Shown: positions 1 through 37,344 of the stretch, piece after piece
Layout: each line of letters starts with the position of its first letter
Numbering within the stretch: the first letter of the stretch is position 1
DNA from: Spirochaetota bacterium
GTDB taxonomy: Bacteria; Spirochaetota; Spirochaetia; Treponematales; UBA12059
DNA: 37,344 nt
NCBI GenBank assembly: GCA_018816345.1
Contig: JAHIWG010000154.1
Span: 1-37,344 of the forward strand
Reading direction: 5' to 3'
Translations under genes and position numbers: made by a program
Notes under the pieces: model-generated
What the model was told of the DNA's origin: nothing
The model's input: only the letters and a program-made list of their open reading frames with translations
Databases searched by the model: none

Positions 1-1
1 C

Positions 2-454
2 GGGCTCGTCCGCTTCTCCGAGCTGTCGGACGGCGCGTGGTACGCGCCCGTAGAGCCCGCCTGCGACGTCCTCGTCCTCGCGGCGGATCATTTCGCCGCC
101 CGCTTCGGCCCGATGCGCTTCGCTATCCACGACCTGTCCCGCGGAGCCGCTATCCTGCACGAGCCGGGTCGGGGATGGGAGCTCGTCGATGGTTTCTCGC
201 TCAAGCTCGCAGGCGGCCTCGATGACGGCGGCTCGGGCAACGGCGGCCGAGCCGCGCTATCGGAAACCGAGATCGAGACGAGGCGGCTCTGGAAGGCGTA
301 CTTCGCCTCTACCGCGATACAGGCCCGCGCCAATCCGGCCCTCCAATCGTCGAAGATGCCCAAGCGATACTGGCGGCTCCTCGTCGAGATGGACGGCGAG
401 GGAGTCGTGGGGACGCGTACTAGCTGGATCCCGCCGAGCGCTTCCTGTCCATGA
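2..454 (+). CDS. DUF4130 / TIGR03915-family DNA metabolism protein (3' part)
   Basis: The gene enters from the left edge in frame 2, so only about the last 150 residues are visible. The segment HFAARFGPMRFAIHDLSR, followed later by LWKAYFASTAIQARANP and MPKRYWRLL, matches the conserved C-terminal part of the DUF4130/TIGR03915 family (putative DNA repair or metabolism protein). That family is usually encoded next to a radical-SAM partner (TIGR03916); any partner here would lie upstream of the window. Biochemical function is not established for the family. The stop codon (452-454) lies inside the 3' end of the convergent permease gene, a 35-bp tail-to-tail overlap. The family call is from remembered motifs and could not be checked by search. 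Confidence 0.8.
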   Translation, partial: GLVRFSELSDGAWYAPVEPACDVLVLAADHFAARFGPMRFAIHDLSRGAAILHEPGRGWELVDGFSLKLAGGLDDGGSGNGGRAALSETEIETRRLWKAYFASTAIQARANPALQSSKMPKRYWRLLVEMDGEGVVGTRTSWIPPSASCP

Positions 455-1388
455 GGACGGCGACTATGATAATCGCCCCCTTGATGATCTGCTGATAGAA
501 GGTTTGGACGTTAAGAAGATCCAGCCCGTTGTTGATAACGCCGATTATCAGGGTACCGAGCAGGGTGCCGGCCGCCCCGCCTATGCCGCCGAGGAAACTA
601 ACCCCGCCGATTACGCACGCGGCTATGGCGTCGAGCTCGTATCCGCTCGCCACCGCCGGTTGCCCGCTCTTGATACGGCTCGCCAGCACGACTCCGGCCA
701 CGCCCACGAGGAGGCCGAGTATCGTATAGGCGGCTATCTTCGTCCTATCGACGTCGATGCCCGAAGCCAGCGCCGCGGTCTCGTTCCCGCCGATGGCGTA
801 GACGTGCCTGCCCAGTACCGTCCTGCGCATAACGACGGCCATGAGCCCGAATACCGCGAAAAATAGTACGACCAGGAACGGCACGCCTAGGACGGTGCCG
901 CTTCCGATGATGAAGAACTTCTCCGCGAGCCCGCCCACGGGCATGCCCTTGGCGAGGATGAACGCCAGCCCCCTCGCCATGGTCATGGTGCCGAGCGTGA
1001 CGATGAAGGGGACTATGCGCCCCTTGGCGATCACGACGCCGTTGAAGAGCCCGACGGCGCCGCCGGTGGCGATCCCCGCGACGACGGGGACGAATAGCGG
1101 CAGGGCGGGATCCTTGGCCAGGAGCGAAGACACCACGCCGACCAGGGCTAGGCCCGAGCCCACGGACAGGTCTATCCCGCCCAGTATAATGACCATCGTC
1201 ATGCCCATGGAGACGATGCCAATTATCGAAACCTGCCTCAGTATATTCACGAGGTTAGACGCCTTGAGGAAGATGGGCGACGCGACAGAGAGGAAGGCCA
1301 CGATCGCGAAGAAACCTATGAGTATACCGTATCGCCCGAAGGCCTTGGCGACGCTTAGCCGCCGTACTTGCTTCATCGTCGAGTTCAT
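420..1388 (-). CDS. RbsC-type sugar ABC transporter permease
   Basis: Inner-membrane permease of a ribose/galactose-class (CUT2) importer, 322 residues, the usual length for the family. The sequence is almost entirely hydrophobic segments (eight or more helices), and GGIDLSVGSG near residues 70-79 is the family hallmark. Late segments GGVSFLGGIGG and GVINNGLDLL are also typical of BPD_transp_2 proteins. The ATG at 1388 overlaps the TGA of the upstream ATPase gene by 4 bp (ATGA), indicating translational coupling. It is the last gene of the operon dehydrogenase, binding protein, ATPase, permease. Substrate is not predictable; a monosaccharide or polyol such as inositol is likely from the family and the neighbouring dehydrogenase. 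Confidence 0.93.
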   Translation of the reverse strand: MNSTMKQVRRLSVAKAFGRYGILIGFFAIVAFLSVASPIFLKASNLVNILRQVSIIGIVSMGMTMVIILGGIDLSVGSGLALVGVVSSLLAKDPALPLFVPVVAGIATGGAVGLFNGVVIAKGRIVPFIVTLGTMTMARGLAFILAKGMPVGGLAEKFFIIGSGTVLGVPFLVVLFFAVFGLMAVVMRRTVLGRHVYAIGGNETAALASGIDVDRTKIAAYTILGLLVGVAGVVLASRIKSGQPAVASGYELDAIAACVIGGVSFLGGIGGAAGTLLGTLIIGVINNGLDLLNVQTFYQQIIKGAIIIVAVLMDRKRSAGSS

Positions 1389-2905
1389 GCGCGCTCCTCG
1401 CTAAGTTTTTCCGATTCGCCCATCGCGAGCGCCATCACGCGCTCGGGGGTAGCCGATCCACGGCTCAACTCGCCGGAGACGCGTCCCTCGTGGAGCACGA
1501 TCACCCGGTCGCTCATCCCGAGCACCTCGGGGAGCTCCGACGATATCATCAGTACCGCCTTGCCTTCCGCCGCGAGCGCGGACATGAGCCCGTGGATCTG
1601 GGCCTTCGTCCCGACGTCTATCCCGCGCGTCGGCTCGTCCAGGATTATAATCCTCGGCTCCGTCATCAGCCATTTTGCGATGACGACCTTCTGCTGATTG
1701 CCCCCGGAGAGGGACGAGCACGGGAGCGACGGATCGGGCGCCTTGATGGCCAATTTCCGCCCAAGACCGGAGACGGCCCCGCTTACCTTGCCACGGTCGA
1801 TTAGGAATCTGCCGAGGCACGAGCGTAGCGACGCCGCGACGATATTGTCGCGGATCGGCAGCCTCAGCATCAGGCCCACGTTCTTCCTGTCCTCGGGCAC
1901 CAAGGCGATCCCGGCCGCTATCGCGTCGCGGGGCAGTCGCGCCTTGAGCTCTTCGCCGTCTACGAATACGGCGCCAGAATCCGCCTCGCGGAGCCCGAAT
2001 ATCGTCTCCGCGAGCTCAGTCCTCCCCGAGCCCATGAGACCTGCGATGCCGAGGATCTCGCCCCTGCTCACCGCGAACGAGACATCCTCGAATTCGCCTT
2101 TCCTGGTCAGTCCGTCCACGCGGAGGAGCTCTACGCCTACGGCGCTCGGCACCTTCGGGTACAGATCCTTCACCTCACGTCCTACCATCATAGATATGAG
2201 CCTGCCGCGGTCCGCGTCCGCCGCGTTCGTCTCCCCCGCGTTGGCCCCGTCCCGTAGCACCGTTATGGAGTCGCATATCTCGTATATCTCGTCGAGCTTG
2301 TGCGAAATGAAGATGATCGATATCCCCTCGGAGGCGAGCCTCCTGATTACCGAGAACAGCTTCCCCGCCTCGACGTCGCTAAGGGCGCTCGTCGGCTCGT
2401 CCATGACGATTATCGACGCCCCGAAGGAGACGGCCTTGGCGATCTCGACCAGCTGGTTATCGGCGACGCTCAAGCCCGCCGGCTCCGCGGTCGTCGCGAT
2501 ATCCGCCTGGAGCGCGGCGAGGTACGCGGCCGCTTCCCGATGCATCCGCCTGAAATCCACGAGCCCGGTCCGGGGGTCGACGGGCTCCCTCCCGAGGAAG
2601 ATGTTGTCAGCCACGCTCATCCTCCTCACCGAGTTAATCTCCTGGAAGACCATGGAGATCCCGAGCCGCCTCGCGCAGGCGGGGTTGATGATCGACTCGA
2701 CCCTGCCGTGTATCCGTATCTCCCCGGAATCGGGCCGCTCGACGCCCATGAGTATCTTCATGAGCGTCGACTTGCCCGCGCCGTTCTCGCCGAGGAGGGC
2801 GTGAACCGAGCCTTTGCGTACCGCGAGGCTTACGCCTTTCAGCGCATGGACGCCTCCATAGCTCTTCGCAATGCCCGTCATTCGTATCGCTTCGTCAAAA
2901 GGCAT
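1385..2905 (-). CDS. RbsA/MglA-type sugar ABC transporter ATPase (double NBD)
   Basis: Cytoplasmic ATPase of a CUT2 sugar importer, 506 residues with two fused nucleotide-binding domains. The first half has a Walker A (GENGAGKST, about residues 39-47) and Walker B (IIVMDEPTSAL). The second half has the degenerate P-loop typical of RbsA (GLMGSGRTEL), an intact signature (LSGGNQQK) and Walker B (IIILDEPTRGID). The frame is open up to 2929, but GGAGG sits just upstream of the ATG at 2905 and the residues from MPFDEAI onward align with family N termini, so 2905 is chosen. It lies 42 bp after the binding-protein gene and overlaps the permease start by 4 bp. Confidence 0.94.
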   Translation of the reverse strand: MPFDEAIRMTGIAKSYGGVHALKGVSLAVRKGSVHALLGENGAGKSTLMKILMGVERPDSGEIRIHGRVESIINPACARRLGISMVFQEINSVRRMSVADNIFLGREPVDPRTGLVDFRRMHREAAAYLAALQADIATTAEPAGLSVADNQLVEIAKAVSFGASIIVMDEPTSALSDVEAGKLFSVIRRLASEGISIIFISHKLDEIYEICDSITVLRDGANAGETNAADADRGRLISMMVGREVKDLYPKVPSAVGVELLRVDGLTRKGEFEDVSFAVSRGEILGIAGLMGSGRTELAETIFGLREADSGAVFVDGEELKARLPRDAIAAGIALVPEDRKNVGLMLRLPIRDNIVAASLRSCLGRFLIDRGKVSGAVSGLGRKLAIKAPDPSLPCSSLSGGNQQKVVIAKWLMTEPRIIILDEPTRGIDVGTKAQIHGLMSALAAEGKAVLMISSELPEVLGMSDRVIVLHEGRVSGELSRGSATPERVMALAMGESEKLSEERA

Positions 2906-2926
2906 CGTTCCTCCACGCCCCATCGG

Positions 2927-2946
2927 CAAGCCGGAATCCCGGCTTG
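2927..2946 (-). other. Intercistronic stem-loop between binding-protein and ATPase genes
   Basis: CAAGCCGG (2927-2934) and CCGGCTTG (2939-2946) form a perfect 8-bp stem with a 4-nt loop, in the gap after the binding-protein stop codon. No T-run follows in the transcript direction, so it is not a standard intrinsic terminator. Such hairpins after binding-protein genes commonly act as 3' ends protecting the upstream mRNA and giving more binding protein than membrane components. That role is inferred. Confidence 0.6.
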
Positions 2947-2947
2947 G

Positions 2948-3898
2948 CTAGAAGTACTTCTTCACGAGGGCGTCGCGCGCATCGGCCCTCATGATAAAAG
3001 CGTCGATATTATCCTTCGTAACGAGCTCGAAAGGCACGTAGACATCGGCCACTTTCTGGCCCCTGGCCGCTGCGACGGCGAGCTCCACGGCCTTCGCGCC
3101 CTGTCCGATCCCGTCCTGCCATAGCGTGCTGGATATGATCCCGGCCTTGATGCTCCTCATAACGTCCGGTATGGCGTCCATGCCCGACACGAGGACTTTG
3201 CCCGTTAGCCTCGCGGCGTCGACGGCGTTCTGAGCCCCGACGGCCATGGTATCGCAGTTTGTGGCGACCGCGGCGATGGGCTTGCCCATCTGGAGCCAGT
3301 GCTCCATGAGGGACTGGGCCTTGTCCGTCTGCCAGTCGGCGGACTGCTCGTACGCTAGCTTCATCCCCGGGTATTTCTTGAGCACGTTCGTATACCCTAT
3401 CCTACGGCTTACCTGGGCGCTGTGGCCCATCGCGCCGTGGATGAGCACGACGTTGCCCTTGTAGCCGACGAGCCTCGCGAGGGCTTCCATCTGGATCTGG
3501 CCGGCCTCTACGTCGTCCGAGCCGGAGAACGCGGTAGCGAGCCTCTGGTTATCCGTCTTCGTGTTGACCGTAATAATGGGAATCTTCGCCTTTACCGCGG
3601 CGTCCACAGCCGCCGACGAGGCGACCGAGTCGACGGGGTTCATGATGATCGCGCTTACTCTCTGGGCTATGAAATTCTCGATCTGCCCGACCTGCTTGTC
3701 GGCCCTATCCTCCGCGTAGACGATGACGAGCTCTACGTCCTTCAGGTCCTTGGCGTAATCCCTCATCCCCGCGACCACGTACTGCATGAACGTGCTCTTG
3801 TTGCCCTGGATAGACACGCCGATCTTCACCTTCGCCTGGGCTCCGGCTACCGTGAGCGCTACCATCGCGCACGCGGCGAGCGCCGTCAGTTTCTTCAT
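2948..3898 (-). CDS. Periplasmic sugar-binding protein (RbsB-like)
   Basis: Substrate-binding protein of the CUT2 importer, 316 residues. A signal peptide (MKKLTALAACAMVALTVAGAQA, residues 1-22) precedes KVKIGVSIQG, the first strand of a type I periplasmic binding fold. The middle contains VSAIIMNPVDS and IPIITVNTKTD, typical of the Peripla_BP_4 family. The frame extends to 3910, but GGAGGG precedes the ATG at 3898 and the signal peptide begins there. No lipobox cysteine is evident, so the protein is probably soluble in the periplasm. It is second in the operon, after the dehydrogenase, and is followed by a hairpin before the ATPase gene. The sugar is unknown. Confidence 0.9.
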   Translation of the reverse strand: MKKLTALAACAMVALTVAGAQAKVKIGVSIQGNKSTFMQYVVAGMRDYAKDLKDVELVIVYAEDRADKQVGQIENFIAQRVSAIIMNPVDSVASSAAVDAAVKAKIPIITVNTKTDNQRLATAFSGSDDVEAGQIQMEALARLVGYKGNVVLIHGAMGHSAQVSRRIGYTNVLKKYPGMKLAYEQSADWQTDKAQSLMEHWLQMGKPIAAVATNCDTMAVGAQNAVDAARLTGKVLVSGMDAIPDVMRSIKAGIISSTLWQDGIGQGAKAVELAVAAARGQKVADVYVPFELVTKDNIDAFIMRADARDALVKKYF

Positions 3899-3968
3899 TT
3901 GACCCTCCATGAGTATCGATAATCGCCGAACAAAGCGGCGACAGACGCCAGTGCCGCGCCGAGGGGCG

Positions 3969-5033
3969 TCAGGGACCGTCCCTGAACCCGTCGAGCGATA
4001 TCTCCCTGCGCAGGTCCGACGAGGCCCGGATAGCGAGGTCCATGCGCAATATCTCGCGCCCCTGATCCACGCTGAGCATGGCGGGAGCGCCGCCTCGGAT
4101 AGCCTCGACGAAGTTATCCGTCGCGCCCTTGAAGCCTGCGGCCCAATCGGAGTCGATATCGCGGTATTCGGTCCATGCGTCGTCCCTGAATACCCGTACC
4201 GGCGCGCCTTCGCATATCCTGCCCGTGCACCTGGCTACGAGCAGGATGCCCTTGCTGCCCGTGACCTCGAACCACTCGTCGTTGGCGTAATAGTCGGACG
4301 GCACGTGCATCTCGAGGGAGTGCGAGTAGTCGCATACGCCGTACTTCGGGGCACCCTTGTATTTCCACATGATTACCGCGGGGCAATCGATGGAGCCGTC
4401 GACCGAATCGATCCAGCTCGTCACCTTCTCCACCTCGCCCATCAGGAACCAGGCGACCGACCACATATGGTGGCCGTGGTCGAACGTCTGCATGCCGAAT
4501 CCCTTTCGGTGCTCGTCGCTGCGCCATCCCCAGGCGGACGCGGGAACGTCCCATCCTCCGCTCGAGCCGGAGACGAACTTGATGCGCATGCTCGTAGGCT
4601 CGCCGATGGCGCCGTCATCGATGAGCCGCTTCGCGAGCACGAGAGGAGGATAGAACACGTAGTTCTCGAACAACCTCGTGACCCTCGAGGATCGCGCCGC
4701 GGCCTCCGCGATCCTATCCGCGCTGTCCATGCTCACGGTCATGGGCTTCTGTATGCTAACGTGCTTCCCCGCGGCCATCGCCGCCAGCGCTATCTCCTCG
4801 TGGAAGCGCTGCGGCGTTATGATATCGACTGCGTCTATTCCAGGATCGGCCAGAAGCTCGCGATACTCTGAGTACGATTTCTCCGCCCCCCAGGCCCCGG
4901 CCTTCGAGCGGGCGAGGGCCGCGTCTGAATCGCACGTCGCCGCTATGCTCGCCCGCTCGTTCGCGAGGTACCCCCTCGCATGAAGATCCGATATCCTACC
5001 GCATCCGATGATTCCAACGCGTACTTCGCTCAT
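3969..5033 (-). CDS. Gfo/Idh/MocA-family NAD(P)-dependent oxidoreductase
   Basis: A 354-residue cytoplasmic dehydrogenase. The N terminus VGIIGCGRIS (residues 6-15) is a Rossmann dinucleotide-binding motif. The family EKP motif appears as QKP (95-97) with the lysine kept (Lys96). FDHGHHMW supplies the histidines expected near the active site of the C-terminal half. Members oxidise or epimerise sugars, inositols and amino-sugars; the substrate cannot be read here, but being first gene of a sugar-import operon suggests it acts on the imported compound. GGAG lies 7 bp before the ATG. Its promoter and operator lie directly upstream (5051-5105). The gap to the binding-protein gene is about 70 bp. 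Confidence 0.92.
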   Translation of the reverse strand: MSEVRVGIIGCGRISDLHARGYLANERASIAATCDSDAALARSKAGAWGAEKSYSEYRELLADPGIDAVDIITPQRFHEEIALAAMAAGKHVSIQKPMTVSMDSADRIAEAAARSSRVTRLFENYVFYPPLVLAKRLIDDGAIGEPTSMRIKFVSGSSGGWDVPASAWGWRSDEHRKGFGMQTFDHGHHMWSVAWFLMGEVEKVTSWIDSVDGSIDCPAVIMWKYKGAPKYGVCDYSHSLEMHVPSDYYANDEWFEVTGSKGILLVARCTGRICEGAPVRVFRDDAWTEYRDIDSDWAAGFKGATDNFVEAIRGGAPAMLSVDQGREILRMDLAIRASSDLRREISLDGFRDGP

Positions 5034-5050
5034 CGATCACTCCATTCGGC

Positions 5051-5084
5051 TCAATAATCACATTAACGTTAATGTGATTATTGA
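5051..5084. promoter_or_regulatory. 34-bp perfect palindrome: LacI-family operator
   Basis: Positions 5051-5084 form an uninterrupted 17+17 perfect inverted repeat centred on the CG at 5067/5068. The core is TTAACGTTAA flanked by CACA/TGTG. A central CG dyad is the hallmark of LacI-family operators, and the adjacent gene encodes such a regulator. The site covers the -10 region and expected start of the minus-strand promoter (5077-5105), and overlaps a possible -35 (TTGAAC, 5081-5086) for the lacI-type gene, so both control of the operon and autoregulation are plausible. Extending the arms fails at 5050/5085. Confidence 0.85.
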
Positions 5085-5105
5085 ACCGCTATTCACTTCT
5101 GTCAA
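5077..5105 (-). promoter_or_regulatory. Sigma-70 promoter for the dehydrogenase/CUT2 operon
   Basis: On the minus strand TTGACA (5100-5105, perfect -35) is followed after 17 bp by AATAAT (5077-5082, five of six matches to the -10). Transcription would start near 5070, giving a leader of roughly 37 nt before the ATG at 5033. The -10 lies inside the palindromic operator, so bound repressor would occlude polymerase. Confidence 0.75.
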
Positions 5106-5134
5106 CAATTATTTTGTGGTACTGTTATATCGCT

Positions 5135-6160
5135 ATGGGTAAAAAAGAGGATCCCGGGTCGGACCGCGGCTACGTGACGATACGCGATATCGCCGCGAGG
5201 GCCGGCGTCTCCGCCAATAGCGTCTCGAGGGCGCTTAACGACAAGGGCGATATCGGGGACGAGACGAAGGCCCGCGTCAGGGACATCGCCAGGGAGCTAG
5301 GCTATATTCGCCACGCCGCGGCGTCCGGGCTCCGATCCGGCGGATCGCGCTCCATCGGGGTCATAGTCACGCATATCGACAACGCCTTCTTCTCACGGAT
5401 ACTCCAGGGGATTACGGACTGCGCGTCCGCCAAGGAGTATACTATCCTCATGCTCGCCTCCAACGAGGACGTCGAGACCGAGGCGCGGAACCTCAGGCTC
5501 CTCGCCGCCTTTCGGGTAGCTGGCATACTCTACATCCCGTCGCGGGATCTCGAGAACGGGATAGACTATTCCGGCATCCAGGCTCCGCACGTCGAGATAG
5601 TCAGGCACATGCCCTCGAGTACGTGCGGGTACTTCGTCTCCGACTCGCGCAGATCGGGGGAGCTCGCCGCCGATCGCCTCGTATCGTCGGGCAGGAAGCG
5701 CCTATCGTACCTCGGGTTCGACGAGCGGGTCTCGTGCAACCGCGACCGCTTGGGCGGATACAGGAAGAAAGCCCTCGAGTCGGGGGCCGCGCTCGGGAAG
5801 GGCTCGGTCAGGCTTTGCGGGGCGAGCGCGGCGGCGGCGTACGAGACGATGTCGCGCTGGATCCGCGAGGGATTCGACTACGACGGGCTTTTCGTGTATA
5901 ACGACGCGATGGCGTTCGGCGCCATCCGGGCGCTCGTCGACAGCAAGGCCCGCGTGCCCGATGACGTCTCCGTCGTCGGGCATGACGATATAGACACCGC
6001 GGAGTCGTTCATACCGCGGCTTACGACTATCCAGGTGCCTAAGTACCGCCTCGGCTTCGATAGCGCGGCGTCCCTCCTCGATACGATAGAATCCGTAAAC
6101 CCGTCGCGGCGCCCCGAGCGCGTCGTCTACGATCCGGAGCTTATAGTCAGGGAGACGTGA
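5135..6160 (+). CDS. LacI-family transcriptional repressor
   Basis: A 341-residue regulator, normal family length. The N-terminal HTH is VTIRDIAARAGVSANSVSRA, followed by the hinge helix region ELGYIRHAAASGLRSG. The rest is a type I periplasmic-binding-like effector domain (IGVIVTHIDNAFFS at its start; VSVVGHDDIDTAES near the end). The frame is open from 5081, but the ATG at 5135 gives a conventional N terminus shortly before the HTH and keeps the operator out of the coding region. It diverges from the sugar-import operon, whose promoter carries the palindromic operator, so it most likely represses that operon until a sugar binds. It converges on the downstream permease gene with an 18-bp gap. 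Confidence 0.92.
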   Translation: MGKKEDPGSDRGYVTIRDIAARAGVSANSVSRALNDKGDIGDETKARVRDIARELGYIRHAAASGLRSGGSRSIGVIVTHIDNAFFSRILQGITDCASAKEYTILMLASNEDVETEARNLRLLAAFRVAGILYIPSRDLENGIDYSGIQAPHVEIVRHMPSSTCGYFVSDSRRSGELAADRLVSSGRKRLSYLGFDERVSCNRDRLGGYRKKALESGAALGKGSVRLCGASAAAAYETMSRWIREGFDYDGLFVYNDAMAFGAIRALVDSKARVPDDVSVVGHDDIDTAESFIPRLTTIQVPKYRLGFDSAASLLDTIESVNPSRRPERVVYDPELIVRET

Positions 6161-6178
6161 TCGACCTCGAGCCGCTGA

Positions 6179-7603
6179 CTACATCGCCCCCACGAGGCGC
6201 CACCACGGCGCGAGCGCGTAGGCGGCGTAGAGCGGCACGACGACGGCCATGACGGCCCCGAGCGCGGCGATATCCTTCTGCTCGAAGTAGCCCTCGCCCG
6301 CCCCTATCATCACGGTCACGTGGTGGATGGGCAGGAAGTACTGCATGGTGATCACGGAGTACGCGAATAGCCCGACGAGCTCGGACGGCACGGCCCCGGC
6401 CGTCGCCGCGACGAGGCTGGGGATAGCCACCGACATCGTCGTAAGGGAGCTGCCTAGGACGAAGTGCAGGGCCATGACGAGGACCGCCATCGCCAGGAAG
6501 TAGGACGGCGACGACGAGGGCGGGAGCGCCCTGAGCAGGAGCCCGTCCAGGCGCTCGGCGATGCCGTTGGCGGCCAGGACCTTGCCAATGGAGAAGGCGG
6601 CCGTCAGGAACAGCATGAGCGACGGGTTCACAGCCTTAAGGTCGCGAAGCCCTATCGAACGCGTTAAGAACAGGATCGCTACGGCGGCCGCGGCGCTTAC
6701 GGCGGCGGGCACCCCGTGCAGCCCCTCGCTCATCCAGGCTACGACCAGCGCGGCGGTCACTGCGGCCACTCTCGCTTCCGACGGGGGCAGCCGCGGCCGG
6801 CGCGCCCCCCGGGCCGCCTCGTCGGCGCGGCCGTCGCCCGACGGAACGGGGAAGGAAGCCGAGGAGACCTTGAACAGCGCGACGATGGCCGCGTAGGACA
6901 GCGCCGTCACGAGGAGGGAAGGCGCCAGCATGAGGACCGCCCACCTTCCGTACGAGAGGGAGGCTCCTGCCAACGAGAGCGCGGCGTTGTTAAGGACGAC
7001 GTCGCCCCCGCGCAGAAGCATGGACGTCCCCGTGGACGCGACGAAAACGCTGAGGAGCACGGCTCGCCGTTCCCGATCGGGCACGGCCTTGTCCGCCATG
7101 AAGCCGGCGTAGAGGGACGATAGGACGATCACCCTCGGGAAAGGCTGGGGGATGAACAGCGCTAGCGCGGCTCCCGCGACGAAGGAGAACCTGACGAGCC
7201 CGCGGGGCGAGCGGGCGAAGCGGGAGAACGCCCGGCGGACCATCCGGTCCGCCAGGCCGCTTTTCGAGATGGCCACCGATAGCAGGAAGGCCGACGCGAT
7301 GAGGATGAAATTCCCGGACAGCGGGAACGTCAGGACCTGCGACGGCCCGGCCTCCCCCACCAGCGCGAAGCACGCGAGGAGCCAGCACGAGGCTACGTCG
7401 CGATGGACGAAGCCCGCCGTCCAGGCGACGATCACCTGGGCCAGGATGCCGAGGAGGAACGACGCCTCGGGACCGAGCCCCAGGGGCCTGGCTAGGAACG
7501 AGGCGACGGGCATCGAGAACGAGGCGACGGCGTACAGGGGCCGCGGAACGAGGCGCTTTAGTATGCCCGCGTCCCGCGGGCCGTAAGCCGGAATACGCTT
7601 CAT
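6179..7603 (-). CDS. DASS/SLC13-like anion permease
   Basis: A polytopic membrane protein of 474 residues with about twelve hydrophobic segments and a hydrophilic loop near the middle. The repeated helix-hairpin architecture, with PLSGNFILIASAFLLSVA in the first half and SLMLFLTAAFSIGKVLAANG and GSSLTTMSVAIPSLVA in the second, resembles the divalent anion:Na+ symporter (DASS/SLC13, CitM/ArsB superfamily) fold. Substrates in that family are di- and tricarboxylates, sulfate or phosphate; no specificity is claimed here. The frame extends to 7660, but the ATG at 7603 with AGGTC upstream is preferred because the extra residues lack family character. It is single, converging with the LacI-type gene. 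A terminator for the next gene upstream lies just beyond its start. Confidence 0.72.
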   Translation of the reverse strand: MKRIPAYGPRDAGILKRLVPRPLYAVASFSMPVASFLARPLGLGPEASFLLGILAQVIVAWTAGFVHRDVASCWLLACFALVGEAGPSQVLTFPLSGNFILIASAFLLSVAISKSGLADRMVRRAFSRFARSPRGLVRFSFVAGAALALFIPQPFPRVIVLSSLYAGFMADKAVPDRERRAVLLSVFVASTGTSMLLRGGDVVLNNAALSLAGASLSYGRWAVLMLAPSLLVTALSYAAIVALFKVSSASFPVPSGDGRADEAARGARRPRLPPSEARVAAVTAALVVAWMSEGLHGVPAAVSAAAAVAILFLTRSIGLRDLKAVNPSLMLFLTAAFSIGKVLAANGIAERLDGLLLRALPPSSSPSYFLAMAVLVMALHFVLGSSLTTMSVAIPSLVAATAGAVPSELVGLFAYSVITMQYFLPIHHVTVMIGAGEGYFEQKDIAALGAVMAVVVPLYAAYALAPWWRLVGAM

Positions 7604-7654
7604 CGGACCTGAACAGTACAGTAGAAGCACCCGGATGTAGTAGCCCCTGGGCAG

Positions 7655-7689
7655 CGACAAAACGGCCCCGGGACCAAGCCCGGGGCCGT
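7655..7689 (-). terminator. Rho-independent terminator of the GIN-domain gene
   Basis: ACGGCCCCGGG (7662-7672) pairs with CCCGGGGCCGT (7679-7689), a perfect 11-bp GC-rich stem with a 6-nt loop. In the minus-strand direction the stem is followed by TTTTG. It lies 17 bp past the stop codon of the lipoprotein gene ending at 7706, so it terminates that minus-strand transcript. Confidence 0.85.
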
Positions 7690-7705
7690 CGCGTTTTAGG
7701 GATTA

Positions 7706-8437
7706 TTAGAAGATCTTTATAGATCCGGTACCGCTCTTACTTACGGTAACGGTAGGCTTGCCGTAGCAATAGAGGCTACCGGTCCCCGACATCGAGCCCG
7801 ATACGGAGCCGTCGGCGCGCACGTAAACGCTGCCGGTGCCGCTGGAGTAGAGCTCGACGTTCCTGGCGAGCAGGCCCTCGGCCTTCACGGAACCGGTCCC
7901 GCTCGACCTGATGACGAGGGTGTCGGCCGCCCCGTCGAGCGTGCAGCTACCGGTGCCGCTCGAGCGTAGCGTCAGCCTGGCGGCTTCCACGCCCAGGGCG
8001 CACTCGCCGGTACCGGACAGGCTGAGCTCGAAGTCCCTGCCCGCGAGGCCTAGGCCCGATCCGCCCACGGAGCCGGTGCCGCTCGCCGAGACGGCGAGCA
8101 CGGAAGGCCCGTATACGATTATCTTCGAGCCGCGCGAGGGCCAGATCGACGTGAACGGCCTCTGGTCTATCTGCAGCTCGCCCGAGACTATATCGGTCTC
8201 GATAAACTCGAGCAGGTTCTCGTCCACGGTGATCGTGACCTTGCTCTCCTTCGCTTGGACGAACTCCATGTCGATGACGCCGGAGAGGGAGATCGAGTCG
8301 AAGGCCCGGTCGAGGGTCCTCGTCTCCGTTTCCATGACGCCGTTCCCCAACTCGGGGACGAGGAGGCATGACATGGAGGCGATTGCGAGGCAGAGCGTCG
8401 CGGCGGCGCCCGCGGCGGACTTGATAGTGCGGATCAT
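7706..8437 (-). CDS. GIN-domain (DUF2807) lipoprotein with SGTGS repeats
   Basis: A 243-residue exported protein. Residues 1-24 form a signal peptide ending in a relaxed lipobox (ASMSC, Cys24), so membrane anchoring by lipidation is likely. The rest matches the head-GIN/DUF2807 pattern: RAFDSISLSGVIDMEFVQ then an unbroken right-handed beta-helix-like region. The motif SGTG(S/E) recurs seven times between about residues 115 and 240 at roughly 15-20 residue steps, each marking one helix turn, ending SGTGSIKIF. The family is annotated as putative autotransporter adhesin but is functionally unproven; a cell-surface or periplasmic structural role is the safest reading. A weak SD (AAAGGAAA) precedes the ATG. 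It is monocistronic, ended by a strong terminator. Confidence 0.85.
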   Translation of the reverse strand: MIRTIKSAAGAAATLCLAIASMSCLLVPELGNGVMETETRTLDRAFDSISLSGVIDMEFVQAKESKVTITVDENLLEFIETDIVSGELQIDQRPFTSIWPSRGSKIIVYGPSVLAVSASGTGSVGGSGLGLAGRDFELSLSGTGECALGVEAARLTLRSSGTGSCTLDGAADTLVIRSSGTGSVKAEGLLARNVELYSSGTGSVYVRADGSVSGSMSGTGSLYCYGKPTVTVSKSGTGSIKIF

Positions 8438-8611
8438 TCTCGTTTCCTTTCGCGCGATCGGGCTCGCTTAAGCGACGCCGGAGCGCGCACTCTCGTCTTT
8501 CGGCGCTACGAGGCGCCGTCGGCGCGGGCCCCAAAGGCGGCTGGCACTCGAATCGCTATAAACATATCGCGAAATCGCTAGAAAACAAGGACCGCGCGGC
8601 AAATTACGGCG

Positions 8612-9487
8612 CTAGGCCCAGCGCCGCTCCTCCTGGAAGGCCCGGTCGCGGACGGAGCGGGCGTAGGTTGACGGCGGCGACAGCCTGACCTTCTTATAGA
8701 TGCGGGAGAAATAGAGGGAATCCTCGAAGCCGACCGCCTGGGCCGCTTCCTGGATCGATTCCGCGGGGTCCCTGGCGACGAGGCTCTCGAACTTCTGTAT
8801 CTTCTTGAGGGTCGCAAGCTGCTTGAACGAGATGCCAAGCTGGCGCTTGACGGCGTGGGAGACCGCCGACGGGCATCGGTTGACGGCGTCCGCTACGACG
8901 ACGAGGTCGGCCGGTTCCGCCATGTGCTCGTCCAGCCACGCGAGCACGAGCTCTACGAGGTGGGTCCGCCTGACACGGACGTAATCCCTGGAGACGATGA
9001 ACGACACCATCATCGAGAACAGGTTCAGGATATTGCCGAGCGCGGCCTCGTCGTAGTACGGCTGCTCCATATAGGCCGAGGTCAGCTCGGCCGGGTCGAA
9101 TTTTGCCTTGGCCCAATCGGCGAGCATATCCTGCGGCATGACGGTGGCCGTGCGGAACTGCCCGAGCATGGCGTAGCCTATCAGGGCGCCGTCTATCTCG
9201 AGGGGGAGCACGGCCTCGGACAATCCGGCGTGACAGCGGTATATAGTCAGCCGACGCCGACGCGCGCATCGCTCGCACATCAGCTTGTCCTGCCTGCAGC
9301 ACCGGTACCTGACCTGCAGTCCCTTCTGGACTATGCGGCAGTAGCGGGACCCCGGATTCTGCAGGCCCACGATGAGCTCCTCCATCTCGGGGGAGAACAC
9401 GGTGATCTTCACCCTGAAGCAATAGGCGAAACTGTCTATGAGGCGCTGCACCTCGGGATCGAAGAACAGTCCAAGTTTTCCGGGCAT
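8612..9487 (-). CDS. PocR-domain AraC-family transcriptional regulator
   Basis: A 291-residue regulator. The N-terminal half is a PocR ligand-sensing domain: LGLFFDPEVQRLIDSFAY, several cysteines (CRIVQ, CCRQDKLMCERC), then YRCHAGLSEAVLPLEIDG and a GQFRT segment. The C-terminal 100 residues carry two AraC HTH motifs (ADAVNRCPSAVSHAVKRQLG; AAQAVGFEDSLYFSRIYKKV). The frame is open to 9604. MPGKLGLF at 9487 is chosen because PocR alignments start there, and CGGACA-N17-TATATG lies just upstream and would be inside the gene otherwise. No strong SD is visible. It diverges from the carbohydrate operon starting at 9592 and is its probable regulator. The effector is unknown; the cysteine cluster suggests metal or redox sensing is possible. 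Confidence 0.9.
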   Translation of the reverse strand: MPGKLGLFFDPEVQRLIDSFAYCFRVKITVFSPEMEELIVGLQNPGSRYCRIVQKGLQVRYRCCRQDKLMCERCARRRRLTIYRCHAGLSEAVLPLEIDGALIGYAMLGQFRTATVMPQDMLADWAKAKFDPAELTSAYMEQPYYDEAALGNILNLFSMMVSFIVSRDYVRVRRTHLVELVLAWLDEHMAEPADLVVVADAVNRCPSAVSHAVKRQLGISFKQLATLKKIQKFESLVARDPAESIQEAAQAVGFEDSLYFSRIYKKVRLSPPSTYARSVRDRAFQEERRWA

Positions 9488-9519
9488 ACATGACTCTACG
9501 ATCGGAATGCAGATTTGTC

Positions 9520-9548
9520 CATATATTTTCCAGCTTTGACCATGTCCG
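9520..9548 (-). promoter_or_regulatory. Probable promoter of the PocR-AraC gene
   Basis: On the minus strand CGGACA (9543-9548, four of six) is followed by 17 bp and TATATG (9520-9525, five of six). The inferred start near 9513 would leave a short leader before the ATG at 9487. The intergenic region is about 100 bp; no equally good plus-strand promoter was found, which fits an activator-dependent divergent promoter. Confidence 0.5.
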
Positions 9549-9591
9549 GCTTCCCGGTACGGGTCTACGATCTTCATGAGGTGGAAAACGT

Positions 9592-10521
9592 ATGGCAGGA
9601 CCAACGCTCGTCGTCATGGCGGCCGGGATGGGCAGCCGCTACGGCGGCGTCAAGCAGATAGACCGCGTGGGCAGGGCCGGCGAGACGCTGTTGCACTACT
9701 CCGTATACGACGCCGTACTGACCGGCTTCTCCCGCGTAGTCTTCGTCGTGCGCCGCTCGATTGCCGAGGACTTCGAGGAGACCGTGACCGCGCGGCTACC
9801 CGGGTCGATAGACCGGAGGATCGCCTATCAGGAGCTAGACTCGCTCGTGGATCCCGCCTCGGCGGAACGCGCCAGGAACGCCGGGCGGTCCAAGCCCTGG
9901 GGCACGGCCCACGCCGTACTCTGCGCGAGGGAAGAGATACCCGGGCCGTTCGCGGTAATCAACGCCGACGACTTCTACGGGCGAGAGGCCTTCGCCTCCA
10001 TGGCCGCCTTCCTCTCGGGCCCCCGGGCGGCCGGCCCCGGCGGAGAGGCCGCGATAGTGCCGTACCGTCTCGACTCCACCCTGAGCCCCTCGGGCCCGGT
10101 AGCCCGCGGGGTCTGCGGCATCGACGGCGGATACCTTCGAAGCGTAGTCGAGCGCTACTCCATAGAGCGGCGCGGAGACAGGGTCGTCTGCGACTCGGGC
10201 GACGGGCAGGCCATGGAGCTGGCCGGCGGCGCGCCGGTATCGATGAACTTCTGGGGCTTCCCCCGCGCGGCCTTAGGCGGCCTGGCCTCGTACTTCGAGT
10301 CATTCCTAGCGGAGCGTTCCGGAGAGCCCTCGTCCGAGGCCCAGCTCCCGACGGCCGTAGAGGCTCTTACGTCGTCGGCCGGGCTGCGGGTCAGGGCGCT
10401 GGAGCCGGGCCGGGAGTGGTTCGGCATGACCTACCGCGAGGACAGGGAATCCGCGGCCGCGAGGATATCCGAGCTGGTCGCGGCGGGGGTATACCCGTCG
10501 CCCCTATGGGATAACGCGTGA
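9592..10521 (+). CDS. Sugar nucleotidyltransferase (NTP_transferase family)
   Basis: A 309-residue cytoplasmic protein. The N terminus LVVMAAGMGSRYGGVKQ (residues 6-22) is a variant of the GXGTR...PK signature of sugar-1-phosphate nucleotidyltransferases. KPWGTAHAV (101-109) matches the nucleotide-contact loop, and NADDFYG (124-130) holds the metal-binding aspartates. It would join a sugar 1-phosphate to NTP, giving NDP-sugar and pyrophosphate. GAGGTGG lies about 8 bp before the ATG. Its stop overlaps the GTG start of the kinase gene by 4 bp (GTGA), so the two products are made together. Pairing with a NahK-like kinase suggests a hexose or HexNAc substrate; which nucleotide and sugar are not determinable. 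Confidence 0.85.
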   Translation: MAGPTLVVMAAGMGSRYGGVKQIDRVGRAGETLLHYSVYDAVLTGFSRVVFVVRRSIAEDFEETVTARLPGSIDRRIAYQELDSLVDPASAERARNAGRSKPWGTAHAVLCAREEIPGPFAVINADDFYGREAFASMAAFLSGPRAAGPGGEAAIVPYRLDSTLSPSGPVARGVCGIDGGYLRSVVERYSIERRGDRVVCDSGDGQAMELAGGAPVSMNFWGFPRAALGGLASYFESFLAERSGEPSSEAQLPTAVEALTSSAGLRVRALEPGREWFGMTYREDRESAAARISELVAAGVYPSPLWDNA

Positions 10522-11654
10522 ACGCCGCGAGGCTATCGCTCCTAAGGAGCGTCATAGGCGAGTTCGCCCTGCTGGGCGACTTAGAGGAACTGGAGCCCTT
10601 CGGCACCGGGCACATCAACGACACCTTCGCGTCGCGCTTCCGGCAGGCCGGGACTCCCGTCCGCTACCTGCACCAACGCGTCAACGAGACGGTCTTCCGC
10701 CGACCCGACGAGGTCATGGAGAACATCGTCAGGGTTACCGGGCATATCGCCTCGGCGCTCGAGAAGGCGGGCGCGGCCGATCGCTCGAGGAAGGTCCTGA
10801 CGGTCGTGCGTTCCCGGGACGGCGAGCCCTTCGTGCGGGACGCCGAGGGCGGATGGTGGCGTAGCTACCTCTTCATAGAATCCGCCAGGACCTTCGAGGT
10901 CGCCGACTCCCCGTCCCAGGCCCGGACCTTGGGAGCCTGCGTCGGACGCTTCCAATTGCAGCTGGCGGACCTGGGCGGCCCCCGGCTCCGGGAGACTATT
11001 CCCGGCTTCCACGACATGGGAAGACGCTACGAGGCCTTCGACGCGGCCCTATCGTCGGACCCGCTCGGAAGGGCGGAAGCCGTCGCGCGGGAGATAGGCT
11101 TCATGGAGGCGAACAGGGAACGCGGCGCAGTCCTGGCAAGGGCTCTCGGGGACGGGCTCATACCCGAGCGGATATGCCACAACGACACGAAGATGAACAA
11201 CATCCTCATCGACGAGGGCTCCGGCGAGGGCCTCTGCGTCACCGACCTGGATACCGTCATGCCGGGATCGCCCCTGTACGACGTAGGCGACCTCGTCAGG
11301 ACCGTCGCCACGAGGGCGGCCGAGGACGAGCGGGACCTGTCCAGGGTCGCCTTCGACCCCGTCTTCTTCCGGGCCCTGCTCGACGGGTACCTGTCCGAGG
11401 CCGGGGCCTTCCTGGAACGGGCCGAGACGGAGCTCCTCGCGGAGGCGGGGCGGACTATCACGCATATCATGGGCCTGCGCTTCCTGACCGACTACCTGGC
11501 CGGGGACGCGTACTACAGGATATCGAGGCAGGGGCACAACCTGGACCGATGCCGGACCCAGATCGCCCTCATCGAGTCTATGGACGCCCAGAGGGAGGCC
11601 ATCGACGAGACGGTGGGTGAGCTTACAGCACGCTACGCGCGTTCGGGCGCGTGA
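10518..11654 (+). CDS. NahK-like anomeric sugar kinase (APH fold)
   Basis: A 378-residue phosphotransferase of the aminoglycoside-phosphotransferase/choline-kinase fold. The catalytic motif HNDTKMNN (residues 211-218; Asp213, Asn218) and the metal-binding VTDLDTVM (Asp233/Asp235) are intact. Early GTGHINDTF (29-37) is the nucleotide loop, and YLHQRVN follows the pattern of N-acetylhexosamine 1-kinase (NahK), which converts HexNAc to HexNAc-1-phosphate. Length is close to NahK (about 360). The start is GTG at 10518, overlapping the nucleotidyltransferase stop. The combination with a sugar-1-phosphate nucleotidyltransferase and a carbohydrate ABC importer supports an anomeric salvage route. The exact sugar (GlcNAc, GalNAc, galactose, other) is inferred only loosely. 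Confidence 0.82.
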   Translation: MNAARLSLLRSVIGEFALLGDLEELEPFGTGHINDTFASRFRQAGTPVRYLHQRVNETVFRRPDEVMENIVRVTGHIASALEKAGAADRSRKVLTVVRSRDGEPFVRDAEGGWWRSYLFIESARTFEVADSPSQARTLGACVGRFQLQLADLGGPRLRETIPGFHDMGRRYEAFDAALSSDPLGRAEAVAREIGFMEANRERGAVLARALGDGLIPERICHNDTKMNNILIDEGSGEGLCVTDLDTVMPGSPLYDVGDLVRTVATRAAEDERDLSRVAFDPVFFRALLDGYLSEAGAFLERAETELLAEAGRTITHIMGLRFLTDYLAGDAYYRISRQGHNLDRCRTQIALIESMDAQREAIDETVGELTARYARSGA

Positions 11655-11685
11655 CGATATCGCTACAGGAGAACCGGAGGCACAC

Positions 11686-12942
11686 ATGAAAAGGACGTTG
11701 GTAGTAGCAGCGGCCGTCGCGATGGCGGTTTTCGCCCTCTCGGGCTGCGCGAAGAAGGTAGAGTCTACGAAGCTCGTGTACTGGTCGATGTGGAACCAGA
11801 CCGAGCCGCAGGCCCAGGTCATCGAGGCCGCCGTCAGGGACTTCGAGTCTAAGAATCCCGGGGTGTCGGTAGAGATCAACTGGAACGGCCGGGAGATCCG
11901 CAAGACGCTCCAGCCGGCCCTGGACAACAAGCAGGTCATCGACCTCTGGGACGAGGATATTGAGCGCGTCGTCAAGACCTGGGGCGCCTATGCGCTCAGG
12001 CTCGACGACTACCTCGGCAAGAGCTTCCCTACCACGGGCGGCAAGGCGTACAAGGATTCCGTCATGGGCTCCCTGGTCGACCTGGCCCGCTCCTATTCCT
12101 CCGACAAGGGGCTGTACGCGGTACCCTACCAGCCCTTCCTATTCGCCTTCATGTATAACAAGGAGCACTTCGCCAAGGCCGGCGTAACCGCCACGCCCCG
12201 AAGCTGGGACGAGCTCCTCGACGCCATGGCCAAGCTCAAGTCCGCGGGCTTCGTGCCGATGACCGTGGACGACGCGTACATGGACACCCTGCCCGGCTAT
12301 TACCTCGCCAGGGCCAAGGGCTACCCGTGGGTCCAGTCGCTCGTCAAGGACAAGACCAACGCCATGTGGGACGATCCCGCCGTCATGCAGATGGCCAAGG
12401 CCTTCGAGAACCTCGCCAAGATGGGCTATCTCTCCAAGACCGTCTCCAGCAACAAGTGGCCGGCCGGCCAGCAGGACGTCGCCTCCGGGGCCGTTACCAT
12501 GTACCTGAACGGCACGTGGCTGGTCAACGAGATCATGGGCACGACGGGGCCGGACTTCAAGTGGGGCACCTTCTCGTTCCCGACCGTGCCCAACGGCAAG
12601 GACGACGGCACCGCCGCCAACTACGGGGCCCAGGCCTTCCAGATAAACAAGAACTGCGCCACCCCGGACCTCGCCTTCGCCCTCGTCGCCCACCTGACGA
12701 CGGGAGCCTGGGACGCCGAGCTGGCCAAGAAATCCTACGGCGTGCCGGTAGGGGGCACCACCGAGTGGCCGGCCCAGCTGGCCGAGGCGAAGGCCATCTT
12801 CGAGAACCTCAAGACGTGCTATCCTTGGGCGGCCGGCATCCAGGCCGACACCGACAAGCTGCCCGTCATAGTCGAGAACTTCACTCGGCTCGTCGGCGGG
12901 ACCGTCACCGCGGAGCAGTTCGTAGCCGCGATGAAGCGCTAG
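11686..12942 (+). CDS. Carbohydrate-binding lipoprotein (extracellular solute-binding family 1)
   Basis: A 418-residue MalE/UgpB-like binding protein of a CUT1 importer. The signal peptide (1-20) ends in a canonical lipobox LSGC (Cys21), so it is a lipoprotein. The mature protein begins with LVYWSMWNQTEPQAQVIE, the typical first strand and helix of family 1 binding proteins. AVPYQPFLFAFMYNKEHF and GAVTMYLNGTWLVNEI are also family-typical segments. The frame is open from 11617, but GGAGG 5 bp before the ATG at 11686 and the signal peptide fix the start. It follows the kinase by about 30 bp and precedes the two permeases; no ATPase gene is in this operon, so a shared MsiK/UgpC-type ATPase elsewhere must energise the importer. 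Confidence 0.93.
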   Translation: MKRTLVVAAAVAMAVFALSGCAKKVESTKLVYWSMWNQTEPQAQVIEAAVRDFESKNPGVSVEINWNGREIRKTLQPALDNKQVIDLWDEDIERVVKTWGAYALRLDDYLGKSFPTTGGKAYKDSVMGSLVDLARSYSSDKGLYAVPYQPFLFAFMYNKEHFAKAGVTATPRSWDELLDAMAKLKSAGFVPMTVDDAYMDTLPGYYLARAKGYPWVQSLVKDKTNAMWDDPAVMQMAKAFENLAKMGYLSKTVSSNKWPAGQQDVASGAVTMYLNGTWLVNEIMGTTGPDFKWGTFSFPTVPNGKDDGTAANYGAQAFQINKNCATPDLAFALVAHLTTGAWDAELAKKSYGVPVGGTTEWPAQLAEAKAIFENLKTCYPWAAGIQADTDKLPVIVENFTRLVGGTVTAEQFVAAMKR

Positions 12943-12952
12943 GAAGCGCGCC

Positions 12953-12980
12953 GCCGGGAGGCCGCGATGGGCCTCCCGGC
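12953..12980 (+). other. Intercistronic stem-loop between binding-protein and permease genes
   Basis: GCCGGGAGGCC (12953-12963) and GGCCTCCCGGC (12970-12980) make a perfect 11-bp stem with a 6-nt loop, 11 bp after the binding-protein stop. No T-run follows, and a good SD (AAAGGAG) for the next gene lies just beyond, so read-through is expected. It resembles the malE-malF hairpin in position and is likely to stabilise the upstream mRNA or attenuate permease expression (inference). Confidence 0.65.
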
Positions 12981-13004
12981 ATCCTCGAGCCAAAGGAGAC
13001 AGCG

Positions 13005-13916
13005 GTGAAGAAAAATCCATATACCCTCATGAAGGTAGCGTTCCTCGGACCGGCCGTCCTCGCCTACGTCGGGATATTCCTCTACCCTACCCTGAGGACG
13101 ACCGTCATGAGCTTCTTCACTGTCGGTTCCATAACCGACGCGATGGGGAAATGGACCTTCGCCGGGCTAGGCAACTACGCCGACCTCTTCGCCAGCACGC
13201 TATTCATGCGCTCCGTATCCAACCTCGGGGGCATCTGGCTGTTCGGCGGCCTCATCGTGTTCGCGTTCGCGATGCTGTTCGCGGTGATCCTGACCTCGGG
13301 CGTGCGGTTCAAGTCGTTCTGGAGGGCGGTCATATACCTGCCCAACGTCATATCGGCGGTGGCGATGGGCACCATGTGGATGCAGTACGTCTATAGTTCC
13401 CGATACGGCCTCCTCAAGGGCCTGTTCTCGTCGCTCGGCCTCGAACGCCTCGCGGCGATACCGTGGACCTCGCCCGACTACATCTTCGGGGCCCTGCTCG
13501 TAGCGTACTGCTTCGGCATGGTGGGCTACTTCATGCTGATCTTCATGGCGGGCATCGAGAAGATCCCCGCCGACTTCTACGAGGCGGCGACCATAGACGG
13601 CGCCAGCCGCGCCGCGCAGTTCTGGAAGATCACGGTGCCGCTCCTCAAGGGAGTGCTCCGCACGAGCCTCGTCCTATGGACCATATCGACCGTCGGCTTC
13701 TTCGTATGGTCGATGATATTCTCCCCGCTCAACCCCGAGCCGGGCACCGTGACGCCGATGGTATACATGTACCAGATGGTCTTCGGGGCCAACATGGTGG
13801 TCACGGACCGTAACGTAGGGGCCGGCGCCGCGGTCGGCGTCATCCTGTCCCTGATGGTCCTCGCCATATTCCTGGTCTCGTCCAGGATAGCGCGCGAGGA
13901 CGACCTAGAATACTGA
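13005..13916 (+). CDS. MalF-type carbohydrate ABC transporter permease
   Basis: A 303-residue CUT1 permease with about six membrane helices. The first helix is FLGPAVLAYVGIFLYPTL. The EAA loop EAATIDGASRAAQFWKITVP, which docks the ATPase, is intact. The start is GTG at 13005, preceded by AAAGGAG with good spacing. The same frame is open far upstream through the binding-protein gene, but those residues lack any family character. It pairs with the MalG-type gene 28 bp downstream and the lipoprotein upstream. Substrate follows that of the binding protein and is unknown. Confidence 0.93.
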   Translation: MKKNPYTLMKVAFLGPAVLAYVGIFLYPTLRTTVMSFFTVGSITDAMGKWTFAGLGNYADLFASTLFMRSVSNLGGIWLFGGLIVFAFAMLFAVILTSGVRFKSFWRAVIYLPNVISAVAMGTMWMQYVYSSRYGLLKGLFSSLGLERLAAIPWTSPDYIFGALLVAYCFGMVGYFMLIFMAGIEKIPADFYEAATIDGASRAAQFWKITVPLLKGVLRTSLVLWTISTVGFFVWSMIFSPLNPEPGTVTPMVYMYQMVFGANMVVTDRNVGAGAAVGVILSLMVLAIFLVSSRIAREDDLEY

Positions 13917-13944
13917 ACCGGCGACCAGAGAGGGGAACCAGAAT

Positions 13945-14802
13945 ATGCGCTCGCGTTTAACGGCCTTCATACGCGGCTCCCGCCGCAAGAACCTCCTGCC
14001 CGGCTACGTAGCCGTCGGGCTCTGGTGCCTCTTCACCTTCGTCCTCATAGGATGGATCATAGGGGCCTCGTTCTCCACGACCAAGGATATTTTCAGCGGC
14101 TCGCTCTTCAAGTCGGGCTTCCATCCGGAGAACTACGTAAAGGCGCTCTTTACCCACAAGGTCGGGGTATACTTCGTCAACTCCATCCTCTACACGCTGG
14201 CCTCGTGCCTCGGCATAGTACTCGTCTCGATGCCCGCCGCCTACGTCCTGGCGCGCTTCCCCTTCAAGGGCGACAGGCTCGTGCAGAACGCCTTCGTCTC
14301 GGCCCTGGGCATCCCGGCCATCATGATCATCATGCCGCTCTTCGCGGTCATCACCGCGTCGGGCCTCACGAACTCGCGCATGCTGCTCGTCGTCCTCTAC
14401 GTCGGGATCAACGTGCCGTTCACCGTGTTCTTCATGATCACGTTCTTCAAGAATATCCCGAGGTCGTTCGAGGAAGCCGCGGCCATAGACGGCTGCGGCC
14501 CCATGAAGACGTTCTGGGTCATCATCATGCCTCTGGCCCAGCCGGGCATCATAACGGTGACCATCTTCAACTTCATAACCGTCTGGAACGAATACTTCAT
14601 GGCGCTCATCTTCGCCAACAAGACGTCGATGCGTCCGGTGGCGGTAGGCCTGTACTCGATGATCCAATCGATGCGCTATACGGGCGACTGGGCCGGCATG
14701 TTCGCCGCGGTGGTCATCGTGTTCCTGCCGACCTTCCTCCTCTATATCTTCATGTCGGAGAAGATAATAGCCGGCGTCACGAGCGGCGCCATAAAGGGAT
14801 AG
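13945..14802 (+). CDS. MalG-type carbohydrate ABC transporter permease
   Basis: A 285-residue CUT1 permease, standard length, with six predicted membrane helices starting at about residue 22 (GYVAVGLWCLFTFVLIGWII). The EAA loop EEAAAIDGCGPMKTFWVIIM is present, and the C terminus ends in the usual short basic tail. AGAGGGG lies upstream of the ATG. It forms the second half of the heterodimeric channel with the gene just upstream. The next gene starts 3 bp after its stop, so the DUF5107 protein belongs to the same transcript. About ten ATA isoleucine codons occur, typical of this genome although unusual for a GC-rich one. Confidence 0.93.
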   Translation: MRSRLTAFIRGSRRKNLLPGYVAVGLWCLFTFVLIGWIIGASFSTTKDIFSGSLFKSGFHPENYVKALFTHKVGVYFVNSILYTLASCLGIVLVSMPAAYVLARFPFKGDRLVQNAFVSALGIPAIMIIMPLFAVITASGLTNSRMLLVVLYVGINVPFTVFFMITFFKNIPRSFEEAAAIDGCGPMKTFWVIIMPLAQPGIITVTIFNFITVWNEYFMALIFANKTSMRPVAVGLYSMIQSMRYTGDWAGMFAAVVIVFLPTFLLYIFMSEKIIAGVTSGAIKG

Positions 14803-14805
14803 CGC

Positions 14806-16875
14806 ATGAGCGTCACGCGCGCGTCGCTGAGCCTGGGCCGTATCGAGCTGGAGGGCTCGCCCGTTGGCGGCCAGAACCCCCTTCCGTTCTACCGAGCCCG
14901 CGATCCAGACCTCCCGGTCGAGGCGACGGCGGGCTTCCCCCCGGGCAAGGTAGAGGGCTTCGGGCGCGACGCCTCGTTCCGCATGCTGCCGTACAAGCGG
15001 CAGGACCGCTACGAGCGGCGGCTAGAGCCGCTATCCCTTCCTATCGCGACGCTCGAGAACGGCTTCCTCCGCGCCAGGGTCGTCCCGTCGCTCGGGGGAA
15101 GGGTCTGGTCGCTCTTCGACAAGAGGGCCGGCCGCGACATAGTCTACAGGAACCCGCTACTCAGGCCGGCCAACCTGGCCATACGCGACGCCTGGTTCTC
15201 CGGCGGGATAGAGTGGAACGTCGGCCGCCTAGGGCACTCGCCCCATACCTGCTCGCCGGTGTTCTCGGGCGCCTTCGAGGACGCGGACGGCGTTCCCGTC
15301 CTCAGGCTCTGGGAATTCGAGCGCCAGAGCCGCCTCTACTGGAGCGTCGAGCTCAGGCTGCCCGAGGACTCGGCCGTCCTCCTCGCCTACGTCCGCGTCC
15401 TCAACCCGTACGCCGTCTCGAAGCCGCTCTACTGGTGGACCAATACCGCCGTGCCGGAGACCGACGGCGTCCGCGTCCTGGCAGCGGGCGACGAGGCCAT
15501 CTACATAGAGCCGGGCGAGGGCCCGGTCAAGCGCATGGGAGGCGGCCGCCTGCCGGAGCTGCCGCCCTTGCCGGGCCGGGACATCAGCTACCCGTCCCAT
15601 TCCGATTACTCTAACGAGTACTTCGTCCAATGCGAGGGTAACGCGCGCGACGGCAGGGCCTATCCGTGGGAGGCCGCCGTCTACGAGGACGGGCGCGCCT
15701 TCGTAGAGGCGTCCACGGCGCCCCTGTCGTTCCGCAAGATGTTCTGCTGGGGACGCGGCCCGGGCGGCCGGAGATGGCAGGATTACCTCTCCGCGCCCGG
15801 GGAACGCTACCTTGAGGTTCAGGCGGGCCTCGCGCCTACCCAATTGCATCTCTCCGGCATAGGACCGGGGGAGACCGTCGACTGGGTCCAGGCCTTCGGC
15901 GCGGCGGACGTCGACGCGGGAAAGGCGCGCGCCCGCTCGTACCGGGCCGCCGCCGAGTACATGGAAGCCGAGGTCGCCAATCTCGCCGGCCCTTCGTACC
16001 TAGAAGAGTGGCTATGCCGGGCCAGAGCCGACGCCGGGCGCGGCTGCGACCGTATCCTCAGCCTCGGTTCCGGTTGGGGCGCTATCGAGTCGCTGCGGCA
16101 TGGCCTCGCCGGACGGCCCGCGATTCCCGGGCTGTCCTTCCCCCGCGAGTCGATAGGAGACGAGGAGGCCCCTTGGCTCGGGCTTCTCGAGACCGGGAGC
16201 CTGCCTCCCCGGGAGGCCGCCCAAGGCCCGTGCGGCTTCTGCGTCGGAGAAGACTGGGAGCGCCTGCTCGAGGCGTCGGAACAGCGGGGAGGCTCGCCGA
16301 CGCCGTGGCTCGCGCCCTACCTGATAGGCGTCTCGGCAAGGGAGCGGGGCGATTCCGCCAAGGCCGCGGAAGCCTGGAGCCGCTCGCTGGCCGCCGGGCG
16401 TAACGCCTGGGCCCTCCGCGAGCTGGCCCTTGCCGCCCGCGAGGCCGGAAGGATAAGCGATGCGCTCGGGCTGTACCGCGAGGCCTTCGCGCTTCCCGAG
16501 GGAGCGGGCGACCAGGCCCTGGCGGAGGAATACCTGCCTCTGCTCCTGGAAGCGGATCGTTACGACGAAGCGTCGGCCATCCTCGCCCGGCTACCCGCCT
16601 CGTTCAAGATAGGAGCCCTCAGGGAGGCGGCCGCCAGGATAGCCTTCCGCCTGGGAGACGAGCGGGAGCTGGATCGGCTGCTGTCCGAGGAGCCGGCGCG
16701 CGTACGGGAAGGAAGCACGGCCCTGACGGAGCTATGGGCCGAGCGGGAAGCCGGGCGGATCGTAGCCGACGGCGCGGATATCGCCGAGGCCCGGGCTAGG
16801 ATAGCCGAGGCCCTCGAGCGCGGCGACCTCGCCCCGCCCCGGGCCATAGACTTCAGGATGTTCGCCAGGAAGTGA
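14806..16875 (+). CDS. DUF5107 protein with C-terminal TPR-like region
   Basis: A 689-residue protein with no signal peptide, so probably cytoplasmic. Residues about 80-380 match the DUF5107 pattern: LENGFLRARVVPSLGGRVWSL, then GGIEWNVGRLGHSP, RLYWSVELRLPEDS and YWWTNTAVPETDGVRVL. This beta-sandwich domain resembles galactose mutarotase-like folds. The last 250 residues are alanine/leucine-rich helix pairs (SAKAAEAWSRSLAAGRNAWA, AGRISDALGLYREAFALP) consistent with tetratricopeptide-like repeats, the usual partner of DUF5107. Biochemical function is unknown; a sugar-binding or carbohydrate-active role fits its place at the end of an importer/kinase operon. GGGA precedes the ATG. A hairpin palindrome spans its stop codon. 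Confidence 0.82.
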   Translation: MSVTRASLSLGRIELEGSPVGGQNPLPFYRARDPDLPVEATAGFPPGKVEGFGRDASFRMLPYKRQDRYERRLEPLSLPIATLENGFLRARVVPSLGGRVWSLFDKRAGRDIVYRNPLLRPANLAIRDAWFSGGIEWNVGRLGHSPHTCSPVFSGAFEDADGVPVLRLWEFERQSRLYWSVELRLPEDSAVLLAYVRVLNPYAVSKPLYWWTNTAVPETDGVRVLAAGDEAIYIEPGEGPVKRMGGGRLPELPPLPGRDISYPSHSDYSNEYFVQCEGNARDGRAYPWEAAVYEDGRAFVEASTAPLSFRKMFCWGRGPGGRRWQDYLSAPGERYLEVQAGLAPTQLHLSGIGPGETVDWVQAFGAADVDAGKARARSYRAAAEYMEAEVANLAGPSYLEEWLCRARADAGRGCDRILSLGSGWGAIESLRHGLAGRPAIPGLSFPRESIGDEEAPWLGLLETGSLPPREAAQGPCGFCVGEDWERLLEASEQRGGSPTPWLAPYLIGVSARERGDSAKAAEAWSRSLAAGRNAWALRELALAAREAGRISDALGLYREAFALPEGAGDQALAEEYLPLLLEADRYDEASAILARLPASFKIGALREAAARIAFRLGDERELDRLLSEEPARVREGSTALTELWAEREAGRIVADGADIAEARARIAEALERGDLAPPRAIDFRMFARK

Positions 16876-16890
16876 CGAGCCGGCTCGTCA
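16873..16890. other. 18-bp perfect palindrome at the operon end
   Basis: TGACGAGCC (16873-16881) is immediately followed by its reverse complement GGCTCGTCA. It includes the stop codon of the DUF5107 gene and lies in the 30-bp gap between convergent genes. There is no T-run, so it is a weak candidate for a bidirectional transcript end. Confidence 0.4.
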
Positions 16891-16905
16891 CGGGTCGAAC
16901 GGGGA

Positions 16906-17616
16906 TCAGTCGAGCGATATCCCCTCGCAGAGCTCGAAGGCCTTGGCCAGCGACGCCCGGTACTCCGCCTCCGGTATGGGAATATCCGGGAGGACCGCGT
17001 GCCGGAAGAAATAATCGGTCGCCTCGAACAGGCTGAACCCGAGTATCCCGTTCACTATCGCCTTGAAGATAGACTTCGCCTGGGCGTTGGTCGTGACGAT
17101 GAACGCTGACAGCTCGTCATCGGATAGGGTCTTGCCGTACTCCGAGGCCAGGCCCTTCGTGGCCTTATAGGTCGTTCTCTTGAGGCGCTCCATATTGGCG
17201 GCGTCGTAATCGGCGTAATTGACGAGATCGTAATAGACCGCGTGGGTGGCCTTATTGAGGGCGATGAAGCGGAAGAGGAGGATGTATTCTACGAAGACGC
17301 CGAGGATGACGGGATTCAGCCTCTCGCCGGCGCCGGCGTCGGCCTCGGCGCCGGCCTCGGCGTCGGCCTCGGCGTCGGCGGCCAGGCCGGCCAAGACCCT
17401 GTCGGCGGCGGCGTAGATGAGGTCGGCGTACGAGTCGAACAGGGCCCTGGCCGCCTTCTCCTTGTCGTCGAAGTAATAGTAGAACGAGGCCCGGCCGATG
17501 CCCGCCGCCTGCGCTATATCGCCTATCCCCGTCTCGTAGTATCCGCGTTCCGAGAACAGCTCGGCGGCGGCATTCAGGATCCTATCCCGAGTCTCGCCGC
17601 TCTTCTTATACGCCAT
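16906..17616 (-). CDS. TetR-family regulator with Ala/Asp/Glu repeat insert
   Basis: A 236-residue repressor. The N-terminal HTH is standard: RDRILNAAAELFSERGYYET, then IGDIAQAAGIGRASFYYYFDDKEKAA. The effector-binding domain follows without clear family. Between them, residues about 79-97 form a low-complexity Ala-Asp/Glu run encoded by four 12-bp repeats (17335-17382), which probably forms a flexible or helical linker. GGAGG precedes the ATG. It diverges from the amidohydrolase operon; two matching pseudo-palindromes flank that operon's promoter and are its likely operators. The natural inducer is probably the imported amide substrate or its product (inference). Confidence 0.9.
   Translation of the reverse strand: MAYKKSGETRDRILNAAAELFSERGYYETGIGDIAQAAGIGRASFYYYFDDKEKAARALFDSYADLIYAAADRVLAGLAADAEADAEAGAEADAGAGERLNPVILGVFVEYILLFRFIALNKATHAVYYDLVNYADYDAANMERLKRTTYKATKGLASEYGKTLSDDELSAFIVTTNAQAKSIFKAIVNGILGFSLFEATDYFFRHAVLPDIPIPEAEYRASLAKAFELCEGISLD
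17335..17382. repeat. 12-bp tandem repeat, four units, inside the TetR gene
   Basis: Units GGCGTCGGCCTC (17335-17346), GGCGCCGGCCTC (17347-17358), GGCGTCGGCCTC (17359-17370) and GGCGTCGGCGGC (17371-17382). Each unit encodes four residues on the minus strand (EADA-like), so unit gain or loss would keep the frame and only change linker length. Confidence 0.85.
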
Positions 17617-17651
17617 GGCTGGGCCTCCGTATCGTCGACGCCGAATCCTAC

Positions 17652-17673
17652 AATTTCGACACGCGTTAAATTT
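17652..17673. promoter_or_regulatory. Putative TetR operator, copy 1
   Basis: The 22-bp site fits AATTT-NN-ACAY-GYGT-NN-AAATT as an imperfect dyad (AATTT at left, ACACGCGT core, AAATTT at right). It lies just upstream of the -35 at 17677. The same pattern recurs at 17714, 62 bp away, about six helical turns. Confidence 0.65.
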
Positions 17674-17676
17674 AGT

Positions 17677-17705
17677 TTGACACCTCTAGGAGGCGGATGT
17701 ACAAT
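17677..17705 (+). promoter_or_regulatory. Near-consensus sigma-70 promoter of the amidohydrolase operon
   Basis: TTGACA (17677-17682) and TACAAT (17700-17705) are separated by exactly 17 bp, matching consensus at 11 of 12 positions. Transcription would start near 17712, about 110 nt before the ATG at 17823. Operator copy 1 is immediately upstream of the -35 and copy 2 covers the start region. Confidence 0.8.
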
Positions 17706-17713
17706 CGGCCTGT

Positions 17714-17735
17714 AATTTAGACATGTGTTCAAATT
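17714..17735. promoter_or_regulatory. Putative TetR operator, copy 2
   Basis: AATTT, ACATGTGT core and AAATT form a better dyad than copy 1: all five outer pairs match. The site begins at the inferred transcription start, where bound repressor would block initiation or escape. Confidence 0.7.
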
Positions 17736-17822
17736 AATCTATCCGCGTACGAGCAAGTATCCTTCGCTAGCTCGTCGCTGTCAATCTCGAGCCGTAGGGC
17801 TATGCAAGGGGGGCGTTATCGT

Positions 17823-19277
17823 ATGGATACATACGGGATCGTAAGCGGGAGCGTCGGCAGGAACGGGGCGACGCTCGCGAGGCTCAGCGACGAAATCTGG
17901 GCGTACGCCGAGACGGGTTTCGAGGAGCGGCGTTCGGCCGCGGCGCTGGCCGCCGCGCTACAGGCGGAGGGCTTCTCCATAGAACGCGGCGTCGCCGGGA
18001 TGGAGACGGCCTTCGTCGCCTCCTACGGCTCGGGGAGCCCCGTCGTGGCTCTCCTAGGCGAGTACGACGCGCTGCCCTCGATGTCCCAGGAGGCCGCGCG
18101 CCCGGAGAGGCGGGAGTCGTCCCCTGGCGCCAACGGGCACGGCTGCGGGCATAACCTGCTCGGAGTCGGGTCGCTCGCCGCGGCCATCGCCGCGAAGGAT
18201 TTCCTCGAGGCGACGAGGACGGCCGGTACTATACGCTACTACGGCTGCCCCGGCGAGGAGTTCGGCTGCGGCAAGACCTTCATGACGCGCGCCGGCCTCT
18301 TCGGCGACGTCGACCTGGCGCTTACCTGGCATCCTAGCGACGTAAACGCGGTATGGCAGGCCAGGTCCTTGGCCAACCTCTCGGTCTACTTCAGGTTCGA
18401 GGGCAAGGCGTCCCACGCCGCCGCGGCGCCTCACCTTGGCCGCAGCGCCCTGGACGCCGTCGAGCTCATGAACGTCGGCGCCAACTACCTCAGGGAACAT
18501 GTCGTGCCCGAGGCGCGGTTCCATTACGCCGTGACCAACCCCGGCGGCCGCGCGCCCAACGTGGTGCAGGCGGCGGCCGAGTCGTTCTACTACTGCCGCG
18601 CGCCGCGCCTGGACCAGGCCCGCGAGGTCTACGAGCGGCTCTGCGACGTGGCCCGGGGAGCCGCCCTGATGACCGGCACCAGGATGGAGATAGCCTTCTC
18701 GCAGGGCCTCTCCGACTACGTGCCGAACCTCGTCGCCGGGGAGCTCCTGCAGCGCTGCATGGAGGAGGCGGGCGCGCCGGCCTTCGACGCAGCGGACCGG
18801 GAGCTGGCCGGGAAATTCCGCGCCACCCTGACCCGGGCGGAGATAGCGACCGCCATGGGCCAGCTCAGGGCGACGCAGGGACCCTCCGTCGTGGAGGCCA
18901 TCGGCGAGGATCCGCTGGACGCCGTGATCGGGCCGCTGTTCCGCGGGGACGCCTGCCTGCCCGGCTCGACGGACGTCGGCGACGTGAGCCAGGTCGTGCC
19001 CACGGGCCAGCTGGTCTACGCCTCGGCTGCCCTGGGGACCCAGGCGCATTCTTGGCAGAACGCCGCCCAGGCGGGCTCCCCGATAGGACATAAGGCTATG
19101 CTGGCCGCCGGCCGCGCGCTCGGCCTGGCCGCCGCGGAGGTATTCCTCGATCCAGGCATAGCGGAGCGCGCCAAGGCGGAGCACGCCGCCAAGGTAGGCC
19201 CGTATTCCTGTCCCATCCCCGACGCGATCGGCCCTGAGGACGTCCTCAAGGCGATGCGTAGCGGCAACGCCTTATAG
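17823..19277 (+). CDS. AbgB-like M20 amidohydrolase
   Basis: A 484-residue zinc hydrolase of the M20 family, closest in layout to p-aminobenzoyl-glutamate hydrolase subunit B. EIWAYAETGFEE opens the catalytic domain. The metal-binding motifs are GEYDALP (about 79-85), HGCGHN (106-111), GCPGEEFGCGK (about 142-152) and WHPSD. The dimerisation domain contains GKASHAAAAPHLGRSALDAV, and STDVGDVSQVVP near the end is a characteristic late motif. These enzymes cleave N-acyl amino acids or dipeptide-like amides. The frame opens at 17802, but AAGGGGGG ahead of the ATG at 17823 is the better initiation site. First gene of the TetR-controlled operon, followed 25 bp later by the DUF5058 gene. Substrate unknown. 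Confidence 0.88.
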   Translation: MDTYGIVSGSVGRNGATLARLSDEIWAYAETGFEERRSAAALAAALQAEGFSIERGVAGMETAFVASYGSGSPVVALLGEYDALPSMSQEAARPERRESSPGANGHGCGHNLLGVGSLAAAIAAKDFLEATRTAGTIRYYGCPGEEFGCGKTFMTRAGLFGDVDLALTWHPSDVNAVWQARSLANLSVYFRFEGKASHAAAAPHLGRSALDAVELMNVGANYLREHVVPEARFHYAVTNPGGRAPNVVQAAAESFYYCRAPRLDQAREVYERLCDVARGAALMTGTRMEIAFSQGLSDYVPNLVAGELLQRCMEEAGAPAFDAADRELAGKFRATLTRAEIATAMGQLRATQGPSVVEAIGEDPLDAVIGPLFRGDACLPGSTDVGDVSQVVPTGQLVYASAALGTQAHSWQNAAQAGSPIGHKAMLAAGRALGLAAAEVFLDPGIAERAKAEHAAKVGPYSCPIPDAIGPEDVLKAMRSGNAL

Positions 19278-19302
19278 TCTATCGGTTTCTAAGGAGGCAA
19301 AC

Positions 19303-20019
19303 GTGGAATTCTTCGATGTAGCCAACGGAAGCTTGCTCTTCGTACTCGTCGGGGCGGGCATCGCGTACGTCATGGTCCAATGCGCGCTGTTCATGAGGAT
19401 ATCGCTCAAGCGCGCCAGGGAGCTCGGCATCGACGGGAAGGTGATATCCAATACCGTCAAGTCGTCGATAGTCTTCACAATCGCGCCCTCGATAGCCGTG
19501 GCGCTCGGGCTGGCCGCTATGGCGCCGAGCCTCGGGATAGCCTGGCCGTGGTTCAGGCTGTCCGTCATAGGAAGCGTAAGCTACGAGCTCATGGCCGCGA
19601 ACATGGCCACGAGCGCCCTAGGCTTCGCCAAGCTCGCGGACGCGGCCAAGGCCGGCGCCGAGCCCCTCGGGGCGATCATGTACGCCATGACGGGAGGACT
19701 GGCCGGAGCGATAATCCTCGACATCATATTCATAAAGAAGGTGGACTCGCTCGCCGTCAGGCTCAAGACCAAGGCGGGCGATTTCGGCGTGGTCGCCATC
19801 GGCGTCCTGTTCTTCGCGGTGCTCGCGGTATTCGTGGTGCCGTTCTTCGGGCAGGGCCTCGTGGCCGTGGCCACGTTCGCGACGAGCGTCGCGCTGACGC
19901 TGGTCCTGGCCTTCATAGCCAAGAAGTTCAGGATAGCCTGGCTAGGCAACTTCATCCTGGCCTTCAGCCTCATCCTGAGCATGTGCTCTTCGGTGCTCTG
20001 GACCGCGTTGGTCAAGTAG
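19303..20019 (+). CDS. DUF5058-family membrane protein
   Basis: A 238-residue integral membrane protein with about seven hydrophobic segments. The N terminus (FDVANGSLLFVLVGAGIAYVM, then MRISLKRARELGI) matches what I recall of the DUF5058 family, which is often encoded next to M20 amidohydrolases. Charged helix pairs (AKLADAAKAG; FIKKVDSLAVRLKTKAGD) lie between helices. Start is GTG at 19303 with a perfect AAGGAGG 5 bp upstream. A second membrane protein starts 9 bp after its stop; the pair looks like two halves of one transporter serving the adjacent hydrolase, as AbgT does for AbgAB. That function is inference; no transport signature is recognisable. Confidence 0.75.
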   Translation: MEFFDVANGSLLFVLVGAGIAYVMVQCALFMRISLKRARELGIDGKVISNTVKSSIVFTIAPSIAVALGLAAMAPSLGIAWPWFRLSVIGSVSYELMAANMATSALGFAKLADAAKAGAEPLGAIMYAMTGGLAGAIILDIIFIKKVDSLAVRLKTKAGDFGVVAIGVLFFAVLAVFVVPFFGQGLVAVATFATSVALTLVLAFIAKKFRIAWLGNFILAFSLILSMCSSVLWTALVK

Positions 20020-20028
20020 GAGGATTCG

Positions 20029-20748
20029 ATGGAAACCAGGGAACATTATTTCAACCGGATCAACAGGTTCGGCAGGATCAGCTTCACGATTTTCTTCGTG
20101 CTGATCTTCACCATACCCACTATCGTATGCGCGGCGTACGACATCTTCCCCGGCCTGGCGACTGTGCTCAAGGCCACCCTCGGGCTCTTCCTCATCCTGA
20201 CCCCCATTGCGGTTTCCGAGATAGTCAGCTTCGTCCCGCTGCTCGGCTCCGGGGCCTCCTACCTTACCTTCGAGACGGGCAACGTCTCCAACATAAAGCT
20301 GCCGTGCGCTATGAACGCGCTCAAGCTGGCGGGAGTCCAGCCGGCCAGCGAGGAGGGCGAGGTACTGTCGACGATCTCGGTGGCCGTTTCCTCGATAGTG
20401 ACGACCGCCGTCATAATACTGGCGGCCCTGCTCCTCGCCCCGCTGGCCCCGGTTTTCGCCGACCCGGCCGTGAAGACCGCGACCGCCAACGTGCTTCCCG
20501 CTCTGTTCGGCGCTCTCATGGTGTCGTTCCTCGCGGGCGGGGACGCGGGGAGCGTGGTGATCAAGGGCCAGTGGAAGGCCATCATCCTGCCCGCCCTCGT
20601 CGTCGCGGTCGTTCACTACCTCGTATTCCCGATAAAGGGCTGGGAGGGAGTCACCATACTCGTGCTGCTGCCCGTGACGATACTCGGGGCCAGGTTCCTC
20701 TATAAGAAGGGCCAGATCACGGTGACGCCAAAGGTCGCCAAGGACTGA
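20029..20748 (+). CDS. Membrane protein, partner of DUF5058 protein
   Basis: A 239-residue integral membrane protein with about seven predicted helices and no signal peptide. The cytoplasmic-looking loop SYLTFETGNVSNIKLPCAMN between helices is the most distinctive segment, and SFLAGGDAGSVVIKGQWKA another. I do not recognise a named family with certainty. Size, topology and tight linkage match the DUF5058 protein just upstream (9-bp gap with GGAGG). The two may form a heteromeric transporter for the substrate of the AbgB-like hydrolase. The C terminus ends in a basic tail (YKKGQITVTPKVAKD). Confidence 0.8.
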   Translation: METREHYFNRINRFGRISFTIFFVLIFTIPTIVCAAYDIFPGLATVLKATLGLFLILTPIAVSEIVSFVPLLGSGASYLTFETGNVSNIKLPCAMNALKLAGVQPASEEGEVLSTISVAVSSIVTTAVIILAALLLAPLAPVFADPAVKTATANVLPALFGALMVSFLAGGDAGSVVIKGQWKAIILPALVVAVVHYLVFPIKGWEGVTILVLLPVTILGARFLYKKGQITVTPKVAKD

Positions 20749-20787
20749 GCCCCGGCCGGGGGCCGCGTTCGAAGGGAGGAGGACGTC

Positions 20788-22110
20788 ATGGTCGACGCCG
20801 TTGTCAAGCTGGTTTGCGGGCTCTACGCCCTCGCCCACCGTAAAACGTTCCGGGCCGCGCGGCCCCTCGAGGGGAACGCGGCCCATATGGACGCCGACGA
20901 TAGGTACTGGTGGGGTTACAAGTACCTATGGGGCCCCGTCGAGCGGGAGGAGCCGGGCTCGGGCCTCGAGGCCTACTTCGACGGCCAGGACCTCGACTTC
21001 GCGCCGCGCGACGGCTTCGCGGAGACGGCGGGCATGACCCTGTGCGCGGGCGGGGACATCCTGGCCCACGCTGGCCTGAACCCCGGCACGACCGCCTCCC
21101 TATGGGACGACGTCCGCGGCTTCTACTTCTCCGGGGACCTCGCCTACGCCAACCTGGAATCGCCCGTCGCTCCCTCGATGCCGCCGCGCTACCTGCCAGC
21201 GAGCATCATGGAGCATGGAGGCATGAACAACACCGTCGCCATGCTCGAACGCGTCGTCGAGGGGGGCAAGGGGATAGGCTTCTTCTCCACCGCCAACAAC
21301 CATTGCCTAGATATGGGCGAGGCGGGGCTCCTCGAGACGCTCGACGTCCTCGACGAGCGGGGCTACCCGCACGTCGGTACGTCGAGGAGCGCCGCCGAGC
21401 GCGACGCCGTCGCCATGGTCGAGCGCGGCGGCGTGAAGGTGGCCTTCGTCTCGTGGACCTTCAGCCTCAACTGGGGCGTACTGCCCGAGGGACGGGAGTA
21501 CCTCGCCAATTACGCCAGGATCAACAGGCCCGATACCGATATACGGGCCATCGCCGAGCAGGTGGAGGCCGCGAGGGCCTCCGGCGCCGACGCGGTCGTA
21601 GGCCTGTTCCACTGGGGCGCCGAATTCGAGTCCTATCCCGCGCGGAACATGGTCTCGATGGGCCATAGGCTCATGGAGCTGGGCATCGACGTCATCATAG
21701 GCAACCATCCCCACAACGCGCAGCCCATGGAGCGGTACGCGTATACCGACGGGCGGGGGGCTAGGCGCGAGGGGCTCATACTCTACGCCCTGGGCGACCT
21801 CCTCTCCATACACCGGACCCTCCCCGATTCGCGGCTCGGCTGCCTGGCGCGGATCCGCGTCTCGAAGGGCGAGGCGGACGGCGCCAGGAGCGTACGGATC
21901 ACGTCGCTCGAGGTCCTTCCGACCTATCTATACGTCAAGAAGGCTCGCGGGGAATGCGTAGACTATCGCGTGCTCGACTTCAGGAAGCTCGTCGCCGACC
22001 TCCGCGCGGGCCGGGACGGGCTCGGGATAGGATCCGCGGAACGGCGGGAGATATTCCGGCTCGAGGCGCTCATGCGCAGGGTGCTGCGCGCGGCTCTGAG
22101 GGTATCCTGA
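20788..22110 (+). CDS. CapA-family (poly-gamma-glutamate synthesis type) metallophosphatase-fold protein
   Basis: A 440-residue protein of the PGA_cap/CapA family. Its metallophosphatase-like motifs occur in order: LCAGGDILAHAGLNPG (about 86-101), YANLESPV, FSTANNHCLDMG (about 169-180), LFHWGAEFESYP, IIGNHPHNAQPME and LYALGDLLS. No signal peptide is present, unlike membrane-anchored CapA, so it is probably cytoplasmic. GGAGGAGGA precedes the ATG. It lies 39 bp after the second membrane gene, likely in the same TetR-controlled operon. CapA homologues are linked to gamma-glutamyl polymers; with an AbgB-like hydrolase nearby, glutamyl amide metabolism is a reasonable but unproven link. It converges on the response regulator with a 12-bp gap. 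Confidence 0.88.
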   Translation: MVDAVVKLVCGLYALAHRKTFRAARPLEGNAAHMDADDRYWWGYKYLWGPVEREEPGSGLEAYFDGQDLDFAPRDGFAETAGMTLCAGGDILAHAGLNPGTTASLWDDVRGFYFSGDLAYANLESPVAPSMPPRYLPASIMEHGGMNNTVAMLERVVEGGKGIGFFSTANNHCLDMGEAGLLETLDVLDERGYPHVGTSRSAAERDAVAMVERGGVKVAFVSWTFSLNWGVLPEGREYLANYARINRPDTDIRAIAEQVEAARASGADAVVGLFHWGAEFESYPARNMVSMGHRLMELGIDVIIGNHPHNAQPMERYAYTDGRGARREGLILYALGDLLSIHRTLPDSRLGCLARIRVSKGEADGARSVRITSLEVLPTYLYVKKARGECVDYRVLDFRKLVADLRAGRDGLGIGSAERREIFRLEALMRRVLRAALRVS

Positions 22111-22122
22111 GGCGAAGGCCCC

Positions 22123-22548
22123 TTAGGGCCCCGCGTCCCCGATGCCGATCCCGAGCGCCCGCCCCAGGCACTCCTCGACGACGGCGATCAGCTCCTTATT
22201 ACGCCATGGCTTCATGACGCAGGCGTAGAGCCCGGCCTCCTCCTTCGCGCGGTCTACGGATCGCGCGTCCAGCTGGCCGGACACCATGATGGCCCGTATG
22301 CCGGGGTGGCGCCGGTGCACCCGGATGAGGAACTCGTCTCCCTTCATGCCGGGCATGAGCCAGTCCGATATGATCAGGATTATGTCGACGCCCCGCTCGC
22401 AGAGCATCTCGATGACCTCTTCGCCTTCCGCCGCGTTAAGCGCGGTCTCGTAGCTGAATTCATCCTTGAAGTGGTTCTGCAGCTCCTTCTTCATGGCGAG
22501 GAGTATGATCGCTTCGTCGTCCACGATGATGATAGCGGGCTTTAGCAT
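22123..22548 (-). CDS. Stand-alone receiver-domain response regulator
   Basis: A 141-residue single REC domain with no output domain. Acidic pocket Asp10/Asp11 (IIIVDDEAII), phospho-acceptor Asp62 (ISDWLMPGMKG), switch Ser90 (MVSGQ) and Lys113 (MKPW) are all present. The C-terminal 20 residues add no recognisable domain. It lies 27 bp downstream of the histidine kinase gene and is surely its partner or a phosphorelay intermediate. Having no DNA-binding or enzymatic domain, it must act by protein contact or pass phosphate to another protein. Confidence 0.92.
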   Translation of the reverse strand: MLKPAIIIVDDEAIILLAMKKELQNHFKDEFSYETALNAAEGEEVIEMLCERGVDIILIISDWLMPGMKGDEFLIRVHRRHPGIRAIMVSGQLDARSVDRAKEEAGLYACVMKPWRNKELIAVVEECLGRALGIGIGDAGP

Positions 22549-22575
22549 CTTGTAGGGTACTCCATTAAGGTCTGA

Positions 22576-24417
22576 TCATGTCGGGAGCCTCACGGTGAAG
22601 GTCGTCCTGCCCGGCCGGCTCGAGAAGCCGATGCTCCCGCCGCTTTCCTCGACGATGCGCTTGCATATGCTCAGCCCGAGCCCGGATCCCTCGCCCCGTG
22701 GCTTAGTCGTGAAGAAAGGAGTGAATATCCTAGCGGATACTTCTTCCGATATGCCCGCGCCGGAGTCGGTCACCGATACCGCGACCGCGCCGGGCTCTTC
22801 CCTTATAATTATATCCAGCTTGCCCTCATAATCCATGGCCTGCGCGGCGTTGTCTATGAGATTGATCCAGACCTGCCCCAGCCTGTCGCGCCGACAGGAG
22901 ATAGCGGGCACGGGACCGTAGTCGCGGGTTATCTCCACGCCGTGCTTCAGCGCGTTCCGGAATAGGGTCAGTATCATATCCAGTTCGGCCCTCAGGTCTA
23001 CTTCGCTCAGTTCCTCGCCGGAATCCTGCCTGGAATAGATCTTGAGCGAAAGGACGACCTTGGAAGCCTTCTCCGAAGCCAGCTCTATGACCTTCAGGGA
23101 TCGGCCCATGGACATGAGCCTCCAGGCCCCTCGGATCAGCGCCGCGCCGTCGGGAGAGGCGGCCTTTTCGGGCAGCCAGGATAGCTCGCCGCGACGATCC
23201 AAGTCGACGATTTGGCCGGCGAGCGCCTCCGCGCCCGGGACTCCCTCGCCCTCGAGCAGGGCCTGGAGACGCCAGCGCTCCTTCCTGTCCTCCATGGTAT
23301 CGACGACAATGGGCGAGCCTACAGACCGGGAGACGAGCGTACGGAAGACCGGCAGCTCCGAGGCGTCCAAGCCCCTATACAGGTCCATGAGCTCGAACAG
23401 GTGCCCGTTTATAGCCTCCTCGATGTCCCCGCGGGCGGACGAGATCGCCCCGATGGGCGTATTGAGCTCGTGGGCGATACCGGCGACGAGCTGGCCGAGC
23501 GCGGCCATCTTCTCGGAGGCTACCAGGTGGTCCTGCGTGTCGCGCAGCTCGCCTATCGCCGAGGACAGCTCGGCGTTCACGCTCTCCAATCGCCGATTAG
23601 AGCGCTCCAGGTCCAGGGTCCTCTCGGTTACGCGGGCCTCCAGCCCTCGAGTGAGCGACGCTATTCGGGAGGCCATGGACTCGAATTCCTTGGACAGCTC
23701 GTATATCTCGTGCCCGCTGCCCTCGGTTATGGTCGCGCTTATCCGCTCGATCTCGTCATAGCGCCCCTCGGCCAATTCCCTGGTCAGGTCTGTGAGCCGC
23801 GATAGCGGCCGCGATACGCGCCTAGCTATCAGCATGAAGCCGATCGCGGCCGCGGCCACGAATAGCAGGGAGTATACGAGAGATACCGAGATCGCCGTGC
23901 CGACGGAGCGGTAGATCGGCGCCTCGGCCGTCGCGACGGCGAGTTCCCATCCCAGCGGCTCGAAATGGCTATAGACGACGAAGTACCTCTCCGACGGCTC
24001 GGCGAAGTACGTGGACCGGATCGTCGCGGAACCCTCGCCTCCCGCGAGCGTCTCTATGAGCGGGTCGTCGGGGCTGATGGCGGAGCCGGCCGCGTCGACG
24101 CTGCCTCCGAGGAACCTTCCCTCGCGGGAGAGGATGAAGAATTCCTCGCCGCCGCGGAGGACCGACCTGAAGTACCGGACGATGTTATCCCGGGAGTTCT
24201 GGAGGAAGAACGAGTCCTCCTGCAGGCCCACCTTGAGGAGGACGTCGTACGCCGAATCGACGCGGTTCTCGAGGAGGCTGAGCTTGACGGAGAGGAGTTC
24301 CCTCTTGGACTCGACGACGGTGCTACGGACGAGGGAATAATGGATCCACGCCGTCCCGGCGATCGACATGACGAGGAGCGGGATGCCGAACAGCTGTAGC
24401 CTCGCGCGGAATCGCAT
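22576..24417 (-). CDS. Membrane sensor histidine kinase (HAMP, HisKA-like, HATPase)
   Basis: A 613-residue kinase. TM1 is at about 8-28 and TM2 about 178-198; the periplasmic part between them (about 29-177) looks like a Cache-type sensor (RSTYFAEPSERYFVVYSHFE). A HAMP region follows (RRVSRPLSRLTDLTRELAEG), then a coiled coil and the H-box VAGIAHELNTPIGAI with His316. The region between H-box and ATPase domain is long (about 150 residues), as in kinases related to the HELNTP subgroup. N-box NLIDNAAQ (519-526), G1 DSGAGI and G2 GEGSGLGLS are intact. The kinase follows the binding-lipoprotein gene by 15 bp and precedes the receiver, suggesting a three-part sensory system. The signal is unknown. 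Confidence 0.93.
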   Translation of the reverse strand: MRFRARLQLFGIPLLVMSIAGTAWIHYSLVRSTVVESKRELLSVKLSLLENRVDSAYDVLLKVGLQEDSFFLQNSRDNIVRYFRSVLRGGEEFFILSREGRFLGGSVDAAGSAISPDDPLIETLAGGEGSATIRSTYFAEPSERYFVVYSHFEPLGWELAVATAEAPIYRSVGTAISVSLVYSLLFVAAAAIGFMLIARRVSRPLSRLTDLTRELAEGRYDEIERISATITEGSGHEIYELSKEFESMASRIASLTRGLEARVTERTLDLERSNRRLESVNAELSSAIGELRDTQDHLVASEKMAALGQLVAGIAHELNTPIGAISSARGDIEEAINGHLFELMDLYRGLDASELPVFRTLVSRSVGSPIVVDTMEDRKERWRLQALLEGEGVPGAEALAGQIVDLDRRGELSWLPEKAASPDGAALIRGAWRLMSMGRSLKVIELASEKASKVVLSLKIYSRQDSGEELSEVDLRAELDMILTLFRNALKHGVEITRDYGPVPAISCRRDRLGQVWINLIDNAAQAMDYEGKLDIIIREEPGAVAVSVTDSGAGISEEVSARIFTPFFTTKPRGEGSGLGLSICKRIVEESGGSIGFSSRPGRTTFTVRLPT

Positions 24418-24432
24418 ACTACGGCCCCTACC

Positions 24433-25914
24433 TCAATCCTGGCCCGTCTCGGCCAAGGCCATCGCGTCCATATAATACTTGAAGTCCATCTTGAAGGTCT
24501 TGCTCCACAGGGAGGGCATGAGGCCCGACGTCCTCGAGGCCTTGAAGAAATCCTCGAGGATGGAAGAGAACGCGGGATCCTCCTTCTTGCTAGCCCAAGC
24601 CACGCCTATGAGCTCGGAGAAGAACGGCGAGAGGCTCATGTCGCGTATCTTGTCCACGTTCAGGGCGAAGACAACGCTCCCGTCTAGGATATAGTCGGCC
24701 GCGCGCTCCCTCACCAGCTCGTACAGCCTATCCTCGCCGTCCGCGTAGACGAAGGAGATCCCGATGCCGTTCTCGTCGGCGAGCGCGGCGAGGGTCTTCT
24801 CCTGTACCGAGTCCTTGACCACGGCGAAGCGCTTCCCGTCGAGCTGCCGTATCGTCTTGACCTCCTCGCCCTCGCGGCCAGCCAGCTGGTTCCGTATCGG
24901 GTAGATCGTCGTCATCGTCATCATGCGTTTCCGCCAGGCCGTGACGCCCCACGGGTTGGCGTACACGTCGACCTTCTTAAGGAGGTCAGGCGTATAGTCG
25001 TAGGGGGCCTGTCCCAGGTCGGGAGGCATCGCTCCGTCCCTCGTGAAGAACTGCGCTATCCCGGTCTGTACCGACAGCCAGAGCTCGAGCCCGAGGGACC
25101 TCGCGAGGGTCACGACGAGGTCGAAATCGAAGCCCTCGACGCTGCCGTCGGGCCTCGGCGTATACGCGTACTGCCCTCCCTCGCGTACCGCCGCCTCCAG
25201 ACCGCCGCCGGAATCGCGGCGAGCCCGGATCCAGGCGAGCTGCTCGGCGTTCAAGTCAAGGTACTGGGCGCGGAGAACCCCGTCGTAGCGTATCGAGTCT
25301 AGGTACCCGGCCGCGGAGCCCGCTCCCGCCGCCGCGTCGATACAGGAGACGAGCCCGCCGTCGCCGCGCATGTCCATGAGGGCCTGGGCCGCGGACGCCG
25401 CCAGGTACGGCTTATCCCACGGGACGGCCCACCAGGAGGCGTCGCAGCCCTGCGGGAGGGAACCCTGGACGGGCAGGAACGGGAGGAGCCGCGCCCCTTC
25501 GCGAAGCGGAACCGAGCCCGGTAGGAAGCCGGCGACGATATCGTACGTTTCGAGCGCTTCCTGGGGGTTCAGGGAGTCGAAGTCGCCCCTCGCTACGATA
25601 GCGCGCGAACCGAGCCCGGTAGCGACGCGGGTGACCATGGCGGAGAGGTACTCGAAGCGGGCGTCATCGTCGCCCGGAGGCTGGACGGATGCCCCGCCGT
25701 CGAGGCCGGTCCATACGAGCGCCCGTAGCGCGTCCGAGCCGAGCTCGCGCTCGAGCGGCGCTCCGGCCCTGGGCGAAGCCGTCCCGGCGCGATCCTTCCC
25801 GTCGCCGCACGCGACCGCGAGGGACGATGCCAGGCACGCGATCACTATGGCGGCCGCCCTCCTCAGGAAGAAGGTTCGATGATTCCGTAGATCCCGGGCG
25901 TTCGCTCGTAGCAT
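24433..25914 (-). CDS. Solute-binding lipoprotein (SBP_bac_3-like), linked to histidine kinase
   Basis: A 493-residue exported protein. A basic N terminus and hydrophobic stretch end in SLAVAC (about residue 36), a relaxed lipobox. The C-terminal half (from about 230) is an amino-acid-type binding domain: PRPDGSVEGFDFDLVVTLARSLGL, KTIRQLDGKRFAVVKDSVQEKTL, DYILDGSVVFAL and FFSELIGVAWASKKEDP. The first half may be a second, degenerate lobe pair. GGAGG precedes the ATG at 25914. No permease or ATPase is nearby; instead a sensor kinase and receiver follow at 15 and 27 bp gaps. It probably delivers a ligand signal to the kinase rather than, or as well as, serving transport. Confidence 0.82.
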   Translation of the reverse strand: MLRANARDLRNHRTFFLRRAAAIVIACLASSLAVACGDGKDRAGTASPRAGAPLERELGSDALRALVWTGLDGGASVQPPGDDDARFEYLSAMVTRVATGLGSRAIVARGDFDSLNPQEALETYDIVAGFLPGSVPLREGARLLPFLPVQGSLPQGCDASWWAVPWDKPYLAASAAQALMDMRGDGGLVSCIDAAAGAGSAAGYLDSIRYDGVLRAQYLDLNAEQLAWIRARRDSGGGLEAAVREGGQYAYTPRPDGSVEGFDFDLVVTLARSLGLELWLSVQTGIAQFFTRDGAMPPDLGQAPYDYTPDLLKKVDVYANPWGVTAWRKRMMTMTTIYPIRNQLAGREGEEVKTIRQLDGKRFAVVKDSVQEKTLAALADENGIGISFVYADGEDRLYELVRERAADYILDGSVVFALNVDKIRDMSLSPFFSELIGVAWASKKEDPAFSSILEDFFKASRTSGLMPSLWSKTFKMDFKYYMDAMALAETGQD

Positions 25915-25946
25915 CGAATTCCTCCATCGACGAGGGGGCTTACAGT

Positions 25947-25966
25947 CTAGTATAATGCCTTACTAG
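25947..25966. promoter_or_regulatory. Overlapping divergent -10 elements in an inverted repeat
   Basis: CTAGTA (25947-25952) and TACTAG (25961-25966) form an inverted repeat. On the plus strand it contains TATAAT (25951-25956, perfect -10) with TCGACG 18 bp upstream (25927-25932). On the minus strand it contains TATACT (25949-25954) facing the binding-lipoprotein gene, with no good -35. It lies in the 71-bp divergent gap and may be a shared bidirectional promoter or operator. Confidence 0.55.
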
Positions 25967-25985
25967 AGAGCCCGGAGGAAGAAAA

Positions 25986-26513
25986 ATGAAAGAGATCCTG
26001 ATCATGTACGCGCGGTACTCGAGGCGGGCCGACGAGTCGGTATTCGCGATGCTCGACGCCCTTTCACCCGAGGACAGGAACGCGGACCGCAAGAGCCACT
26101 ACGGGAGCCTGTCCGGGCTCGCCTCGCACATCGTAGGCGGCACGCTCTATTTCCAGAGCCTCTTCCGCGCCTCGGTCCCCGCGGCCGCGGTCGCGCTAGC
26201 GTCGACGAAGGGCATGAAGCTCCCGGAGGACAAGTCGCTATCCGCGGACGCCTGGCTCGAGCTCAGGCGGACCTGCGCGGCCGCCGACCAGGCTTCGATC
26301 GACCTCTTCGACTCGCTCGCGGAGGCGGACCTCTCGGCCCCCGTGAAGGTCGACTGGTACGCGGGCGATCCCGCCGCCGTGCCGATGAGCTTCCTGGCGC
26401 ACCAGATGGTCGTGCACGGCATCCACCACAGGGGCCAGGTATCCCAGATCCTGGACGAGATGGGCGTTGAGCACGACTTCTCCGGCATAGACCTGGACTT
26501 CCGGCCCGCCTGA
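25986..26513 (+). CDS. DinB-like (DinB/YfiT superfamily) protein
   Basis: A 175-residue protein with a four-helix-bundle pattern. Histidines at SLSGLASHIVGG (His48) and in the QMVVHGIHHRGQVSQIL segment (about 137-153) occupy the three positions that bind a metal ion in DinB/YfiT proteins. The family includes thiol-dependent transferases and DNA-damage-induced proteins of uncertain function, so no reaction is assigned. GGAGGAAGAAAA precedes the ATG. It is divergent from the binding-lipoprotein gene and probably monocistronic, since a promoter-like sequence separates it from the cyclase gene. Confidence 0.88.
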   Translation: MKEILIMYARYSRRADESVFAMLDALSPEDRNADRKSHYGSLSGLASHIVGGTLYFQSLFRASVPAAAVALASTKGMKLPEDKSLSADAWLELRRTCAAADQASIDLFDSLAEADLSAPVKVDWYAGDPAAVPMSFLAHQMVVHGIHHRGQVSQILDEMGVEHDFSGIDLDFRPA

Positions 26514-26543
26514 TCCCCCGCCCGGGCGGCCCGAGCCCCGGCC

Positions 26544-26572
26544 CTGGCATTTTCCCGCGTCCATCGTATACT
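26544..26572 (+). promoter_or_regulatory. Probable promoter of the cyclase gene
   Basis: CTGGCA (26544-26549, four of six) and TATACT (26567-26572, five of six) are 17 bp apart, 29 bp before the ATG at 26602. TATACT also appears at two other promoter candidates in this window. The GC-rich stretch just before it (26514-26543) forms no hairpin with a T-run. Confidence 0.5.
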
Positions 26573-26601
26573 AGTGGTACGGGCCCGAGGGAGGCCGGAC
26601 G

Positions 26602-28092
26602 ATGAGAATACGTGCCGTAGCGGACGCCTTCGGCGACGAAGCGCTCCGCATACAGAAGAAAGCGCAGATCCTCCTTAACATCGACGGCTGGACGGGTATC
26701 GTCGCGCTGGCGCTCGGGGCCGTCATGGCCGCCACGGGCGCGCTCGTGGCGGCGGCGTTCTGCTTCCTGATGGTCGGCGTCTGCTTCGGGATTATCCTGT
26801 TCCTCAGGAAGGGCATGATCAAGGCGGCCAGCAACGCCTTCATCTTCTCGCTCTTCGCCATCATGTGGTGCGCCATCAAGTTCGACGCGTACGTGAGCGC
26901 GTACGAGACCTACGTGTTCGCCGCCCTCGGGCTGGTGCTGCTCATAGTAACGAGCCTCATCAACGTGGGCCGCTGGCAGATAGCGGCCGTCACCGCGCTC
27001 GACGTCGCGGGCATCCTGGCGCTATGGCTGCTAGATATCCTGCCCTCGCGCGGCGGCGTCATGGACTTGCTCCAGGTACAGAACCTCGCCACGTCCCTGG
27101 TGCTCGTGATCCTCGGCAGCGTAGCCGGCATCTCCCTCGTGAGCCTCCAGGACAACCTCCTCATAGTCACCGAGGAGGAGCGTGACCGGATACGCAAGAT
27201 GCTCGTCACGACCGAGGTGTACACGAAGAAGTCCCTCGTCTCCATCATCGCCCAGGGAAAGGACCCTACGACCTTCCTGCCCGAGGAGAAGGAGAACGCG
27301 ATACTGTTCTGCGATATACGCAGCTTCACGACGCTGTCGGAGAAGATGAAGACGATAGACGTCGTGGGCTTCCTCAACTCGTTCTTCTCCAGGATGAACC
27401 AGGTAATCCAGGAGCACGGCGGCGAGATAGACAAGCTCATAGGCGACTGCATCATGGCCAGCTTCGCCGGACGGGAGAACGCCCTCCGATGCTCCGTCGA
27501 TATGAGGAAGGCCCTGCAGGCCTACAACGCCGAGCGCGTCGGCTACGGCCTCAGCCCCATCCGCGTCGGCATCGGAGTCTCGTTCGGATCCGTGATAATC
27601 GGCAACATAGGCTCGCGCAACAAGATGGACTTCACCCTCATAGGCGATATCGTGAACGTCTCGTCGCGCCTCGAGTCGCTGACCAAGATATACGGCCTGG
27701 ACATCCTGACCTCGATCGAGCCCGAGCCCTCGATACTCGCCTCGGAGAATTTCCGCTACGTCGACAGCATCAAGGTGAAGGGCAGGAAGTGGGCTACTGA
27801 TATATTCGAGCTGTTCGACCACGAGCCCTCCCGCTTCAAGGACTTCAAGATCGGCAACCGAGCGGCCTACGACGAGGCGTACGGGCGCTACAAGGCGGCC
27901 GACTTCGCGGCGGCGGCGAGGATATACGAGGAGCTCATCGGCAAGGCGGGGCCCCACACGTATATCGAAGGGGTATCGGCGGATCCCGTCCTCGATTACT
28001 ATAGGTCGCGCTGCCTCGGCCTCGTCAAGTCGAGGGCGGCCGGGCTCGTCTCGGCGGAGGACTGGGACGGCGTCTATACCTTCATAGCGTAG
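26602..28092 (+). CDS. Membrane class III adenylate/guanylate cyclase
   Basis: A 496-residue protein. Residues about 30-185 hold six hydrophobic helices with short loops, an integral membrane sensor module. The cyclase domain starts at ILFCDIRSFTTLSE. Metal-binding Asp238 and Asp282 (LIGDCIMASF) are present, and DFTLIGDIVNVSSRLESL carries the transition-state Asn and Arg. NKMDF supplies the lysine expected for adenine recognition, favouring cAMP over cGMP. The last 100 residues (FKIGNRAAYDEAYGRYKAAD, AARIYEELIG) resemble a TPR hairpin. A GGGAGG SD precedes the ATG. The small 59-aa gene follows 53 bp later, probably co-transcribed. The signal is unknown. Confidence 0.92.
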   Translation: MRIRAVADAFGDEALRIQKKAQILLNIDGWTGIVALALGAVMAATGALVAAAFCFLMVGVCFGIILFLRKGMIKAASNAFIFSLFAIMWCAIKFDAYVSAYETYVFAALGLVLLIVTSLINVGRWQIAAVTALDVAGILALWLLDILPSRGGVMDLLQVQNLATSLVLVILGSVAGISLVSLQDNLLIVTEEERDRIRKMLVTTEVYTKKSLVSIIAQGKDPTTFLPEEKENAILFCDIRSFTTLSEKMKTIDVVGFLNSFFSRMNQVIQEHGGEIDKLIGDCIMASFAGRENALRCSVDMRKALQAYNAERVGYGLSPIRVGIGVSFGSVIIGNIGSRNKMDFTLIGDIVNVSSRLESLTKIYGLDILTSIEPEPSILASENFRYVDSIKVKGRKWATDIFELFDHEPSRFKDFKIGNRAAYDEAYGRYKAADFAAAARIYEELIGKAGPHTYIEGVSADPVLDYYRSRCLGLVKSRAAGLVSAEDWDGVYTFIA

Positions 28093-28145
28093 GCGCGAGG
28101 CGGCGCGCTCGAGACCGCCCGCGATCGGCAAACGAGGAGGAAAGC

Positions 28146-28325
28146 ATGAAGAACGTCGAGATGAAGCTTACGGGGAATATCCTGACCATTACCGTCGACG
28201 TCTCCAAGGAGTACGGCCTCTCGTCCTCGGGCAAGAGCACCATCATCGCCTCCACCGAGGGGAACGTCTCTATCCCGGGCAAGGAAGACGTCAAGATAGG
28301 GCTTAATATTTACAGGAAGCCGTAG
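28146..28325 (+). CDS. Small conserved-looking 59-aa protein
   Basis: ATG at 28146, stop TAG at 28323-28325, with GAGGAGG about 5 bp upstream. The product is 59 residues: MKNVEMKLTGNILTITVDVS at the start, then SSSGKSTIIASTEG and IPGKEDVKIGLNIYRKP. It is rich in beta-prone residues, with no signal peptide, membrane helix or cysteine. GKST resembles part of a P-loop, but the protein is too short to be an NTPase. I have seen similar short proteins in other bacteria but know no function. It sits 53 bp after the cyclase gene, same strand, so probably the same transcript. Good SD and codon usage like its neighbours support it as real. Confidence 0.8.
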   Translation: MKNVEMKLTGNILTITVDVSKEYGLSSSGKSTIIASTEGNVSIPGKEDVKIGLNIYRKP

Positions 28326-28364
28326 GCTCCCTGGCGGGCGATCCGGTAGTCGCGGGGCGGGGTA

Positions 28365-29126
28365 CTAGGAAGGGCCGTCGGACGGGCAGGCGCCCTCCGC
28401 CGACAGGCGGAAGGCCAGCGACACGGCTAGCCTGGAATCGGGATCGTCCAGGCTCAGGCCCGATATAGATTCGTACCGGCGTATCCTCGCCCGCACGGTG
28501 TGCCTGTGCACGCCGAGCTCGCCCGCCGTCGCTATCGCGTTGCCGCTATGCCTAAGGTAGGCCTCCACCGCGGCCCGTATCTCCGGCCAATCGCGCTCGC
28601 GCCGCAGTTCGCCGCCGAGGCAAACCCTATTGAGGGCCGCGCCGTCCCCGCGGGACATCGCGGCCAAAAGGCCGATGGCGCCATCGGGAGCGGCGCCCCG
28701 CGGCCCCGCTCCCGGCGCGCGCGAATCGAAGCGAAGCGAGGCGACGGCCAAGGACAGCTCTCGATACCCGACGTCGCGCGGCAGCATGGCTAGCGGCAAC
28801 CCCGACTCGTCCGCGTCCCTCGAGAGGGCATCCAGGGACGCGCGGTCCTCCGCGGTCCAGGGAAGCGCTATTCCCGAGACGCCCCGTTCAGTCAGCCTGG
28901 CTATGAAGCGTGGGCCGCCCCGGGCGAGGGCCGCCTCGCCCGTCGCCATGATTAGATCGCCCGAGCCTATCGACAACGCGTCCTCGGGCGATCCTAGCCG
29001 CGCCAGCCACGAGAGCGCCCGCCCCGTGCCTAGGCAGCCCGCCAGGACCGCGGCCCCTGATAGAGCCGGGAGGAGCAGCAGGTCGGCGACGGTAGGAGGC
29101 CCGGGCTCGGGCGCGCCGGGGCTCAT
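28365..29126 (-). CDS. Short PucR-family transcriptional regulator
   Basis: A 253-residue regulator. The N-terminal domain (TVADLLLLPALSGAAVLAGC, LIMATGEAAL, FIARLTERGVSGIALPW) matches the PucR ligand domain. The C terminus is an HTH_30 (GNAIATAGELGVHRHTVRAR, then IRRYESISGLSL). The GGDEF-like middle domain usual in PucR/CdaR proteins is missing; a short linker replaces it. The frame is open to 29237, but the ATG at 29126 overlaps the ATPase stop by 4 bp (ATGA), implying coupled translation with the importer. It is the last gene of the LD-carboxypeptidase/peptide-importer operon and may sense an imported peptide product. Confidence 0.87.
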   Translation of the reverse strand: MSPGAPEPGPPTVADLLLLPALSGAAVLAGCLGTGRALSWLARLGSPEDALSIGSGDLIMATGEAALARGGPRFIARLTERGVSGIALPWTAEDRASLDALSRDADESGLPLAMLPRDVGYRELSLAVASLRFDSRAPGAGPRGAAPDGAIGLLAAMSRGDGAALNRVCLGGELRRERDWPEIRAAVEAYLRHSGNAIATAGELGVHRHTVRARIRRYESISGLSLDDPDSRLAVSLAFRLSAEGACPSDGPS

Positions 29127-30133
29127 ACCGGGATGGATCCCCTGTAATGGCACGCCGCCCGATGGCCGGCGGCCGCGCCCTCGAACGGCTCTAGGACGGG
29201 TTCCTTCTCCGCGCATAGCCCGGTCGCGTGACGGCACCGCGGCCTGAACCGGCAGCCGGCGGGTATGAGCGACGGGTTCGGCGGTTCGCCAGGCAGGAGC
29301 CGCCGCTTGCGGCCGGCCCGCGGCTCGATGCGGGGCATCACGTCGACGAGCGCGAGCGAATACGGATGGGCGGGTCGCGATATGACGTCGTCAGAGGGGC
29401 CCTCCTCGACGATCTTGCCCAGGTACATGATGGCCACGCGATCGGCCATGAGCCAGGCGAGCGACAGGTCGTGCGTGATGAAGGCGAACGCCAAGCCCCT
29501 CCGATCGCGAAGCGAGGCCAGCAGCCTGACGATACCGGCCCGCACGGAAAGGTCGAGCATCGAGACGGGCTCGTCGGCCACTATGAACCTGGGCTCGAGG
29601 ATCAGCGCCGACGCGATGGCCACGCGCTGCCTCTGGCCGCCCGAGAGCTCGTGCGGGTAGCGGTCGACGTACCCCGCCCCCGGCTTGAGTCCCGACTCCT
29701 CGAGGGCCAGTATCGCGCGGTCCCTCATGTCCCGCCCCGCGGCCAGGCCGTGCACCCTGAGCGGCTCGACTACTATCTCGAGCACCGAGTCCTTGGGATT
29801 GAGCGATTGGTAAGGATCCTGGTATATCATCTGGGCCGATCCCCTGAATCCCCGCAGGGCGGGCCTGGCCATGCCGTAGACATCCGCGCCTCCGAAGCGG
29901 ACCGTTCCCCGCACGTAGCGCTCGTCGACGAGCCTGAGGAGCGCCTTGCCCGTGGTCGTCTTCCCGCAGCCCGACTCGCCTACCAGCGCGACTATCTCGC
30001 CCACGCCGATGGAGAGGTCTATCCCGTCGAGGGCGCGTACCACGCCGCGCTCCTTGCCCGACAGCCCCTCCAGGAAACCCGCTCGCGCCGGGTAGCCTAC
30101 GGCGAGGTTCTCGGCCTTCAGTAGCTCATCCAT
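29123..30133 (-). CDS. Dpp/Opp-type peptide ABC transporter ATPase (DppF/OppF-like)
   Basis: A 336-residue ATPase. Walker A GESGCGKTT, signature LSGGQRQRVAIA and Walker B FIVADEPVSMLD are intact, and the H-loop (FITHDLSL) is present. After the ATPase core the oligo_HPY domain carries clustered cysteines (CRFRPRCRHATGLCAEKEP), as in DppD/DppF-type proteins. The gene starts 8 bp inside the end of the other ATPase gene (tandem overlap), so the two ATPases are made together and should heterodimerise. It is followed by the PucR-type gene, again overlapping (ATGA). Confidence 0.93.
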   Translation of the reverse strand: MDELLKAENLAVGYPARAGFLEGLSGKERGVVRALDGIDLSIGVGEIVALVGESGCGKTTTGKALLRLVDERYVRGTVRFGGADVYGMARPALRGFRGSAQMIYQDPYQSLNPKDSVLEIVVEPLRVHGLAAGRDMRDRAILALEESGLKPGAGYVDRYPHELSGGQRQRVAIASALILEPRFIVADEPVSMLDLSVRAGIVRLLASLRDRRGLAFAFITHDLSLAWLMADRVAIMYLGKIVEEGPSDDVISRPAHPYSLALVDVMPRIEPRAGRKRRLLPGEPPNPSLIPAGCRFRPRCRHATGLCAEKEPVLEPFEGAAAGHRAACHYRGSIPV

Positions 30134-31091
30134 GGCGCACCCCCTCCGGGAAGCAATACGCGACGTGGCCCTTCCCTAGGTCCAGAGGCCGCGGCTCCTC
30201 GCGGAAGCAGCGCCCGCTCGCGCGCGGGCACCGCGGCGCGTAGAGGCACCCGGGGCCGACCTCCCCGAGGTCCGGGGGATCCCCGGCTATGGCGTCGGGC
30301 ATATCCCGGGACCCGCCGACCCTGGGGAACGAGTCGACGAGCCCCTTGGTATACGCGTGGGCCGGATTGCCGACTATATCGCTTATAGGCCCGATCTCGG
30401 CTATCCGCCCGGCGTACATGACCGCGGCGCGGTCGCACACGTCGCCGAGGACCGACAGGTCGTGCGTGATGATTATCATGGAGAGGTCGAACTCCTCCTT
30501 GAGCCGCTCGATGAGCTCGAATATCTGGGCCTGCACCATGACGTCGAGCGCCGTCGTCGGCTCGTCGCCGATGACCAGCCTCGGGTTCAGGGCCAGGGCC
30601 ATCGCTATCATGACGCGCTGGCGCATGCCGCCGGAGAACTCGTGGGGATACTCCCCGGCGCGCCTGCCCTCGATGTCAACGAGCTCGAAAAGCCGCTTGA
30701 CCCGGCGCACCGCCTCCACCCTGTCGACGGCCTCGTGCTCGAGGATCGCCTCCACGATCTGGTCGCCGACCCTCTGGACCGGATTGAGCGCGTTCATCGC
30801 GCCCTGGAAGATCACCGAGGCGTCCTTCCATCGATAGGCCCGGAGCTGCGCGTCGCTCATCCTCATGATGTCGCGGCCGTCGAACAGCATCGACCCGCCG
30901 TCGATCCGACCGCCCTCGGGCAGGAGCCTGAGCGCCGCGAGGGCGGTCGTCGTCTTACCGCAGCCGGACTCCCCTACCAAGCCGAGTATCTCGCCTTTCT
31001 CGAGCGAGAACGAGACGCCGTTCACGGCGTGCACCCTGCCTGATCCGCGCGCATAGGAGACGCTCAGGTCGCGTATCTCGAGAAGGGCCAT
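30126..31091 (-). CDS. Dpp/Opp-type peptide ABC transporter ATPase (DppD/OppD-like)
   Basis: A 321-residue ATPase beginning MALLEIRDLSVSYARG. Walker A GESGCGKTT, Q-loop VIFQGAMNALNP, signature FSGGMRQRVMIA, Walker B LVIGDEPTTALD and H-loop IITHDLSV are all present. The oligo_HPY segment has the paired cysteines (CLYAPRCPRASGRC). The same frame stays open upstream to 31925, but GAGG sits before the ATG at 31091 and the earlier residues lie over the permease gene, so 31091 is the start. It begins 2 bp after the DppC-like stop and overlaps the next ATPase gene by 8 bp. Confidence 0.93.
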   Translation of the reverse strand: MALLEIRDLSVSYARGSGRVHAVNGVSFSLEKGEILGLVGESGCGKTTTALAALRLLPEGGRIDGGSMLFDGRDIMRMSDAQLRAYRWKDASVIFQGAMNALNPVQRVGDQIVEAILEHEAVDRVEAVRRVKRLFELVDIEGRRAGEYPHEFSGGMRQRVMIAMALALNPRLVIGDEPTTALDVMVQAQIFELIERLKEEFDLSMIIITHDLSVLGDVCDRAAVMYAGRIAEIGPISDIVGNPAHAYTKGLVDSFPRVGGSRDMPDAIAGDPPDLGEVGPGCLYAPRCPRASGRCFREEPRPLDLGKGHVAYCFPEGVRHG

Positions 31092-31093
31092 GG

Positions 31094-31954
31094 CTACCTC
31101 TTCCTCAGCTTCGGGTTCAGTATCTCGTCGAAGGCGTAGCCCAGGAAGGTGAAGCCCATGACGAGGAGGAGGACGCAGAGGCCCGGCGGGAGAATGAACC
31201 ATAGCGCCCCGGAGCTCGCGGCGCCGGACTCGAACGCGAAATGGAGCATCGTTCCCCAGCTCGGACGCGTGCTGTCCCCCATGCCCAGGAACGACAGCGT
31301 CGTCTCCGAGAGTATGGAGACCGCGGTCACGAGTATCGTATTGGCGAAGATGAGCGGGAACACGTTCGGCATCAGGTGATGCATGATGATGCGCCCGTCG
31401 CCCGCCCCTATCGACCGAGCCCTCTCCATGAACTGCCGCTCCTTTATGGCCAGCGTCTGCGCCCTGATGACGCGGGCCGTACCCGCCCAGCCCGTCAGGC
31501 CTATCACGAGGACGATGTTCCAGACGCTCGGGCCGAGTAGCGCCGCCAGCACCAGCATGAGAGGCAGCCACGGCAACACGAGGAAGATATCGGTGAACCG
31601 CATCAGAGCGGTATCGACCCAGCGGCCGTAGTACCCGGCTACCACGCCCACCACGGTGCCTACCAGCATCGATATCAGGGTGGCCGAGAGCCCCACCAGG
31701 AGCGATACGCGGGATCCGGCCACGAGGGCCGCCGCGACGTCCCGCCCCAGGTCGTCGGTACCGAGTATATGCCCCGGACCGGGCGCCTGTAGCACGTCCC
31801 GGGGGCTCCCGAACGCGAGCGGGTCGTAGGGCACGAGGAACGGTCCCGCCAAGGCGACGGCCGCGAAGGCCCCGATGATGGCGAGGCCCGCCAAGCCGAG
31901 GGCGTTCGATCGGAACAGGCGCCATATAGCGCGGGCCCCGGTATTCGGTTCCAT
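31094..31954 (-). CDS. Dpp/Opp-type peptide ABC transporter permease (DppC-like)
   Basis: A 286-residue permease, normal DppC length, with six membrane segments. The N-terminal oligopeptide-transport motif HILGTDDLGRDV is diagnostic of this subgroup. The EAA-type loop appears as RQFMERARSIGAGDGRIIMHH. It follows the DppB-like gene by 10 bp and is itself followed by the ATPase genes. Together with DppB-like, two ATPases and the binding protein it forms a full five-part importer for peptides; nickel or other small substrates of the same family cannot be excluded. Confidence 0.93.
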   Translation of the reverse strand: MEPNTGARAIWRLFRSNALGLAGLAIIGAFAAVALAGPFLVPYDPLAFGSPRDVLQAPGPGHILGTDDLGRDVAAALVAGSRVSLLVGLSATLISMLVGTVVGVVAGYYGRWVDTALMRFTDIFLVLPWLPLMLVLAALLGPSVWNIVLVIGLTGWAGTARVIRAQTLAIKERQFMERARSIGAGDGRIIMHHLMPNVFPLIFANTILVTAVSILSETTLSFLGMGDSTRPSWGTMLHFAFESGAASSGALWFILPPGLCVLLLVMGFTFLGYAFDEILNPKLRKR

Positions 31955-31964
31955 GCGGTCCCCC

Positions 31965-32933
31965 CTACGCCCGAACCCGCGGGTCGATATAGCCGTATAC
32001 TATATCGGCGACGAAGTTCGCCCCGACGACCGCCACGCTCGTTACTAGGAATATACCCTGCAGCAGGGGATAATCCCGCCCCTTCAGGGCCTCGTACATG
32101 AGCCGGCCCAGGCCGGGCCACGAGAATACCGTCTCCACCTGCAAGGCGCCCGTGATGGTGAACCCGAGGCTCATGGCTATGATCGTCGCCATCGGTATCA
32201 TCGCGTTAGGGACGGCGTGGCGCCTGAGGATGTCGCCCTCGCTCAGGCCCTTGGCCCTCGCCGTCACGATATAGTCCTCGGTCAGCACGTCTATCATGGA
32301 GTTCCTCATGATGAGGGCGTACTCCCCTATGAGCACGAGGGCGAGGGTCAGGGCCGGGAGCGCTAGGTGGGCCAGCATATCCCCTAGCTTGGCCAGGGGC
32401 TCCGCGAACACGAGCGCCGGCGATATCATGCCCGAGACGGGAAAGAGGTGCAGGTATCCCGAGAAGAACGCTACGAGCAGTATGCCCAGCCAGAACGTCG
32501 GCATCGAGTACGACACGAGGGCGAACCCTAGCGCCCCGACGTCCAGGGCGGAGCCGCGCTTCCACGCGGCGACCACCCCGATGAGCATGCCGGCGGCTAT
32601 CGCCAGTATCTCCGCCACGAGCGTCAAGAGGAGCGTCGCGGGCACCCGCTCCCAGATGATGAGCGCGACGGGCTTCTTGAATATGAACGAGTCGCCGAGG
32701 TCGCCGCGGACCAGGTCGCCGAAGTACATGCCGAACTGCACGTACCACGGCCTATCCAGCCCGAACATCTCGTTTATCCTCGCCACCGATTCGGCGCTCA
32801 TGCGCGGGTTGCGCGCCAGCATGGAGGCCGGGTCCCCGGGCATCACCCTGAAGAGGAAGTAGTTGATCACGAGCACCCCCAGGATGGTCATAGCGGCCTG
32901 GAGAAGCTTCTTGACGAATGTCGCCCGTTTCAC
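31965..32933 (-). CDS. Dpp/Opp-type peptide ABC transporter permease (DppB-like)
   Basis: A 322-residue permease. The N terminus (LLQAAMTILGVLVINYFLFR) and the family motif FRVMPGDPA are typical of DppB/OppB. The EAA loop (EDYIVTARAKGLSEGDILRR) and the final VADIVYGYIDPRVRA are typical. Six membrane segments are expected. It starts 18 bp after the binding-protein stop. Partner permease and ATPases follow. Confidence 0.94.
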   Translation of the reverse strand: MKRATFVKKLLQAAMTILGVLVINYFLFRVMPGDPASMLARNPRMSAESVARINEMFGLDRPWYVQFGMYFGDLVRGDLGDSFIFKKPVALIIWERVPATLLLTLVAEILAIAAGMLIGVVAAWKRGSALDVGALGFALVSYSMPTFWLGILLVAFFSGYLHLFPVSGMISPALVFAEPLAKLGDMLAHLALPALTLALVLIGEYALIMRNSMIDVLTEDYIVTARAKGLSEGDILRRHAVPNAMIPMATIIAMSLGFTITGALQVETVFSWPGLGRLMYEALKGRDYPLLQGIFLVTSVAVVGANFVADIVYGYIDPRVRA

Positions 32934-32951
32934 CCGGTCTCCCCTTTCGCC

Positions 32952-34691
32952 TTATTTCTCGTCGTTCCAGGAAGCCTTGCCGCCGCGCTTGCGCCGCGCG
33001 ACGAGGAACGCGATGATCGCGAGCATCAGCGCCGCCCCCGCGACTGCCGCGACGATTATAGCACCTGATGACGATCCGGCCTCCCGCCCGGATACCGGGA
33101 CCGCCGTCAGGTAGTTCACGTTGGTATTCGCGTAGAAGACGGGGCCGCCCGATACCGGCGCGAGCCCGCCCACGAGGTCGTGGCGCCAGGCCTGGATATC
33201 GAGGTCGTACGCAAGTATTACGAGGGGCGAGTCCTCCCAGGCGATCTTCTGCGCCTGGTACACCGCCGCCCGGCGCTCGCTCGGGTCGAGGAGCGTATAC
33301 TGCCTCGCGACGAGCTCGTCGTACGCCGGATTGGAGTACCGAGGCTCGTTCGTGCCGTCTATCTGGTCGGTGGTCAGGATGGACAGCATCGTCGTCGGAT
33401 CGACGTCGCCTCCCCATCCCCAGATGAACATATCGAAGTCGCCGGCGGTGATAGCGTCGGATAAGGCGCCGTCGTCCAGCGTGCTCAGCTTGACGGCGAC
33501 GCCTACGTCGCGGAGATAGCCCTGTATCATCTGCCCCGCCTTGACCTCGCGGGGATTCTCCGCCCTGGCGACGAGGCGTATCGACAGGGGCGAGCCGTCG
33601 GCCCTGAGCCGCGCACCCGTCGCGTCCTTAGCGGAGAAGCCGGCTGAGTCCAGGAGCCTATCGGCCGCGGCCGGGTCGAACGGCCTCGCGTCGCCTCCGG
33701 TCGGCGCCCAGCGCCAGAAGGCGGTCGCGGGCGGGATGAGAGAATCGCCGGGGACGCCGCCCCGGTTGAACGCGATGTCGATGAGGTCCTGCTTGTTTAT
33801 AGCGAGGTCTATGGCCCGGCGCACCCGCGCGTCGAGCAGGGCCGGATCGCCGCCCGAGGCTGGGTCGTCCCAGCAGTTGATGGTCATCTGGGTGAAGCCG
33901 TTGCCCGCGAACGAGCGTACCGTAACGTTGCCGGCGCGCTCCAGCTGGGCCATCTGATCGGGATAGAGATTCAGCGCGACGTCTATCTCCCCGTTGGACA
34001 GCGACTGGGCCAGGGTCTCACGGTTAGCGAAGATGGAGAATACCGCGCTCCCGACCTTCGGCGCCCCGCCGAAATAATCGGGGTTGGCGACCATGCTGAA
34101 ATACTGGCCCTTCTGCCATTCCTTGAACCTGAAGGGGCCGGTGCCCACCATCGCTGGATCCTCGAACGTCTCCAGGTCGGCGACGCCGGCCTTCCATATA
34201 TGCTCGGGCAGTATGGGAGTCGGGTTCTGAAGCAGGTTGGCCTTGGGCCCTGAGGTGCGTATCACGACGGTATAGTCGTCAGGAGTCTCGATCGACTCGA
34301 TGCCCGAGAGGAAGCCGTAGTACAGGCCAAGCTCGGCGGCGGCCGTAGTCTCGTAGGTGAACTTCACGTCCTTGGACGTGAACGGGACGCCGTCGCTCCA
34401 GGCGACGCCGCGCCTCAGCTTGAACGTCCAGCTCAGGCTGTCGGGGCTCACGCTCCAGCTCTCGGCGAGCCCTGGCGACGGCTCGAGCTCGGCGTCGAAT
34501 TCGGTGAGGGAATCGTAGACCATCAGGAAGAGCTCGGTAGCCGCGCGCTCGTAGGCGAGGAACGGCGACAGGGCGTCGAGGTCCTCGCTCGTGCCTATCC
34601 TGAGCGTATAACCCGGGGCGGAAGCGGCCTGGGCCGGGAGCGAGGCCGCCGCGATTGCGGCGGCGACGATGGCGATTAGAAATCTTCTCAT
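32952..34691 (-). CDS. Peptide-binding protein (SBP_bac_5) with C-terminal membrane anchor
   Basis: A 579-residue DppA/OppA-class binding protein. The signal peptide (1-22) ends AQA, giving mature protein starting near SAPGYTLRIGTSEDLDALSP. Family segments LAESWSVSPDSLSWTFKLRR and GVAWSDGVPFTSKDVKFTY are clear. At the C terminus a hydrophobic stretch of about 21 residues (543-564, AIIVAAVAGAALMLAIIAFL) followed by ARRKR and a short charged tail is a stop-transfer anchor, unusual for a diderm binding protein. The frame opens far upstream (35027) but GGAGG before the ATG at 34691 and the signal peptide fix the start. It lies 32 bp after the LD-carboxypeptidase gene. Confidence 0.92.
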   Translation of the reverse strand: MRRFLIAIVAAAIAAASLPAQAASAPGYTLRIGTSEDLDALSPFLAYERAATELFLMVYDSLTEFDAELEPSPGLAESWSVSPDSLSWTFKLRRGVAWSDGVPFTSKDVKFTYETTAAAELGLYYGFLSGIESIETPDDYTVVIRTSGPKANLLQNPTPILPEHIWKAGVADLETFEDPAMVGTGPFRFKEWQKGQYFSMVANPDYFGGAPKVGSAVFSIFANRETLAQSLSNGEIDVALNLYPDQMAQLERAGNVTVRSFAGNGFTQMTINCWDDPASGGDPALLDARVRRAIDLAINKQDLIDIAFNRGGVPGDSLIPPATAFWRWAPTGGDARPFDPAAADRLLDSAGFSAKDATGARLRADGSPLSIRLVARAENPREVKAGQMIQGYLRDVGVAVKLSTLDDGALSDAITAGDFDMFIWGWGGDVDPTTMLSILTTDQIDGTNEPRYSNPAYDELVARQYTLLDPSERRAAVYQAQKIAWEDSPLVILAYDLDIQAWRHDLVGGLAPVSGGPVFYANTNVNYLTAVPVSGREAGSSSGAIIVAAVAGAALMLAIIAFLVARRKRGGKASWNDEK

Positions 34692-34723
34692 TCCGATACC
34701 TCCGTATAGTGCGTTGATCCCCG

Positions 34724-35677
34724 CTAGGGGGCTATCGTCGCCGTTTCGAGCAGTTCCAGCGTGCCTGCGCCGGCGTCGAGCCTGGCCTCGATTCCTAGCG
34801 GGAGCGTGGCCTTGTCCTTGCCGTGGCCGAGGGGGAGGCCGTAGATTAGCGGCTTCCCGAGGGGCCGCAGCAGCTCGAAGATCAGGTCCTCGAAACTGCA
34901 TTGGTTGTGGAATCCCGGGTCCATCTTGCGCGGCTCGCAGTCGTTGCACTCGCCGATGACGATGCCCGCCGCGTCGCGGAGCTTGCCGGCGTTCGCCAGG
35001 TGGGTAAGCATGTGGTCCATGATCCACGGCTCGGTATCCAGCTCCTCGAAGAACAGGATCTTGCCCCTCGTGTCGACCTCGAACGGCGTGCCGAGCGACG
35101 AGCAGACCAGGGTCAGGTTGCCTCCGACGATAGGGCCCTCGGCGACGCCGCCGGTCACCTTGAGGAGGTAGGCGTTAGGATCGGCCATCTCTATCGACCC
35201 GAGCGGCGCGTCGCCCTGCATAGCCGCCTCCCAAGCCTTCCTCGTATACTCCGTCAGGTAGCCTTTCTCGAAGCCGGACGCGCTCGGGCCGTGGAAGGTA
35301 ACCAGTCCCGAGAGGCGGCCGAGCATCAGGTGCAGGGACGTGATATCGCTATACCCGAGGAACGGCTTGGGATTAGCCGCGATCGCGTCGAAGTCGAGCG
35401 AGCGGAAAAGCCTGGCGCTTCCGTACCCGCCCTGGCTACAGAACACGGCGTCCACCTCGGGGTCTAGGAACGCCTCCATGAGATCGCTAGCGCGCTCGGC
35501 GTCGCCGCCCGCTAGATAGTGCCTGTTCAGGTAGGCGTTCTTCCCCGCCTGCACCTTGAAGCCTAGCGCCTCGAGGCCCTCGATACCGCGCCACAGCTCG
35601 CTCCGCGCCCACATGCCGCTCGCCGGAGAGACTACGCGTATCGTCGATCCCTTCTGTAGCCGCCGCGGTTTGGTCAT
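34724..35677 (-). CDS. LD-carboxypeptidase (S66 family, LdcA/MccF-like)
   Basis: A 317-residue serine peptidase. The nucleophile Ser110 is in the conserved GYSDITSL, Glu211 follows in ILFFEELDTEP and His285 in GLPLGHGKDKA; these match the Ser-Glu-His triad of the S66 family. LdcA removes the terminal D-alanine from murein tetrapeptides; MccF relatives cleave other amide-linked compounds, so either is possible. There is no signal peptide, fitting a cytoplasmic recycling enzyme. GAGGAGG precedes the ATG. It is first gene of the operon with a complete peptide importer and PucR regulator, consistent with uptake then trimming of murein-derived peptides (inference). Confidence 0.93.
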   Translation of the reverse strand: MTKPRRLQKGSTIRVVSPASGMWARSELWRGIEGLEALGFKVQAGKNAYLNRHYLAGGDAERASDLMEAFLDPEVDAVFCSQGGYGSARLFRSLDFDAIAANPKPFLGYSDITSLHLMLGRLSGLVTFHGPSASGFEKGYLTEYTRKAWEAAMQGDAPLGSIEMADPNAYLLKVTGGVAEGPIVGGNLTLVCSSLGTPFEVDTRGKILFFEELDTEPWIMDHMLTHLANAGKLRDAAGIVIGECNDCEPRKMDPGFHNQCSFEDLIFELLRPLGKPLIYGLPLGHGKDKATLPLGIEARLDAGAGTLELLETATIAP

Positions 35678-35785
35678 GACGAGCCTCCTCTAGGAATCGG
35701 GGCCTCGAGGCCCCGCTCGATGCCAGTGTAAGGCCGGCCGCGCGATCCATGAATGGCCGAGCAGGCCAATCCGGGGCGTTTTTCT

Positions 35786-35800
35786 TATACAGGCTGTATA
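35786..35800. promoter_or_regulatory. 15-bp palindrome in the divergent regulatory gap
   Basis: TATACAG (35786-35792), one central base, CTGTATA (35794-35800): a perfect 7-bp inverted repeat. It lies between the LD-carboxypeptidase operon (minus) and the PucR-type regulator (plus), with minus-strand -10-like hexamers (TATAAG, TATACA) inside, although no good -35 is visible. It is a candidate operator for one of the two PucR-type proteins. Confidence 0.5.
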
Positions 35801-35826
35801 CGCCCGCCTTCCCGCCTCGGTTTCCA

Positions 35827-35855
35827 TTGCGGCGCTCCCTAATAGCCCGTATACT
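35827..35855 (+). promoter_or_regulatory. Possible promoter of the second PucR-type gene
   Basis: TTGCGG (35827-35832) and TATACT (35850-35855) are 17 bp apart. The -10 is good, the -35 weak (three of six), leaving a leader of about 40 nt before the ATG at 35903. Weak -35 suggests dependence on an activator. Confidence 0.35.
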
Positions 35856-35902
35856 TCCGCGATGATCGCTATCGATGACGACCGAGCGCGCCGATCCGCG
35901 AT

Positions 35903-36985
35903 ATGACCGAGCGCCCCTCCCTCGAAGGCATACTCTCAGATCCGGAGCTAGCGGGTTTCGCCCTACGGGACGGGGCTGCGCCGGGCTCTATACCCGTATG
36001 GGTACTCGAAGCGACGGGGCCCTCCGACGCGGAGGAGGCCCGTCCCGGCGACGTAGTCGTCGCGGGGCGGCCTAGGGGGAGCGACGGACTATCCGGGCTC
36101 CTCGCCGCCTGCGCGTCGAGCGGAGCCTGTGCCGTCGCCCTGCCCGACGATATTGCCGAAGCCTCCGCCGGCATCGCCGTCATCGCGTATCCTTCATGGA
36201 TACCGAGGCATCGCGCCGCCGCCTGCCTAGCGAAGGCCCTGTGGCCCGGCGTCGCCGAGGCGCCCGCCGCTAGAGCGCGCGAGCCGGATCCCGGGGTCGC
36301 GGCCGGAGCCTCGACGAGGCGCCGCGTGCTCGCCGTCGACTCGTCGCCGGCGGCTATGAGGCTCGCGAGCCCGGGGCGAATCGATGCCGCGGCGATACTA
36401 GGCCCGTACATGCCACCCGGCGTCGTCGCTACCGCGCTGCCGGCGGGCCGGGCACAGGAAAGCTACCTGCTCCTTAGGATTGGCGAGGGCGTCGCGCCGT
36501 CGGAACTCAGGCTGTCGCTCAGGGCGGCCGCGGAGGAAAACGCCCTATCCATAGGCGCGAGCGACACCTTCCGCCCGGAGGAACCGGTCAGCGCCTACGC
36601 GCCGCGGGCCAGGGAAGCCCTCTTGCTAGGGGCCGCCCTCTTCGGCGGGGGCCATATATCGTTCTACGAGAACCTCTACCTCTACAAGGCCTTCATTGAT
36701 GACGGCAGGCCGGAGCTCCTGCTCAGCTTCTCGCGCGATACCCTGACGCGGCTGCGCGAGTGGGACGAGCGGCACGGAAGCGAGCTCCTGCGTACGCTCG
36801 AGACGTTCTTCGAGCTGGACAGGAGCGTCCGCCGGACAGCCGAGCGCCTCGGCATACATAGGCATACGCTCAGGAACCGACTGGAGAAGATCGAGGAAGC
36901 GACCGCCTGCCCCGTACGGGGCGAGGGCGGCATGAGCTTCGAGCTAATACTGGCGTACAAGCACCTGTCGAAGGTAAAGCTATAG
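35903..36985 (+). CDS. PucR/CdaR-family transcriptional regulator
   Basis: A 360-residue regulator. The first 120 residues resemble a PucR-type N-terminal domain (LSDPELAGFALRDGAAPGSI, ARPGDVVVAGRP). The middle region (about 160-280) resembles the CdaR GGDEF-like fold: ESYLLLRIGEGVAPSELR and FGGGHISFYENLYLYKAFI. The C terminus is an HTH_30 (DRSVRRTAERLGIHRHTLRN). No clear SD precedes the ATG; upstream ATGs at 35862 and 35875 are in other frames. It diverges from the LD-carboxypeptidase operon and converges, 4 bp apart, on a dipeptidase gene, so it probably regulates peptide utilisation. The effector is unknown. Confidence 0.87.
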   Translation: MTERPSLEGILSDPELAGFALRDGAAPGSIPVWVLEATGPSDAEEARPGDVVVAGRPRGSDGLSGLLAACASSGACAVALPDDIAEASAGIAVIAYPSWIPRHRAAACLAKALWPGVAEAPAARAREPDPGVAAGASTRRRVLAVDSSPAAMRLASPGRIDAAAILGPYMPPGVVATALPAGRAQESYLLLRIGEGVAPSELRLSLRAAAEENALSIGASDTFRPEEPVSAYAPRAREALLLGAALFGGGHISFYENLYLYKAFIDDGRPELLLSFSRDTLTRLREWDERHGSELLRTLETFFELDRSVRRTAERLGIHRHTLRNRLEKIEEATACPVRGEGGMSFELILAYKHLSKVKL

Positions 36986-36989
36986 CGTC

Positions 36990-37344
36990 CTAGGCGAGGT
37001 CCTCGGAGGAGCCCGCTATCGAGCATATGGCGTCGGCGTATACCTGCCCGAGCATGGCCGCGTCATCGAGGGACAGGCGCTCGTCGACCTCGTGGCAAAG
37101 ATCGGGCTTGCCCGGGAACGCGGGGCCGAACGCCGCGATCCCGGGCATCGCCTTGGCGTACGACGTGCCCGGATCGAGCGCGAACTCGCCTACGAGCCCC
37201 GTCCTCCTCTCGTAGGCGGACATGAGCGCCCGCATGTACGGCCGGTCCTTCGAGACGAAGAGCGCCGGCATGAAGCCCGGCTCGGCCCGCGCCGAGAAGC
37301 CGTAGCGCTCGCCTGCCCGGCCGAACGCCGAGAGCACCTCCTCC
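36990..37344 (-). CDS. PepV-like M20 dipeptidase (C-terminal part)
   Basis: Only the last 117 or so codons are in the window; the gene enters from the right edge and reads EEVLSAFGRAGERYGF at the boundary. The segment DPGTSYAKAMPGIAAFGPAF followed by CHEVDERLSLDDA matches the C-terminal catalytic region of M20 dipeptidases of the PepV/Sapep type, where the His and Glu near the end contact the metal and substrate. These enzymes hydrolyse dipeptides with an unprotected N terminus and fit the peptide importer nearby. An in-frame GTG at 37335-37337 is not a likely start because the domain must extend further. The stop lies 4 bp past the regulator stop (convergent). Confidence 0.87.
   Translation of the reverse strand, partial: EEVLSAFGRAGERYGFSARAEPGFMPALFVSKDRPYMRALMSAYERRTGLVGEFALDPGTSYAKAMPGIAAFGPAFPGKPDLCHEVDERLSLDDAAMLGQVYADAICSIAGSSEDLA

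Follow-up and report, generated by a model that had tools for sequence, protein, structure and literature searches.

Organization of the locus

The window analyzed here, by which we mean the whole stretch of DNA, comprises 37,344 nt of contig JAHIWG010000154.1 (assembly GCA_018816345.1, Spirochaetota bacterium). On its plus strand a gene for an M20 hydrolase is followed after 25 bp by a gene for a DUF5058 protein and after a further 9 bp by a gene for a second membrane protein, with a Shine-Dalgarno-like GGAGG in both gaps (Table 1). This order had been described in the initial annotation, and both gaps proved exact. The DUF5058 protein, which begins with GTG, is a clear member of PF16481 (170 bits, Pfam cut-off 28.2), while its partner, unrecognized by the initial annotation, remained without a match in sequence searches of Pfam, NCBIfam and PDB. 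The longest open reading frame of the hydrolase spans 17802–19277; its true start is likely the ATG at 17823, which is preceded by a GGGGGG Shine-Dalgarno sequence and agrees with the starts of relatives.

A CapA/PGA_cap gene follows the partner gene in all loci of the window's clade (cluster 6) and in none of the other clades, and its product is possibly a fourth member of the operon. A DUF5107/TPR protein is encoded upstream of the regulator gene, at 14806–16875, right behind a sugar-type ABC permease pair.

Table 1. Genes and candidate regulatory elements of the operon region (window coordinates)
Feature	Position	Strand	Remarks
TetR-family regulator	16906..17616	-	TetR_N 3.9e-16; divergent from operon
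Candidate operator 1, imperfect palindrome AATTTCGACACGCGTTAAATTT	17652..17673	.	7/11 pairs complementary
Promoter TTGACA-17 bp-TACAAT	17677..17705	+	read from sequence
Candidate operator 2, palindrome TAATTTAGACATGTGTTCAAATTA	17713..17736	.	9/12 pairs complementary
M20D amidohydrolase, AbgB type	17823..19277	+	TIGR01891 2.9e-75, 253.7 bits (NCBIfam)
DUF5058 membrane subunit	19303..20019	+	PF16481 6.6e-50; predicted 6 spans, N-out
Partner membrane subunit, no named family	20029..20748	+	predicted 6 spans, N-in
CapA/PGA_cap-family protein	20788..22110	+	PF09587 2.4e-48

Candidate regulatory sites

The two palindromes flanking the consensus promoter have the core GACA-N3-GTT in common, and the palindrome score of the second is matched or beaten at 60 of 37,321 positions of the window. 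Related sequences lie at the same places in four other loci (L004–L007), where TTGACA is also kept; the copy of the second site in L004 is the better palindrome, with 10/12 pairs complementary. An orthologue of the TetR protein occupies the same position in these four loci and in L094–L096. A TetR switch had been proposed for this operon, and two conserved palindromes around the promoter speak for it: the divergent TetR protein probably represses the operon via these sites.

The M20 hydrolase

Aligned over 475 aa, the hydrolase shares 44% identity with E. coli AbgB, and the metal-site motifs GHGCGHN, GCPGEE and TWHP are conserved; with AbgA the match is weak and local (28%). Its closest solved relatives are HmrA (3ram) and an Xaa-Arg dipeptidase (PM20D2; 7yh4). 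Given these nearest relatives, dipeptides are as plausible a substrate as p-aminobenzoyl-glutamate. Across the whole 3.8-Mb genome, M20 matches number 17.

Co-occurrence of the two membrane proteins

Neither the function nor a partner is named in the Pfam entry PF16481, and none of the papers in the literature collection searched mentions DUF5058 or PF16481. Among 393 Spirochaetota genomes, DUF5058 (above the PF16481 cut-off) and the partner (by its profile) are found in the identical 47. The partner lies immediately downstream of DUF5058 in 66 of 68 loci. One exception is a genome in which the partner is ∼41 kb away, across contig ends (L044, L123); the other is a degenerate copy, interrupted by a stop codon, that adjoins a truncated M19 gene (L099). 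Pairwise distances within the two families are strongly correlated (r = 0.95 for 43 non-redundant pairs), a value that co-inheritance alone would largely explain. Scans of viral contigs for additional relatives found none.

The two proteins are of nearly the same size (238 and 239 aa), both hydrophobic, with about six spans apiece according to hydropathy, and each carries, between its second and third spans, a conserved glycine-rich segment of ∼44 residues. Counted with our own hydropathy-based span limits, the bias of K+R residues predicts an N-out topology for DUF5058 and an N-in topology for the partner, consistently in 44 of 44 non-redundant sequences of each. The two subunits are thus predicted to sit in the membrane in opposite orientations. 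Their perfect co-occurrence, the invariable order of their genes, the correlation of their divergence and the opposite charge bias together argue for the heteromeric membrane pair suggested at the outset, so that we infer a complex of the two proteins.

Alignment of DUF5058 with its partner gave a weak in-register match, but 35 of 120 block shuffles scored equally high, so the similarity is not significant and an internal inverted repeat has no backing from sequence. Structure prediction was of low confidence. AlphaFold reached a pLDDT of 39 for both subunits as one fused chain (the genes are in frame and the single TAG between them was read as Q) with a shallow alignment of 8 rows, and 37.5 for the partner alone with 5 rows. 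PDB profile matches of the membrane subunits, all with E ≥ 0.017, were judged to be due to chance.

Association with amide hydrolases

A gene for a peptidase or amidohydrolase adjoins the pair, in the same orientation, in 52 of 63 loci, or in 35 of the 43 that are left when close copies are removed, the 63 being partly non-independent; farther out, such enzymes occupy only 2 of 460 positions. The longest-ORF rule by which neighboring genes were predicted is simple and may hide some of them. Conserved linkage to hydrolases across genomes, the lack of which the initial annotation had listed among three findings that would count against its proposal, is thus clearly present, and it extends over five hydrolase families: 28 of the 52 enzymes are M20D, 21 are PRK08262-like M20, and M19, Amidohydro_1 and Amidohydro_3 are represented by one each. 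The M19 neighbor is a dipeptidase and the Amidohydro_1 neighbor is related to Xaa-Pro dipeptidase. With such strong conservation, the arrangement of hydrolase, DUF5058 and partner is not due to chance.

The enzyme itself is not constant. On the tree of the pair the hydrolase changes class at least five times and side at least six times, which indicates that the linkage arose anew on several occasions. The genome of the window alone carries three pairs, each with a different hydrolase: the AbgB-type M20 in the window, a PRK08262-like M20 on contig C173 and, on contig C34, a D-aminoacylase-type Amidohydro_3 protein.

Eleven of the 63 loci lack an adjacent hydrolase. In a Treponema-like genus (L045–L048; G173, G165, G019, G031) the pair lies 14–29 bp behind gyrB with no hydrolase; several of the genomes have this locus close to an end of the assembled chromosome, and most of them carry a second pair with an M20 or M19 enzyme. 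In another locus (L091) the slot held elsewhere by the hydrolase is taken by a gene for a 461-aa protein (8468–9853), 3 bp after the partner gene; this protein has a membrane-like N-terminus and no Pfam match.

These patterns bear on whether the pair transports anything. Enzyme-linked two-subunit membrane proteins need not do so, and, the structure models being of low confidence, the pair might be imagined as a membrane anchor for the hydrolase or as a sensor of its product. We consider this very unlikely: the enzymes found on either side of the same pair belong to five families with several unrelated folds, and it is hard to envisage a membrane protein that docks specifically with every one of them. 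Pairs without any enzyme exist as well.

Comparison with known systems

In E. coli, AbgT imports PABA-Glu, and the active AbgA/AbgB enzyme is an alpha2beta2 tetramer (PMC5082436). Like the E. coli abg cluster (AbgA-AbgB-AbgT with AbgR), the operon in the window combines an AbgB-type hydrolase with a candidate membrane transporter and a divergent regulator. Unlike abg, it contains neither AbgA nor AbgT, the membrane pair stands in the place of AbgT, and the regulator belongs to the TetR family whereas AbgR is of the LysR type. The absence of AbgA and AbgT, as claimed for this DNA before, is true of the window only, since elsewhere in the genome contig C62 carries an operon of AbgT (41% identical to the E. 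coli protein), an M20 hydrolase and an AbgA-like protein (45%). On contig C59 (L124, G000:C59; 3921–8041) a DcuC-family carrier forms an operon with an Amidohydro_3 protein and an M20 hydrolase. With M20 hydrolases also found behind AbgT and behind a DcuC-family carrier, a transporter appears to be the usual occupant of this slot, and from the repeated coupling of M20 enzymes to transporters of different families we infer that DUF5058 and its partner fill it in the window. Both the hydrolase linkage and these precedents favor the earlier suggestion that the pair acts as a transporter in place of AbgT.

A similar gene plan is known from E. coli yjiH-yjiG-iadA, where two small membrane proteins are encoded together with a dipeptidase (the isoaspartyl dipeptidase IadA), although the sizes are 227 and 153 aa there and 238 and 239 aa here. 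The pair could accordingly be a distant member of a known transporter superfamily, for example of the YjiG/YjiH Gate type, which would be compatible with the explanation preferred below, and a stretch of only 23 columns is indeed common with YjiH. Yet hhalign comparison with YjiH or YjiG gives probabilities of 0.06 to 2.9%, that is, no detectable similarity; neither membrane protein matches PF03806 (AbgT), the partner profile reaching 0.04% probability against AbgT; no Pfam family recurs among the members; and profile searches of PDB found no sequence relatives for either. We therefore regard membership in a known superfamily as a somewhat unlikely, though not negligible, possibility.

Antiparallel pairs encoded by adjacent genes have been described for YdgE/YdgF and DUF606 (PMC3962082). 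As in DUF606 and in YdgE/YdgF and other SMR pairs, the genes studied here are adjacent, encode membrane proteins of similar size and show opposite charge bias. In contrast to SMR pairs and DUF606, which have four or five spans, six are predicted here, and the two subunits are not recognizably homologous.

Proposed function

We think it probable that DUF5058 and its partner form an undescribed two-subunit secondary importer for dipeptides or N-acyl amino acids, standing where E. coli has AbgT. The two proteins would be the halves of one importer, probably an antiparallel heterodimer with six spans per half, and would take in small amino-acid amides such as dipeptides and N-acyl amino acids, to be cleaved by the cytoplasmic metallohydrolase encoded next to them. 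The transporter is retained while the enzyme is exchanged between lineages, and the specificity of use would presumably depend on the enzyme. The window would hold the version with an AbgB-type enzyme, in an operon probably repressed by TetR at two sites flanking the promoter. As to the substrate, the initial annotation named N-acyl-amino-acid or glutamyl amides. This proposal appears too narrow, because M19, PRK08262-like M20 and amidohydrolase neighbors point to a class of substrates wider than that of AbgB, extending to dipeptides and N-acyl amino acids as a whole.

A broader statement, that the pair represents a new class of secondary transporters, built as an antiparallel heterodimer of unlike six-span subunits and importing dipeptides or N-acyl amino acids in bacteria and haloarchaea with interchangeable hydrolases, can be offered only tentatively. 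If the pair is an importer, a role would be assigned both to a Pfam domain of unknown function and to a nameless protein family found in spirochaetes, other bacteria and haloarchaea. There would also be a new uptake route for dipeptides or N-acyl amino acids in which the adjacent enzyme hints at the substrate in each lineage. Should the pair be antiparallel, it would be a further example of inverted symmetry, with halves encoded by separate genes that have diverged strongly, and as such of interest for the origin of inverted-repeat transporters.

Copies outside Spirochaetota and direction of transport

Outside Spirochaetota our evidence comes from plasmid records. The triad of two membrane proteins and a hydrolase recurs in haloarchaea, Paracoccus and Arthrobacter; the records of the haloarchaeal and Paracoccus plasmids label it 'DUF5058 family protein - hypothetical protein - amidohydrolase', and in the Arthrobacter triad the partner is split in two pieces. 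Plasmids of Vibrio and Paenarthrobacter carry damaged pairs. Several haloarchaeal copies lie at or near genes for glycine cleavage or for lipoate/lipoamide, a neighborhood that fits the use of the released amino acid.

This last observation is relevant to the direction of transport. AzlCD and BrnFE are two-subunit amino-acid exporters that relieve dipeptide toxicity, and the pair might likewise export the amino acid freed by the hydrolase. Linkage to hydrolases fits export equally well, and several of the pairs that lack a hydrolase may simply be exporters. However, in E. coli as well as in the genome of the window the transporters that stand beside such enzymes are importers (AbgT, DcuC family), the haloarchaeal copies adjoin glycine catabolism, and a cytoplasmic hydrolase would still need an importer, of which most of these operons encode no other. 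Export thus seems unlikely to us, and uptake of the amides by the pair is the reading that we prefer. In L040–L043, haloarchaeal plasmid copies, a gene of the TRIC cation channel family often adjoins the pair or lies near it.
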